Position numbers and translations under genes: made by a program. From NCBI GenBank assembly GCA_949545755.1, contig CATITK010000018.1, forward strand, positions 1 to 64,000: DNA of 64,000 nt, in the 5' to 3' direction. The stretch comes from Polaribacter sejongensis (GTDB taxonomy: Bacteria; Bacteroidota; Bacteroidia; Flavobacteriales; Flavobacteriaceae). Under the pieces are notes generated by a model. It worked only from the letters and a program-made list of their open reading frames with translations. It was not told where the DNA came from and made no database searches. Shown here one piece after another: positions 1 through 64,000 of this stretch (positions are counted from its first letter, which is position 1; every line of letters starts with the position of its first letter).

Positions 1-615
1 AATGTTGGTTATCAGACTTATTTTAATTCACAAGAAGAAATTCAATTATTAGATAATTTATTTTTTGATGCTCATAGATTAGGAACTTCAAAAGAATTGG
101 AAAATATAGAACCTGTATTTAGAAATGCAGATATTGTTTCTATAGACATTGGTTCTGTTAAGCAAAGTGAAGCACCAGCAAACAATAATGCTTCTTCGAA
201 TGGTTTTTATGGTGAAGAAATTTGTGCTATTTCTAGGTATGCAGGCTTAAGTGATAAGGTTTCTTCCTTTGGAATTTATGAATACAATTCAGCGTTAGAT
301 AATAACCAACAAACAGCACATTTAATTGCGCAAATGATTTGGCACTTCATTGAAGGTGTTTCTTTTAGAGTGAAAGATTATCCGTTTTCAGGAAAGGAAA
401 ATTATCAAAAATTCACAGTTTTATTAGAAGACGATGATCCTTTAATCTTCTATAAGAGTAATAAATCTGGAAGATGGTGGATCGAAATAAAAATAGTGTC
501 AGATAATAAATACAAAAGACATGCGTTAATACCATGTAATTATTCTGATTATACAGATGCAACAAAGCAAATTATTCCAGAAAAATGGTTTAAAGCCATG
601 AATAAAATGGTTTAA
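1..615 (+). CDS. arginase/formimidoylglutamase-family protein, 5' truncated by window edge
   Basis: Frame 1 is open from base 1 (NVGYQTYFNSQEE...), so the listed TTG start at 97 is internal; the DIVSIDIGSVKQSEAPANNN segment is ureohydrolase-like; sits just upstream of gldK. Confidence 0.75.
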   Translation, partial: NVGYQTYFNSQEEIQLLDNLFFDAHRLGTSKELENIEPVFRNADIVSIDIGSVKQSEAPANNNASSNGFYGEEICAISRYAGLSDKVSSFGIYEYNSALDNNQQTAHLIAQMIWHFIEGVSFRVKDYPFSGKENYQKFTVLLEDDDPLIFYKSNKSGRWWIEIKIVSDNKYKRHALIPCNYSDYTDATKQIIPEKWFKAMNKMV

Positions 616-717
616 AAACATAAAATTAAATAATACAACCATAAAAGTAATTTGAACATTGTTTTTTAAAATAAAAAATAATAGTTTTACAACTTTATAG
701 AAAAGACATTTCAAAAT

Positions 718-2076
718 ATGAAGAAAGCAGCAGTTTTTGCACTTTTAATAATAACCTTTTACAGTTGCGGCTCAAATGACAGGGGTGAGTTAGTAGGATT
801 AAAAGTGAAGAAAAAATGGTTCTCAGAAACACCATTTGGCATGGCTTTAATTCCTGGTGGTTCGTTTACTATGGGGAAGCAAGACCAAGACATTATTGGT
901 ACTCTGAGTGCACCAACAAATACTGTTAGTGTGAGGCCTTATTATATGGATGAAACAGAAGTGACTAATAATGAATATAAAGAATTTGTTCAATGGGTTC
1001 GAGATTCTATAGTAAGAACAAGGTTGGCTTATCAAGCAGAATTTGCAAGTTTTGGAGCAACTCCAGATGAAGATGGTGAAACCCCCACAGGAGGAATTCA
1101 AAACTACAAATTTAAAGATACAGTTGAAGATGCGACACCTTATGAAAAGTATATGTATGAAAACTATTATAGTTTTGATACCATAAAATCTTTAAACTGG
1201 GATGAAGATCTTGTTTGGGATAAATTAGATTACCCAGACATTGATTATGTAGAAGTAATGGATTCTCTTTATATACCTAGAGAAGAAGCCTTAGATGGAG
1301 TTAGGACGTTTAATGTGAAATTCTTAAAATACAGATATTCTTGGTTTGATAACGACAATGCTGCTAGAAAAGGAGGGAATAGAAAAGACTTTATTAAAGA
1401 CACTGTGTTCTATATTTATCCAGATACCACTGTTTGGGTAAAAGACTTTAATTATTCTTATAACGACCCAATGCATCAAGATTATTACAACCATCAATCC
1501 TATGCAGATTATCCTGTAGTTGGTGTTTCTTGGAATAAAGCAAAAGCCTTTTGTCATTGGAGATCAAAAAAGAAAAATGATTACTTAAAAACTAAGAAAA
1601 ATTCTGCTCTAGTACCCAACTTTAGGTTACCAACAGAAGCAGAATGGGAATATGCAGCAAGAGGTGGTTTAGAGTTCTCAACTTACCCTTGGGGTACAGG
1701 GAGTACTACCAGTGATAGAGGGTGTTTCTTAGCCAATTTTAAACCAGTAAGGGGTAATTACGTCGCAGATGGTGCTTTGTATACTTTAGAGGCAGACTCT
1801 TACAATGCAAACGATTATGGTTTGTATAATATGGCAGGTAATGTTTCAGAATGGACAAGTAGTGCTTACAACCTATCTTCCTATTCTATGGCATCCAATA
1901 TAAACCCGAATGTTGAGGATCAAAATAATAAAAGAAAGATTATTCGAGGAGGTTCCTGGAAAGATGTAGCATACTTTTTAGAGGTAAGTTCTAGAGATTA
2001 TGAATATGCAGATACAGCAAGAAGCTTTATCGGTTTTAGAACAGTACAAGATTTTCTAGGAGCAGAAAAAAAATAA
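718..2076 (+). CDS. gldK: GldK, gliding motility / T9SS lipoprotein with SUMF1/FGE-like fold
   Basis: Lipoprotein signal (ITFYSCGSN), FGE motifs (RLPTEAEWEYAARGG, NVSEWTSSAY, RGGSW...GFR), followed by gldL-M-N. Confidence 0.95.
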   Translation: MKKAAVFALLIITFYSCGSNDRGELVGLKVKKKWFSETPFGMALIPGGSFTMGKQDQDIIGTLSAPTNTVSVRPYYMDETEVTNNEYKEFVQWVRDSIVRTRLAYQAEFASFGATPDEDGETPTGGIQNYKFKDTVEDATPYEKYMYENYYSFDTIKSLNWDEDLVWDKLDYPDIDYVEVMDSLYIPREEALDGVRTFNVKFLKYRYSWFDNDNAARKGGNRKDFIKDTVFYIYPDTTVWVKDFNYSYNDPMHQDYYNHQSYADYPVVGVSWNKAKAFCHWRSKKKNDYLKTKKNSALVPNFRLPTEAEWEYAARGGLEFSTYPWGTGSTTSDRGCFLANFKPVRGNYVADGALYTLEADSYNANDYGLYNMAGNVSEWTSSAYNLSSYSMASNINPNVEDQNNKRKIIRGGSWKDVAYFLEVSSRDYEYADTARSFIGFRTVQDFLGAEKK

Positions 2077-2101
2077 ACAACCAATATAAATTAAACAAAT
2101 T

Positions 2102-2746
2102 ATGGCACAATCAGCAAAAAGAAAGAAAATTACAAACATGGTCTACGGATTAGGAGCAGCAATTGTAATTGTAGGCGCATTATTTAAAATACAACATTTA
2201 TCTATAGGACCTCTTACAGGCGGAGTGATGTTGACAATAGGATTGTTAGTGGAGGCAGCTATCTTTACAATGTCTGCTTTTGAAGTTCCAGCAGAAGATT
2301 TAGATTGGGCCAAAGTGTATCCAGAATTAGGAGATGATGGTTTGTCTTCAGGCGAAAGTCAAAGAAAATCAGGAGAAGATGGTATGTTATCTCAAAAATT
2401 AGATAACTTATTACAGGAAGCAAAAATAGATGCTAGTCTAATGGATAGTTTAGGAACAAGCATGCAAAATTTTCAAACTGCAGCAGAAGGTTTGTCTTCG
2501 GCATCAGCATCAGTAACTTCAACAAATAGATATAATGAAGAAATGTCTAAAGCAGCACTTCAAATGGAGTCTCTAAACGGTTTGTATGAAGTGCAAATGG
2601 AAAATTCTAGCAAACAAGCAGAATTAAATACTGCTGTTGTAGAAAAAACAGAAGAATTAAAAGCGCAAATGGAAGCCCTATCAAACAACCTAGCTTCTTT
2701 AAATGGCGTTTATGGTGGAATGCTTTCTGCAATGACAAACAAATAA
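2102..2746 (+). CDS. gldL: GldL, T9SS inner-membrane motor protein
   Basis: Two N-terminal TM helices, GldL-like sequence, operon position. Confidence 0.95.
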   Translation: MAQSAKRKKITNMVYGLGAAIVIVGALFKIQHLSIGPLTGGVMLTIGLLVEAAIFTMSAFEVPAEDLDWAKVYPELGDDGLSSGESQRKSGEDGMLSQKLDNLLQEAKIDASLMDSLGTSMQNFQTAAEGLSSASASVTSTNRYNEEMSKAALQMESLNGLYEVQMENSSKQAELNTAVVEKTEELKAQMEALSNNLASLNGVYGGMLSAMTNK

Positions 2747-2794
2747 TAATTAGTTAAATAATTATACGTAACTTTTAAAAAAAACTAATTAATT

Positions 2795-4354
2795 ATGGCA
2801 GGAGGTAAAGAAACACCAAGGCAGAAAATGGTAGGTATGATGTACCTCGTATTTATTGCAATGTTAGCATTGAATATGAGTAAAGAAGTTTTATCCGCTT
2901 TTGGATTTATGAATGAAAAGTTGACTGAAAATAATATTTCAACAACGGATAAAAATAATCAAGCATACGCAAATCTAGCAACAAAGGCTCTTGATCAGCC
3001 AGAAAAATTTAATGCTTTAAACACTCAAGCGATACAAATTAAAACATCTTCTTCTGATTTTTATACTTATCTAGAGGATTTAAAAACGAAGATGACTGCA
3101 GATCTTGACAATAAAAAAGATTATGAATCAATGGATAAAACCGCTTTTTTAGATGAATATTTCTTTCGTGGTGATAGATTTTCTAAAGAAGGGAAGGAGT
3201 TTTTAAATTACATAGATGGTTATAGAAAAAAACTAATTGATGTGCTAGGAGAAGATAGTAAATTTACATCAATTATTAACAAACGTTTTAATACAGATGA
3301 TATCAATAGGGGAAATATGAAAAAAGAAAAATGGTTAAATGCAAGATATGCGGGATTTCCTTTAGTTGCTTCTTTAACTAATTTGACACAAATGCAAACT
3401 GATATTAAAAATACAGAAACTGATATTATTTCAAATTTATTAGGAGGTCAACTTGAAAGTGACGTTTCTATGACCAATTATAATGGAATTGTAAAGTTAC
3501 AAAAAAATGCTTTTTACCCGGGAGATAAAGTACTTGGAACGGTTGTTTTAGGTAGAGAAGATCCAAATTTAAAACCAAGTAGAGTTATTTTAAACGGTGA
3601 GTCTTATGATAATTTTAAAGATGGAGCTGTAAATCTTGATTTAAAAGCAACCAGTCCTGGAGAAAAGGAAATAAAAGGAACCATTTATTTTATGGAAAAT
3701 GGAGGAGAGGTTACAATCCCCTTTGAATCTTCTTATTCAGTAATCAACAAACCAAATGAAGCAATTGTATCTGCTGACAAAATGAATGTTGTTTACAGAG
3801 GTATCGCAAACCCTGTATCTGTTTCCTTGCCTGGAGTTGATGAAAGAAACATTATTATAAAACCTTCTGGTCACACTAACTGGAAAAAAGTAAGAGCAGG
3901 GAGTTATTTATTAACACCCGGTAAAAACAAAACAGTAACTGTTAATGTTTCTGCTACTTTAGAAGATAATTCAAAGATTAATTCTAAGAAAATATTTAGA
4001 GTAAAAGATATACCAGCCGCAGAAATGATTGTTTTTGGACCCGATGGAGCAACTGGTGGTAAATCAGGTAAAATGACTTTGCCAAAAAGTGCTTTTCCAA
4101 GCAGGGTTTTTAAAGTTGGTATGCAAGATTTTGATTTTGATTTAAATATCAAAACGGAAAGTTTTGATATTTCAGTTGGGAATCAGGCTACTATTACCGT
4201 AAGAGGAGAAAAACTAAATAGAGACGTTCTTGCTGCCATAAGTAGATCTCGTCGAGGTGATGTAATTTCAATATTTAACATTGTTGCTTCTGTTTCTGGT
4301 ACTACTTATAAGTTGAAAAAAGTGTACGGAGGAACTATTGTAATACGTAATTAA
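2795..4354 (+). CDS. gldM: GldM, T9SS periplasm-spanning protein
   Basis: MAGGKETPRQKMVGMMYLVFIAMLALNMSKEVLSAF is the typical GldM N-terminus. Confidence 0.97.
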   Translation: MAGGKETPRQKMVGMMYLVFIAMLALNMSKEVLSAFGFMNEKLTENNISTTDKNNQAYANLATKALDQPEKFNALNTQAIQIKTSSSDFYTYLEDLKTKMTADLDNKKDYESMDKTAFLDEYFFRGDRFSKEGKEFLNYIDGYRKKLIDVLGEDSKFTSIINKRFNTDDINRGNMKKEKWLNARYAGFPLVASLTNLTQMQTDIKNTETDIISNLLGGQLESDVSMTNYNGIVKLQKNAFYPGDKVLGTVVLGREDPNLKPSRVILNGESYDNFKDGAVNLDLKATSPGEKEIKGTIYFMENGGEVTIPFESSYSVINKPNEAIVSADKMNVVYRGIANPVSVSLPGVDERNIIIKPSGHTNWKKVRAGSYLLTPGKNKTVTVNVSATLEDNSKINSKKIFRVKDIPAAEMIVFGPDGATGGKSGKMTLPKSAFPSRVFKVGMQDFDFDLNIKTESFDISVGNQATITVRGEKLNRDVLAAISRSRRGDVISIFNIVASVSGTTYKLKKVYGGTIVIRN

Positions 4355-4364
4355 AAATTAAATT

Positions 4365-5270
4365 ATGAATATGAAAAAGATAGTATCTTTATTTTTTGCA
4401 GTACTTTTATCTGTTTCATATAGTGTTGGACAGGGGAAGGCTAATTTATTAAATGCCAAAACAGTTGCGCAAATAGGTTTAAAATCTAAGGAGCAAATAA
4501 AGGCTGATAATACAGAAAAACCTTTAGATTATGGAATTACTAAAGATGACGATATATTGTGGTCTAAAGTGGTTTGGGAAGTAATTGATTTAAATCAAAA
4601 AATAAATCACAATTATTATTTTCCAATAGATAGTACACTAGGATCTAAAAGATTGTCCTTATATAACACGTTAAATAAGGCGCTTAAACAAAAGAAGTTT
4701 AAAGCGTATGAAGATTCTTATTTTATTGATCAGAAACCAGTCGAAAAGATTCAAGAAGAATTAAGTGCTGTTTGTGTTAAATCACAAATCACTGAAACGG
4801 TATCACCAGCAGATTTTGATCACTTTAAAATTAAAGGTATTTGGTTTTTTGATAAACGCCAAGGAGAGTTGAAGTATAGATTACTTGCCATAGCTCCATT
4901 AATTGGTTTTGATGCCAAAAAAAAATGTGGTATAGAGGAAGATAGAGAGCGTTCTGAAATAGATGGAGAAGAATTTGTATATCCAACGCCCAAAGTATTA
5001 CGGACCTTATATTGGGCCTATTTTCCGGAAGTAAGACAAATACTTCATGAATCTAAAGTTTTTAATCCTAAAAATGGTTCACGACCTATTTCTTATGATC
5101 ATTTGTTAAACTCAAGAAGATTTAGTGCTATTATTGTACAAGAAGAAAATGTCTACGGAAATAGAACTATTGATGATTATATTCCTGAAAATTCTTTATT
5201 CCAATTACTAGAAGCAAATAAAATCAAAGAGGATATTAGAAATAGAGAAATGGATATGTGGAATTATTAA
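4365..5270 (+). CDS. gldN: GldN, T9SS protein
   Basis: Signal peptide, GldN-like sequence, fourth gene of gldKLMN operon. Confidence 0.95.
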   Translation: MNMKKIVSLFFAVLLSVSYSVGQGKANLLNAKTVAQIGLKSKEQIKADNTEKPLDYGITKDDDILWSKVVWEVIDLNQKINHNYYFPIDSTLGSKRLSLYNTLNKALKQKKFKAYEDSYFIDQKPVEKIQEELSAVCVKSQITETVSPADFDHFKIKGIWFFDKRQGELKYRLLAIAPLIGFDAKKKCGIEEDRERSEIDGEEFVYPTPKVLRTLYWAYFPEVRQILHESKVFNPKNGSRPISYDHLLNSRRFSAIIVQEENVYGNRTIDDYIPENSLFQLLEANKIKEDIRNREMDMWNY

Positions 5271-5293
5271 ATTAATTTCATTCATAAAATTGT

Positions 5294-5325
5294 AAAAAGC
5301 GTTCCAAATTTTTGGAACGCTTTTT
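5294..5325 (+). terminator. intrinsic terminator after gldN
   Basis: AAAAAGCGTTCCAAA-tt-TTTGGAACGCTTTTT hairpin with T-run. Confidence 0.85.
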
Positions 5326-5350
5326 AGTTTAAAACACTTATTTTTACAGC

Positions 5351-6412
5351 GTGAATGTAGATTATATTATTGTAGGTTTAGGGTTAGCTGGTTTGGCATT
5401 TGCTGAGGAGTTATCAGCAGCAAACAAAACTTTTATAGTTTTTGAAGATGCTTCTCAAACTTCTTCTTTAGTTGCTGGGGGAGTTTATAATCCTGTGATT
5501 TTAAAACGATTTACACCCGTATGGAATGCGAAAGAACAATTAAAAGTTGCTCTTCCATTTTATCAAAATTTAGAAGAAAAATTAAATATAACCATTGATG
5601 AGAAGTTCGTCATCAAAAAAGTATTTAAATCTATTGAAGATCAAAATAATTGGTTTGCTGCTTTAGACAAACCCAAATTGACAGCATATTTAAACCCTAA
5701 ATTGGATACTTCAAATTACAAGGGAGTGTTGGCTGATTTTAGTTTTGGTAGTGTAAATGAAACGGGTAGAATTGATACAAAAAAACTGGTAGAGTCTTAT
5801 AGAACTTACCTTGAAGACCAACAATCAATTTGCTTCGAAAATTTTGAATATCAAAAGTTACATCTTGCAGAAAACAGCATAAAGTATCATGACATTGAAG
5901 CTACTAGAATTGTTTTTTGTGAAGGTTATGGAGTTAAAAAAAACCCTTTTTTTAAGTACTTACCATTAAATGAAGCAAAAGGAGAGTTATTGACGATTCA
6001 TGCACCTGAGTTAAAGATTGATTTTTTATTAAAATCCACACTCTTTATACTTCCTATGGGGGATCACTACTATAAGGTTGGTGCTACTTTTAACTGGACA
6101 GACAAAACATCAAATCCTTCTGAAGAAGGAAAAAATGAATTGGTAACAAAGCTAAAGAAAGTAATTAATGTTCCTTACACGATTGTCTCTCAATCTGCAG
6201 GAATAAGACCTACGGTTGCGGGCCGAAGACCTTTGGTGGGTGTACATCCGAAACATCCTCAATTAGTTGTTTTAAACGGGCTAGGTACTCGTGGTGTAAT
6301 GATTGCCCCAACGGTTGCAAAAAACCTTTTTAATCATTTAGAGAACGGTCAGAATTTAGATAATGAAATAGATATTGATCGTTTTAAACACCTTGAGAAT
6401 AAAGATTCATAG
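5351..6412 (+). CDS. FAD-dependent oxidoreductase (DadA/glycine oxidase type); GTG start
   Basis: N-terminal YIIVGLGLAGLAFAEEL dinucleotide-binding motif; C-terminal GIRPTVAGRRPLVG. Confidence 0.85.
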   Translation: MNVDYIIVGLGLAGLAFAEELSAANKTFIVFEDASQTSSLVAGGVYNPVILKRFTPVWNAKEQLKVALPFYQNLEEKLNITIDEKFVIKKVFKSIEDQNNWFAALDKPKLTAYLNPKLDTSNYKGVLADFSFGSVNETGRIDTKKLVESYRTYLEDQQSICFENFEYQKLHLAENSIKYHDIEATRIVFCEGYGVKKNPFFKYLPLNEAKGELLTIHAPELKIDFLLKSTLFILPMGDHYYKVGATFNWTDKTSNPSEEGKNELVTKLKKVINVPYTIVSQSAGIRPTVAGRRPLVGVHPKHPQLVVLNGLGTRGVMIAPTVAKNLFNHLENGQNLDNEIDIDRFKHLENKDS

Positions 6413-6460
6413 TTTTAGGCTGAAATAGCGTTACGAATAGCCTGGTTCGTTTGAGCTCTT

Positions 6461-6571
6461 TTTAGTGTTAGTTTGAGTGTTTTTTCTTTTTTTATGCAAA
6501 TTTGTATCGAGAACAAAACTAAAAAAAAGCGAGTACCGAAAGTCTGTCAAAACACCCACAAGAACATTAAA
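6461..6571. repeat. imperfect inverted-repeat element between convergent genes
   Basis: TTTAGTGTTAGTTTGAGTGTTTT (6461-6483) matches the reverse complement of 6549-6571 at 18/23 positions. Confidence 0.5.
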
Positions 6572-6956
6572 CTTCTTTTTTAATGCTCGTTTTATTAAAA
6601 GAGACAAACATATTGATCCAAATAATTCGAGATAAACGCAAGTTAAAGGGTGCTAAGAGTAGTAAAGTAATAATAATAGCGGCAAAACATTGCAAAAGAG
6701 TTGCATTAAAAAATAGTTTACTCAATAAGAAAACACTTATAGAAAGCGTTACAGTTATTCCATAGTTTACATACATAGCTCCATAAAAGAAGGAGGGTTC
6801 CATCATGTATTTTAGCTTGCATTTTGGGCAATTATCGTGTAATTTGGTCACCTTATTTGGGTGAAATGTGAATTTATGTTCATAAAATTCCCCTTCATGA
6901 CATCTTGGGCACTTTACGTTAAAAATACTATAAAACTTGCTTCCCTTTTTAAACAT
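6567..6956 (-). CDS. DUF983 family membrane protein
   Basis: CPRCHEGEFYEHKF...NCPKCKLKYMMEPSFFYGAMYVNYG, TM helices. Confidence 0.9.
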   Translation of the reverse strand: MFKKGSKFYSIFNVKCPRCHEGEFYEHKFTFHPNKVTKLHDNCPKCKLKYMMEPSFFYGAMYVNYGITVTLSISVFLLSKLFFNATLLQCFAAIIITLLLLAPFNLRLSRIIWINMFVSFNKTSIKKEV

Positions 6957-6975
6957 AATAGACTATAAATTTGTA

Positions 6976-6983
6976 TACTTTTG
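6976..6983 (+). promoter_or_regulatory. putative Bacteroidota -7 element (TACTTTTG) for the ABC-F gene
   Basis: Match to TAnnTTTG about 48 nt upstream of the ATG. Confidence 0.45.
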
Positions 6984-7031
6984 CAAATATAAAGTTTTAA
7001 ACTTTTTTTTAAGTAACAATCATTACATTAC

Positions 7032-8948
7032 ATGTTAAACGTACACAACTTAACAGTTTCCTTTATGGGAACTGAATTATTTTCAGGAATTACTTTTAAG
7101 CTTAATAAAGGGGATAGAATAGGTCTTATTGGGAAAAATGGTGCAGGAAAATCGACCCTCTTAAAAGTGCTTTCTAAAGATATAGAAAGTAGTGGAACCA
7201 TGGCTTTTGATAAAGACGTTCAGATTGGTTTCTTAAGACAAGATATTGATTTTGTAGCAGGAAGGACAATTTTAGAGGAAGCATATCAAGCTTTTGAAGA
7301 AATAAAAGAAATTGAATTAAAACTCGATGAAATTAATGAGCAATTAGCAAGAAGAACAGATTATGAAAGCGAGGAGTATAGTCAGCTTATTCTCGACCTA
7401 ACAGATAGTACAGAGCGTTATGAATTGCTTGGAGGGTATAATTATCAGGGAGACACAGAAAAAATATTACAAGGTTTAGGTTTTCAGAGGGAAGATTTTG
7501 ATAAACTGACAGACACTTTTTCTGGAGGCTGGAGAATGCGTATTGAATTGGCGAAATTACTATTACAAAATAACGATATTCTTTTATTAGATGAGCCAAC
7601 AAACCATTTAGATATTGAATCTATTATCTGGTTAGAGAATTTCTTAAAAGGATATTCTGGAGCAATTGTTTTGGTATCGCATGATAAAATGTTTTTAGAC
7701 AATGTAACCAACAGAACTATTGAAATTTCTTTAGGTCAGATTTATGACTATAAAAAGCCCTATTCTGAATTCTTATTATTAAGAGGAGAAATAAAAGAAA
7801 AGCAATTACAAGCCCAAAAGAATCAAGAAAAAGAAATAAAACAAAAACAACATTTAATAAATAAATTTAAAGCCAAAGCGAGTAAAGCTTCGATGGCCCA
7901 ATCTTTAATGAAACAACTTGATAAAGTTGAATTGATTGAAGTAGATAAGGACGATAACCAAGCGATGAATGTTCGCTTTGCAATCTCTAAAGATCCTGGG
8001 AAAATTATTGTTGAAGCAGAAAACTTAAGTAAAAGTTATGGTGATAAGCACGTTTTAGAAAATGTAGATTTATTAATTGAAAGAAATAGTAAAATTGCTT
8101 TTGTTGGTCAAAATGGACAAGGAAAATCTACGTTGGCAAAAATGATGGTTGGCGAAATTCCTTTTGAAGGACTTTTAAAATTGGGTCATAATGTAGAAGT
8201 TGGGTATTTTGCTCAAAATCAATCAGAACATCTACCCCCTGAAAAGACGGTTTTAGAAATTATGGAAGATGCTGCAACTGATGGAAATAGAATGCGTGTT
8301 AGAGATATGTTGGGTTCATTCCTATTTGGTGGAGACGCTGTAGACAAAAAAGCAAAAGTACTTTCAGGAGGAGAAAGAAACAGGTTGGCATTGTGTAAAT
8401 TATTGTTAGCACCTTTTAATGTGTTGATAATGGATGAGCCAACAAATCACTTAGATATTGCTTCCAAAAACGTGCTAAAAGAAGCACTAAAAAGCTTCAA
8501 TGGAACGTTAATATTAGTTTCTCATGATAGAGATTTCTTACAAGGATTAACATCAACAGTTTATGGTTTTAAGGACAAAGAAATTAAAGAATATTTAGGA
8601 GATATTGATTATTTTCTAGAGCAGCATAAAATTGAAAGCCTTCGAGAAGCAGAAAAAAGAACTATTGTAAAAGTAGATAAAACCTCTGATAAAAAAGAAG
8701 CGAACCCATTTTCTAAAGAGCAAGAAAAACAACTTAAAAAATTAAAAAACAAACTTTCTAATATAGAAACTGAAATTGCAGATTTAGAAGCTGAAGTTGA
8801 AAAAATAGATTTAGAATTGGCTCAAGATTATGATGAAGTTTCTGCAAGGCCAAGTTTCTTTAAAAAATACAAAGCTAAGAAAGCAAAAGTAGACGCTTTA
8901 ATGGAACAATGGGAAAAGGTAGAGGCAGAAGTTGCTAATTTTTCATAA
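7032..8948 (+). CDS. ABC-F family ATP-binding protein
   Basis: Two Walker A (GKNGAGKST, GQNGQGKST), two LSGGE/FSGGW signatures, DEPTNHLD twice, C-terminal coiled coil. Confidence 0.97.
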   Translation: MLNVHNLTVSFMGTELFSGITFKLNKGDRIGLIGKNGAGKSTLLKVLSKDIESSGTMAFDKDVQIGFLRQDIDFVAGRTILEEAYQAFEEIKEIELKLDEINEQLARRTDYESEEYSQLILDLTDSTERYELLGGYNYQGDTEKILQGLGFQREDFDKLTDTFSGGWRMRIELAKLLLQNNDILLLDEPTNHLDIESIIWLENFLKGYSGAIVLVSHDKMFLDNVTNRTIEISLGQIYDYKKPYSEFLLLRGEIKEKQLQAQKNQEKEIKQKQHLINKFKAKASKASMAQSLMKQLDKVELIEVDKDDNQAMNVRFAISKDPGKIIVEAENLSKSYGDKHVLENVDLLIERNSKIAFVGQNGQGKSTLAKMMVGEIPFEGLLKLGHNVEVGYFAQNQSEHLPPEKTVLEIMEDAATDGNRMRVRDMLGSFLFGGDAVDKKAKVLSGGERNRLALCKLLLAPFNVLIMDEPTNHLDIASKNVLKEALKSFNGTLILVSHDRDFLQGLTSTVYGFKDKEIKEYLGDIDYFLEQHKIESLREAEKRTIVKVDKTSDKKEANPFSKEQEKQLKKLKNKLSNIETEIADLEAEVEKIDLELAQDYDEVSARPSFFKKYKAKKAKVDALMEQWEKVEAEVANFS

Positions 8949-9033
8949 CATCCTTTATTCCTGTTTCTGAGGTTTCGGAAGTAGTACCCCAAACATTTAA
9001 ATTATAGATTCCTTTATTTAGGAAGTGCAAAGA

Positions 9034-9975
9034 ATGGATTTCAATTCAAAAATACAAACCCAAAACCAACAAGTAATTCTTCCAATTTTAGAAGAAAAAA
9101 AGGTAACACTGTTTATAAAAAGAGAAGATTTAATTCACCCTTTTGTCTCAGGAAATAAATTCAGAAAATTAAAATACAACTTACAAGAAGCAAAAAAGCT
9201 TAAAAAGAAAGCCTTACTTACTTTCGGTGGAGCATATTCTAACCATATTGCAGCTACTGCAGTTGCTGGTAAACTGGGGGGATTTAAAACTTTTGGAATT
9301 ATAAGAGGAGATGAATTGGGTAAAAATCTTAAAGAAACTTTAGAAGAAAATGCTACTTTAAGAGAAGCTCATAAAAATGGAATGAAGTTTCATTTTGTTT
9401 CTAGAGAATTATATCGACAAAAATCTTCATTTGGATTTATTGAAAAGATGAAAAATAAATGGGGAGATTTCTACGTTATTCCTGAAGGAGGAACAAATTG
9501 TTTGGCAGTTGATGGATGTGAAGAAATTTTAACTAAAGAAGATTCAGAATTCGATTATATTTGTTCAGCTGTAGGTACCGGAGGAACAATTGCAGGATTG
9601 ATAAAGTCGCTAAAAAAACATCAGAAGGTTATTGGTTTTCCTGCCTTAAAAGGAAATTTTTTGTCTGAAGAGATTAAAAAATATACGGTTAAGAATAATA
9701 ACTGGAGTTTACAAAAAGCCTATCATTTTGGTGGTTATGCGAAATATAACGAAGAATTAATTACTTTTATCAATGACTTTAAGAAAGAAACAACCATTTT
9801 GTTAGATCCAGTTTATACCGCAAAAATGGTCTTTGGAATTTTAGATCTAATAAAAAAAGACACCTTTACTGAAGGGACTAAAATTTTAGCAATTCATACA
9901 GGGGGAATTCAAGCGATAGCAGGATTTAATCAAAGGTTAGAAAATAAAAATCAGCAAATAATTAAGTGCTCATGA
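9034..9975 (+). CDS. 1-aminocyclopropane-1-carboxylate deaminase / D-cysteine desulfhydrase family PLP enzyme
   Basis: KREDLIHPFVSGNKFRKLKYNL, GGAYSNH, GTGGTIAG; ATG at 9034 preferred over GTG at 9025. Confidence 0.9.
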   Translation: MDFNSKIQTQNQQVILPILEEKKVTLFIKREDLIHPFVSGNKFRKLKYNLQEAKKLKKKALLTFGGAYSNHIAATAVAGKLGGFKTFGIIRGDELGKNLKETLEENATLREAHKNGMKFHFVSRELYRQKSSFGFIEKMKNKWGDFYVIPEGGTNCLAVDGCEEILTKEDSEFDYICSAVGTGGTIAGLIKSLKKHQKVIGFPALKGNFLSEEIKKYTVKNNNWSLQKAYHFGGYAKYNEELITFINDFKKETTILLDPVYTAKMVFGILDLIKKDTFTEGTKILAIHTGGIQAIAGFNQRLENKNQQIIKCS

Positions 9976-10802
9976 AGTTAAAAGTTGTATTATATTGTGT
10001 TTGTTTATTGACTGTTATTAGTTGTGGTTCGCCTAAAAAAACGATTAAAAATAAGAAAAGCTCTAACGTCGTTTTAAACGGGTTCAAACCGAAAGAATTA
10101 CCTTTTGTAAATGAAAAAGAGCTCACAAAAAAATTAATAAAGAAAAACCCGAAGTTAAATACCTATACCCTTGATTATATTAGAACGTATGCGCCCATAG
10201 CAGTAAAAGAAATGTTTGTCAGTAAAATTCCTGCAAGTATTACTTTAGCTCAGGGTATCTTAGAATCTGGAAGAGGAAGAAGTGGCTTAGCATTAAGGTC
10301 AAATAATCATTTTGGCATTAAATGTCATTCAAAATGGACAGGAGCCCGTGTTTATCATGATGATGATAAAAAAGGAGAATGTTTTAGGAAATACCAATAT
10401 GTAGCGTCTTCTTATAAAGATCATTCTGAATTTTTGACCAATCGAAAAAGATATGCTTTCTTATTTGATTATAATTTAAAGGATTATAAGAAATGGGCAA
10501 AAGGCTTGAAAAAAGCAGGATATGCTACAGATAAAAAATACCCAAATAAGCTCATAAGTATTATTGAAAATTATAAATTGTATGAGTTTGATAATGTGAA
10601 AAAGAAAGATTTTAAATTTAAAAAAGAAGCTAATAAAAGGGTAAAAGTAAAGAATACTACTGGGGTTTTTTATGAAGTAGTAAGGGGAGATACATTATAT
10701 TCTATTGCGAAAAAATTAAAAATAACTGTTGCTAATATCAAAGAAATAAATGGCTTAAAGAGCAATGCAATCTCCATTGGACAGCAGCTGCAAACAAAGT
10801 AA
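9972..10802 (+). CDS. glucosaminidase-domain peptidoglycan hydrolase with C-terminal LysM
   Basis: Lipoprotein signal, SITLAQGILESGRGRSGLA...NNHFGIKC, YEVVRGDTLYSIAKKLKITVANIKEING; ATGA overlap with upstream stop. Confidence 0.92.
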   Translation: MKLKVVLYCVCLLTVISCGSPKKTIKNKKSSNVVLNGFKPKELPFVNEKELTKKLIKKNPKLNTYTLDYIRTYAPIAVKEMFVSKIPASITLAQGILESGRGRSGLALRSNNHFGIKCHSKWTGARVYHDDDKKGECFRKYQYVASSYKDHSEFLTNRKRYAFLFDYNLKDYKKWAKGLKKAGYATDKKYPNKLISIIENYKLYEFDNVKKKDFKFKKEANKRVKVKNTTGVFYEVVRGDTLYSIAKKLKITVANIKEINGLKSNAISIGQQLQTK

Positions 10803-10806
10803 AAAA

Positions 10807-11622
10807 CTACTCTTTAGAATTACTTTCTATCAAAAGGCTTAGTATTTTTTCTACACCAAAATTATCATTACTTTCTGTACTGTAACTTGCAATTTTTAGA
10901 ATGTCCTTGTGTGCATTTTTCACTGCAAAACTAAAAGTTGCTTCTTGTAGCATTTCTATATCATTATGATAATCACCAAAAACAAGTGTTTCTTCCTTGC
11001 TAATATTTAGTCGTTTTTGCACTTCTCTTAGGGCATTTCCTTTGTTTGCTTTTTCGTCAGAAATATCTAACCAATTTTTACCAGAAATTTTTATAAGATA
11101 CTCTTTTTTTAAATGTTTTATGGCTGGATAGATATTTGCTTCAGAAGATTTAGAATGATAAACAGCAATTTTTAAAAAGTCTTCAGTATCCGCAATTTTA
11201 GTTAAATCAGGGACCGTTTCATGGACTGTATAGTATTCATCAAGTATCGTTGTAAAATGCTTGTTTGTAGTTTCAATATATGCTGATTTTTTTCCACACA
11301 AAACAATATGGGTATCATTTATCGTTCTTAAAACAGGAATAATCGTTTTTATTTTTTCAACCGAGAGCGAATTTAAAACAAATATTTCATCTTTCTTTTT
11401 TGCGATGCCACCATTTTCAGCAATGATAAAAATATCATCTTTTATTAGTGCTAATTTATGAACAATACTATGGTATTGTCTTCCACTTGCGGCACAAAAA
11501 TGAATGTTTTGTTTTTTTAATTTATGAAACAATTCAAAAAATAAATCACTAACCTCTCCTTTAGAGTTTAGTAACGTTCCATCCATGTCAGAAACAACTA
11601 ATTTCACTTTAGATAAGTCCAT
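10807..11622 (-). CDS. HAD superfamily hydrolase, Cof type
   Basis: VSDMDGTLLNSKG, KGNAL, VFGDYHNDIEML. Confidence 0.93.
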   Translation of the reverse strand: MDLSKVKLVVSDMDGTLLNSKGEVSDLFFELFHKLKKQNIHFCAASGRQYHSIVHKLALIKDDIFIIAENGGIAKKKDEIFVLNSLSVEKIKTIIPVLRTINDTHIVLCGKKSAYIETTNKHFTTILDEYYTVHETVPDLTKIADTEDFLKIAVYHSKSSEANIYPAIKHLKKEYLIKISGKNWLDISDEKANKGNALREVQKRLNISKEETLVFGDYHNDIEMLQEATFSFAVKNAHKDILKIASYSTESNDNFGVEKILSLLIESNSKE

Positions 11623-11641
11623 AGTTTGCAGAAGATAAAAT

Positions 11642-12676
11642 TTATAAGATTTTTTTAGTAGAATTTCTTTCTACTAAATCTGTTTTGACAATGACGGTTT
11701 CTGTTTCTTTCTTAATCTCAGACTTATCTTCTAACCTATTAATTAGCATTTCAGCAGCTGTAGCTCCCATTATTTCTCCATGCTGACTAACAGTAGTCAT
11801 TCTTGGGCTAGAATGCCTTGCTAAAATTCCGTTAGAAAATGAAATTACAGAAAAGTTCTTTGGAATTTTATGTCCTTTTTTAATAGCAACTTTCATTGCA
11901 GCAATTGCAGAAGATTCGTCTGTTGCAATAACACTATCTATGTTGTTACTCTTAAAAATTGGCTCTAGTACTTTTTCATAATTTTTATAGTTGTCATCGA
12001 TATTTATAATTAGATTTTTTTCAACTTTGATATTAAAATCTTCCAAACCTTTTAAATATCCTAATTGCCTTCTTCTTCCAATTTCTAAATTATTAATGGT
12101 AGATATAAAAGCAATATTCTGATGACCAGATTTCACTAAATAAGCAACGGTACTTCTTGCGCTATCAAAATTATCAGTAACAACTTTATCACATTTTATA
12201 TTGTCAGCAACCCTGTCAAACATAACAATTGGAGTGCCATTGTCAATCACTTCCTGAAAATGATTAAAATTACTTTTAGAAATTGTTTCTTCCGCAATAG
12301 ACAAAATAAACCCATCAATACTTCCGTTAGAAAGCATTTCGATAGTTTCAACTTCTTTCTTAAAAGATTCGTTGGAAATACATGAAATTATTTTATAACC
12401 TCTATCATTTGCTATTTTTTCTATTCCATTAAACACTTGTGCGAAGAAATAATTTAACATATTAGGAATGATAATTCCAATAGTTTTTGTTTGCCTATTT
12501 TTTAAGCTTAAAGCGTTAAAATTAGGTTTGTAATTATTAGCTTTCGCGTATTTTTGAATTTTTTCTTTTGTGCTTACGCTAATTTCATAACTGTCATTTA
12601 GGGCTTTCGAAACAGTTGAAATAGAAACATTGAATTCTTTTGCAATGTCTTTTATAGTAAGTCTTTTCATATTCAT
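11642..12676 (-). CDS. LacI family transcriptional regulator
   Basis: N-terminal TIKDIAKEFNVSISTVSKALND HTH and periplasmic-binding-like domain. Confidence 0.95.
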   Translation of the reverse strand: MNMKRLTIKDIAKEFNVSISTVSKALNDSYEISVSTKEKIQKYAKANNYKPNFNALSLKNRQTKTIGIIIPNMLNYFFAQVFNGIEKIANDRGYKIISCISNESFKKEVETIEMLSNGSIDGFILSIAEETISKSNFNHFQEVIDNGTPIVMFDRVADNIKCDKVVTDNFDSARSTVAYLVKSGHQNIAFISTINNLEIGRRRQLGYLKGLEDFNIKVEKNLIINIDDNYKNYEKVLEPIFKSNNIDSVIATDESSAIAAMKVAIKKGHKIPKNFSVISFSNGILARHSSPRMTTVSQHGEIMGATAAEMLINRLEDKSEIKKETETVIVKTDLVERNSTKKIL

Positions 12677-12736
12677 TCATCATTTAAAAGCACAAAATAC
12701 AAAAATACGTGGAGATAGCGTAAATAATTAGTTCTT

Positions 12737-14098
12737 TTACGCTTTTATAATTTTGAAATTTTTGTGAATTTCAAAAATCATGAACCCATAAAGTATACTA
12801 TACTCCAAAGCAACAAACCATAAATTTTCTTGCCAAGGGCTGTTTGCATATGCTTGATAGCTAAAAATAATGGCTATCGTCCAAATAATTGGAAAACGAT
12901 ATTTGGTAAAAGTTGATAAAACTAAGGGTGTTGCCAAATACCAAGGATGTACCGTAGTTGCAGTAAAATAATAAAAACAGATTCCAAATAATAATGCAGT
13001 TATCATTTGAATCATTGATTTGTTTTTTCTGAAAAAAGTCACAATTATTAGAAATACAATTGTCATTGTTGGTGTTATTTTTCCAATAATAGCTATTTGA
13101 TTCCAGTCACTAAATAAATACCCAATTTCTCTAAAAAGATAATAGAAACTTGCATTGAATTCGAAATTTCGAAACCATAAAGATACTGAGCTAGCATAGT
13201 TTTCTACGAATTCTAATGAATAAAAGGGAAGAAATAAAAGCATTGTTATTATTAAAATAATAGCATAAAAACCAATTAGGTTGTAAAACCTATGCCTTTT
13301 TGAAATTTGTAAAGACGTATTATAAATAAACCATTGATAAAATAAAGGTAAGAATAAAAGCGGTATTAATTTCACAGAAACTGAACACGCAAAAAGAACT
13401 GCCGCCAAAGCCCATTTTTGTTGATGTAGTTTGTATAAACTCCAAATCAAGAAGAATAACATTACAGGTTCAAAATGTAAATTACCTGTCATTTCTATGA
13501 TAATAAAAGGATTTAGTGCATACCAAAAAATATTCTTTACGGGTAAATTTAAACGCTTTAAAAGCTTTATTCCAAAATATAAAACTCCAATATCCGCTAG
13601 GATAATAATGATCCTTAAAACAAGCACACTTCCAAAAATAGTTTTACTTGCAAACAAAGCAGCAATTAAAAAACAGAGTTGATTTATAGGGGGGTAATTT
13701 GTGTAATGACTTCCATTCATTTCCCCCATACCATTATAGAGCGCACGTCCTTCATAAATCAGTTCTGTCCCTTGTTGAATAATGGTTTCTGGTAAAGATA
13801 AATAAGGATTAAAACCTTCTAAAATCATACGCCCATCCCAAATAAATCTATAAAAATCCTGGGATAAATTGGGAATTGCTAAGAGGAAAACTAATCTGAA
13901 AAGAACCACCAACCCAACTAAAGTTGAAGTAGATATTTTTTTATTTTTTAGTAATAAATAAAAGGACCCAAAGAGAGCAAGCCATAAAAACAACAGCTGG
14001 CCAAATTCAATTCTCTCCAATAAATAAGCGAAAGTAATATAAAGTAGTGTTGTAAGTGAAATAAGTAAAACGTCTTTATGTTTTGTAAAAAAAGACAT
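12737..14098 (-). CDS. multi-pass glycosyltransferase/mannosyltransferase-like membrane protein
   Basis: Many TM helices, YRFIWDGRMILEGFNPY, ALNPFIIIEMTGNLHFEP. Confidence 0.8.
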   Translation of the reverse strand: MSFFTKHKDVLLISLTTLLYITFAYLLERIEFGQLLFLWLALFGSFYLLLKNKKISTSTLVGLVVLFRLVFLLAIPNLSQDFYRFIWDGRMILEGFNPYLSLPETIIQQGTELIYEGRALYNGMGEMNGSHYTNYPPINQLCFLIAALFASKTIFGSVLVLRIIIILADIGVLYFGIKLLKRLNLPVKNIFWYALNPFIIIEMTGNLHFEPVMLFFLIWSLYKLHQQKWALAAVLFACSVSVKLIPLLFLPLFYQWFIYNTSLQISKRHRFYNLIGFYAIILIITMLLFLPFYSLEFVENYASSVSLWFRNFEFNASFYYLFREIGYLFSDWNQIAIIGKITPTMTIVFLIIVTFFRKNKSMIQMITALLFGICFYYFTATTVHPWYLATPLVLSTFTKYRFPIIWTIAIIFSYQAYANSPWQENLWFVALEYSILYGFMIFEIHKNFKIIKA

Positions 14099-15588
14099 TA
14101 AGCTTTTGAAAATATTGATTTAAAAAACACATAACTAAAACCTACAAATAACATAAAATGAAAAGGGAATAATCCAAAATCTCCGCCTTGATTTCCTACA
14201 ACAAAAGCACTGTACATTCCAAAAATAAAATAGATTGCTAATAACCCTTCTAAAACAACATGTATTGATGGTTTTTTCTTAAGGTATTTGTTACTTTTCC
14301 AACCGTCTTTAAAAGTACCAATATTGAATTTAGGTGTTCTTATAAATTCACTTTTCTTTCCTATATGTCCTTCTATAACAGCAATTGTATTGTGTAAAGA
14401 AAAGCCCATAGCAATAGTAAAGAAGGTGAAAAAAGCGCCTATGTATTTAATAAACTTGATAAATCCACCTCCATAAATGTTTTTGAACATGTTCCAATAA
14501 CAAACAAAAAAGATGAAAGAACTAATAATAAATAAGCTCAACACAAGAAAAAATCCTTTTAAATGTGCATACTCATTTTTAATATATAGCATGGGGATAC
14601 TCAAAACCGCAACTAAGAAAATACACGTAAACATAGAGCTATTAAGTAAGTGCAATAAACTGTGGATTTTTGTTTTAAATGAAAGGTTTTTATTAATAAT
14701 AATACGTTTCATCATTTTTTGAAAATTCTCTGCACCACCTTTATTCCACCTAAATTGTTGAGATCTGGCTGCACTAATTACCACTGGCAATTCTGCAGGA
14801 GTTACAACATCTACTAAATATTTAAATTTCCAATTTTTTAATTGTGCTCTATAGCTTAAATCTAAATCCTCTGTAAGCGTATCTCCTTCCCAATTTCCTG
14901 CATCATAAATGCATTTCTTTCTCCAGAGACCTGCCGTACCATTAAAGTTGATGAAATGACTTTTGCTATTTCTCCCTACTTGTTCTAGTGTGAAATGTGC
15001 ATCCAAAGCAAAAGCTTGAATTCTTGTAAGCGTAGAATAATCTCTATTAATATGCCCCCATCTTGTTTGAACAACCCCAATTTCAGAGTTTTTAAAGTAA
15101 GGTACCGTTCGATATAGCCAATCTGATTTTGGTAAAAAATCGGCATCAAAAATCGCAATAAATTCTCCTTTTGCAGTTTTTAAACCCTCTTTTAAAGCAC
15201 CTGCTTTAAATCCTTGTCTATTTGATCTTTTAATGTGTTGAATGTCAATTCCTTTGTCTTGAATTAATTTTATCTGTTCAGCTGTTGTTTCTATTGACTC
15301 ATCTGTTGAATCATCTAAAACTTGAATTTCTAATTTTTCTAATGGATAGTCTATTTTGGCAATATTTTTTAATAAACGTTCCATTACATACAATTCGTTA
15401 TAAACAGGTAACTGTATGGTAACAAATGGAATCTCTTCCTTATTTGAAAAATCAAATTTTTCAGAGGTATCTTTTTTCTTGATAGCTTTTAAATAATTAA
15501 AAAGCAAGTTTAATTGTGCTATTGCATACATAAAAATAAGCACTAGCGAAATTGAATAAATGACAAGGATGATGTATACGATAACCAC
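14098..15588 (-). CDS. glycosyltransferase family 2, cellulose-synthase-like membrane protein
   Basis: FVTIQLPVYNE, FDADFLP, TEDLDLSYR, QQFRWNKG (Q..RW motif). Confidence 0.92.
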   Translation of the reverse strand: MVIVYIILVIYSISLVLIFMYAIAQLNLLFNYLKAIKKKDTSEKFDFSNKEEIPFVTIQLPVYNELYVMERLLKNIAKIDYPLEKLEIQVLDDSTDESIETTAEQIKLIQDKGIDIQHIKRSNRQGFKAGALKEGLKTAKGEFIAIFDADFLPKSDWLYRTVPYFKNSEIGVVQTRWGHINRDYSTLTRIQAFALDAHFTLEQVGRNSKSHFINFNGTAGLWRKKCIYDAGNWEGDTLTEDLDLSYRAQLKNWKFKYLVDVVTPAELPVVISAARSQQFRWNKGGAENFQKMMKRIIINKNLSFKTKIHSLLHLLNSSMFTCIFLVAVLSIPMLYIKNEYAHLKGFFLVLSLFIISSFIFFVCYWNMFKNIYGGGFIKFIKYIGAFFTFFTIAMGFSLHNTIAVIEGHIGKKSEFIRTPKFNIGTFKDGWKSNKYLKKKPSIHVVLEGLLAIYFIFGMYSAFVVGNQGGDFGLFPFHFMLFVGFSYVFFKSIFSKA

Positions 15589-16283
15589 TATTTAAAACTG
15601 TATTTGAAAATCCAACTTAATATTTTAATTCCAGCAAATATAGTTCCTTTTATTGTACCTGAAACTTTTGAGGTTCCAATTCTATTTCTATATTTTACAG
15701 GAAGCTCTCTATAGGTCATTTGGTGTTTTAATACTTTTAGTTGCATTTCTACAGTCCATCCATACGTTTTATCTTCCATTTTGAGGGCTACTAATTTTTC
15801 ATATTTGATAGCTCTAAAAGGTCCTAAATCTGTAAATTTTGCATTAAAAAAAAGTTTCATTAAAAAGGTTGCCAACCAATTTCCAAACACTTGTTGGGGT
15901 GTCATAGCACCTGTTTCGCGTAATTTTTTAACTCGAGCGCCAATCACAAAATCAATATCATTATTTAAAATTGGATCAATAATTTCTGTTAATTGCTCTG
16001 GGTAATCTGAATAATCTCCATCTAAAAAAACAATAATCTCTGGTGTTGTTTTTTGTTTACTGATGTAATCCATTCCTTTCAAACATGCGTAACCATATCC
16101 CTTACGATGTTCTTTTAAAACAGTTGCGCCTGCATTTTTTGCATTAAGTTCTGTTTGGTCTGTAGAATTGTTACTAATAACGATAACTTCATCAACTATT
16201 TTCGGAAGGTCGTTAATAACATTTGCGATAGCGTCTTGCTCATTTTGAGCAGGAATAATTACTTTAATAATTGGTTTGATCAT
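15588..16283 (-). CDS. glycosyltransferase family 2 (dolichyl-phosphate-mannose-synthase-like)
   Basis: KVIIPAQNEQDAIANVI, FLDGDYSDYPEQL. Confidence 0.9.
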   Translation of the reverse strand: MIKPIIKVIIPAQNEQDAIANVINDLPKIVDEVIVISNNSTDQTELNAKNAGATVLKEHRKGYGYACLKGMDYISKQKTTPEIIVFLDGDYSDYPEQLTEIIDPILNNDIDFVIGARVKKLRETGAMTPQQVFGNWLATFLMKLFFNAKFTDLGPFRAIKYEKLVALKMEDKTYGWTVEMQLKVLKHQMTYRELPVKYRNRIGTSKVSGTIKGTIFAGIKILSWIFKYSFK

Positions 16284-16762
16284 TTTAAATCATTTAGACT
16301 ATTTTCTTTTCTAAATAAAGAAAAGTCTGTCCATTCTTTTATTTTTTTACCTTTTTTATACTTGGAGGCTTTTATCAACTTTCTATTTTCATAAATTAAG
16401 CAATATCCATTTTTTTGATTGTTTTTTAACTGACATTTATGGTTTATATGCCCATTGATATCATAAAATAACCACCAGTTATTTTTAGATCCTTTTTTAT
16501 AATGTCCTTCTTTTTTTTTGGAGGAATCTTTATCGTAAAAATACCAATAATTAGTTTCTAAATTAGCCATAAAATGGCCTTCTTTTTCTAGGTTGCCGTT
16601 TGCGTAATAGAACTTCCAAAAAGCTATCTTTTGATCATTCAAAAGCCATCCTTCTTCTTTTATTTGTCTATTTTTATAAAATACCTTTTGATATCTCTTT
16701 TGACAAAAGAATGTTAAAGCTATGAATAATAGAAACAAAAATAAGAATGTTTTTTGAAGCAT
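16280..16762 (-). CDS. MORN-repeat/YwqK-like protein
   Basis: Repeated YxxGxxxxEGxY-like units (FYYANGNLEKEGHFM, KKKEGHYKKGSKNNWW). Confidence 0.7.
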   Translation of the reverse strand: MLQKTFLFLFLLFIALTFFCQKRYQKVFYKNRQIKEEGWLLNDQKIAFWKFYYANGNLEKEGHFMANLETNYWYFYDKDSSKKKEGHYKKGSKNNWWLFYDINGHINHKCQLKNNQKNGYCLIYENRKLIKASKYKKGKKIKEWTDFSLFRKENSLNDLK

Positions 16763-18384
16763 TATTTTTTGTTAACTAAAGATATTAAATCAATATCATT
16801 TCCTAATAAAATTTCTGTAGGATTAATTCTTCCAGCTTCTGGACCATTTTCTAATTTTAAAACTCCCCTTGGGCAAACAGCAGAACAAACTCCACAACCC
16901 ACACAACTAGAACGTACAATGTTTTCTCCTTTTTGTGCGTAAGCTCTGACATCAATTCCTTGTTCACAGTAAGTAGAACAATTTCCACAAGAAATACATT
17001 GCCCTCCATTGGTGGTAATTCTAAAACGTGATTTAAAACGTTGTATAAAACCTAAATATGCTGCTAAAGGACAGCCAAAACGACACCAAACACGGTTTCC
17101 AAATATTGGATAAAAACCTGTACCAATTACACCAGCAAAAATAGCGCCTATTAAAAAGCCATAAATGTCTTGAATTGTTTGTGTTTTTATGCCTATGATT
17201 TGGTTAGCACCAGAAAAGAAAGTGTACAAAGCAAAACTTGTCATCACCAAAACAAAAATAAGTACTGAGTGAATTATAATACGTTCGAATTTCCATGAAA
17301 ATAACGTTTTGCTTGAGAGTTGTCTATAAGGATCTCCCAAAGTTTCAGCCAAACCACCACAGCCACAAACCCAAGAACAGTACCATCTTTTTCCGAAAAA
17401 ATAGACCATTACTGGTACAACTACAATTGTTAAAACAACTCCCCAAACTAAAATAAACAAACCAAAACCACCACTAGAAATCAATTCATCTATATTCCAT
17501 TTGAAGAAAAAATCATAATCTAACGGAAATGCATTTTTGAAATCGTACCATGGTTTTTCGAAACGAACTAAAATTTCTGGAATTAAAAATGCAAATACAA
17601 TTTGAAAGAATAAAACAGAGGTAGTTCTTAAAATTTGATATTTATTATGACGGTATTTTATATACATTCTCACAGCCATAACACTCATAACTACACAATA
17701 TAAGAAACCATATAAAAACCATTGACTTGCTGAATTTCCACTAATGAATTGGCTAATAGGCTCTACCAAATACACCCAGTTTACTATATAATCTGGATAA
17801 AAGTAAAGTAGTATATAAAAACTCACGAGAAAGATAAAAGCAAACCAACCAATCCAACCACGATTGGTCGCTGCGCTTAAAAAGATTCCATCATTTTTGA
17901 TTCCTGGTTTTCCTAATAAAACAACATCAGGAACTATAAATAGTAATGCACCAATAATTCCTAAACCGAAAGTTAAAAACCACATTAAACCTGTCTTTTC
18001 AGCAGCGAATCCTTTGCCAGCTTTTTTAGCAAGCGTAAAAGTTAAACTATGTGGTTTTCCAGAGATTTTATATTGAAATTGTGCTCCTTTTTTAGCCCAA
18101 TTTTTTTCAGCATCATATTTTGTAATTAGGGTGTTATAATGCTTATTTGATGTTTCAATAGCGTTGATAATTTTGCTAGAAAATTCGAAAATATTTAAAT
18201 TTTCATTGGTAACGACTCCTTTTGTAAGTTCCGTTTTAATGAGCTCACTTTTATAACCTTTTTCCTGAATAAAGGTGTCTAATTCAGCTTGTGTCAAATT
18301 GAAAGAACCTGTGAAAATTGTTCCTATAAATAGGGCTAACCCTATTAAAAATATTATTAGACCTGTTTTTTTTATTGCTTTCAT
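16762..18384 (-). CDS. membrane polyferredoxin, NosR/NapH-like 4Fe-4S protein
   Basis: Several TM helices, RWYCSWVCGCGG, CRFGCPL, CISCGNCSTYCEQG, CVGCGVCSAVCPRG. Confidence 0.88.
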   Translation of the reverse strand: MKAIKKTGLIIFLIGLALFIGTIFTGSFNLTQAELDTFIQEKGYKSELIKTELTKGVVTNENLNIFEFSSKIINAIETSNKHYNTLITKYDAEKNWAKKGAQFQYKISGKPHSLTFTLAKKAGKGFAAEKTGLMWFLTFGLGIIGALLFIVPDVVLLGKPGIKNDGIFLSAATNRGWIGWFAFIFLVSFYILLYFYPDYIVNWVYLVEPISQFISGNSASQWFLYGFLYCVVMSVMAVRMYIKYRHNKYQILRTTSVLFFQIVFAFLIPEILVRFEKPWYDFKNAFPLDYDFFFKWNIDELISSGGFGLFILVWGVVLTIVVVPVMVYFFGKRWYCSWVCGCGGLAETLGDPYRQLSSKTLFSWKFERIIIHSVLIFVLVMTSFALYTFFSGANQIIGIKTQTIQDIYGFLIGAIFAGVIGTGFYPIFGNRVWCRFGCPLAAYLGFIQRFKSRFRITTNGGQCISCGNCSTYCEQGIDVRAYAQKGENIVRSSCVGCGVCSAVCPRGVLKLENGPEAGRINPTEILLGNDIDLISLVNKK

Positions 18385-18389
18385 ATCGA

Positions 18390-19739
18390 TTATGCTTTGC
18401 TAAAAATTCGTTTCCAACTTTTCTTTCTCAATTGAATGTTGGTGTTGTTTTCTGAGTTAAATTTTGTTAGAATTTCAGCTTCATATAATTTATAAAACTC
18501 AGGGTCAAAATTAGCATCAGCTAAATATTCTAAAACGTATTCTATTGATTTATTTTCTGTTAGCCATTGATCAAAAATTTCGTGCCGCATTCTAATTCCA
18601 AACGTATTTATTCCTATAAATTGGTGCGAATTTTTATCAAAAGAAATGGTAATACACTTATAGTCTTTTGGATGTCTCCATTGAAAATAGACATCGTTTT
18701 CTTTCTTGCTTCTTTCACTAAAAACCCAACCATATGTTTGGTATTCAATATCTAAAAATTTTGCAGAGTTAAACCAATGTCCAGGCTTGTATTCTGTTTT
18801 ATTACCACAAAGAGTTTGTGCAACAGTTTCTCCCATCATTCTGCCTGTGTACCAAACAGCTTCTATGTTTCTACGTTGACCAATTGCTTCATGTTGTTCT
18901 GCACAATCTCCAATTGCATACACATTTTTTATGTTGGTTTCTAAAAAATGATTTACTTTTACACCACGTCCAAATGCTATTCCAGAATCTTTTATGAAAT
19001 CTATATTTGGGGTAACACCTGCAGTTAACCCAACAACATTACAAAAAATTTCCTCACCAGTTTCTTCAATAATAATAGATTTTACACGTCCGTTTTTGTC
19101 AGATTTAATTTCCTTTAAATTTGTACCTAAACGTAAATCTATATGATGATCTTTAATATGTTCATTAATCATTTCAGATTCTTGTGTCGGTAAAACTCCG
19201 TTCCAAAAACTATTTTCACGAACTAAAAAAGTAACAGGAATATCTCTACTTCTCAACATTTCTGCTAATTCGATACCTATTAAACCACCACCCACAATAA
19301 CAGCCCTCTTACAAGTTTCTTTATTGGGAGCGTACTTTTCTAAATTCTCTAAGTCTTGTTTATGGTACATGCCCATAACGCCATCTAAATCTTGACCAGG
19401 CCAACCAAACTTATTCGGTTTTGAACCACTAGCTATTATTAAATTGTCATAGGCAAACTTTTCGCCACTCCTAAGTTCTAATGTTTTTTCATCAGTATGA
19501 ATAGTATTGACGAAACCTTCCTTTAAGTCAATTCTATTTTTCTCCCAAAACCAATCTTCATAAGGTTGCGTATGCTCAAAAGTAAGATGCCCCATATATA
19601 CATACATGAGTGCAGTTCTTGAGAAAAAGTACTTGGTTTCAGCAGATATTATTGTTATTTTTTGATCAGAGTTTTTTCTGATATGTCTTGCTGCCGTAAC
19701 ACCAGAAATTCCATTACCTATAATTACAATATGATTCAT
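18390..19739 (-). CDS. NAD(P)/FAD-dependent oxidoreductase
   Basis: IVIIGNGISGVTAARHIR, VIVGGGLIGIELAEML, VYAIGDCAE. Confidence 0.92.
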   Translation of the reverse strand: MNHIVIIGNGISGVTAARHIRKNSDQKITIISAETKYFFSRTALMYVYMGHLTFEHTQPYEDWFWEKNRIDLKEGFVNTIHTDEKTLELRSGEKFAYDNLIIASGSKPNKFGWPGQDLDGVMGMYHKQDLENLEKYAPNKETCKRAVIVGGGLIGIELAEMLRSRDIPVTFLVRENSFWNGVLPTQESEMINEHIKDHHIDLRLGTNLKEIKSDKNGRVKSIIIEETGEEIFCNVVGLTAGVTPNIDFIKDSGIAFGRGVKVNHFLETNIKNVYAIGDCAEQHEAIGQRRNIEAVWYTGRMMGETVAQTLCGNKTEYKPGHWFNSAKFLDIEYQTYGWVFSERSKKENDVYFQWRHPKDYKCITISFDKNSHQFIGINTFGIRMRHEIFDQWLTENKSIEYVLEYLADANFDPEFYKLYEAEILTKFNSENNTNIQLRKKSWKRIFSKA

Positions 19740-19901
19740 AGTTGATTGATTGTTGTAAATTAAGTCGAAGATAAAGGTAAGAACTTAACTGTTTGTTATA
19801 ATTTAGAATTGCTTTAAATAACGTTTTGTGTGAAGTTCTGTAAGTTGCATTTGAATTTGTAGACTTAGATAGTAGTTAAAAATGAACTAAACCAAATAAA
19901 A

Positions 19902-20783
19902 ATGAAACAAAATTTAGCTATAATTATTTTTGCAACTGTATTAGCCGTTAGTCTACAATCCTATGGACAAGAGGAGGTTGAAGTAAATAAAAGTAATATA
20001 CAAACCTATACACCTTCAAAATTGTTAGATAAAGGTCAATGGGATATTAAGTTTTTTAATAGTATTTATACACAAACAAAATCTGCAAATGGTAGTGGAG
20101 TTCGTTCTTTAGATAAAAATGGTAGGTCTAATTTTTTTACTACAACATTAGATGTTTTTACAGGTATCTCTGATAATAATAGAATAAATATTGGTTTATT
20201 AATAGAATATAGATCTAATACAATTGGAGGGAAAAGTGCAACTTCTGTTTTTAGTTTAGCAAATGACGTAAATTCCAGAAAAGGACTTTCTTCTTTTGCA
20301 CCAGCTTTAAAATGGCAACCTATAGAAAGTGTTAGTAATTTTTCTATTCAAAGTGCGTTTTACATTCCTTTAAATAAAGATGAAACTGATGTAAATGGTG
20401 TTTATTTAGACCAAACTGCATATATGTTCCAAAACAGATTTTTTTATGATTATACATTACCAAGTGGTAATTGGCAATTATTTACAGAGTTAGCAACAGA
20501 ATATAATTTTGGATCTGAAGACAGTTTTGCAAATAATACACTTGTTTTTGCACCTGGTGTGTTTATGAGTTATTTTCCTTCAGATAAGTCTACTATTTTA
20601 GGTTTTATACAACATTCTCAACGTTTTGGAGATTTCACACAAGATTATACTGCTTTAGGTTTTGGAGGAAAGTATCAATTAAACAAAACTTTAAATTTAG
20701 AAGCTTTGTATAGTAAATTTGTAAGAGGAAATGATACTGGCTTAGGACAAAGTTTTAACATTGGTTTAAGAGCCTTGTTCTAA
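19902..20783 (+). CDS. outer-membrane beta-barrel protein of unknown function
   Basis: Signal peptide, alternating beta-strand pattern, terminal aromatic (LRALF). Confidence 0.65.
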   Translation: MKQNLAIIIFATVLAVSLQSYGQEEVEVNKSNIQTYTPSKLLDKGQWDIKFFNSIYTQTKSANGSGVRSLDKNGRSNFFTTTLDVFTGISDNNRINIGLLIEYRSNTIGGKSATSVFSLANDVNSRKGLSSFAPALKWQPIESVSNFSIQSAFYIPLNKDETDVNGVYLDQTAYMFQNRFFYDYTLPSGNWQLFTELATEYNFGSEDSFANNTLVFAPGVFMSYFPSDKSTILGFIQHSQRFGDFTQDYTALGFGGKYQLNKTLNLEALYSKFVRGNDTGLGQSFNIGLRALF

Positions 20784-20821
20784 AAAAAAATAATGGTTTA
20801 CAAGCCTATTACAATTAATTT

Positions 20822-21049
20822 TGGAAAGAAGAATGGTTTGCAGTAGGTTATAGTTGGAAGTGGTTTCATAATCATAAAAGCGAAGGAGGAGAAGTTATTG
20901 CTTTTGAAACAAGTGCTGAAGGAAGCATAAGCATGTCTTGTTTTTTATTATCCAGAATCAGAAGCAACAGAGATTTGGTACTATGAGACAGACGATTTAA
21001 ATGTAGATAAATGGGTAGATTTATTTTTATTTTCTTTTTTTTGATATTT
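20822..21049 (+). pseudogene. frameshifted gene remnant of unknown family
   Basis: WKEEWFAVGYSWKWFHNHKSEGGEVIAFETSAEGSISMS continues after a frame change at the T-run (20941-20946) as FYYPESEATEIWYYETDDLNVDKWVDL. Confidence 0.55.
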
Positions 21050-22276
21050 TCATCTCTTGTTTTTTCACAAGAGAACATAATTAATGATGTTAAAATTCAA
21101 GGAGCTAAAAAAATAAAAAATTCATTTATTCTCAAACTTTTAGAAACAAAAAAAGGAGCAGTTTTAGATTCTTCTTCCATAGAAAAAGATATTATTATCT
21201 TAAAAAGGTTGCCCGCTTTGAGTCATGCTGATTATCAGGTATTTCATTCTCATGAAAATTTTTATTCAGTCTTTATCAATGTAGAAGAAAATTTTACAAT
21301 TTTACCAGAAGTCAACTTTTGGACCACAACAAACAAACAATTTGCATACAAAGTTGGTCTATACGATTATAATTTTTTAGGACGAAATATTGCTTTTGGA
21401 GCTTTTTACCAAAACAACGGATTTGATTCGTATGGGATCAATTTTAGAGCACCCAATTTTTTTTCTAAACAATGGGGTTTAGCTGTAAATTACCAAAACT
21501 GGAAAAGTGAAGAGCCTCTTTATGTAGGAAATGAAATAGCTAATTATTTATACAATAATATTTCTTTTGAAGTATTAGGATTGTATCAAATTAACTCAAA
21601 AAATCTATTCAACTTTGGTATGAATCTATTCCATGAAAAGTATCAATATTTATTTGGACACAAAGTAACAAGTGAAGATTTAGCTTTAGACAAAGTGCTT
21701 TTTAAGTTCCTATATAGTTTTGATAATTTAGACTATTATTATCAGTATGTAAATGGATTTAAAAGTGTTTTGTATGCTCAGTTTGTAACCTCTGACAATA
21801 TTTATCAAAAAGACTTTTTTATTGCTTGGAACGAGTTTTTCTATCACAAGAGAATTGGTGAAAAAGGAAACTGGGCAAACAGATTGCGTTTTGGTTTGGC
21901 TTCAAATGAGAATACGCCCTTTGCACCTTTTGCATTAGACAATAATGTAAACTTACGTGGAGTAGGTATTTTGGTTGATAGAGGTACAGGAAGTATCGTT
22001 TTGAATACAGAATATAGACAGACGATTTACGATAAAAAATGGTTGGCAATTCAAACCAATATTTTTGTTGATTCGGGTTCTTGGAGGAATCCTGGAGGGA
22101 ATTTAAATGATTTTTTTAAAAGTGAAAATTTAAGATTGTATTCAGGATTAGGTTTGCGGTTTATTAGTAAAAAAATATACAATGCTACTTTTAGGATCGA
22201 TTACAGTTTCCAAATTTTTCAAAAACCAGGACAATCTAATGGGGGATTAGTTTTTGGAATTGGACAATATTTTTAA
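21011..22276 (+). CDS. outer-membrane protein with POTRA-like N-terminus and C-terminal beta-barrel (Omp85/BamA-like)
   Basis: Signal peptide, DVKIQGAKKIKNSFILKLLETKKGAVLDSSSIEKDIIILKRLPAL, barrel ending GIGQYF. Confidence 0.75.
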   Translation: MGRFIFIFFFLIFSSLVFSQENIINDVKIQGAKKIKNSFILKLLETKKGAVLDSSSIEKDIIILKRLPALSHADYQVFHSHENFYSVFINVEENFTILPEVNFWTTTNKQFAYKVGLYDYNFLGRNIAFGAFYQNNGFDSYGINFRAPNFFSKQWGLAVNYQNWKSEEPLYVGNEIANYLYNNISFEVLGLYQINSKNLFNFGMNLFHEKYQYLFGHKVTSEDLALDKVLFKFLYSFDNLDYYYQYVNGFKSVLYAQFVTSDNIYQKDFFIAWNEFFYHKRIGEKGNWANRLRFGLASNENTPFAPFALDNNVNLRGVGILVDRGTGSIVLNTEYRQTIYDKKWLAIQTNIFVDSGSWRNPGGNLNDFFKSENLRLYSGLGLRFISKKIYNATFRIDYSFQIFQKPGQSNGGLVFGIGQYF

Positions 22277-22332
22277 GCTACATTTCTTTATTTTTAAAAG
22301 GAAACCATTAATTTTGCAAAAAAAAAATTTAG

Positions 22333-23061
22333 ATGAGAACTTTTGCAATTGGAGATATTCATGGAGGCTTAAAAGCTCTAATTCAACTTTTAAATAAGTT
22401 AGCACTTAAAGAAGGAGACCAACTTGTTTTTATGGGAGATTATGTAGATGGTTGGAGTGAATCTGCACAAGTCATTCAGTTTTTAATTGCGATGTCAAAG
22501 AAATTTGAGTGTATTTTCATTAAAGGAAATCATGATGTTTGGTGTCAAGATTGGTTGAAAAACGAAGATGTAAACCCTTCTTGGTATTTACATGGAGGTA
22601 AGGAAACCATGGAAAGTTATGAAGGTTTTTCTGCACAAGAAAAAAAGGAACATCTTTACTTTTTTGAAAATCTACCTTTATACCATATAGACGCTGAAAA
22701 TAGATTGTTTTTGCATGCGGGTTTTACATCTTTACATGGAGTCCAAAAAGAAAAATTTCAAGAACTTTTTTATTTAGATAGATCTTTATGGGAAATGCTT
22801 TTGGCAATGGATTTGAGTATTGAAAAAGAATCTATTTTCTATCCAAAAAGACTACAACATTATAAAGAAATTTATATTGGACACACTCCTACAACGAATT
22901 ATAATGAACCTTCGCCAATAAACATTGCCAATGTTTGGAATATTGATACAGGTGCTGCGTTTAAAGGAAAAATTACAGGAATAAATATCGATACAAAAGT
23001 ATTTTATCAAAGTGATAATTTACCAAGTTTATATCCTGATGAAAAAGGGAGGAATAAGTAA
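22333..23061 (+). CDS. metallophosphoesterase (Ser/Thr phosphatase-like)
   Basis: FAIGDIHGG, FMGDYVDGW, IKGNHDVW, YIGHTPT, WNIDTGAAF. Confidence 0.93.
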   Translation: MRTFAIGDIHGGLKALIQLLNKLALKEGDQLVFMGDYVDGWSESAQVIQFLIAMSKKFECIFIKGNHDVWCQDWLKNEDVNPSWYLHGGKETMESYEGFSAQEKKEHLYFFENLPLYHIDAENRLFLHAGFTSLHGVQKEKFQELFYLDRSLWEMLLAMDLSIEKESIFYPKRLQHYKEIYIGHTPTTNYNEPSPINIANVWNIDTGAAFKGKITGINIDTKVFYQSDNLPSLYPDEKGRNK

Positions 23062-23367
23062 TTCCATACTTTGAAGTATGAGGAAAAGTTGTTGTAGTAT
23101 TAGTTAAGAGATTTTTTAATCGTTTATTCTTCATTCATTTCGAAATAACAAATCTACTTTGTAACTAAAGGACACAATTTTTGTTTTAAAAAAAAATCTA
23201 GAAAACTTTCTTTCCCAACAAAACCCAATTCAATTTTATTAAAATAGCTTGTTTCATTTTAATGATAATAATTAGAAAGGTTATGTGATTTCTAGGTATT
23301 TGTTAAAAAACGATTTATTCCTTCTAATAAGAGCCCTACCAAGTTTTAAAAATCTCGCGTTTTTTTG

Positions 23368-24183
23368 TTAAATCACCTTAATGACTTCCTTAAATAAGGT
23401 AATCATTTTCGGTTCAGCTTCACCAGCAATGGCAATAATTTCTGCAATGTTTACGGGTTGTAAATTTTTAGGATTGCATTCATCAGTCAATACAGAAATA
23501 GCTACACAAGGTAAATTTAGTTGTTTTGCAACGATGACTTCGGGCACAGTACTCATACCCACTGCATCGATTTCTAAAATTTGCAACATTCTGTATTCTG
23601 CTCTAGTTTCTAGTTGAGGGCCTACAACACTTGCATAGATTCCTGTGTGTAATTGAATCTTGTTTTCTTTGGCTATTTTTAGTAATTTATCGTTGGTTTC
23701 TTTTGAATAGGGTGCTAACATGTCAGCAAAAATATTTCCAAAAATATTAGCCCCTTTAAAAGCTAAAGGTGAGCTTCCTTGTAGGTTGAGGTGGTCTTCA
23801 ATTAACATTAAATCTCCTTTTTTATAGGACAAATTAATTGCACCAGCAGCGTTAGAAATCAGTAAGTTTTTTATTCCTAAACCGTCCATGGTTCTTATTC
23901 CGTAAGTAACTTCCCAAAGATTATAACCTTCATACAAATGAAAACGACCAGACATTACTATTATTTTTTTTCCTGATAATTCTCCGTAAATTAATTTACC
24001 AGAATGAAATTCTACTGTAGCAGTTGGAAAGTTTGGAATTTCTGAATAGGCAATCTCTTTTTCAATGGAAATTTCATGAACTAGTTTTCCTAAACCTGTT
24101 CCTAAAACAATTCCTATTTCTGGATTTGAAATTCCATTTAATTTTAAATAATCAATTGTTTCTTGTAATTGTTGTTGTTTCAT
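23368..24183 (-). CDS. purine-nucleoside phosphorylase
   Basis: GIVLGTGLGKLV, MSGRFHLYEGY, LLISNAAGAIN, VVGPQLETRAEYRML, DAVGMSTVPEVIVA. Confidence 0.95.
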   Translation of the reverse strand: MKQQQLQETIDYLKLNGISNPEIGIVLGTGLGKLVHEISIEKEIAYSEIPNFPTATVEFHSGKLIYGELSGKKIIVMSGRFHLYEGYNLWEVTYGIRTMDGLGIKNLLISNAAGAINLSYKKGDLMLIEDHLNLQGSSPLAFKGANIFGNIFADMLAPYSKETNDKLLKIAKENKIQLHTGIYASVVGPQLETRAEYRMLQILEIDAVGMSTVPEVIVAKQLNLPCVAISVLTDECNPKNLQPVNIAEIIAIAGEAEPKMITLFKEVIKVI

Positions 24184-24219
24184 TTATGCTGAATTTAATT
24201 CAGAATCTTAACTGCTAGG

Positions 24220-24831
24220 TTATTTGAAAAAATGTTGAAATGCCTCATGATGTTCAATATCTTCAAATACATCCACATCATTTAATGCTGATAACAAATG
24301 TACCTTTTTATCTTTTAAATCTACTAAAGTATCTTTTCTAACAGTATCTGTTCCCCAATCTTTATTTTTAAAGATATTTTCTTGCAAAGTATTCATTCCT
24401 AAAAGATAATAACCACCGTCTTCTGCAGGTCCTATTACCACATCGTTCGTGTCTAATTCGTTAAAAGCGATATCTATTCTTTCCGTTGATAAGTCATACA
24501 AGTCACTACCAATAATCAATACTTTTTTGTAGCCAGCATCAAAACTATTTTTAAAAGCATTTAACATTCTAAGACCTAAATCTTCTCCCAATTGTTGGTA
24601 TTTTTGATAGCTATTAGTATCCCAAATATCATTATTTCTGATTTTTACGGAATAGTAAACAGCTTTGTCTGAAGTTACTTTTGAAGAAATATCTCTAGTT
24701 TTTTGTAGTAAGAACTTATAGATTTTTAAAGCAGTTTCATCACCAACAGTTTTCGCTAAACGTGTTTTTACTTTTCCCAATTCGGGGTTTCTAGTGAAAA
24801 TTAATAATAAGTTTTCTCTTTTAGAATTCAT
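24220..24831 (-). CDS. TIGR04282-type (arsenosugar-biosynthesis-associated, DUF2064) glycosyltransferase
   Basis: NLLLIFTRNPELGKVKTRLAKTVGDETAL, VLIIGSDLYDLS, VIGPAEDGGYYLLGM. Confidence 0.9.
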   Translation of the reverse strand: MNSKRENLLLIFTRNPELGKVKTRLAKTVGDETALKIYKFLLQKTRDISSKVTSDKAVYYSVKIRNNDIWDTNSYQKYQQLGEDLGLRMLNAFKNSFDAGYKKVLIIGSDLYDLSTERIDIAFNELDTNDVVIGPAEDGGYYLLGMNTLQENIFKNKDWGTDTVRKDTLVDLKDKKVHLLSALNDVDVFEDIEHHEAFQHFFK

Positions 24832-24843
24832 TTTTTATAATTG

Positions 24844-25054
24844 TTAACCAACAAATAGAGCCTCTTTTAAATGATTGACTTTGTATTCTTTTTCTTATCT
24901 AGAATTTAATAAAATAGCTTTTGTCTTGTGCAATGCCAAAGTTTTAAGAGACATATAAGGAACATTATTTTTGTTCCACTTGCGAAATAACTTGTCTTTT
25001 TTTTTGTACAAAAGTTGATGCATTAATAAGTACCAATAGCAAAAGTTTTTTCAT
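24844..25054 (-). pseudogene. degraded rhodanese-like domain protein (N-terminal part)
   Basis: From ATG at 25054: MKKLLLLVLINASTFVQKK, frame change at an A-run, then DKLFRKWNKNNVPYMSLKTLALHKTKAILLNSR-stop-EKEYKVNHLKEALFVG-stop; resembles the start of flavobacterial rhodanese-like proteins. Confidence 0.65.
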
Positions 25055-25071
25055 AAATTTTTCTATGAAGT

Positions 25072-26040
25072 TTAGCAACATCCACCACCATCATAATGAA
25101 ATGTAGATTCTGAAAAGAAAATATCATCTCTTTCTAGAGATTGAAGAGCAACAGTCGTTTTATCGCAAATTGCTAAAGGTTGATTTTTTAATAAAGTATG
25201 CCCTAAACCGTCATCAAAATAATCTTCATCACCAAAATAAATAGCCGCTTTTCCTGTAAAAATACAAGGCCCGTCTTCTGGCATTGGATCTTTAATTGCA
25301 GCAACTTCAATCGATTCAATATAAATCAATTCGTTAGTTGGATAATTTTTAGGGTCCAGAATTCTGTACGGTTTTCTAGCTCTAATTTCAATAGTTCCAA
25401 AACCAGCATCTGTTAAAGCTTTTACGTAATCTGCGATTGATAAGCTTCCACTTAAGCATAATGCTCGTAAGCGATCGTCATTTCTTAACTCATCATTCAT
25501 TGGCTGTTCGCAAGTAGGATCACTCATCACCAATCGTCCATGAGGTTTTAAAACTCGGTGCATTTCTTCAATTGCTTTTTTTAAATCATCAGATTTAAAA
25601 ATATTGAACAAACAGTTTTGCGCAGCAACATCAATAGAATTGTCTTCTACTGGTAGATTCATTGCATCCCCTTTGCGCAAATCAATAAAATCACTTTTAA
25701 ACCAATCATTTTGTTCTTCAGCAATTTTAAAATTTTTGCGAGAAGCTTCTAGCATTTCATCTACTACGTCCAATCCAATTACACCTCCCTTATTTCTGTT
25801 AAAATAGGAAAATTGAAGTAACTCCATACCACCACCAACACCAACATATAACATTTTTGGATTGTTGGTTAAATCTCTCGCATGCACAGTAGATCCACAA
25901 CCGTAGTTCATTTCTTGCATAATTCTAGGAATTTTTAATCCTGGTAATTCCCATATAGGATTTGTTGTACAGCACAAACCAACATCTGGCTTTAAAGCGG
26001 CTTCTTTGTATACGTTGTGTGTGGTTTCTAAATAACTCAT
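25072..26040 (-). CDS. arsM: arsenosugar biosynthesis arsenite methyltransferase ArsM
   Basis: SAM-methyltransferase motif (YVGVGGGMELLQF), DVGLCCTTNPIW, NYGCGSTVHARDL, C-terminal GGGCC; adjacent to arsS. Confidence 0.92.
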   Translation of the reverse strand: MSYLETTHNVYKEAALKPDVGLCCTTNPIWELPGLKIPRIMQEMNYGCGSTVHARDLTNNPKMLYVGVGGGMELLQFSYFNRNKGGVIGLDVVDEMLEASRKNFKIAEEQNDWFKSDFIDLRKGDAMNLPVEDNSIDVAAQNCLFNIFKSDDLKKAIEEMHRVLKPHGRLVMSDPTCEQPMNDELRNDDRLRALCLSGSLSIADYVKALTDAGFGTIEIRARKPYRILDPKNYPTNELIYIESIEVAAIKDPMPEDGPCIFTGKAAIYFGDEDYFDDGLGHTLLKNQPLAICDKTTVALQSLERDDIFFSESTFHYDGGGCC

Positions 26041-26156
26041 GATTTTTTATTTTGTGATGAATTCACTTTGGATTCGTAAATTTATTATTTTACTATATTT
26101 TAATTTTCATTCCACATTCCCTCTTTTTTAGGAAATGACTGAAAGATAAAAGAGGT

Positions 26157-27209
26157 TTATGCAACGACACCTTGGCAACTACTTCCTGCACCAGCAGTAC
26201 AACCATAACAGTGTTGATTGATAATTATATTTCTGTTTTGTAATAATTCTTCATTATAATCGGCAATATGTTTTACTTTACTAGCTACTTTTAAATTTAG
26301 CATCTGATTAAAATCGCAATCATACAACCAGCCATCCCAACTTACAGAAATGGTGTTTGTACACATTACATTTTCTACAGCAGAAGGGTTATAAGCTTCT
26401 ACCAAAGCAAACATATAATCTTCATAATTTTCTGAAGCAATTAAGTAATCTAAAAAACGGCTAATAGGTAAATTTGTAATCGCAAATAAATTATGAAAAT
26501 CAATATTGAAATCAGTTTTTAATGCTTTTTTAAAATCATTTTCTAATGCCATTTGATCTCCAGGCAAAAATGCTCCTGACGGATTGTACACCAAATCTAA
26601 TTTTAAATCAGAGCCCTTAGTTCCGTAACCTACTTCATTTAACATTTGCAGCGCTTTAATAGATTTATCAAAAACACCATCTCCACGTTGTTTATCCGTT
26701 TTTCCACGAGTCCAATGTGGCATAGAAGAAACTACATGAACGCCATGTTTTTTAAAGAATTGAGGTAAATCGTGATATTTTTTATTCGCTCTAATAATCG
26801 TTAAATTAGAACGTACAATAAAATCTTTAATTCCTGCTTTGGATGCTTCTTCTACAAACCATTTAAAATTAGGATTCATCTCTGGTGCTCCACCAGTTAA
26901 ATCTAAGGTATGTGCTTCTGTTTTTTTGATAACATCTAAACACTGTTGCATAGTCTCAATCGTCATGATTTCTTTTCTATCTGGACCTGCATCTACATGG
27001 CAATGCGTACAAACTTGGTTGCACATATAACCTAAGTTAATCTGTAAAATTTCTAGTTTTTTTGGACGTAAAGGAAACTGATTTGTTTCTTTAATTTTAT
27101 TAGCAAAGGTTGGTAACTCACCATCAGCAAAAATCCCGTTAGATAAAATTTCTAACTGACGCTCTGTATTTGCTAAATCGTTATTTCTTGCTTGTAGTGA
27201 TTTTTTCAT
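26157..27209 (-). CDS. arsS: arsenosugar biosynthesis radical SAM protein ArsS
   Basis: Radical SAM CNQVCTHC (CX3CX2C), LDLTGGAPEMNP, C-terminal CDFNQM...CYGCTAGAGSSC. Confidence 0.94.
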   Translation of the reverse strand: MKKSLQARNNDLANTERQLEILSNGIFADGELPTFANKIKETNQFPLRPKKLEILQINLGYMCNQVCTHCHVDAGPDRKEIMTIETMQQCLDVIKKTEAHTLDLTGGAPEMNPNFKWFVEEASKAGIKDFIVRSNLTIIRANKKYHDLPQFFKKHGVHVVSSMPHWTRGKTDKQRGDGVFDKSIKALQMLNEVGYGTKGSDLKLDLVYNPSGAFLPGDQMALENDFKKALKTDFNIDFHNLFAITNLPISRFLDYLIASENYEDYMFALVEAYNPSAVENVMCTNTISVSWDGWLYDCDFNQMLNLKVASKVKHIADYNEELLQNRNIIINQHCYGCTAGAGSSCQGVVA

Positions 27210-27215
27210 ATTTAT

Positions 27216-27330
27216 GTCAAGCTGAACTTGCTTCAGCTTCTCACTGTTTAAGTGATTTATATTATTTTAATTCTGTCTCCTCGACCGCAGTCGAGAGGTT
27301 AATTAGGTCTCGATTGCGCTCAACCTGACA
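27216..27330. repeat. REP-like intergenic palindromic repeat cluster
   Basis: GTCAAGCTGAACTTGCTTCAGCTTC, CCTCGACCGCAGTCGAGAGG and TCTCGATTGCGCTCAACCTGACA units. Confidence 0.6.
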
Positions 27331-27359
27331 AAATAGTTTTGTATTTAGTTTTGTGATTT

Positions 27360-27695
27360 TTAGCCGTCAAGTTTATTCACTTTATTCATCATTTGAACAC
27401 TATGAACTAAAGTTGCACCACTTTTAATGGCAGCGCCAACATGAACAGCTTCCATCATTTCTTCTTTCGTTACTCCACGTTGTAAACCATCTTTTGTGTA
27501 GGCATCTATACAGTAAGGACATTGCTCTGTATGTGCTACCGCCAGAGCAATTAATGACTTTTCGCGAGCAGTTAATGCTCCTTCTTCAAATACTTTTCCA
27601 TAATAGTCAAAAAACTTATTTCCAAGTTCTTCGTTCCATTCTGTGATTTTACCAAATTTTCTTAAATCTGCAGCATTATAATACGTTTTAGACAT
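27360..27695 (-). CDS. arsenosugar biosynthesis-associated peroxidase-like protein (AhpD/carboxymuconolactone decarboxylase family)
   Basis: EKSLIALAVAHTEQCPYCIDAYTKDGL with CxxC, GATLVHSVQMMNK; next to arsS. Confidence 0.9.
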   Translation of the reverse strand: MSKTYYNAADLRKFGKITEWNEELGNKFFDYYGKVFEEGALTAREKSLIALAVAHTEQCPYCIDAYTKDGLQRGVTKEEMMEAVHVGAAIKSGATLVHSVQMMNKVNKLDG

Positions 27696-27731
27696 TATTT
27701 TTGTTTTATTTCTGATTAAAAAAGAAAGGTA

Positions 27732-28442
27732 CTATTTTCCATTTAAAGTCCAATTATATTTTAGAAAACTAATTTTTGCTTCTGGACTAATTTCAGTCTC
27801 TGAATATTTATTTAAAAAGGCAATAAGAGAACCGTCTTTAGTAAAGTCACTTTTAAACCAATCAAAAATCGAAGAAATTTGAATTTTCTTTTTTGCTAGT
27901 TTGTTTCTTGATGTATCGTTGATAAAATCTTTCATTAAACGCGTTAACTCAGCGTCTATATTTTTTTCAGTAAAAGCAATATTTGAGATTTTAGGACAAG
28001 ACCCTGAAGCACAATTTACACCAACATGAATTTTTGGATCAAATAAATTTTTGCGTAAAATTTTGTGCTCAATATGATTTAAAGTATAGTTTTTACCGCC
28101 AATTTTAGCAAAAGGAATTTCCCAAGCATTTTTTCCTTTTTGGTTGATATTCATAATACTTTTTAGTGGGTAATTTTCCAAAATTATTTTGATAGTATAT
28201 GCGTTATACCCATTAATCCAAAAGGCCTTTTGTTTGTCTTTTGACCAAGAATTTGTTGGAGACGTTTCTTCTAAATAAGAAATATAACGATCTAATTTAC
28301 CTTCATCATTTTTAAAAGATTTATAATCTACAATTCCATTTTTGCTAACATGCTTTTGTAATAAATCATTGAAAATAGATGTTTGTGCTTGCACTTGAGA
28401 AAAAGTAAAAACCGAAATAAGTAGTACTATTATTTTTTTCAT
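27732..28442 (-). CDS. DUF547 domain-containing protein
   Basis: KQKAFWINGYNAYTIKIILENYP, IHVGVNCASGSCPKI. Confidence 0.92.
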   Translation of the reverse strand: MKKIIVLLISVFTFSQVQAQTSIFNDLLQKHVSKNGIVDYKSFKNDEGKLDRYISYLEETSPTNSWSKDKQKAFWINGYNAYTIKIILENYPLKSIMNINQKGKNAWEIPFAKIGGKNYTLNHIEHKILRKNLFDPKIHVGVNCASGSCPKISNIAFTEKNIDAELTRLMKDFINDTSRNKLAKKKIQISSIFDWFKSDFTKDGSLIAFLNKYSETEISPEAKISFLKYNWTLNGK

Positions 28443-28499
28443 TTTAATGTTTTTTTTCTATTTTTTTAGACGAACAATTTTAGCGTTAATTACAAAAAA

Positions 28500-29186
28500 T
28501 TACGCCAAAATTTCTTCATCAATTTTTAGGTTGAATTTTTTTCTAAATAGAAAAACAATTCCATATAAAATAGGAGTGTCTAAAGCGGCAATAATTACTT
28601 TAAAAAGAAAGCCGCTTATTAGTAAGCTAGTGAAAATATTCCAGGGTAAAATTTTAAATGAGCACAATAAAAAAACGATTGTAAAAGTGTCTATAAACTG
28701 TGAAGCAAAAGTGGAAAAATTATTACGCAGCCATAAATGTTTTCCTTTTGTGCGTTTTTTCCAGAAATGAAAAATTCTAATGTCTACAAGCTGCGCAAAT
28801 AAATACGCCAACATAGAAGCAAAAACAGCCAAAGGTGACAATCCAAAAACTTGATGAAATACCGTATCATCGATTGGTGAACTCCCTATTGCGGGTGCAA
28901 AATCTGCAATTAGAATAATTAACGTTGAAAAAAACGAAGCGAATATTCCTGCAATAACAACTTGGTTTGCTTTTTTCTTTCCGTAGATTTCTGATAAGAT
29001 ATCCGTAATTAGAAAAGTAATTGGGTAGGGTAAAATTCCTACAGAGACTTCAAAACGATACACACCAAAAGGTTCCCAATAAAAGAATTTTTGAAAAATT
29101 AAGTTAGAAACTACCAATGAAGCAATGAATAAAGCAGCAAGAATAAGGTAGATACTATTTGCTAATTGTTTGTCTTTAATAGTCAT
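28500..29186 (-). CDS. queuosine precursor transporter (YhhQ family)
   Basis: Multi-TM; PITFLITDILSEIYGKKKANQVV. Confidence 0.92.
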   Translation of the reverse strand: MTIKDKQLANSIYLILAALFIASLVVSNLIFQKFFYWEPFGVYRFEVSVGILPYPITFLITDILSEIYGKKKANQVVIAGIFASFFSTLIILIADFAPAIGSSPIDDTVFHQVFGLSPLAVFASMLAYLFAQLVDIRIFHFWKKRTKGKHLWLRNNFSTFASQFIDTFTIVFLLCSFKILPWNIFTSLLISGFLFKVIIAALDTPILYGIVFLFRKKFNLKIDEEILA

Positions 29187-29326
29187 AAAGCTAAGTTACT
29201 AAATATTTTTGCAAATTTTCACATAGAAATTACTCTCGGGTAAATTACCAAAAAACACAAAGTACTCTTACCTTCTGATTTAATTAAGAATGTTTCCTGA
29301 TTTTAATTGTTAAGTTTGGCATAAAA

Positions 29327-29353
29327 AAAACCACTCAAAAATAGAGTGGTTTT
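29327..29353 (-). terminator. intrinsic terminator of the OmpA-family gene
   Basis: AAAACCACTC-aaaaata-GAGTGGTTTT, followed by T-run on the minus strand. Confidence 0.8.
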
Positions 29354-29373
29354 ATGATTGCATTTTATAAGAA

Positions 29374-30246
29374 TTACTTACTAGTATCTTGCTCTAACAA
29401 TTCAAAGAATTGATTTAATTTAGGCATAATAATAATTTTTGTTCTTCTGTTTATTGCTCTGTTTCCAGGTGTGTCATTATCAACCAAAGGTACATATTGA
29501 CTTCTTGCAGCAGCAATTAAACGTTGTGGCTTTACACCAAATTTATATTGTAAAATTCGAGTAATAGAAGTAGCTCTTAGAGCAGATAGATCCCAGTTGT
29601 CTTGAATTATAGTTCTTTTGATTGGAGTTGTATCTGTATGTCCTTCAATCATAACTTCCATTTGTGGTTGGTCATTTATAACTTTAGCAATTTTCTCTAA
29701 AACGGTGTAAGCCCCCTTTGTTACATTATAACTCCCACTTTTAAATAATAGTTTGTCTGAAATAGAAATGAAAACAACCGTTTTTTCAACATTAACTTCA
29801 ATGTCTTTGTCTTGAATTCCATCGGTTAAGTTTTGAGTCAAATGATATTTTATAGCAAGGTTTAATGAATCTTTTTGAGTCATTGCATCTCTTACACCAT
29901 TAATATATTTATCTTTTTCACTTAATTGTATAATTACATTTTTAATGTTATCAGAAGAAGACTGTGTTAATACTGTTAAATTTTCAACCTGTTTTAAAGC
30001 GGTTTTTTTATCTTCTTTTAAAGCTTTAACTTGCTCTGTTAGAGAAAAAGATTTTATATCTTCTCTTTCTTTTTCAATAATACACTTCTGTAAAGTGGCC
30101 TTTACATTTACCAATTCTTTTTTAGCTTGATTGTGTTTTGTTTGTAAGTCAACAAATTCTTTTTTTGCAACACAAGAACTTACTAAAATAGTAGTTAATA
30201 ATAAGATTGATATTTTTTTCATGGATTCGAAGATTACGTTTATCAA
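29374..30246 (-). CDS. OmpA family lipoprotein
   Basis: Lipobox SSCVAK; MEVMIEGHTDTTPI...LSALRATSITRIL...GNRAINRRTKIIIMP. Confidence 0.92.
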   Translation of the reverse strand: MINVIFESMKKISILLLTTILVSSCVAKKEFVDLQTKHNQAKKELVNVKATLQKCIIEKEREDIKSFSLTEQVKALKEDKKTALKQVENLTVLTQSSSDNIKNVIIQLSEKDKYINGVRDAMTQKDSLNLAIKYHLTQNLTDGIQDKDIEVNVEKTVVFISISDKLLFKSGSYNVTKGAYTVLEKIAKVINDQPQMEVMIEGHTDTTPIKRTIIQDNWDLSALRATSITRILQYKFGVKPQRLIAAARSQYVPLVDNDTPGNRAINRRTKIIIMPKLNQFFELLEQDTSK

Positions 30247-30337
30247 ACAAATTTAATAAAATGTATTTACAAATACTCTATTTAATGGTATTTTATGAAA
30301 ATTTTATGTATTACTTTTGAAATTAGATTCTGAATTT

Positions 30338-31330
30338 ATGAAGTCTCAAAAAAATCTTGTTTTTATTACGGTTTTACTATTTTTTCTTTCTTGTATTAAA
30401 GAAGAAAAAGCAAAAGATTTTATTTTACAAGGACATGTTTTTGGTACGACCTATAAAATAGTGTATTTAAATGCATCTAAAAATTATCAAAAATCGATTG
30501 ATAGTTTATTCCTCTTAATGAATAAATCTTTGTCAACCTATATTCCTACTTCGGATATTTCAAAAATTAACAAAGGAGATACGACGATAGTTGTAGATGA
30601 CTTATTTTTAGAAGTTTTTAAAAAATCAAAAAAAATTCATAAAGAAACCAATGGTTATTTTGATCCAACTGTTGGTAATCTAGTAAATGTATGGGGATTT
30701 GGACCGCAAAGAGGAAAGAAAAATTTAACACAAGAAGCGTTGAAAGCACAAATGCAATTTGTATCCTTGGATAAGGTAACTATTCTTGATAGAAAAGTTT
30801 ATAAGAAATACGAAGAAATTTATTTAGATTTTAATGCGATTGCAAAAGGATTTGGAATAGATATTGTCGCACGCTTTTTAGAACGTAAAAAAATAAAGAA
30901 TTATCTGATTGAAGTTGGAGGGGAGATTCGTGCGAAAGGTAAGAAAGCAAATAATATTTCTTGGGCTATTCAGTTAGTAGATCCGATTCATAAGGACGGT
31001 TCTAAGGGATTTAAGATAATAAATTTATCTGATAAATCGATGGCCACCTCTGGTAATTATAGAAAGTTTAGAGTAGCTGAAAATGGACAGAAATTTGTGC
31101 ATACGATTAATCCCAAAACAGGTTTTGCAAAAGAGAGTAATCTATTAAGTGCTTCTGTAATAGCTGATTTAGATTGTGCAGACGTAGATGCTTATGCAAC
31201 TGCTTTTATGGCGATGGGTTATGAGAAATCAAAAAAATTCTTAGAAAAACATAAAAATTTGGATGGTATTTTATTGTTTGTTGATGAAAATGGTCGTTTA
31301 AAAGAATACAAAACAAGAGATTTTAAGTAG
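30338..31330 (+). CDS. apbE: FAD:protein FMN transferase (ApbE family)
   Basis: FDPTVGNLVNVWGFGP, LDFNAIAKGFGID, VGGEIRAKGKK, MATSGNYRKF; listed ORF start 30317, ATG at 30338 preferred. Confidence 0.9.
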   Translation: MKSQKNLVFITVLLFFLSCIKEEKAKDFILQGHVFGTTYKIVYLNASKNYQKSIDSLFLLMNKSLSTYIPTSDISKINKGDTTIVVDDLFLEVFKKSKKIHKETNGYFDPTVGNLVNVWGFGPQRGKKNLTQEALKAQMQFVSLDKVTILDRKVYKKYEEIYLDFNAIAKGFGIDIVARFLERKKIKNYLIEVGGEIRAKGKKANNISWAIQLVDPIHKDGSKGFKIINLSDKSMATSGNYRKFRVAENGQKFVHTINPKTGFAKESNLLSASVIADLDCADVDAYATAFMAMGYEKSKKFLEKHKNLDGILLFVDENGRLKEYKTRDFK

Positions 31331-31477
31331 GGTATTTTAGGCAACATTAATTCTACTTTTAATATTTTTGGGAGTTCCAATGAATTCGCTAATTCCATTG
31401 AAAAAAAATCTAAATAACCTAGTTAGACAAAAATTAAATAAATATTTAAAAGTGCTGTTGGTAGATGCTTTAGCAGA

Positions 31478-32263
31478 TTATTTCTTATAGCAAACAGGCA
31501 AAATTTCATGCTGCATTAAGCAAAATTCGATGCATTTTTCTGAACTAATATTTTTTGTGTAATCAATCTCATCGACCTTAAAGCCAACGGAGCGAAGCTT
31601 ATCAAAATAATCTCTACCATAAATTCGTACATGGTCATACTGCCCAAATATTTTAGCCCGCTCTTTTCTGTCTGTAATCGTGTCATCTTCAAAAGTTTTT
31701 TCTCTAGAAATGTCTTGAGGTATTTGAAAAATCCCCATTCCTTTTGGCTTTAAAATACGATATAGTTCTTGCATCGCTTTTGTGTCATCTGTAATGTGTT
31801 CTAATACATGGTTACAAAAAACAACATCAAATGAATTTTCTTTAAAAGGTAAATTGCAAATATCAGCTTTAATGTCTGCAATTGGAGATTCTAAATCTGA
31901 AGTAATGTAATCTAAATTTTTTTGCTTTCTAAAAATTTCTAAAAAACATTGTTCCGGAGCAATATGTAACGTTTTTATTTTTTTTTGTGATGTAAAAAAA
32001 TCAGTATCATCTCTTAAAAAAAGCCACATTAATCGATGTCTCTCCAGGGATAGGGTAGAAGGTGAAAGTGCATTTTCTCTTTGTATCCCATATCCATAAG
32101 GTAAAAATTTACGAAAACTTTTTCCATCTATAGGGTCTGTAAATTTATCTCCTTTTAGAAAAAAAGCAATGATGGGCCTTACAAGATAACTAACTCTTAT
32201 TAACCAAGGTCTTGGTATTGTATTTAATATGGATTTGAATATTTTGTCTGACACAGGTTTCAC
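31478..32263 (-). CDS. class I SAM-dependent methyltransferase
   Basis: DICNLPFKENSFDVVFCNHVLEHITDDTKAMQELYRILKPKG. Confidence 0.92.
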   Translation of the reverse strand: MKPVSDKIFKSILNTIPRPWLIRVSYLVRPIIAFFLKGDKFTDPIDGKSFRKFLPYGYGIQRENALSPSTLSLERHRLMWLFLRDDTDFFTSQKKIKTLHIAPEQCFLEIFRKQKNLDYITSDLESPIADIKADICNLPFKENSFDVVFCNHVLEHITDDTKAMQELYRILKPKGMGIFQIPQDISREKTFEDDTITDRKERAKIFGQYDHVRIYGRDYFDKLRSVGFKVDEIDYTKNISSEKCIEFCLMQHEILPVCYKK

Positions 32264-32290
32264 ATATAATAGTTAATTCTTACAAAGGAT

Positions 32291-32551
32291 TTATACTTTT
32301 TGAGTGAATATGTATTTATATAAAATTACTCTTTTATTTTTTAATTTATCTTCACCAAAGTAAATTTTTAAATCAACTAATTAATTTAATATTGATTTTA
32401 CAAATGAAGAAGTTAAATACTATTTAGCTTTTATTTCTAATACAATTTTATCACCTATTATAAAATCTAATCGATATTCATGGGCAAGAATATTTCCGTA
32501 TAATTTTAACATTCTATCAATGATGATATGTGAAACCTTTGTTAAAATAAC
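32291..32551 (-). pseudogene. decayed GxxExxY-type protein gene
   Basis: Minus-strand fragments LTKVSHIIIDRMLKLYGNILAHEYRLDFIIGDKIVLEIKAK-stop-YLTSSFVKSILN-stop, then frame change to LVDLKIYFGEDKLKNKRV, colinear with GxxExxY protein segments. Confidence 0.6.
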
Positions 32552-33355
32552 TTATTGTCTAAATTCATCTTCTTCATCAGTAACAATTCCTAATGCTTCA
32601 TGTACATATTTAAAAGTAGAAAGTAATTCTGGTTTTCCATTAACAATCGCAACATCATGCTCAAAATGAGCAGAAGGTTTGTTGTCTAAAGTCGTAATTG
32701 TCCAACCATCACTATGTTGTCTAATTTTATAAGTACCTAAATTAGTCATAGGTTCTATGGCAACAACCATTCCTTCAGCAAATTTCTTTCCTCTTCCTCT
32801 TTTTCCGTAATTTGGCATTTCTGGATCTTCATGCATTTCTCTTCCTAATCCGTGACCTACGAGTTCTCTTACAACTCCATACCCATGATCTTCCGTGAAT
32901 TTTTGAATAGCAAAACCAACATCGCCAACTCTATTTCCTGCTTTAAATTCACGAATACCAATATATAAACTTTGTCTAGTTACCTCTAGAAGTCTTTTAG
33001 TTTCTGGGGAAATTTCTCCAACAGCAAATGTATAGGCATGGTCTCCATAAAAACCATTCTTTTTTGAACCACAATCTATAGAAATAATATCGCCTTCAAG
33101 TAATGGTTTGTTATTTGGAATGCCATGCACAACCTGATCATTAGGACTCACACAAAGCGTATTTGGGAAATCATATAATCCTAAAAAACCAGGAATTGCA
33201 CCCTCGGATCTTATAAAGTCTTCGGCAAGTTTGTCTAAATATAAAGTGGAAACACCCGGTTTTACTTCTTTAGCAAGCATGCCTAATGTTTTGGAAACTA
33301 TTAACGCACTTTCGCGCATAATTTCTATTTCTTCTTTGGTTTTTATCTTAATCAT
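32552..33355 (-). CDS. map: type I methionyl aminopeptidase
   Basis: IMRESALIVSKTLG, NTLCVSPNDQVVHGIPN, DCGSKKNGFYGDHAYTF, GHGLGREMHEDPEMPNYG. Confidence 0.98.
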   Translation of the reverse strand: MIKIKTKEEIEIMRESALIVSKTLGMLAKEVKPGVSTLYLDKLAEDFIRSEGAIPGFLGLYDFPNTLCVSPNDQVVHGIPNNKPLLEGDIISIDCGSKKNGFYGDHAYTFAVGEISPETKRLLEVTRQSLYIGIREFKAGNRVGDVGFAIQKFTEDHGYGVVRELVGHGLGREMHEDPEMPNYGKRGRGKKFAEGMVVAIEPMTNLGTYKIRQHSDGWTITTLDNKPSAHFEHDVAIVNGKPELLSTFKYVHEALGIVTDEEDEFRQ

Positions 33356-33375
33356 ATTAAAAATATATTGAACTG

Positions 33376-33383
33376 CAAAGTTA
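33376..33383 (-). promoter_or_regulatory. putative -7 element (TAACTTTG) of map promoter
   Basis: Match to TAnnTTTG on the minus strand about 20 nt upstream of the map ATG. Confidence 0.55.
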
Positions 33384-33389
33384 CTATAT

Positions 33390-33413
33390 TTCTTAAGAAA
33401 TGCTTCTTAAGAA
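33390..33413. repeat. two copies of the 10-bp palindrome TTCTTAAGAA, 4 nt apart, upstream of map
   Basis: TTCTTAAGAA at 33390-33399 and 33404-33413. Confidence 0.8.
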
Positions 33414-33614
33414 AAAACAAAGAAGTAGCTTACTTACTTTTGTCATCTGAATACTTATAAGTATTTCCAGTAAGGACTTTAGTAAATCTTTTTCTATAAA
33501 TTTACGAGCGTATTCAGCATGTCTATCAATCTCTTTCTTTTATAGAAAAGAAAAGTAGGACTCTTATGGCATCAAAATCTTGTTCTAAATTAACAGGAGT
33601 TTTTTTAATATTGC

Positions 33615-33645
33615 CAACTTAATCAATTCAAAATTGATTAAGTTG
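33615..33645. repeat. perfect 14-bp inverted repeat, 3-nt loop
   Basis: CAACTTAATCAATT-caa-AATTGATTAAGTTG. Confidence 0.85.
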
Positions 33646-33718
33646 AAATTTGCTTGTGTTAAGATTTTGTATAAGAGGGTGGGCTCTTTTGCTTCCCCCA
33701 TACTAAGTTCCTATAAAA

Positions 33719-35236
33719 TTAAAGCAAAGAATTTTGCGTCATTTCTTTTGGTTTTTCTACACCTATCAAATCTAAGATTGTAGGAGCAATATCACCTAAT
33801 ACACCATTTTTTATTGATTTTATCTCTTTGTCAATTAAAATGAAAGGTACTGGATTTGTGGTATGTGCTGTATTAGGAGAGCCATCAGGATTCATCATTG
33901 TTTCACAATTACCATGGTCAGCAATTAATAAGATGGAATATCCATTTTCTAAACCTGTTTCTATCACTGATTTTGCACATTCATCTACAGCTTCACATGC
34001 TTTTATTGCAGCATCCATCATTCCAGTATGCCCAACCATATCACCGTTTGCAAAGTTTAAACAAACAAAATCTGCTTCACCTTTTTCTAAATCCTCACAA
34101 AGTGCGTCTTTTAATTCATATGCAGACATTTCTGGTTTTAAATCGTATGTTGCTACTTTTGGTGAGTTTCTTAAAATACGAGATTCGCCTTCAAAAGGAG
34201 CTTCTTGTCCTCCTGAAAAGAAAAAAGTTACGTGCGGATATTTTTCTGTTTCAGCAATTCTAATCTGTTTTTTTCCTGCAGCAGATAAAACTTCTCCTAG
34301 GGTGTTTTTAATATTATTCGTACTATAAATAGTATTTATTCCTGTGAAAGAGGCATCATATAAAGTCATCGTTGTAAAGTACAAGTCTAATTTTTTCATA
34401 TCGAATTCTGGAAAATCATTTTGCGATAATGCATTGGTTAATTCCCTTCCTCTGTCCGTTCTATAGTTAAAGAAAATAATTGCGTCCCCCTCTTTTATTT
34501 GTGTTTTTGGTGATCCATCTTTATGGGTTATAATAATTGGTTTGTGAAATTCATCCGTTAAATTATTGTCATAATTTTTATTGATTGTAGCTAAAATATC
34601 GGTGGTTTTTTCACCAATTGCATTGACAATTCCATCATAAGCTATTTTAACACGCTCCCATCTGTTATCTCTATCCATTGCATAATAACGCCCAGTAACA
34701 GAAGCCAATTCGCCTGTACTTTCTTTCATGTATTCCTGAACTTCGTTGATGAAATAGGTTCCAGATTTTGGATCACAATCACGACCATCTGTAAATGCAT
34801 GTAAAAAGACATTATCAACTTCATTCTCTTTTGCCACATCTAATATTCCTTTTAAATGTTCAATGTGAGCATGAATTCCTCCATTTGAGACCAACCCCAA
34901 TAGATGAACATTTTTGTTGTTTTCCTTGGCATATTTGAAAGTGTCTAATAAGACTTTTTCTTTGCCTAAAGTTTTTTCTTTAACCGCTTTATTGATACGC
35001 GCTAAGTTTTGATAAACAATCCTACCAGCACCTAAATTCATGTGACCAACTTCAGAATTTCCCATTTGCCCTTCTGGTAAACCTACATGTTCTCCGTCTG
35101 TTCTTAATTCTGCATTAGGATATCTATCATACAAACCATTAATATATGGCGTTTTTGCGTTGTAAATAGCGGATACTTTTGGGTCTTGTGTAATTCCCCA
35201 ACCATCCAAAATCATCAATATAACTTTCTTATTCAT
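33719..35236 (-). CDS. gpmI: 2,3-bisphosphoglycerate-independent phosphoglycerate mutase
   Basis: KKVILMILDGWG, GNSEVGHMNLGAGR, HAFTDGRD, ADHGNCE. Confidence 0.98.
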   Translation of the reverse strand: MNKKVILMILDGWGITQDPKVSAIYNAKTPYINGLYDRYPNAELRTDGEHVGLPEGQMGNSEVGHMNLGAGRIVYQNLARINKAVKEKTLGKEKVLLDTFKYAKENNKNVHLLGLVSNGGIHAHIEHLKGILDVAKENEVDNVFLHAFTDGRDCDPKSGTYFINEVQEYMKESTGELASVTGRYYAMDRDNRWERVKIAYDGIVNAIGEKTTDILATINKNYDNNLTDEFHKPIIITHKDGSPKTQIKEGDAIIFFNYRTDRGRELTNALSQNDFPEFDMKKLDLYFTTMTLYDASFTGINTIYSTNNIKNTLGEVLSAAGKKQIRIAETEKYPHVTFFFSGGQEAPFEGESRILRNSPKVATYDLKPEMSAYELKDALCEDLEKGEADFVCLNFANGDMVGHTGMMDAAIKACEAVDECAKSVIETGLENGYSILLIADHGNCETMMNPDGSPNTAHTTNPVPFILIDKEIKSIKNGVLGDIAPTILDLIGVEKPKEMTQNSLL

Positions 35237-35476
35237 TGTCTCTAAAATTGAACAGTAAAAATAAGAAATATTTTGGTTTTTTAATTTTTTTTTTCACGAA
35301 ACCGATAGCGTGAAATTAAAAATGTATTTCGCTTTTAAAAAGGTAAAAAAAAGGTTGTTTTAAAAAAAAACATAAAAACCAAATGAGTTTTTTAGGAGGG
35401 TAATTCCTTTTCTATAGATATTGATATTAGAAAGGACCTACAAAAATAATCAAATCTCGGACGGTTAAGGTTGGTG

Positions 35477-36499
35477 TTAAATACCTTTTAAGCGTGCTAT
35501 GAAATTTCTAAAATCGTCTTTATTAGGAGGAGCAACGTCAAAGGGTAAAATGTTCCATTCATTATTTTTATTAAAAATAGTAAAGTTAAAAACGGACGTA
35601 GTTGCATCTTCTGGGTTTATCATTGGGTACCGTAAATCTACAAACTTATAAGTGCCCACTTTCTCTTTTCTTGAGAGGTTGTAATAATGATTACTAAACC
35701 ATACTAAGGATTGCAAATTGTCATCGTTCATATCAATTAAATCATGATTTTTTTCAACCGTAATAATGTTTTTTGATACCGCGCTTTTATCAAATAAAGA
35801 ATAAAATGTTAAGTGATATTGAGTTTCACTTTCTGCAACGGAATACCACAAAAAATTATTTAAAATGGTAGGTTGTGCAGAAAATCGATTGAAGGAAATT
35901 CCTGCTTTTTCGAATGATTTTTTAAAAACAGCATCCATATGTATTTTATTGATAATTGTAAAAATCATGTAAACAGAACTGATGTATATGCCTGCTTTTA
36001 ACCACCAAGTTCTTCGGGTTTTTTTTCTATTGAAAAACATCATAATGATTAAACATAACAAAAATGGAACTGTATACATTGGGTCTGCTACAGAGATGTT
36101 GTTAAAAGCAACTCTGTAATTAGAAAATGGTGCAAATAACTGTGTTCCATAAGGTGTAAAACAATCTAAAAGAGGGTGTGTAAAAATGGATAAAAAGTAA
36201 AGCCAAATCCAATCTTTCAGATTGGTAGTGTGCTTTCTTTTTCCAAAATCATAAAGTTTGTAAGTGATCCATCCAAAGAAAAAACAGCCCAAAACTGCAA
36301 ATAAAATAGAATGCATAACACCTCTATGAAAAGCCATTACTTGTATTTCATTAGTATATAAAAGTTTACCAACAAAAACATCTAAATCAGGAATTGTACC
36401 ACCAATAGCACCAAAAAGTAATGCTCTATTACCGATTTTTTTCCCTAAAATTACTTCGCCACAAGCAGCGCCTAATACAATTTGGGTTAATGAGTCCAT
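35477..36499 (-). CDS. metal-dependent membrane hydrolase (YdjM/LexA-binding-like family)
   Basis: MDSLTQIVLGAACGEVILGKKIGNRALLFGAIGGTIPDLDVF, HRGVMHS, THPLLDCFTPYGTQL. Confidence 0.88.
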   Translation of the reverse strand: MDSLTQIVLGAACGEVILGKKIGNRALLFGAIGGTIPDLDVFVGKLLYTNEIQVMAFHRGVMHSILFAVLGCFFFGWITYKLYDFGKRKHTTNLKDWIWLYFLSIFTHPLLDCFTPYGTQLFAPFSNYRVAFNNISVADPMYTVPFLLCLIIMMFFNRKKTRRTWWLKAGIYISSVYMIFTIINKIHMDAVFKKSFEKAGISFNRFSAQPTILNNFLWYSVAESETQYHLTFYSLFDKSAVSKNIITVEKNHDLIDMNDDNLQSLVWFSNHYYNLSRKEKVGTYKFVDLRYPMINPEDATTSVFNFTIFNKNNEWNILPFDVAPPNKDDFRNFIARLKGI

Positions 36500-36578
36500 G
36501 AAAGCAAAAGTAAGTCAACAGATTCAATTTGCATAACATTTTCTTATATCGTAACATTACAAGACGAAAATTTATAGA

Positions 36579-38243
36579 ATGCAAGACGAAACAAATTTAT
36601 CAGAAATTAAAATAGAAGGTCAGAAAATAATAGAGCGTAAAGAACTGAGTTTATTTGAGTCACTAATTCCAGTTCTAATTTTAATGAGTTTGTTAGCATA
36701 TAATGTTTTTTATGCTGATGGCATTTGGTTTGGAGATTATTCTAATCAATATATTCTTTTGGTTGGTGGTGTCTTTGCATGCGGCATTGGTTTTTTAAAT
36801 AAGGTTTCTCTTAGCGAGATGATTGTTGAAGTTTGGGAGAACTGGAAAAGTGTTTTTGTGCCAATTCTAATTCTTTTTTTAGTAGGTGCATTGATGGGTA
36901 CTTGGCTAATTAGTGGAATTATACCAGCCTTTGTTTATTTTGGGTTACAAGTTTTAAGCCCAGAAATTTTTTTACCAGCATCTGTTGTTATTGCTGCAAT
37001 TATTTCTATTGCAACCGGTAGTTCTTGGACCACTTCTGCAACCGTTGGTATTGCTTTAGTGAGTATTGGAAGCGCATTAGGAATTCCAATAGGAATGATT
37101 GCGGGAGCTGTTATTTCTGGCGCTTATTTTGGAGATAAAATGTCGCCACTTTCAGATACCACAAATTTGGCGGCAGCCATGGCAGGTACAAATTTGTTTA
37201 CACATATAAAATATATGTATATAACGACAGTTCCAACAATAATAGTAACTTTAATTGTATTTGCGGTTTTAAGTGTAAATGTAACAGCGACAGGAACTAC
37301 AGATATTACTTTTATTTTACAAACTATAGATGCTTATTTTAATATTACACCTTGGCTATTTATAGTTCCTTGTTCTGTAATTATTTTAATTATTTTAAAA
37401 ATAAAACCTTTAATAGCTTTAGTCACTGGTGTTGTTTTAGCGGCCATTTTTGCAATGGTCTTTCAATCAAACCTTATTCATTCTTTGTCAGAGAATAAGA
37501 CGAATTTTATTGCAAACGCAGTTTTAACAGATGTCAATATTGCTATTGATGAATCAGCATATATTGCTGTATTTTCAGACACTGATTTAAAAAAAATAAA
37601 GAAGGATAAAAATTTAAAGAACCTATTTACAGATGTTGATTTAGAAGGAGTTTATACAAAGAAGGTTTTAGTAAATTTCTTTTCTTCGACTGCTGTCTCT
37701 CAAGACCTTGTTCAGTTTAAGGCGGAAAATTTAGAGAAGTTAATTACCATTAAAAGGTTGAAAAAACTATTTAGTTCTGCTGGAATGAATGGAATGATTT
37801 GGACAATTTTATTAATTGTTTGTGCAATGGTTTTTGGAGGGATTATGGATGCTATTGGTGCGTTGGCAAAAATAACGAAGAGCTTGTTATCTGTAGCAAC
37901 TTCTGTTTTTGGTTTATTCGCAAGTACCGTTGTCAGTTGTTTAGGTTTAAATATCATTACTTCAGACCAATATTTAGCATTAGTGATACCCGGTAAAATG
38001 TTTAAAAAAGCATATGAAGATAAAGGATTGGCACCAGAAAATTTAAGTAGAACTTTAGAGGATTCGGGTACTGTAACTTCTGTTTTAATCCCTTGGAACA
38101 CTTGTGGCGCTTATCAGTCTAGTGTGCTAGGAGTTGGCGTTAGTGAATATTTCTTTTATGCAATTTTCAATTGGTTAAGTCCTTTTACAACCTTGTTATT
38201 TGCCGCTTTAAATATTAAAATTAGGCAATTAATTAAAAAATAA
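36579..38243 (+). CDS. nhaC: Na+/H+ antiporter NhaC family
   Basis: Multi-TM; ATGSSWTTSATVGIAL, AYFGDKMSPLSDTTNLAA, LIPWNTCGAYQSSVLGV. Confidence 0.9.
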   Translation: MQDETNLSEIKIEGQKIIERKELSLFESLIPVLILMSLLAYNVFYADGIWFGDYSNQYILLVGGVFACGIGFLNKVSLSEMIVEVWENWKSVFVPILILFLVGALMGTWLISGIIPAFVYFGLQVLSPEIFLPASVVIAAIISIATGSSWTTSATVGIALVSIGSALGIPIGMIAGAVISGAYFGDKMSPLSDTTNLAAAMAGTNLFTHIKYMYITTVPTIIVTLIVFAVLSVNVTATGTTDITFILQTIDAYFNITPWLFIVPCSVIILIILKIKPLIALVTGVVLAAIFAMVFQSNLIHSLSENKTNFIANAVLTDVNIAIDESAYIAVFSDTDLKKIKKDKNLKNLFTDVDLEGVYTKKVLVNFFSSTAVSQDLVQFKAENLEKLITIKRLKKLFSSAGMNGMIWTILLIVCAMVFGGIMDAIGALAKITKSLLSVATSVFGLFASTVVSCLGLNIITSDQYLALVIPGKMFKKAYEDKGLAPENLSRTLEDSGTVTSVLIPWNTCGAYQSSVLGVGVSEYFFYAIFNWLSPFTTLLFAALNIKIRQLIKK

Positions 38244-38270
38244 AGGATTTAATTCCTACTTTATTTTATA

Positions 38271-38870
38271 TCACAATTTTAACTTTAATTGTTCGGGCAA
38301 TAACTTAAATGTTTTTCTGTGATACTTGGTGATACCAAATTCGCGAATTCCATTTCGATGTTCTTTTGTTGGGTACCCTTTGTTTTTTTTCCAATTATAC
38401 ATGGGAAATTCTAGATCAATCTTTGCCATATATTCATCTCTATACGTTTTTGCTAAAACGGAAGCTGCAGCAATACTCAAATATTTTGAATCCCCTTTTA
38501 CAATTGTCTTATGAGGAATGTCTCTGTAATCTCGAAACTTATTTCCATCAACAATAATGAACTCTGGTTGTGTTTTGAGCATTTCAATAGAACGATGCAT
38601 GCCCGTAATTGAAGCTTGCAAAACATTGATCTTATCAACTTCATCTTGCCATACAAAAGAGACTCCAAAAGCAAGGGCATTTTCTTCAATTATAGGACGC
38701 AATTCATCTCTTTTTTTTTCAGACAATTGTTTCGAATCATTTAAGAAGGGATGTTTAAAATCTTTAGGTAAAATTACAGCTGCTGCCACTACTGGTCCAG
38801 CTAAACAGCCTCTTCCAGCTTCATCTGTACCGGCTTCTAAAGAAAAGTTACTATAATTAGGTGCTAACAT
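38271..38870 (-). CDS. rnhB: ribonuclease HII
   Basis: [51 protein letters not shown]. Confidence 0.97.
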
Positions 38871-39019
38871 TTTACAAAGAAAAGATTTTTTTTTCTTCTA
38901 AATTCCTAATTACTCAATCAAATTGAACATCAATTCCATAGGAATGACAATTTTAAGATCTTTATTTTAATTAACAGCTTTCAACATAATTATTAACGAT
39001 TATTTTCGTTTTATTATTT

Positions 39020-39027
39020 TACATTTG
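39020..39027 (+). promoter_or_regulatory. putative -7 element (TACATTTG) of the porin gene
   Basis: TAnnTTTG match 17 nt upstream of the ATG. Confidence 0.5.
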
Positions 39028-39044
39028 CATTGCATAAATAAGCT

Positions 39045-41000
39045 ATGAACAAATCGTTATTTTTAGTATTCATCTCTCTAGTCACAAATACGTTGTTTTC
39101 ACAATCAAGTTTTAATAACGGTGGAAATGGAAGAGGTTTTAATAATATAAAAAATGATACACTCAATAATTCGGGTGAGATAAAGGTAACTCTATCTGGG
39201 AAAACAAAATATACAGATTATAAGGTTTTCTCCCATGAAAGAGATACTACCTATATTGACACAACCTTAACCATAGAAAAAGAATATAAATTTAACTACC
39301 TAAGGACTGACAATTTTGAGTTGCTAGCATTTCATAATCAAGGGCAAACTTTTAATAATTTAGGCTATAGCTTTAGCAATCTCAGTTTGTTTCCAGACAT
39401 TGGTTTTACTGCAAAACAATTTAGTTATTTAGATATTGATGAAATAAAGTATTTTGAAGTACCAACGACCACGACAGAAATAACCTATAGGACTGGACTA
39501 CAACAAGGGCAGGTTGTTGACGCTATTTTTACCTTGAATTTTTCAAGAAGATTAAATGTTTCACTTTCCTATAAAGGACTCCGTTCTCTAGGAGCGTATA
39601 GGAGATCTTTGGCAAGTCATGGAAACTTTAGAGGTACTTTTCAGTATAGAACAAAAGGAAATCAATATGAAATTCGTGGACATTTAACATCACAAGATTT
39701 CTTTAATGAAGAAAGTGGTGGACTACCACAAATTGAAATTGATAAGTTTCAGAGTGAAGACGAAAATTTTTCAACAAGAGGTAGGTTAGATGTAAATTTA
39801 ACAACTGCTGAAAATACGTTTGAAGGAAAAAGAACTTATTTAGAGCATAGTTATAAATTATTGGCGAGTAAGGACACCATCAACAAAAGAGATTTTAGCA
39901 ATTTAAAAGTTGGACATGTTTTTACGAATGAAACGAAATACTATTATTTTGCTCAAACAAGTTCTACACCTGATTTTTTTGGAATAGAAAATGCTACTGG
40001 GGCCATTGAAAATCAAGCAAAAAGTACGATTACAAATAACGAATTAAACCTAGAATTTAATTCCAAATATGTGCTTGGTCAGTTTAAAGCAAAAATAAAT
40101 AGTTCCAATTATTCATATGGTTACAATGCTGTTTTAAATAGTGCCAGTAATCTTCCTGAAATAAAATTTGAAGGGAGCGCAATTTCCATTGGAGCAGACT
40201 GGAATGCTAAAGTCAAGAATTTTCAATTAAATGCTACAGGTACCCTTACTCCAGGAGGTAGTAAGTTGTCTGGTAGTTTTTTAAAAGGGCAGGCGCTTTA
40301 TAAAAAAGACAGTCTTTTTGAAGTAAGAGGAAGTTTGCTAATTAGTTCTAAATCTCCAAATTTCAACACGCTCTTACACCAAAGTAAATATGATGACTAT
40401 AATTGGAACAATGATTTTAGGGACGTAAATACAAGAGACTTAGGTTTTTATTTTAGTTCTAAATGGATCAATGCTTCTCTTAATTATACGAACATAGACA
40501 ACTACACTTATTTTGATGAGAATAATTTGCCGCAACAATTTGCAAATCAAATTTCATATCTGAAAGTAAAAGTAAAAAGAGCGTTTACATTTTGGAAACT
40601 AGTTTTGGATAATACTATCATGTATCAAAATGTGAGTAGTGGGAGTTCTGTTTTTAGAGTTCCAGAAATTGTAACAAGAAATACATTGTATTATAAAGAC
40701 TATTGGTTTAAAGGAAAACCAATGTTGGTAAATATCGGTGCTACTTTTAATTATTTCACCAAATACAAACTGAATGCCTACAATCCTTTATTGGCGGAAT
40801 TTACACTGCAAAACACTCAGGAAATAGGTTTTCCTTCCGTAGATGTTTTCTTTAATGCACAGGTCAGGAGAACGCGTTTGTATTTTAAAATTGACAATGT
40901 AACTTCTAGCTTTTCCAAAAAAAATTATTTTTCAGCGCCTAATTATCCTTACAGAGATTTTACAATACGATTTGGTTTAGTTTGGAATTGGTTTATTTAG
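39045..41000 (+). CDS. putative porin, large outer-membrane beta-barrel
   Basis: Signal peptide, beta-barrel pattern, C-terminal IRFGLVWNWFI. Confidence 0.8.
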   Translation: MNKSLFLVFISLVTNTLFSQSSFNNGGNGRGFNNIKNDTLNNSGEIKVTLSGKTKYTDYKVFSHERDTTYIDTTLTIEKEYKFNYLRTDNFELLAFHNQGQTFNNLGYSFSNLSLFPDIGFTAKQFSYLDIDEIKYFEVPTTTTEITYRTGLQQGQVVDAIFTLNFSRRLNVSLSYKGLRSLGAYRRSLASHGNFRGTFQYRTKGNQYEIRGHLTSQDFFNEESGGLPQIEIDKFQSEDENFSTRGRLDVNLTTAENTFEGKRTYLEHSYKLLASKDTINKRDFSNLKVGHVFTNETKYYYFAQTSSTPDFFGIENATGAIENQAKSTITNNELNLEFNSKYVLGQFKAKINSSNYSYGYNAVLNSASNLPEIKFEGSAISIGADWNAKVKNFQLNATGTLTPGGSKLSGSFLKGQALYKKDSLFEVRGSLLISSKSPNFNTLLHQSKYDDYNWNNDFRDVNTRDLGFYFSSKWINASLNYTNIDNYTYFDENNLPQQFANQISYLKVKVKRAFTFWKLVLDNTIMYQNVSSGSSVFRVPEIVTRNTLYYKDYWFKGKPMLVNIGATFNYFTKYKLNAYNPLLAEFTLQNTQEIGFPSVDVFFNAQVRRTRLYFKIDNVTSSFSKKNYFSAPNYPYRDFTIRFGLVWNWFI

Positions 41001-41088
41001 TTCGATTTTTTAGCATTAATTCGTGCGTTGAAAAAGTTGACTGTTAAAAAATAATATTATATTTGAATACCTAATAATAAACCTCTCT

Positions 41089-42078
41089 TTGATCAAGTTG
41101 AACTATATTCAGTGTTGTTTGCTTTGTGTGTCTTTTTTTTCTTTTAAAAATTACTCACAAGAAACATTGCCTATTTATCAAGATTATTTGTCTGATAATG
41201 TATATTTAATTCACCCCTCAGCAGCTGGTATTGGTAATTCTAGTAAATTACGTATCACTGCAAGACAACAATGGGCTGGTGTAATAGATGCCCCTGCTTT
41301 ACAAACAATAAGTTTTCATACAAAAATTGGAGAGTATTCTAAAGCGGGCTATGGTCTTGTTTTGTATAATGATAAAAATGGATTTCATTCTCAGAAAGGA
41401 GTTCAAGGAGCCTATTCATATCATTTGCCTTTAAGTAATGGTCAGGTTTTTAAACAACTTTCTTTTGGTTTAGCATTTTCTTTTGTTCAAAACCAATCTG
41501 ATCAGAGATCTTTTTTTGAAAGTACAGGAAAAGTAAACCCAATTATTGAAAGTACGAGTTATTATAATGCAGATTTTAGTGTTGCATTTCACAGGGCTGG
41601 TTTTTCATCTTACTTCACAGTAAAAAATTTATTGCTCACCGCTAAAAACAACCTAAATATTCAAGAACCTTTAGATTTAAGAAATTATATTTTTTCTGCG
41701 GGTTACTTTTATGGAAAGAGTAGGTATATCCAGATAGAACCGTCTATACTGATTCAATTAAGAGAGAGTTCAGGGCAGAGAATAGCAGATTTTAATATCA
41801 AAGCATATAAAACTTTTTCAAAAGCTCAACTATGGGCAGCCTTATCTTATAGAAGAAGTTTCGATTCGAATGCGATCGATAACTCGAAGTTTATTTCTCC
41901 AATTATTGGTGTTAATTACGGAAATTATATATTTTCTTACACTTATTCAAAGCAAATGAATGAAATTGTTTTAACCAATTCAGGTTTCCATCAAATATCT
42001 CTTGGGATTAATTTATGGACTAGAAATCAAAGAGGAGCGGCGTGTCCTAACATTAATACTAAATTCGGAAGGTTCTAA
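41089..42078 (+). CDS. PorP/SprF family type IX secretion system membrane protein
   Basis: LPIYQDYLSDNVYLIHPSAAGIGNSSKLRITARQQWAGVIDAP; weak (non-ATG) start. Confidence 0.9.
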   Translation: MIKLNYIQCCLLCVSFFSFKNYSQETLPIYQDYLSDNVYLIHPSAAGIGNSSKLRITARQQWAGVIDAPALQTISFHTKIGEYSKAGYGLVLYNDKNGFHSQKGVQGAYSYHLPLSNGQVFKQLSFGLAFSFVQNQSDQRSFFESTGKVNPIIESTSYYNADFSVAFHRAGFSSYFTVKNLLLTAKNNLNIQEPLDLRNYIFSAGYFYGKSRYIQIEPSILIQLRESSGQRIADFNIKAYKTFSKAQLWAALSYRRSFDSNAIDNSKFISPIIGVNYGNYIFSYTYSKQMNEIVLTNSGFHQISLGINLWTRNQRGAACPNINTKFGRF

Positions 42079-42872
42079 AAATCTTTTTCTAAAACCGTTA
42101 TTTTTGTGTCTTTATTAGAAATTAACATTTCTAAGACAGTTTTGTCTTTATTGGTGTAAAATTGATGTGAACTATTGTTGTTAACTGCATGAATTAAATC
42201 ATGTTTTTCCAAAATAGTTTTAGTTTGTTTCGCAACAGCTTCACCAGAATCTATAATCTGAATTTTATTTCCTACAAGTTTTCTTATTTGTGGAATTAAA
42301 TACGGATAATGAGTACAACCTAAAACTAAACAGTCTACATTTTCTTTTGTTAAAGGAGTTATATAAGAAGAGAGTAATGTTGTCATTTCTTCAGAATATA
42401 ATTTTCCCTCCTCAATAAGTTCAACCAAGCCTTTCCCAATGATTTCTTTACGTATTATTTCTTGATTGATTGTATTTGATGTTTTCTCAAACAAGTCGCT
42501 ATTTAAGGTTCCCTTTGTGGCCAGAATACCTATGGTATTGGTTTGAGTTTTTAAAGCTGCGGGTTTAATTGCAGGTTCGATTCCTATAAATGGGACATCA
42601 TATTTCTCTCTTAAAATTTTAATAGCATTTGTTGTTGCAGTATTGCAAGCAACAACAATAGTTTTGCAATTCTGAGCTAATAAAAACTCGGTATTTTTAA
42701 TAGCTAAATCTATGATATTTTGCTTGCTTTTTTCGCCATAGGGGGCATTCTTACTATCTGATAAGTAAATTGTGTTTTCTAAAGGTAAAAGACTGTTTAT
42801 TGCGCTCCATATAGAAGTTCCTCCAATACCAGAATCGAAAATACCAATCGGAAATTTATTGAGTTGTTCCAT
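42075..42872 (-). CDS. murI: glutamate racemase
   Basis: IGIFDSGIGGTSIW, VACNTATTNAI, LVLGCTHYPYL. Confidence 0.97.
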   Translation of the reverse strand: MEQLNKFPIGIFDSGIGGTSIWSAINSLLPLENTIYLSDSKNAPYGEKSKQNIIDLAIKNTEFLLAQNCKTIVVACNTATTNAIKILREKYDVPFIGIEPAIKPAALKTQTNTIGILATKGTLNSDLFEKTSNTINQEIIRKEIIGKGLVELIEEGKLYSEEMTTLLSSYITPLTKENVDCLVLGCTHYPYLIPQIRKLVGNKIQIIDSGEAVAKQTKTILEKHDLIHAVNNNSSHQFYTNKDKTVLEMLISNKDTKITVLEKDF

Positions 42873-42889
42873 CTCCTGTAAAAATAAAA

Positions 42890-42916
42890 AAAACCTACTG
42901 AATTTCAGTAGGTTTT
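42890..42916 (-). terminator. intrinsic terminator of the OmpH gene
   Basis: AAAACCTACTGAA/TTCAGTAGGTTTT hairpin between murI and ompH. Confidence 0.85.
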
Positions 42917-42939
42917 AGTTTATAATGTTAGGAGTCTTA

Positions 42940-43458
42940 TTAAAATCCTAATTTAGTTTTAACAGCACCAAATAAGTCTTCCCCTTTTTGAACTAATAAA
43001 CCTTTTCCTACAGAAGCATCTAATACGTATAAAACGCTTTTTGAAGCAGCTACCTCTTCAATAGCTTTTTGTGCCTTTTCAATAATTGGTTGTAAACCAT
43101 CATTTTGTCTTTTTTGCATGTCTTGGTATGCAAATTTTCTTGCTTGCTCTATTTTAGCAGCTTCTTGCTGAAGTTCTTGAACTCTTTTATCATTCGTTTC
43201 ATTTGTCTGAGTTTTTGACTCAGCCACGTATTTTTGTCTTGTAGCTTCAATGGTCTTTTCCATTCCTGAAATTTCGTCTTGGTAAGTTTTACCTAGCTTT
43301 TCCATTTCTAATTTTAATGTTTGAGTTTCAGGCATTTCTGCTATTAACTTTTCAAAGTTTACATGACCTACTTTTTGAGCATTTGTCATACTAACGAATC
43401 CTAAAGTAAATACAGCGATTAATAGTAAGTTTTTAAAATTTTTCATTCTTGTTTTCAT
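42940..43458 (-). CDS. OmpH/Skp family periplasmic chaperone
   Basis: Signal peptide, KVGHVNFEKLIAEMPETQTLKLEMEKLGKTYQDEI, coiled coil. Confidence 0.92.
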   Translation of the reverse strand: MKTRMKNFKNLLLIAVFTLGFVSMTNAQKVGHVNFEKLIAEMPETQTLKLEMEKLGKTYQDEISGMEKTIEATRQKYVAESKTQTNETNDKRVQELQQEAAKIEQARKFAYQDMQKRQNDGLQPIIEKAQKAIEEVAASKSVLYVLDASVGKGLLVQKGEDLFGAVKTKLGF

Positions 43459-44271
43459 TTAATTGTTATTATTCTTGTCTTTTATTTGTTGTTCTTTTTT
43501 CTTGCTCAGTGCTTCTTTTTTATCTCGTAGGAGTTTTCTTTTTTCTTCTCGTTGTTTTAATAGTGTTTCTCTTTTTTCTGCTATTAATTTCTTTTTTGCT
43601 TCAAGAGCTGCAATTTTTTTTGCTTTTGAATCTGCTATTTTCGCGGCTTTCGCATCTTCTCTCTTTGTAATAATTTCTTGTTGCTCACTTGTTAATTCTT
43701 TTTTAGGAGCAACTCTTTTCTTATTTCTTTTTTTATTTTTTTCATCAACTAATCGGGTGCGATCTATTGTTGATAATATAAGATCGCTAATATCGTATTT
43801 TTTATTTGAATATAGCATCACCAAATCACTAGACTTGTCAAAAACAAAATCATATTTTTTTCTTTTAGAAATACTTTGAATTGCATTGTAAATCTGATCC
43901 TGAATTGGTTTAACCAATTCCTTTCTTATTGCAAACATATCACCTTTTGGTCCAAAATATAAGGATTCAAGTCTTCTTAATTCTATTTGTTTTATGCTTA
44001 TTTCTTCTTCTTTTTCTTCTATCAAGTCTTTTATTAGGATCGCTTTTTCGTTTGCTAAATCTGTTTTTAACACTTCAATATGTCTTGCTTGATCATCTAA
44101 TTTCTTTCTCCATTTTACAATTTTCGCATTAAGAGTATTCTGTGCTTCAAGATATTCAGGAACATTTTCTAAAATGTATTCCATATCAATATAAGCAATT
44201 GTTTGATTTCTTTGCGACCAAGTAAAACTTACACCTAATGTAAGAACGATTAGTAAAAATATTTTTTTCAT
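43459..44271 (-). CDS. OmpH/Skp family protein, longer paralogue with Lys/Glu-rich tail
   Basis: IAYIDMEYILENVPEYLEAQNTLNAKIVKWRKKLD; ATG at 44271 preferred over ORF start 44319. Confidence 0.9.
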   Translation of the reverse strand: MKKIFLLIVLTLGVSFTWSQRNQTIAYIDMEYILENVPEYLEAQNTLNAKIVKWRKKLDDQARHIEVLKTDLANEKAILIKDLIEEKEEEISIKQIELRRLESLYFGPKGDMFAIRKELVKPIQDQIYNAIQSISKRKKYDFVFDKSSDLVMLYSNKKYDISDLILSTIDRTRLVDEKNKKRNKKRVAPKKELTSEQQEIITKREDAKAAKIADSKAKKIAALEAKKKLIAEKRETLLKQREEKRKLLRDKKEALSKKKEQQIKDKNNNN

Positions 44272-44334
44272 TTCAATAGAGTATTTAGAAAAATCGTGCC
44301 AAAAAAATCTACGCATCACAAATGTACAGTTTTC

Positions 44335-46893
44335 TTAGAATTGTCTTCCAATAATAAAATGTGTTTGCCAACCAGATTTTTCAATTCCTCCTGGTAAAGG
44401 ATCAAAGCCATGAGCAAAATCGATTCCCAACAGACCAAAAGCTGGCATAAATATTCTTACACCTAATCCAGCTGAACGTTTTAAAGTAAACGGATTATAT
44501 TCCTCAAAATTATCATAGGAATTACCTGCTTCTAAAAATCCAAGTGTATAAATGGATGCAGAGGGCGCGTCTGTGATAGAAAAACGTAATTCTAACTGAA
44601 ATTTATTATAAATAGAACCTCCACTAATAGAAGATAATCTGTTGTTTTCATACCCTCTCAAACCAACAGTTTCTCTACCATCTAATTGGAATTGTGCGAT
44701 TCCATCACCTCCAACAAAATACCTTTCAAAAGGAGATAATCCTACTTCAGCGTTATAGTAACCTAGATACCCCACTTCAGCATTGGTCATCAAGACTAAT
44801 TTATCCGTAAAAGAAGTGTACCATTTTCCTTTAAAATTAAATTTATAATATTCTAACCATTTATATTTTTCTGCAAAAAAGTCATTTTCTTCACTACTTG
44901 GTAAGTCACTTGGTTCCGTATAGTCTTTTCCATTTACAAGCGAATAGGGGAAAGTAGCTTTAATACCTATTGAAAATTCAGAACCATAAGTTGGAAAAAT
45001 TAAACTTGGCCCAGCAGAACTTCTAGAAATAGAGGCATTATAAGACAGGTTGTTAAGAGTTCCTCTGCTTAAGATAGCATCTCCTACTCTAAAACCATAA
45101 TCTTTTAATTTAAAACTTTGATATGCAATAGTTTGAGTTAATTGAAAATAATCATCGGGCCATTTCAAACGTTGACCAAGACCAACAGAAGCTCCAATAA
45201 TCCCTAAACTTCTACTTTTATCTACATCAAAATTTGTTGTTTGATTTAACTGGTATTGGGTAGAAGAATAGATAGAGATAGATAATGATTTTGGCTTTTT
45301 GCCTCCCAACCATGGCTCCGTAAACGAAAAGCTGTAGGTGCTATACGTTCTACTGGTTTGTAACCTTAGTGCTAATTTCTGTCCATCTCCAGCTGGTAGA
45401 GGCTTGTATGCTTCTTTATTGAAGATGTTATTGATAGAAAAGTTGTTAAAAGACAGGCCTAAAGTTCCTATAAATGAACCACCACCATAACCACCTTGCA
45501 ATTCTATTTGACTTCCTCCTTTTTCTATGACAGTAAAATCGATGTCTGCCGTTTTATTTTGATAATCTGGAACAACATCTGGAGTAACGTTTGTATCAAA
45601 GAAACCTAATTGCCCAATTTCTCTAATAGATCTAATAATGGCACTTCTACTAAATAAGTCTCCTGGTTTTACACGCAATTCTCTATATAAAACATGATCA
45701 TTCGTTTTATCATTTCCAGAAACAGTGACTTTTCTAATGCGCGCTTTTTCATCTTCACGAATCCTAATCTCTACAGTAATAGAATCGTTTTTTACTCTTG
45801 TTTCAATTGCATCAACCGAAGAAAATAAAAATCCGTTATCTTGGTAAAGTGTAGATATATCCTGAGAAGTAGGACTTCCGTCCCCTTTGACTCTTTCTTT
45901 TAAAACAGCACCATTGTAAACATCTCCTTTTTCAATTTTTAAATATTTTTGAAGTTGTTCATCCGTATATTCTTTATTTCCAACAAATAATATTTCAGCA
46001 AATTTGTATTGTCTTCCTTCTTCTATATCTAAATTAATATTGATAGTATTATCATCATTCCAAGTAATTTTATCACTAAGAATTCGTGCGTCTCTGTATC
46101 CAAGCCTGCTATATTTATCTAAAATACTCTCTAAATCTTCTTGATATTCTTCTTCAATGTATTTTGATCCTTTCCAAAAACGTCCTAAGAACTTTTCCTT
46201 AGTGTTTTTCATTGCTTTTCTAAGTTTCTTCCCAGAAAGAGCTTTACTCCCTTTAAAAATGATGTCTTTAACTTTAACTTTATGACCTTTATCTATAAAG
46301 ATAGCCATATTAACCGTATTAATGTCGGATGTATCTTTTCGAATATCTAAATTAACTTTTGTTTTAAGGAAACCTTTATCTGTATATTTTTTTGTAAAAT
46401 AGTTTTTAGACGTGACAATAAGGTTGTCTGTAACCATTGCACCTTGCTTTAATTCTGCATCTTTTATAAGCTCTTTTGCTTTTCCTTTTTTTACTCCTTT
46501 AATTTTTACGAAATTTAATTGAGGCAATTCATCTACCTCAAATTCAAGATACACGGTTTCTCCGTCTAATTTTAAAAAGTAAACATCGACATTGCTAAAT
46601 TGCTTACTTTCATATAGTTTTTTTATAGCACTTGTTAGTTTATCTCCTGGGAGTTTTATTGCTTGCCCGTTTTTTAACCCAGAAAAAATGCGAACAGTTT
46701 CTTCGCTAAACTTTTTTAAACCAGTAACACTTATGCCTCCTAAAAGGTATTCTTTCCCTTTTTCAAAGGCAGTGTTTTTGATGGCAGTAGTATCCTTTTT
46801 AACTATTGATAAACTGTCTTTTTTTATTTGTGCATTTGCACTAAAACTAAAAAATAATGCTGTTAACATTATTGTTGCAGAAAATAATTTCAT
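44335..46893 (-). CDS. bamA: outer membrane protein assembly factor BamA
   Basis: Multiple POTRA repeats, C-terminal barrel (PAFGLLGIDFAHGFD...HFIIGRQF); ATG at 46893 preferred over 46932. Confidence 0.96.
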   Translation of the reverse strand: MKLFSATIMLTALFFSFSANAQIKKDSLSIVKKDTTAIKNTAFEKGKEYLLGGISVTGLKKFSEETVRIFSGLKNGQAIKLPGDKLTSAIKKLYESKQFSNVDVYFLKLDGETVYLEFEVDELPQLNFVKIKGVKKGKAKELIKDAELKQGAMVTDNLIVTSKNYFTKKYTDKGFLKTKVNLDIRKDTSDINTVNMAIFIDKGHKVKVKDIIFKGSKALSGKKLRKAMKNTKEKFLGRFWKGSKYIEEEYQEDLESILDKYSRLGYRDARILSDKITWNDDNTININLDIEEGRQYKFAEILFVGNKEYTDEQLQKYLKIEKGDVYNGAVLKERVKGDGSPTSQDISTLYQDNGFLFSSVDAIETRVKNDSITVEIRIREDEKARIRKVTVSGNDKTNDHVLYRELRVKPGDLFSRSAIIRSIREIGQLGFFDTNVTPDVVPDYQNKTADIDFTVIEKGGSQIELQGGYGGGSFIGTLGLSFNNFSINNIFNKEAYKPLPAGDGQKLALRLQTSRTYSTYSFSFTEPWLGGKKPKSLSISIYSSTQYQLNQTTNFDVDKSRSLGIIGASVGLGQRLKWPDDYFQLTQTIAYQSFKLKDYGFRVGDAILSRGTLNNLSYNASISRSSAGPSLIFPTYGSEFSIGIKATFPYSLVNGKDYTEPSDLPSSEENDFFAEKYKWLEYYKFNFKGKWYTSFTDKLVLMTNAEVGYLGYYNAEVGLSPFERYFVGGDGIAQFQLDGRETVGLRGYENNRLSSISGGSIYNKFQLELRFSITDAPSASIYTLGFLEAGNSYDNFEEYNPFTLKRSAGLGVRIFMPAFGLLGIDFAHGFDPLPGGIEKSGWQTHFIIGRQF

Positions 46894-46900
46894 AAAAAAA

Positions 46901-47644
46901 TTACTTTGTAATTTGTTCGCTTGTCTTTCCAAATCTTCGTTCTCTATTCTGGTAGTCTATAATTGCATCATAAAAATGCGTTTCTCTAAAATCTGGCCAA
47001 AGTACATTTGTGAAATATAATTCAGCATACGCCATCTGCCATAATAAGAAATTACTAAGGCGTTTTTCTCCACTAGTTCTTATCATTAAGTCAACGTCGG
47101 GCAAATTAAACGTATATAAATGGTTATTTATAGTATTTTCATTAATTTCTTCTAATTTTAGCTCTTTATTAACAACTTTTTTAGATATGTTTTTAATAGC
47201 GTTAACAATTTCTTCTCTTGAGCCATAACTTAACGCTAAAGTTAAAACAATATTTGTATTATTTTTTGTTTCCAAAATAACGTCTGTTAAAATATTTTGC
47301 GCTTTTTTAGGAAGGCTATCAATTAAACCAATAGCATTTATTCGTATACCATTTTTCATGAATTCTGGTAATTCTTTTTTTAAAGAATTAATAAGCAAAC
47401 TCATTAAAGCATCTACTTCAAGTTTTGGTCGATTCCAGTTTTCTGTAGAAAAGGCATATAAGGTAATTGCTGCTATCTTTATTTCTGCAGCTGCTCGCAC
47501 AGTTTCTCTTACCGCGGTTAATGCATTTCTATGTCCAAAAATCCTATTCATACCTTTACCTTTTGCCCAACGTCCATTACCATCCATAATAATGGCAACG
47601 TGTTTTGGAGTTTTATGTAAATTAATTTGTAGTTTTTTTTCCAT
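46901..47644 (-). CDS. uppS: isoprenyl transferase (undecaprenyl diphosphate synthase)
   Basis: HVAIIMDGNGRWAKGKGMNRIFGHRNA, YAFSTENWNRP, DLMIRTSGEKRLSNFLLWQMAYAEL. Confidence 0.97.
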   Translation of the reverse strand: MEKKLQINLHKTPKHVAIIMDGNGRWAKGKGMNRIFGHRNALTAVRETVRAAAEIKIAAITLYAFSTENWNRPKLEVDALMSLLINSLKKELPEFMKNGIRINAIGLIDSLPKKAQNILTDVILETKNNTNIVLTLALSYGSREEIVNAIKNISKKVVNKELKLEEINENTINNHLYTFNLPDVDLMIRTSGEKRLSNFLLWQMAYAELYFTNVLWPDFRETHFYDAIIDYQNRERRFGKTSEQITK

Positions 47645-47647
47645 TTT

Positions 47648-48367
47648 TTATATTCCTCTTGAATAACACGCGGGTCTTCCAAAAGTGTAAATTAGAGAAA
47701 AACCGGTAAACATATACCAGTCATTTCCTGTTCCTTCTATTGTTATACTTGGTGTTTTACGTGTGGTAAAATCTAAATCATCTTCTAAAGTATATCTAAA
47801 TTTTGCTTCAATTGCAAACGCTAAAGTACCATATAATTTAGACTTATATCCAATACCAAAAGGAATAGCGTAAGAAGTTTTATTTCCGTAGACAATTTCG
47901 TCTGTAGTTTTATGAGATTTTACGTTTGTGTAGTTAAAACCAACCAATTCTAATAAGAGATAGGGTGTCCATGTATTATCAAATGAAGATAAATCATATT
48001 CTAGAAAATTATATTCTAAACCGATAGCTAATTCATTGATGATATTTGAAAAACGAAGTGCGCCATTTTTTCGTTCTTTCCGATAGGCAGTTTTTGCGTC
48101 TAAATCATTTCCTGAAATAGGTAAGAAGCTATAGGTCGCTCTCAATGCAATTCTAGGATTTTGATTGTATTTATAAAACACCGCTCCCGCTGCTTTATTT
48201 GGATGAATATAGCTGCTTCTACCCACATCACCAACATAGTTTGTACCTCCCAGAGAGAAACCTACTTCATGAACTTGTCCCAAGAATATTGAGCTACAAC
48301 TTACAAACACCAAAAAGAGAATACGTTTCTTCATTTTTAAAATAGGAAGCAAATATAGAAATTTCAA
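47648..48367 (-). CDS. DUF6089 family outer-membrane-like protein
   Basis: Signal peptide, VHEVGFSLGGTNYVGDVG; conserved position beside uppS/bamA. Confidence 0.75.
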   Translation of the reverse strand: MKFLYLLPILKMKKRILFLVFVSCSSIFLGQVHEVGFSLGGTNYVGDVGRSSYIHPNKAAGAVFYKYNQNPRIALRATYSFLPISGNDLDAKTAYRKERKNGALRFSNIINELAIGLEYNFLEYDLSSFDNTWTPYLLLELVGFNYTNVKSHKTTDEIVYGNKTSYAIPFGIGYKSKLYGTLAFAIEAKFRYTLEDDLDFTTRKTPSITIEGTGNDWYMFTGFSLIYTFGRPACYSRGI

Positions 48368-48445
48368 ATTGCTTTGTAAAGTTAATATTCCGTCTTTTTG
48401 AATAACAACTTTTAGTATGAAATATTGTGGGAAACACTTTAAAAT

Positions 48446-49336
48446 TTATTTATTTCGAATGTCTTCCCCCCACAATAGTTTGCTTCTCAAAGTTTTTAAA
48501 AATGATTGATTTTTTGGTAAAATACTTTTAATTGTAAAGGCTGTTTTTTCAATGAAAATTTTCGTGTCTTTTGGCACGGTTGTTACTCTGGAGTCTAAAG
48601 AAATTAAATAACTTTTTTCTCTAGAATCTACTTCCAGTTCTATTTTTGTTTCATCTGAAATTACCATGGGTCTTGCGTTTAAATTATGAGGCGCAATAGG
48701 AGTCATAACAATGTTTTTAGAATCGGGTAAAATAACGGGTCCATTACAGCTTAAGGAATATCCTGTTGAGCCTGTTGGGGTAGATATAATCAAACCATCT
48801 GCCCAATAATTAGTGAGGTATTCGCCGTTTAAATTGGTTCTTACACCAATCATAGATGTGGTATTTTTCTTTGCAATTGTAATTTCATTCAGCGCAAAGT
48901 TAAGTTCAGAAAAATCTGGAGTTTTTGGGGATGTTCTTATAGATAAAAGTGTTCTTTCTTGTATTGTAAATTCACCTTTAACAACCAATGCAATACTTTC
49001 TTCTATGGCATCTTTATTTACAATAGCTAAAAATCCTAATCGACCTGTATTTATTCCTAAAATAGGAATATCTAAATCTCTAATATGCGTTGCAGAGCGC
49101 AAAAATGTTCCGTCTCCACCAATAGTAAACATAATGTCAAAAGAGCTGTCTAAATCATTAAAACTAATAAACGATTTATAGGTATCTTCTAAAACTTTAT
49201 ATTTTAATAAAAGAGTATAAAATTTATTTTCGATGTAAAAATCAATCTTATTTTCTTCTAAAACTTTTAATAAACTTTTAATTTCCTTTTCTGATGAAAT
49301 GGCATATGATTGACCGTAAATTGCTGCTTTTTTCAA
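48446..49336 (-). CDS. nadK: NAD kinase
   Basis: FTIGGDGTFLRSATHI, GINTGRLGFLA, GLIISTPTGSTGYSLSCNGPVI. Confidence 0.97.
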   Translation of the reverse strand: MKKAAIYGQSYAISSEKEIKSLLKVLEENKIDFYIENKFYTLLLKYKVLEDTYKSFISFNDLDSSFDIMFTIGGDGTFLRSATHIRDLDIPILGINTGRLGFLAIVNKDAIEESIALVVKGEFTIQERTLLSIRTSPKTPDFSELNFALNEITIAKKNTTSMIGVRTNLNGEYLTNYWADGLIISTPTGSTGYSLSCNGPVILPDSKNIVMTPIAPHNLNARPMVISDETKIELEVDSREKSYLISLDSRVTTVPKDTKIFIEKTAFTIKSILPKNQSFLKTLRSKLLWGEDIRNK

Positions 49337-49369
49337 TATATAATGTTTTACTTAAAACCTGTTAAAGGC

Positions 49370-50029
49370 TTACATTTCTAAATATTTCTGTAAATATTCA
49401 GATCTATTTTTTAAATCTTCCAAATAAATATCATTCTCATGCATAGATATAATTTTATAATCATATCTTCTAAAAGTTTGCATGATTTCGTTTATTTCAT
49501 TCGAAATTACTTTTAAGGTTATTTGAATACTATCTGACTTTTTTTCGGAGACATAAAGCCCTAATAACTTTCCTCCATTAGATTCTATAATTTGAGCTAC
49601 TTCACTCATAGAATAATCCGTTCTTATTTTTTCTATAATTAAAGTTTCACTTTCTTCAATCATAAAAGGACTTGTGGAAAAAACATCTAGAATGTCACTC
49701 AAATCAAAATAGCCAATATACTCTTTGAAATCATTTAAAACAGGAATGATATTGGTGTCATTATCAGCAAAAATTTTTAATAACTCTAAAACAGTTGCTT
49801 TTTTATCAGCAAAAAAAGAATTTAATAAATGGGAATAGCTCCCCAATACATCTTCTTTATTCTCGATGGTTTGAATATCAGCTTCCGCAATTGAACCAAT
49901 TAATTTAGTGTTTTCTATTACTGGAAAATGTGTTATAGGGTAATTATTAAATACCTTTTGAGCATTTTTTACAGAGTCTTTTAAGCGAAGTGGTTTTATT
50001 TCTTCTAAGATGTAATTATTCATATTCAT
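49370..50029 (-). CDS. CBS domain-containing protein
   Basis: Paired CBS-like repeats; conserved neighbour of nadK and pdxJ. Confidence 0.85.
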   Translation of the reverse strand: MNMNNYILEEIKPLRLKDSVKNAQKVFNNYPITHFPVIENTKLIGSIAEADIQTIENKEDVLGSYSHLLNSFFADKKATVLELLKIFADNDTNIIPVLNDFKEYIGYFDLSDILDVFSTSPFMIEESETLIIEKIRTDYSMSEVAQIIESNGGKLLGLYVSEKKSDSIQITLKVISNEINEIMQTFRRYDYKIISMHENDIYLEDLKNRSEYLQKYLEM

Positions 50030-50110
50030 GCTTTACGAATATAGGATAAAATGATTTAATAAATTATATTTGTAGCTTAATTTCAGCTTAAAAGTATTAA
50101 AAAAAAATAA

Positions 50111-50173
50111 GACACGGATTTATACAGATTTCTTGAAGGATTTTATGTTTGTTAAATGGGTGAAATCAGTGTC
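50111..50173. repeat. imperfect inverted element upstream of pdxJ
   Basis: GACACGGATTT (50111-50121) ... AAATCAGTGTC (50163-50173), 10/11 complementary. Confidence 0.45.
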
Positions 50174-50210
50174 AAAAAGAAAAAATATTTTCCCAATTAA
50201 ATCTAAGACA

Positions 50211-50924
50211 ATGACAAATTTAAGCGTTAACATTAATAAAATAGCAACTTTAAGAAATTCTCGTGGGGGAGATGTCCCTAATTTATTAAAAGTTGCAAGC
50301 GATATTGAAGGATTTGGTGGACAAGGAATTACAATTCACCCAAGACCAGATGAAAGACACATTCGTTACCAAGATGCAAGAGATTTAAAAAGCATTGTGA
50401 CAACAGAATACAATATTGAAGGAAATCCTATCAAATCTTTTATGGATTTGGTATTGGAAGTGAAGCCAACGCAAGTTACTTTGGTTCCAGATGGCATAGA
50501 CGCAATTACTTCTAACGCAGGTTGGGATACAATTACGCATCAATCTTTTTTACAGGAAGTAATTCAGGAATTTCAACAAAATGGAATTAGAACGTCAATT
50601 TTTATTGATACGGATGTAAAGTTGATTGAAGCTGCTGCACAAACGGGTGCAGATCGAATTGAGTTATACACAGAAGACTTTGCAACACAGTTTGAACTGG
50701 GAAACAGAGCGGCTATAAAACCATATACTGAAGCGGCTATTTTAGCTCATAAATTAGGGTTGGGATTAAATGCAGGCCATGATTTAAGCCTAGAAAATAT
50801 TAAATTTTTTAAAGAGAACATTCCTAATTTAGCAGAGGTATCTATTGGACACGCTTTAATTGCTGAAAGTTTGTATTTGGGTTTAGAAAATGTTGTAAAT
50901 ATGTATTTGCACCGATTGAAGTAA
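50211..50924 (+). CDS. pdxJ: pyridoxine 5'-phosphate synthase
   Basis: LSVNINKIATLRNSRGGDVPNLL, ITIHPRPDERHIRYQD; ATG at 50211 fits the family, 50133 extension lies in the repeat. Confidence 0.96.
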   Translation: MTNLSVNINKIATLRNSRGGDVPNLLKVASDIEGFGGQGITIHPRPDERHIRYQDARDLKSIVTTEYNIEGNPIKSFMDLVLEVKPTQVTLVPDGIDAITSNAGWDTITHQSFLQEVIQEFQQNGIRTSIFIDTDVKLIEAAAQTGADRIELYTEDFATQFELGNRAAIKPYTEAAILAHKLGLGLNAGHDLSLENIKFFKENIPNLAEVSIGHALIAESLYLGLENVVNMYLHRLK

Positions 50925-51019
50925 AAAAGTTAAAAAGCACAAAGTTACTCGTTTTAGAGAAAAAAAAGGAAATGTTGTGAATCTCTGAGGGCGCACTCTG
51001 TAATAATTAAAAAACGAAT

Positions 51020-51799
51020 ATGTCCAACAATCCAATACTACATGCAACCATAAAAGGAGTCGGAAGCCCTTTACTAATTTTACACGGTTATTTTGGAATG
51101 AGTGATAACTGGAAATCATTAGGAAACCAGTTTTCTAAAGACTTTCAAGTACATTTAATAGATCAAAGAAACCACGGGCGTAGTTTTCATGAAGATGCAT
51201 TTAATTACGAAGTTTTAGTAGAAGACTTATACCGCTATATTCAACAGAATCGATTGGATAAAGTTCACATAATAGGGCATTCTATGGGAGGAAAAACAGC
51301 CATGTTGTTTGCTGTTAGGTATCCTAATTTAGTTTCTCAGTTAATTATTGTAGATATTTCACCAAGAACTTATCAACCTCATCATAATGCAATTTTAGCA
51401 GGCTTAAATTCTATTGATTTTTCGATCCAAAATACGAGAAGTTTGGTTGACGATAAACTAGCAGAATTCATACCAGAAATTGGTGTGCGTCAGTTTTTAT
51501 TGAAAAATGTTTATTGGAAAGAAAAAGGACAATTAGCGTACCGATTTTACTTGGAATCGTTAACAAATAACAATTCAGAAATTGGTGAAGCATTGCCTTC
51601 TTTTACCGTTTTTGAGAATGAAACGTTGTTTTTAAAAGGGGATACATCAAACTATATCACTCAAGATGAAGCACCAATTATAGCTGCGCATTTTCCAAAT
51701 TCAAAAATTGTAGAAATTCAAAATGCAGGACATTGGTTGCATGCTGAAAATCCAAAACAATTTTATGCAGTGGTTTGTGCGTTTTTGAAGGTTTCATGA
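51020..51799 (+). CDS. alpha/beta hydrolase
   Basis: LILHGYFGMSDNWKSLGNQF, IGHSMGGKTAMLFA, GHWLHAENPKQF. Confidence 0.94.
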   Translation: MSNNPILHATIKGVGSPLLILHGYFGMSDNWKSLGNQFSKDFQVHLIDQRNHGRSFHEDAFNYEVLVEDLYRYIQQNRLDKVHIIGHSMGGKTAMLFAVRYPNLVSQLIIVDISPRTYQPHHNAILAGLNSIDFSIQNTRSLVDDKLAEFIPEIGVRQFLLKNVYWKEKGQLAYRFYLESLTNNNSEIGEALPSFTVFENETLFLKGDTSNYITQDEAPIIAAHFPNSKIVEIQNAGHWLHAENPKQFYAVVCAFLKVS

Positions 51800-51906
51800 T
51801 TGTAATGCTTGAATGTTTTTTTTTTAATATTGAATTAAGTTCAGTAACGGTGAAGTATATTAAAAGTGAACCAAGGACTGTTTTTTTTAATGAGTGATAA
51901 ATTAAA

Positions 51907-54000
51907 TTATTCAGCAATACTGTCTATCAGCATGGTTAGCAAATCTATCGCAGTTTTAGAAATTTTAGTACCAGGCCCATAAATTCCTAACGCACCCGCG
52001 TCAAATAAAAACGGATAATCTTGTGGTGGAATTACGCCACCAACAATAACCATAATATCTTCCCGATTGTATTTTTTGAGTTCAACAATCACTTTGGGAA
52101 CCAATGTTTTATGTCCTGCAGCCAAAGAAGAAATTCCTAATATATGAACATCGTTTTCTACGGCTTGTTTGACGGCCTCTTTTGGTGTTTGAAATAACGG
52201 ACCAATAGCTACATCAAAACCTATATCAGCATAACCAGTTGCTATGACTTTTGCCCCTCTATCGTGTCCATCTTGTCCTAACTTAGCAATCATAATTTTT
52301 GGACGTCTTCCTTCTAAATCAGTAAATTTATTTCTCAATTCAATCGCTTTCTTAAAAAATTTGTCGTTTTTCATTTCTTTACGATATACGCCAGAGATAG
52401 TTTTATGAACGGCTTTATGTCTGCCAAAAACAATTTCCAAAGCATCAGATATTTCACCCAAAGTAGCCCTATTTCTTGCTGCTGTTATTGCTAAGTCTAA
52501 CAGGTTTGTTTCTTCATGTACATCAGGATTTGTTGAGTTAACTGAGTTTTTAGCAGCAACTGTTAAGGCGACTAAAGATTTTTGAACTTGGAAAGTATTT
52601 CTTGTTGCTTTTAATTGGTTCAATCTTTCAATTTGAGAAATTCGAACCGCTTCATTATTAATTTCTAAAATAGGTAATGTTTTTTCTTCTTTTAGTTGAT
52701 ATTTATTTATACCAACGATGACCTCTTGTCCGCTATCAATTTTTGCTTGTTTAATAGCGGCAGCTTCTTCAATCCTCATTTTAGGAATTCCTTTTTCAAT
52801 GGCTTTTGTCATTCCTCCTAACTCCTCAATCTCACTGATTAATTCCCAGGCTTTGTTTGCGATCTCTTCCGTTAAATTTTCTACAAGATAACTTCCTGCC
52901 CAAGGATCTACCGTTTTGGTGATATGTGTTTCTTGTTGTAAATAGATTTGCGTATTTCTTGCAATTCTTGCGGAAAAATTGGTAGGCAATGCGATTGCTT
53001 CGTCAAAAGCATTTGTATGCAAACTTTGTGTGCCACCAAAAGCCGCCGCCATGGCTTCTATCGTTGTTCGTGCAACATTGTTAAAAGGATCCTGTGCAGT
53101 CAGTGACCAACCACTGGTTTGACAATGCGTTCTTAATGCGAATGATTTTGGATTTTTAGGATGGAATTGTTTTACCATTTTAGCCCATAACATTCTAGCA
53201 GCTCTTAATTTTGCAATCTCAGTAAAATGATCCATACCAATTGCCCAAAAGAAAGACAATCTTGGAGCAAAAGAATCTATTTTTAGACCTGCTTCAATTC
53301 CTTTTCTAAGATATTCTAATCCGTCTGCAAGTGTATAAGCAAGCTCAATTTCTGCTGAAGCACCTGCTTCTTGCATGTGGTATCCAGAAATAGAAATAGA
53401 ATGGTATTTTGGCATTTTTTTACTAGTATATTTGAATATATCAGCAATAATTTTCATGGAAGGAGCAGGAGGGTAAATGTATGTATTTCTTACCATGAAT
53501 TCTTTTAGGATGTCATTTTGAATTGTTCCAGATAATTGTTCTGGAGAAACACCTTGTTCTTCTGCAGCAACAATATAAAAAGCTAAAATTGGTAAAACAG
53601 CACCATTCATTGTCATAGAAACCGACATTTTATCTAACGGAATTTGGTCAAACAATAGCTTCATGTCTTCAACAGAATCTATGGCAACTCCAGCTTTTCC
53701 AACATCACCTTCTACGCGTTCGTGATCTGAATCATACCCTCGGTGGGTTGCTAAATCAAAAGCAACAGACAAACCTTTTTGTCCTGCTTTTAAATTTTTT
53801 TTGTAAAAGTCATTGCTTTCTTCGGCGGTAGAAAAACCAGCATATTGTCGAATCGTCCAAGGTCTTTTTACATACATTGTTGCGTAAGGACCTCTTAAAT
53901 ATGGCGCAATTCCGGCAACAAAATCTTCATGTATAAAGTCTTGTTGTCGTTCAAAATTTGAACTTTTTATTTTGATATGTTCAAATGATTTTCTACTCAT
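51907..54000 (-). CDS. scpA: methylmalonyl-CoA mutase large subunit
   Basis: [29 protein letters not shown]12 motif [16 protein letters not shown]. Confidence 0.98.
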
Positions 54001-55348
54001 TTTCTTGTGCTAATCTCTCTTTTTCTATGGTTTCAGAAAGACGTTTTCTATTAATTGGTGGAATCAATGTTTTTATATTTCGCTTTTTTAAAAAAGGATA
54101 TAAGTTCAAATGATGCTTCATTCTATCCTCTTTATTCGCATGTACATTTGTACCCAATAAAACAATATTTTTACGGTTCAAATTATTTTCTTCTGTAGCA
54201 GCGCTTTCACTTATTTTCTTTTGGATGCTTCCTGCTTTTAATTGCTTTAAGAAACCACCACTTTTTTCTATTTGCTTAAAAAGAGTCAATGCATTTATGG
54301 CTAACTGTTGCGTAATAGATTCAATGTAATAGGAACCCTCTGCAGCGTTTTGAGCTTCTCTTAAGTAACTTTCTTGTTGTAAAATTAGGAGTTGATTTCT
54401 TGAAATACGCTCTCCAAACTCATTCGATTTATCGTAAAGATGATCATAAGACACATTGGAAATAGTAGTAGCGCCTCCTAAGATTGCACTCATGCATTCT
54501 GTTGTAGTTCTTAGTAGATTCACATTATAATCATACAACGTTTTATTTCTTAAACTAGGTTGTACAAAAATAGTGGCTTCTCTATTTTCTGAATCATATT
54601 CTTTTAAGAGGGTAGCCCATAATATTCTAAAAGCTCTTAATTTGGCAATTTCGAAAAAATAATTACTTCCTACAGAAAACGAAAAATGAATTTTTTTAAT
54701 CACATCAACACCAAATTCATTTAAATATTCATTTGCGTGTGCTAGCGTATATGCCAACTGTTGTGTAATTGTAGCTCCTGAATTTTGATATAAATCAGTA
54801 GAAACTGAAATGCAATTTTTAGTGTTTTTTTGAAGGGTATTCAATTTATTGAAATCTTCTTTTAAGTTATAAAACCAATTGCCAGTTTCTGCTAAATTTC
54901 CAATAATATCTATTTGAAAATACGTGTTATTCGGGTTGATGAGTTTTGATAATTTGATAAAGAAAACTGGAGATAGAAAGTGAAACTTAAAATATAGAAT
55001 TGTTGTTTTTAAATCAATATTTTTTAATATAGTTTCACAAGTAAAAGGTTTTTTTGCTATAAATTGTATAGAGTTTGCGCCTTTACTTAAAGCATTTTTA
55101 GCTAAAGAATTCGCTATTTTTTCATCATCTATAAAAATAGTTTGACAAACATTAAACCCTTTTTTTTGAGTTTTTATTTTACAATGCGTACGATCTTCTT
55201 TGGTGTAAAAGGGTTTGACAATAATTCCTTCGTCAGTTCTCCAAAGCAGGGAGTCATTATAGTCTTCACCCTTTAAATCTACTTGAATTTTTTGTTTCCA
55301 AGCAGCAGGCGTTGTTTTTTGAAATTCATCGAAAAGAGAAGTACTCAT
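53993..55348 (-). CDS. mutA: methylmalonyl-CoA mutase small subunit
   Basis: Mutase-like ([30 protein letters not shown]), overlaps scpA start. Confidence 0.92.
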
Positions 55349-55666
55349 TTATTTTTTTATGGTATCAAATTCTATGACGTATATATCTTCATTTTCTTTT
55401 TTCATCAAATATTTTTCTCTTGCAAATCGTTCTAGTTGAATCGAATCTTGGAGTTTTTTGATGGTGGCTTTGTCTGCTGCGATATTCTTTTTGTAAAATG
55501 TTATGGTGCGCTCTAAGTCATTAATTTCTTTATCAAATTTTCTATGAGTTAAATAGGAATTTTCGTCAAAAAACAACATCCATATTAAAAAAGGCACCAG
55601 GATTAAAACAAAAATATTTGTAATAATTTTGACTATCTTGTTTTTTTTAAATTTGTTAAAAGTCAT
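55349..55666 (-). CDS. septum formation initiator family protein (DivIC/FtsB-like)
   Basis: Single TM plus coiled coil, ERFAREKYLMKKENEDIYVIE. Confidence 0.9.
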   Translation of the reverse strand: MTFNKFKKNKIVKIITNIFVLILVPFLIWMLFFDENSYLTHRKFDKEINDLERTITFYKKNIAADKATIKKLQDSIQLERFAREKYLMKKENEDIYVIEFDTIKK

Positions 55667-55673
55667 AAAAAAA

Positions 55674-56279
55674 TTATAAACGTTCGTTAATTACTGTTTT
55701 CACGATTTCAATTGCAACAGAATTGTAATTATCATTTGGGATAATAATGTCTGCAAATTTTTTAGAAGGTGCGATAAAATCTTTATGCATTGGTTTTAAG
55801 GTGTTTTGGTATCGGCTTAAAACCTCATCAATATCTCTTCCTCTTTCTGAGGTATCTCTTTTAATTCGTCTAATCAAACGTTCATCAGTAGCTGCATTGA
55901 TAAATATTTTTATATCAATCAGGTCTCTTAACGCTTTGTTATTGAAGATTAAGATTCCTTCAATGATTACTACTTTTGAAGGCCTTTTTTCAAGCGTATC
56001 TTTTATTCTATTATGTGTAACAAAAGAATAGAGAGGTTGTTCAATTTTTTTTCCTGATTTTAATATTTCTAATTGTTGAACAATTAAACCAAAATCGATC
56101 GCTGCTGGATGATCAAAATTGATTTGTTTGCGCTCCTCATAAGTCAAGTTGTCCGTCGATTTGTAATAAGAATCTTGAGAGATTATACAAACTTCTCCAG
56201 TAGGTAAATCTTTAATTATTTGATTTACAAAGGTTGTTTTACCACTTCCTGTACCTCCAGCAATTCCAATAATGAGCAT
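55674..56279 (-). CDS. udk: uridine kinase
   Basis: IGIAGGTGSGKTTFVNQII, SQDSYYK, NFDHPAAIDF, VVIIEGILIF. Confidence 0.97.
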   Translation of the reverse strand: MLIIGIAGGTGSGKTTFVNQIIKDLPTGEVCIISQDSYYKSTDNLTYEERKQINFDHPAAIDFGLIVQQLEILKSGKKIEQPLYSFVTHNRIKDTLEKRPSKVVIIEGILIFNNKALRDLIDIKIFINAATDERLIRRIKRDTSERGRDIDEVLSRYQNTLKPMHKDFIAPSKKFADIIIPNDNYNSVAIEIVKTVINERL

Positions 56280-56590
56280 ATAGTTATGGTTAAGGTAATT
56301 AATTTACTAAAATAATAAATATTTTACAATATGTTCGTTTTATTATTCTCTTAATGTAGACTTCAATTACCTCAATTTAATAATCTAATTCAGTCCTATA
56401 TATTTTACTAATTTTAGAGGTATTAATTAAGTTTATAAGTTCTTATTTGTTTGTAAGTAAAAAATATATTTTGAGACCTTTAAAATTCAGCCGTTGGAGT
56501 GAAGCTTTTGATGATGTTCAGAATAAGCTTCTCATCTATATTTAGTGTCTATAAATAGCTAATCGCTATAATAAATAATCACTTTAAAAG

Positions 56591-56664
56591 AGCCGATGGA
56601 GGGACTCGAACCCACGACCTGCTGATTACAAATCAGCTGCTCTAGCCAGCTGAGCTACATCGGC
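56591..56664 (-). tRNA. tRNA-Thr (anticodon TGT)
   Basis: Reverse complement GCCGATGTAGCTCAGCTGGCTAGAGCAGCTGATTTGTAATCAGCAGGTCGTGGGTTCGAGTCCCTCCATCGGC folds as cloverleaf; anticodon loop TTTGTAA. Confidence 0.96.
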
Positions 56665-56739
56665 TTTTAAATTTCAAGAGCGCAAATAAAGTGTAAATAT
56701 TCATAGATACCAAAATAAATTTTGATTTTTTTACAAAAA

Positions 56740-56765
56740 AAAGCTTCAAATAAATAGGAAGCTTT
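56740..56765 (-). terminator. intrinsic terminator of the photolyase gene
   Basis: AAAGCTTC...GAAGCTTT with T-run on the minus strand. Confidence 0.7.
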
Positions 56766-56833
56766 AAATTTTGGACACACAGTTTTGTCCCTTTTATTGT
56801 AAGTTTAATTTGATGTAAACAACATTCGGTATT

Positions 56834-58150
56834 TTAGAAGTCTGTTAGTGCTTTTTTATAAGTTTCTAAGCAGCGTTCTCTCGCAAATTTATGTTCTACA
56901 ATAGGAGTAGGGTAGGTGAGTTCTTGGAAATCTGGAACCCATTTTTTTAAATATTTCAATTCTTTGTCAAATTTTTGAATCTGAGTTGTTGGGTTAAAAA
57001 TCCTAAAATAAGGAGCTGCATCAACACCACAACCTGCAACCCATTGCCAATTTCCTATATTACTTGATTGTTCATAATCGTGAAGTTTTTCTGCAAAATA
57101 AGCTTCTCCCCATCTCCAATCTATTAATAAGTGTTTGCAAAGAAAACTCCCAACTAACATTCTCACTCTATTGTGCATAAAACCTGTTTTATTGAGTTCT
57201 CGCATTCCTGCATCTACCAGTGGGTATCCCGTTTCTCCTTTACACCAAGCATCAAATTCTTTTTCGTTGTTTCTCCATAAGATTCTATCATATTTTGGCT
57301 TGAAACTATCTTTAGTTGTCTCAGGAAAATGCCATAGAATTTGCATGAAAAATTCACGCCATATCAATTCTTTTAAGAACGTAATATTATCACTTTTAGA
57401 TGCTTTTTCAACCATTCTTCGAACACTTACGGTTCCAAAACGTAAATGAGTTCCTAGCCTTGAAGTGCTGTCTTTTGCAGGAAAGTTTCTAGTTTCTTCA
57501 TACGTGTCAATATTTTTTGATGAAACTTTATAGGATGCAACCTTTATGTTGGCTGGTACAAAACCAATTTTCTCTAAACTTAAAAATGGAAGTTTCGCTT
57601 CTTTGATTAAATTATCTAAATAATCTTCTGAAGGAAAAAATTGAATTCCTTTATATTGAAGAGCTTCCATCCACTTTTTTGAAAAGGGCGTATATACTTT
57701 ATAAGGAGTTCCATCTTTTTTTACAATTTCATTTCTTTCAAATACTACTTGGTCTTTATAGGTTTTGAAAAGTATTTCTTTAGAGGATAAAAATTCGTTA
57801 ATTTCTAGATCTCTTTTAATGGCATAGGGTTCATAATCATGATTTGTATAAACAGTATCAATCGAGTATTTTTCTGTTAATGAGTTAAAAATAGCTGTTG
57901 GTTTTCCGTGATAAATAGCTATAGAACTGCCTATTTTGTGAAGTTGCTGATTGATGTTTTCTAGTTCTTGGTGAAGAAAAGAGACACGCGCGTCATCTGC
58001 TGGAAGTTTACTTAAAATTTCTGCATCGAAAATAAAAATAGGCACTATTTTTTTACCTGATTTTAACGCATGAAATAATCCACAATTGTCCTCTAATCGT
58101 AAGTCTCTTCTAAACCAGAAAATGTTTATTTTTTCATCCATTATTTGCAT
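56834..58150 (-). CDS. deoxyribodipyrimidine photolyase (class I-like cryptochrome/photolyase)
   Basis: INIFWFRRDLRLEDNCGL, SRLGTHLRFGTVSVR, WCKGETGYPLVDAGMRELNKTGFMHNRVRM. Confidence 0.95.
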   Translation of the reverse strand: MQIMDEKINIFWFRRDLRLEDNCGLFHALKSGKKIVPIFIFDAEILSKLPADDARVSFLHQELENINQQLHKIGSSIAIYHGKPTAIFNSLTEKYSIDTVYTNHDYEPYAIKRDLEINEFLSSKEILFKTYKDQVVFERNEIVKKDGTPYKVYTPFSKKWMEALQYKGIQFFPSEDYLDNLIKEAKLPFLSLEKIGFVPANIKVASYKVSSKNIDTYEETRNFPAKDSTSRLGTHLRFGTVSVRRMVEKASKSDNITFLKELIWREFFMQILWHFPETTKDSFKPKYDRILWRNNEKEFDAWCKGETGYPLVDAGMRELNKTGFMHNRVRMLVGSFLCKHLLIDWRWGEAYFAEKLHDYEQSSNIGNWQWVAGCGVDAAPYFRIFNPTTQIQKFDKELKYLKKWVPDFQELTYPTPIVEHKFARERCLETYKKALTDF

Positions 58151-58605
58151 TCTCCAAAAAGTTCAATTAATTTTTTTTGCCTGTAAGAAAATATTTCTTC
58201 TAATTTTGGTTTTACTAAAATTGGATGTATCAATTGCCCCAGAATTCCTAAGGGAACTTTGTAGTCTATAATGTCTTCTAGTTCGACACCTCCATCAATT
58301 TCTTTGATAAAGTGTTTATGATTCCAAAGTGCATAAGGGCCATACATTTGTTCATCTACAAAATATTTTTTTTCTTCTATATGTGTGATTTCTGAAACCC
58401 ATTTGGTTTTAATACCTAATAAAGGGGTCACGATATATTGTATAATTTGTCCAGTGTATAGAGGTCTGTCTATTGTTGAAATTATATTGAAACTCATATA
58501 ATCTGGCGTAATTTCTTTTAAGTTTTTTGGGTTGGATAAAAATTCCCAAGCTTTCTCAATTGAAATAGGGAGTTTTTGTTTTTTATGGAGTGTGTAAATT
58601 TTCAT
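58141..58605 (-). CDS. SRPBCC/cyclase-like family protein
   Basis: PISIEKAWEFLSNPKNLKEITP; overlaps photolyase start. Confidence 0.88.
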   Translation of the reverse strand: MKIYTLHKKQKLPISIEKAWEFLSNPKNLKEITPDYMSFNIISTIDRPLYTGQIIQYIVTPLLGIKTKWVSEITHIEEKKYFVDEQMYGPYALWNHKHFIKEIDGGVELEDIIDYKVPLGILGQLIHPILVKPKLEEIFSYRQKKLIELFGECK

Positions 58606-58606
58606 A

Positions 58607-59068
58607 TTAATTATGAATTAGAATATAGAGGTTTAATGAAGTTGCGATGCACAACCAAATTATATAAGGGAGTAATAAAAATTTATAATTTCCAGTTTTA
58701 TTACTTAATCTAAAAAAATAATAAAAAATAAGCGCTGTTAATAACGCTATTATTATCAGGCCTAAAAAGACAGCGTGTTGATTGAAAAAAACATAATTCC
58801 AACTAACGTTTAGAATAAATTGAATTAAAAAGACACGGGTTAATTTTATGCCAATTCCCTTTGTAAATTGTTTTCCTAAATAGATTGAAAAACTAATCAT
58901 AATAGCAGTCCAAGCAATTCCAAAAACAAAACCTGGAGGTGTCCAAGGGGCTTGATTTAAATTTGTATACCAAATAGAAAGAGGTCCATTGTTCATAAAC
59001 CAAGTCCCAATAGCTAAGCCACTAAAGTTTATAATTAAAAACAAAAGAGTAATTCTGAGTTGCTTCAC
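58607..59068 (-). CDS. TspO/MBR family tryptophan-rich sensory protein
   Basis: Five TM helices; PWTPPGFVFGIAWTAIMISFSIYLG. Confidence 0.93.
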   Translation of the reverse strand: MKQLRITLLFLIINFSGLAIGTWFMNNGPLSIWYTNLNQAPWTPPGFVFGIAWTAIMISFSIYLGKQFTKGIGIKLTRVFLIQFILNVSWNYVFFNQHAVFLGLIIIALLTALIFYYFFRLSNKTGNYKFLLLPYIIWLCIATSLNLYILIHN

Positions 59069-59074
59069 GCTCTA

Positions 59075-59245
59075 TTATTTAGTCTTTAAAGATTCAATTT
59101 TTTTAAGAACATTATCTGCTTCTAAATATTTTTTATCACTGTCGCTGCGGTTGATAGATTGCAATTTGTATGCTTCTTCCATTAATTTTTTATAGGAATC
59201 TTGTAATTTATCTTCCTCACTTTTCTTTTTAAAGATACCAAACAT
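59075..59245 (-). CDS. Lacal_2735-type small protein, 56 aa (absent from ORF track)
   Basis: MFGIFKKKSEEDKLQDSYKKLMEEAYKLQSINRSDSDKKYLEADNVLKKIESLKTK-stop. Confidence 0.8.
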   Translation of the reverse strand: MFGIFKKKSEEDKLQDSYKKLMEEAYKLQSINRSDSDKKYLEADNVLKKIESLKTK

Positions 59246-59249
59246 AATT

Positions 59250-59723
59250 TTATGATTTTAATTGTTTTGTGATTTTTGAACTCAATGGTTTTGTAATTGA
59301 TAAATAATAATCAATTAATTTTCCTTCAGGAGAAAGTAAATATTTTTGAAAGTTCCATTTTACAGAAGAGCTCTTTTTATTATTTAATTCTCTCGTGGTT
59401 AGCCAAGTATATAACGGATGTTGGTGACTACCTTTTACATCTACTTTCTCTGTAATTAAAAAAGAAACACCATAATTTAATTCACAAAACTCTTGAATAA
59501 CTTCGTTATTACCTGGCTCTTGTTTTCCAAATTGATTGCAAGGAACTCCTATAACAACCAATTTGTCTTGATATGTTTTATATAACTCTTCCAAACCTTT
59601 GTATTGAGGTGTAAAACCACATTTAGAAGCCACATTTACAAAGAGGATATACTTCCCTTTAAAGTCTAATATTTGGATAGGGGTGTTCTGGAGACTTTTA
59701 ATCTCTATATCGTAAATACGCAT
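59250..59723 (-). CDS. glutathione peroxidase family protein
   Basis: ILFVNVASKCGFTPQYKGLEELYKTYQDKLVVIGVPCNQFGKQEPG (Cys form), VKWNFQKYLL. Confidence 0.95.
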   Translation of the reverse strand: MRIYDIEIKSLQNTPIQILDFKGKYILFVNVASKCGFTPQYKGLEELYKTYQDKLVVIGVPCNQFGKQEPGNNEVIQEFCELNYGVSFLITEKVDVKGSHQHPLYTWLTTRELNNKKSSSVKWNFQKYLLSPEGKLIDYYLSITKPLSSKITKQLKS

Positions 59724-59738
59724 ACTATTGAAATTTAA

Positions 59739-60422
59739 TTAAATTTTAAAACTTACAATTCCGCAGTCTAATTCAAAGATTTGACCAGAAATTGAGCTGG
59801 CTTTATCAGAGATTAAAAAAGTTGCTAAGTCCGCAACTTCTTGTGGAGCCAAATATTTTTTTAATGGATGACGTTCTTTAATCATTTCTATCATTCGTTC
59901 ATTACGCAATAATTTTGCTGCCAAATCAGTGTCTGTTACCGTTGGTGCAATTGCATTTACACGAATCAAAGGGGCTAATTCTGCTCCCATAGATTTTGTT
60001 AAACCCTCTACGGCAGATTTTGCAGCAGCTACACTTGCATGAAAAGGCATCCCTAACTTTGCTGCAACGGTACTGAAAAGTAATATGGAAGGTTTGTTTC
60101 CTTTTTTTAATGAAGGTAAATAATGTTGAATTGCTTTAACAGCACCAATAACATTTATTTCAAAGTCATTTCTAAAATCGTCTAGTTTTAGTCTAGAAAT
60201 TGGTTTTAAATTGATGCTCCCTGGACAATAAATTAAGGTGTCTATTTCTTCAAAATAAGGTAATTCATCTGTAAGAATATCACAGGTGATATGGGTAAGA
60301 TTACTGTGGCTAAGTAAGGGGGCAGTTCTGCTTATATTGATCACTAAATTTTCATCTAATAAAGACGTAACAATTGCATTTCCAACTCCTTTACTTCCTC
60401 CAATAATTAAAATTTTATTCAT
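59739..60422 (-). CDS. SDR family oxidoreductase
   Basis: ILIIGGSKGVGNAIV, ASVAAAKSAVEGLTKSMGAEL. Confidence 0.9.
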   Translation of the reverse strand: MNKILIIGGSKGVGNAIVTSLLDENLVINISRTAPLLSHSNLTHITCDILTDELPYFEEIDTLIYCPGSINLKPISRLKLDDFRNDFEINVIGAVKAIQHYLPSLKKGNKPSILLFSTVAAKLGMPFHASVAAAKSAVEGLTKSMGAELAPLIRVNAIAPTVTDTDLAAKLLRNERMIEMIKERHPLKKYLAPQEVADLATFLISDKASSISGQIFELDCGIVSFKI

Positions 60423-60428
60423 ATGCTT

Positions 60429-60644
60429 TTAAGGTCTTCCTTTCAAGCGCTTTTCAATTTTTTGTTTAATTGCAGTTAAGCGCTTCATTATATCCATGAT
60501 TTCAGGACTTTTTTCCAACTTGTATACTTCGTTAAGCTCTAGTATTAAAGCTTTTACTTCTCTTGACACTACAATTCTATCACTTGTATTTTTAAAAGAG
60601 AATTTTCTATTCTCAAATTCTTCAGCTCTTTCTAATAAATCCAT
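60429..60644 (-). CDS. small protein of unknown function, paralogue A
   Basis: 71 aa, shares the pattern MDL..(A)xEFExRK...TSDRI...REVK.LIL.LNE.YK...IMDIMKRLT.IKQ..E.RLKGRP with 60716-60940. Confidence 0.8.
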   Translation of the reverse strand: MDLLERAEEFENRKFSFKNTSDRIVVSREVKALILELNEVYKLEKSPEIMDIMKRLTAIKQKIEKRLKGRP

Positions 60645-60715
60645 TATTCGTTTTCAGTTTTTATAATCGGTAATATAATTATAAAACCTAGAAAAGCAAT
60701 AAAAATGTTTATTAA

Positions 60716-60940
60716 TTATGAGGTTAAAGGTCTTCCTTTTAGACGTCTCTCTAATCGCTGTTTAATTAACGTCAACCTTTTCATGATATCCATAATTTTA
60801 GAATCTTTACTTTTTTTATAAATTTCGTTCAAACTTAGAATTAATTCCTTTGCTTCTCTAGCGGCAATAATGCGATCACTAGTTGTTGGAAACCTCATCT
60901 TTCTTGTTTCAAATTCTAACGCTTTGTTTATTAAATCCAT
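60716..60940 (-). CDS. small protein of unknown function, paralogue B
   Basis: 74 aa, tandem paralogue of 60429-60644. Confidence 0.8.
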   Translation of the reverse strand: MDLINKALEFETRKMRFPTTSDRIIAAREAKELILSLNEIYKKSKDSKIMDIMKRLTLIKQRLERRLKGRPLTS

Positions 60941-61022
60941 ACCATGCTATTTTAATACGTTTTGTGTTTTTATTTTTTTATTTGGTATCTTTAAAATCTT
61001 AATCTTAAAATAGAAACACGAA

Positions 61023-61298
61023 TTATCTTTTTGAAATCCCATTATTTGAGATTGATTTTTGCCTAGAACATTTAAACCGACCTTTTGCAAATACTCTCAG
61101 TTTTTCATGTTTCGTTTTTCTTCCTTGAACTCTTTCTCTCCACATTTTGAAGCTTTTTAGCTTCATTTCTTTTCTCATTAAATCAATAACTTCCTGTTCT
61201 TTTAAACCGAACTGAAAGTGAATTGCTTCGAAAGTTGTTCTGTCTTCCCAAGCCATTTCTATAATCCTATCAATGGCTATGTTATCTAATTGTTGCAT
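61023..61298 (-). CDS. TIGR03643/DUF2805 family protein
   Basis: IDRIIEMAWEDRTTFEAIHFQFGLKEQEVIDLMRKEMKLKSFKMWRERVQGRKTKH. Confidence 0.9.
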   Translation of the reverse strand: MQQLDNIAIDRIIEMAWEDRTTFEAIHFQFGLKEQEVIDLMRKEMKLKSFKMWRERVQGRKTKHEKLRVFAKGRFKCSRQKSISNNGISKR

Positions 61299-61721
61299 TT
61301 AATAGAATTGATATTTTTTGTCATTTTCTATCTTAAAATGTGCTATTTTTTGGATAAAATTTTTATTTTCTTTTAGTAACTTATTGCTCTTAAACCTTAC
61401 GAAATTTCCTTGAGCATGGATACTGAAACCTGCTGTTTTGTATGTGTGTAATTGATAATAAGGAATAGCCCAACTAAAGTTTTTTAGTCCTTTGTTAATA
61501 TGTACAAGAATTCCTTTTTCGCGAAGTTCTATATTTCCGTAATTTATGTCTGAAACTGAGTTTATTAACGATTCAAAATCTGGGCTCACTGCTTCAATAA
61601 TCATTCTTTTTGAACCAACCCCACCGAGTTTAATCGCTTTGATAAAACTATAAGAAATACCCAACATCTCATTAATGAGTGCAGTGGTGTCTTTATTGTT
61701 GTGGGTGGTATTAAAAAGCAT
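61299..61721 (-). CDS. conserved hypothetical protein in photolyase cluster
   Basis: ORF abutting TIGR03643 gene; ATG at 61721 preferred over TTG at 61727. Confidence 0.7.
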   Translation of the reverse strand: MLFNTTHNNKDTTALINEMLGISYSFIKAIKLGGVGSKRMIIEAVSPDFESLINSVSDINYGNIELREKGILVHINKGLKNFSWAIPYYQLHTYKTAGFSIHAQGNFVRFKSNKLLKENKNFIQKIAHFKIENDKKYQFY

Positions 61722-61724
61722 AAC

Positions 61725-61732
61725 CAAAGGTA
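61725..61732 (-). promoter_or_regulatory. putative -7 element (TACCTTTG), nearly abutting the start codon
   Basis: TAnnTTTG match on the minus strand just before the ATG at 61721. Confidence 0.45.
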
Positions 61733-61741
61733 CAAAAAAAA

Positions 61742-61783
61742 TAATTATGTTTAACTATTTAGTAAAGTAGTTAAACATAATTA
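61742..61783. promoter_or_regulatory. perfect 16-bp inverted repeat: operator or terminator
   Basis: TAATTATGTTTAACTA-tttagtaaag-TAGTTAAACATAATTA; minus-strand copy followed by T-run. Confidence 0.8.
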
Positions 61784-61815
61784 CTAAAATTGTTATTTTT
61801 GTGTATCGGAGTTAT

Positions 61816-63306
61816 TTATTCATTTTTTAGCGTTCTATTTCTATCTGATAACGTGTGTTTTTTCAAAATTCTGATGCTTTCTTTTTGCACTTCTGCATTT
61901 TTTCTCATGTTCCAGAGCGTGTCACTTGCTTTTTTTCTTGCAACTCTTATTTCTATAATAGGGTTTGGATATTGTACGCCCAATTCTAGATGATTAAACT
62001 GCTGATCAAGGGGAGTCATTAAATACGGTTCGTGTATGAAAGGAATTGGTAAATGAGCTAATTCTGGAACCCATTTTTTTATAAAAGTTCCGTCCTCATC
62101 GTGTTCAATACTATTTTTTATAGGGTTGTAAATTCTAAGAATATTAATGCCTGTCTCACCTGCATTCATTTGTAACTGAGAAAAATGAATACCAGGTTCA
62201 AAATCTAAAAATAATCTTGAGAGATACTGTGAGGATGCTTGCCAAGGTTGCCATAAAATGTGTGTAAAGAAGGAAACGATCATTGCACGCATTCTAAAAT
62301 TTAAATAGCCTGTTTCTTTTAAACAGCGCATACATGCATCAATCAAAGGGAAGCCAGTTGTTCCCTCTTCCCAAGCTTTTTGGTATTCAACAGAAATACT
62401 CTTTTTTAATTTTTGATACCCTTTATTAATACTCGCATTTTCCATAGTGTGCTCCATTTCAAACTTCTGTATAAAATGTGCCTGCCAGCGCAATCTAGAA
62501 ATAAAAGCGCCTAAATGCCTTTTATTTGCTGTTGTTTTGTGTTTTGTTGCTTCCTGAAATATCTGACGAATAGAAACATTTCCCCATGCAATATATGGGG
62601 ATAGTCGACTACAACTTTCCCTGGCTAAATTTGGTTTTGATATGTTAAACATGTATTTTTCATGTCGTTTTTCAAAAAAAGTATTGGCATATCTCCATGC
62701 TGTCTTTGTCCCCCCTTTTTGAAAGTATTTGTGCTTTGGGGTTGTTAAATCTGTAGTCTGAAAGTATTTTTCTAGTTGCTTGATTGCCTCCAAAGAAACA
62801 AAATCATCAATATTTAATTGATTTTTAATTTGAGGATCATACATATAATCATCCCATTTATCGAACCAATCTTCTCGAGTTAAAAGCCCTCTTAAAACAC
62901 CGTTGTTATTGTTCTCTTCCCAGTTAATTGAGTTGTTTCTACAATACCTTGTAAATTCCTTGTCTCTATTGTAAGTAATTAATAAGCCTGTTTCTTGATG
63001 AGAAAATACTGTATCAATCTTGTAACTATCAAAAATTTGGTTGAATGCATTTACAACTTCAGTTTGAACGCAAAGAACTTTTGTGTTGTATTTTTTTAAT
63101 TCATCATTTAAAGCAACGATGGATTGCTTGATGAAATTCCAATGGCGGATGTCATAATGAGGATCATCAATTAAAGAATTCTCAAAAACATATAAGAAAA
63201 GTATTTGCTTGTTTGTTTTCAAAGCATTTTGAATTGCCTCATTATCCTGCAAACGTAAATCGCGTTTAAACCAAACAATAACAATTTCTTCTTTATTAAT
63301 ATTCAT
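61816..63306 (-). CDS. cryptochrome/photolyase family FAD-binding protein
   Basis: IVIVWFKRDLRLQDNEAIQNAL, SRLSPYIAWGNVSIRQIF, GTTGFPLIDACMRCLKETGYLNFRMRAM. Confidence 0.93.
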   Translation of the reverse strand: MNINKEEIVIVWFKRDLRLQDNEAIQNALKTNKQILFLYVFENSLIDDPHYDIRHWNFIKQSIVALNDELKKYNTKVLCVQTEVVNAFNQIFDSYKIDTVFSHQETGLLITYNRDKEFTRYCRNNSINWEENNNNGVLRGLLTREDWFDKWDDYMYDPQIKNQLNIDDFVSLEAIKQLEKYFQTTDLTTPKHKYFQKGGTKTAWRYANTFFEKRHEKYMFNISKPNLARESCSRLSPYIAWGNVSIRQIFQEATKHKTTANKRHLGAFISRLRWQAHFIQKFEMEHTMENASINKGYQKLKKSISVEYQKAWEEGTTGFPLIDACMRCLKETGYLNFRMRAMIVSFFTHILWQPWQASSQYLSRLFLDFEPGIHFSQLQMNAGETGINILRIYNPIKNSIEHDEDGTFIKKWVPELAHLPIPFIHEPYLMTPLDQQFNHLELGVQYPNPIIEIRVARKKASDTLWNMRKNAEVQKESIRILKKHTLSDRNRTLKNE

Positions 63307-64000
63307 CTAAATTTTTTATAATATGATTTGCTTTCTCATTGATCTTAACTCTGTCTTCTGTTGTCATTTTATTTAGCACACTATACATCATTTTCATTCT
63401 GAAGTTAGACGATAACTTTTCTTGTTTTTCATCTAAAAAATTCCAATAAAGCGTATTAAAAGGACAGGCTTCGTCTTCGAATTTCTTTGCTTTATTATAA
63501 ACACAAGCATCACAATAATTACTCATTTTACTAATGTAGCTTCCACTGGAAACATAGGGTTTCGTGGCTATTTTCCCACCATCGGCAAACTGACTCATAC
63601 CTCTTGTGTTTGGTAACTGAACCCATTCAATAGCGTCTACATAAATCCCCAGATACCAAGCATCAATTTCATCAGGGTGTATTTGTGTTAATAGCATAAA
63701 GTTACCGGTAATCATTAATCGCTGAATATGATGTGCGTACCCATTTTCTAAAGAATTATTAATCGCATTTTTAAGACAATTCATTTTTGTTTTACCTGTC
63801 CAAAAGAAATCGGGTAACTTGTTTCTGTTGTCTAAGAAGTTTTCCTTTTTATAACTAGGCATTAACATCCAATACATGCCTCTCATGTATTCTCGCCAAC
63901 CTAAAATTTGCCTGATAAAACCTTCTACTTGAGAAATATCAATCTCTTCTTCTTTTGCTCTATAGGTTTCTAATACGGTATCAATAATTTCTTTTGGAGA
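63296..64000 (-). CDS. cryptochrome/photolyase-related protein (FeS-BCP/PhrB-like), 5' truncated by window edge
   Basis: IDTVLETYRAKEEEIDISQVEGFIRQILGWREYMRGMYW, HHIQRLMITGNFMLL, ADGGKIATKPYVSSGSYISKMSNYCDACVYN...CPFNTLYW; open through 64000. Confidence 0.93.
   Translation of the reverse strand, partial: SPKEIIDTVLETYRAKEEEIDISQVEGFIRQILGWREYMRGMYWMLMPSYKKENFLDNRNKLPDFFWTGKTKMNCLKNAINNSLENGYAHHIQRLMITGNFMLLTQIHPDEIDAWYLGIYVDAIEWVQLPNTRGMSQFADGGKIATKPYVSSGSYISKMSNYCDACVYNKAKKFEDEACPFNTLYWNFLDEKQEKLSSNFRMKMMYSVLNKMTTEDRVKINEKANHIIKNLDEY

Follow-up and report, generated by a model that had tools for sequence, protein, structure and literature searches.

The window analysed here, that is, the whole stretch of 64,000 nucleotides of Polaribacter sejongensis DNA, carries a cluster of minus-strand genes whose upstream end is a gene for a DUF547 protein (27732-28442). 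It is followed by genes for a TIGR04169 arsenosugar-associated peroxidase-like protein (27360-27695, assigned by NCBIfam profile), the radical SAM enzyme ArsS (TIGR04167; 26157-27209, 441 bits), the arsenosugar-type arsenite methyltransferase ArsM (NF038099; 25072-26040, 571 bits), a TIGR04282 family glycosyltransferase (GT; 24220-24831, 206.6 bits against a cut-off of 134) and a purine-nucleoside phosphorylase (23368-24183, again by NCBIfam profile). The DUF547 and phosphorylase genes belong to the same cluster in relatives, and arsS, arsM and the GT gene are intact. Between arsM and the GT gene, at 24844-25054 and likewise on the minus strand, lies a rhodanese-domain pseudogene of the family NF045521, of which about the first 73 codons are left, as judged from DNA alignment, shuffled controls, profile search and reading frames. 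Since all of its neighbours in the window have open frames, the cluster presumably still works without the rhodanese.

The remnant opens with the original start codon, an ATG at 25052-25054, followed by MKKLLLLVLINASTF. At an A-run, from 25005 down to about 24996, the frame switches and KDKLFRKWNKNNVPYMSLKTLALHKTKAILLNSR is read in another frame, the run in alignment being two bases short of its length in intact relatives. An in-frame TAA (24895-24897), occupying a codon that is GAA or GAG in most intact relatives, precedes EKEYKVNHLKEALFVG, and after the VG with which the remnant ends there follow the terminal stop (24844-24846), 12 bases and the start of the GT gene. Start codon, frame change at the A-run, stop and the three peptide stretches all lie where the first-pass annotation, made from the letters alone, had placed them, and a frame of 34 codons is still open from the ATG. 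The same annotation had described the catalytic half as missing: everything past codon 73 or so, about 90 codons together with the spacer to the GT gene, is deleted at a 3' junction (24832-24846), and the deleted part includes the active-site loop CSLGIRSE and the C-terminal tail. Between the TAA, the frameshift and the deletion of the loop, the window copy retains no full-length intact frame with the catalytic cysteine loop.

That the fragment derives from a rhodanese-like gene, as had been proposed, is borne out by local DNA alignment to six intact relatives, which gave scores of 66-95, with 68-75% of positions identical over 200-210 bases, compared with a maximum of 23 in 200 shuffles each. 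A remnant segment of 51 codons matches a profile built from eight intact relatives with 48 bits (E 1.5e-12), and NF045521 is the sole family in the whole profile library to be matched by the best remnant segment, with 14.5 bits, far under the family cut-off.

The decisive check proposed for this assignment was the presence of an intact rhodanese gene in the arsM-GT interval of relatives, and such a gene is found at exactly the same position. In a sample of 80 named loci and genome relatives fetched with ArsM as the query, Polaribacter loci in which the GT gene follows arsM usually hold an intact gene of about 163 codons in this interval. The intact orthologue at locus L061 belongs to NF045521, the NCBIfam family 'rhoda_near_glyco' of rhodanese homology domain-containing proteins (212.5 bits, cut-off 145), and contains a PF00581 rhodanese domain (75.9 bits); intact counterparts at the window position thus reach 212 bits for a family of which the window copy is a truncated member without active site. 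The N-terminus of the intact genes inspected resembles, by eye, a Sec signal peptide. Of 72 intact genes, 71 have the active-site loop CS[LIV]G[IV]RSE, and one falls outside the search pattern. In one Polaribacter (L056:6995-7309) arsM and the rhodanese gene are separated by a gene for a 104-residue protein with a biotin/lipoyl domain (PF00364, 47 bits). At another locus (L208, G138:C15) the rhodanese gene is apparently frameshifted near its C-terminus with the active site intact, representing either early decay or a sequencing slip.

The loop also bears on the kind of enzyme that has been lost, for which the first-pass annotation had offered a sulfurtransferase or an arsenate-reductase-like step. 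Rhodanese-fold arsenate reductases carry the active-site motif HCx5R (PMC10135228), which has seven residues, whereas the intact NF045521 relatives carry the six-residue loop CxxGxR (CS[LIV]G[IV]RS in 71/72), and the arsenate-reductase role was rejected on these grounds. Acr2/Cdc25-type arsenate reductases thus have the fold superfamily and an arsenic context in common with NF045521 and differ from it in the active-site motif. A loop of six residues is that of sulfurtransferases, and by its sequence the intact rhodanese is probably a sulfurtransferase. It resembles the single-domain thiosulfate sulfurtransferases of the PspE/GlpE type in its rhodanese fold and its six-residue loop with a catalytic cysteine, and both GlpE and PspE are among its relatives of solved structure. 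The NF045521 proteins nonetheless score under the GlpE and PspE cut-offs, and are set apart by a conserved C-terminal tail (TEKVHxFxxxWxKWLxKG) and by their position upstream of the GT gene.

Across the genus group this position reflects a close association with the glycosyltransferase. Among 148 genomes, counted over the respective cut-offs, the rhodanese is present in 105, the GT in 135, ArsS in 130 and ArsM in 109; all 105 rhodanese-bearing genomes have the GT, and none of the 13 GT-less genomes has the rhodanese (Fisher p 2.4e-8). In 60 of 63 named loci the rhodanese gene stands immediately upstream of the GT gene, no more than 400 bp away (median gap 8 bp), and in two of the other three it overlaps the GT gene by a few bases; of 25 loci drawn from across the order, 17 have the rhodanese gene in this position. 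Rhodanese and GT occur with neither ArsM nor ArsS in five genomes that are complete or nearly so (G034, G060, G061, G130 and G143); in the four whose cluster was read (loci L282-L285, in G034, G061, G130 and G143) the order is DUF547 - rhodanese - GT - nucleoside phosphorylase. Co-occurrence, adjacency and persistence without ArsM and ArsS together tie the rhodanese to the GT and not to the arsenic methylation or radical SAM step. Its proposed place as a step of arsenosugar synthesis is accordingly unproven, the gene tracking the TIGR04282 GT and being kept beside it where ArsM and ArsS are missing. Both cluster layouts, arsS-rho-GT-arsM and arsS-arsM-rho-GT, are found with and without the rhodanese. 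Partial second copies of arsM occur near the operon in two cases, a C-terminal piece of 36 residues with 67% identity at G020:C1:1222052-1222159 and a larger fragment with 82% identity in Flavivirga jejuensis (L096:7804-8241).

Among the 148 genomes the rhodanese is missing from 30 that bear the GT, all of them of about 3 Mb or less. Losses were counted on an ArsM+ArsS tree of 101 genomes with regain excluded by assumption; the operon's own genes were used because rpoB is absent from the window genome and unusable for several loss genomes, so that this is not a species tree, and its support is weak in places. The best tree requires at least 19 losses; if every branch with less than 95% support is collapsed so as to give the fewest losses, the minimum is 10. 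Completeness-corrected genome size has a median of 2.59 Mb (2.20-3.01) in the loss genomes versus 3.53 Mb (p 8e-13), and of 2.58 versus 3.64 Mb among genomes at least 90% complete (p 7e-8). In tree-aware pairs joined by non-overlapping paths, a threshold of 2.9 Mb yields seven pairs in the same direction, none in the opposite direction and three ties (median p 0.016), and the test is weaker at 2.6 and 3.2 Mb, where p is 0.06 for one threshold and 0.13 for the other. The relation between size and loss is a correlation with modest tree-aware support. An independent rhodanese remnant lies in the arsS-GT gap of locus L199 (G142:C12, about 2685-2990), where N- and C-terminal pieces are left and the catalytic middle is gone. 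Weak tblastn matches upstream of the GT gene in several further loss genomes were dismissed as artefacts of queries that ran into the 3' end of arsS. In one assembly (G137:C1:325900-329657) rpoB is spread over several frames with stops, which suggests indel errors.

The first-pass annotation had left it open whether the rhodanese step was lost or replaced. For replacement no candidate gene was seen in the loss genomes. It could be argued that another rhodanese, or some other gene, took over the function in the loss lineages, given that generic rhodaneses or rhodanese-like matches remain in every one of them and that in one genome (G152) a foreign gene pair occupies the slot. That pair, in the arsS-GT gap of locus L202 (G152:C2), consists of a ParD-like antitoxin (PF03693, 24 bits) and a ParE-like toxin (PF05016, 40 bits) and is thus a toxin-antitoxin module with no enzyme, and most loss genomes have nothing in the slot, which spans about 25-120 bp. 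Five rhodanese domains were found in the window genome, none of them of the NF045521 family: one is TrhO, and others are in a fusion with a metallo-beta-lactamase and in generic short proteins of 123 and 92 residues. A takeover of function is on this evidence improbable. A search for a second intact rhodanese elsewhere, also recommended at the outset, found no NF045521 member over the cut-off in the draft window genome, which comprises 170 contigs, is 89% complete and has no rpoB found. Because the genome is an incomplete draft, an intact copy may still have moved into unbinned DNA, which is unlikely; other genomes with the GT and no rhodanese are complete or almost complete, and one of them, G020, is a single contig.

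The history of the remnant can be read from comparison with the sister genome G076, a separate assembly that belongs to the same genus group and whose DNA is 96-97% identical to the window across most of the region. The TAA, the 3' deletion junction, which is identical, and the arsM-GT spacing are common to both. Since both genomes carry the TAA and the deletion, these lesions predate the split between the window lineage and G076, and their presence in an independent assembly marks them as inherited and not as sequencing errors. The start codon, kept in the window, is gone in G076, and the A-run of G076 is three bases shorter than in intact relatives, so that the frame is kept and the frameshift is not shared. 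Later, G076 lost its start codon and the window lineage acquired the frameshift, though the frameshift taken alone could be an error.

Between the two genomes, 16 of 238 aligned bases of the interval differ, compared with 17 of 284 fourfold sites in arsM, arsS and the GT gene (p 0.86 against the interval) and 14 of 1750 first and second codon positions in the flanking genes (p 3e-8). The interval therefore diverges like fourfold sites, as expected of a remnant without constraint at the protein level. The two genomes have inherited the same disabling lesions and have diverged neutrally, as a bacterial pseudogene would. This also weighs on the idea that the fragment still has a function, either as a short peptide or as a leader for translation of the GT, for which the surviving ATG and 34-codon frame of the window could speak: with the ATG gone in G076, and the interval as divergent as fourfold sites and gathering indels, such a role is very doubtful. 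That sequencing or assembly went wrong and the gene is truly intact, as the frameshift's location in an A-run with one base of difference in G076 and the draft state of the window genome in 170 contigs might suggest, is scarcely credible when the independently assembled G076 shares both the TAA and the deletion of over half of the gene, the flanking genes have open frames and the interval diverges at the neutral rate.

We thus consider it very likely that the interval holds an inherited, neutrally decaying pseudogene of a GT-linked NF045521 rhodanese whose active site was lost before the split from G076. The ancestral gene would have encoded a single-domain rhodanese sulfurtransferase, exported to judge by the signal peptide recognised by eye, directly upstream of the TIGR04282 GT gene, in a cluster with the order DUF547 - peroxidase-like protein - arsS - arsM - rhodanese - GT - nucleoside phosphorylase. 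Before the two lineages split, the active site disappeared through a nonsense mutation and the deletion of roughly 270 bases; the loss of the start codon in G076 and the frameshift in the window lineage came afterwards. As an accessory linked to the GT, the rhodanese was probably dispensable and dropped as genomes shrank. Export, sulfurtransferase chemistry, dispensability and genome reduction as the driver of loss are all inferred in this account. It may be guessed that the protein acted outside the cytoplasm, in thio-modification or redox reactions of the GT product. It is a tentative and rather unlikely extension of this guess that rhodanese and GT form a pair with a task beyond arsenosugars, in which an exported accessory, acting for example in thio-modification or redox handling of a product that is itself exported, is discarded by small genomes with a change in the end product.

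A pseudogene as such is ordinary, and the informative part is the recurrent loss of the gene. NF045521 is a curated but uncharacterised family, which on the present data depends on the TIGR04282 GT and not on ArsM or ArsS, a rule absent from the literature searched; no paper on this rhodanese gene was found in that literature, with subscription papers lying outside it, which is not proof of absence. The NCBI name for the GT, 'arsenosugar biosynthesis glycosyltransferase', may be too restrictive, given that complete genomes lacking both ArsM and ArsS retain the enzyme. Among the flavobacteria, small-genome members have repeatedly dropped the rhodanese and kept the rest of the cluster, and this pattern of loss points to which genes of the cluster are likely to be core and which accessory.
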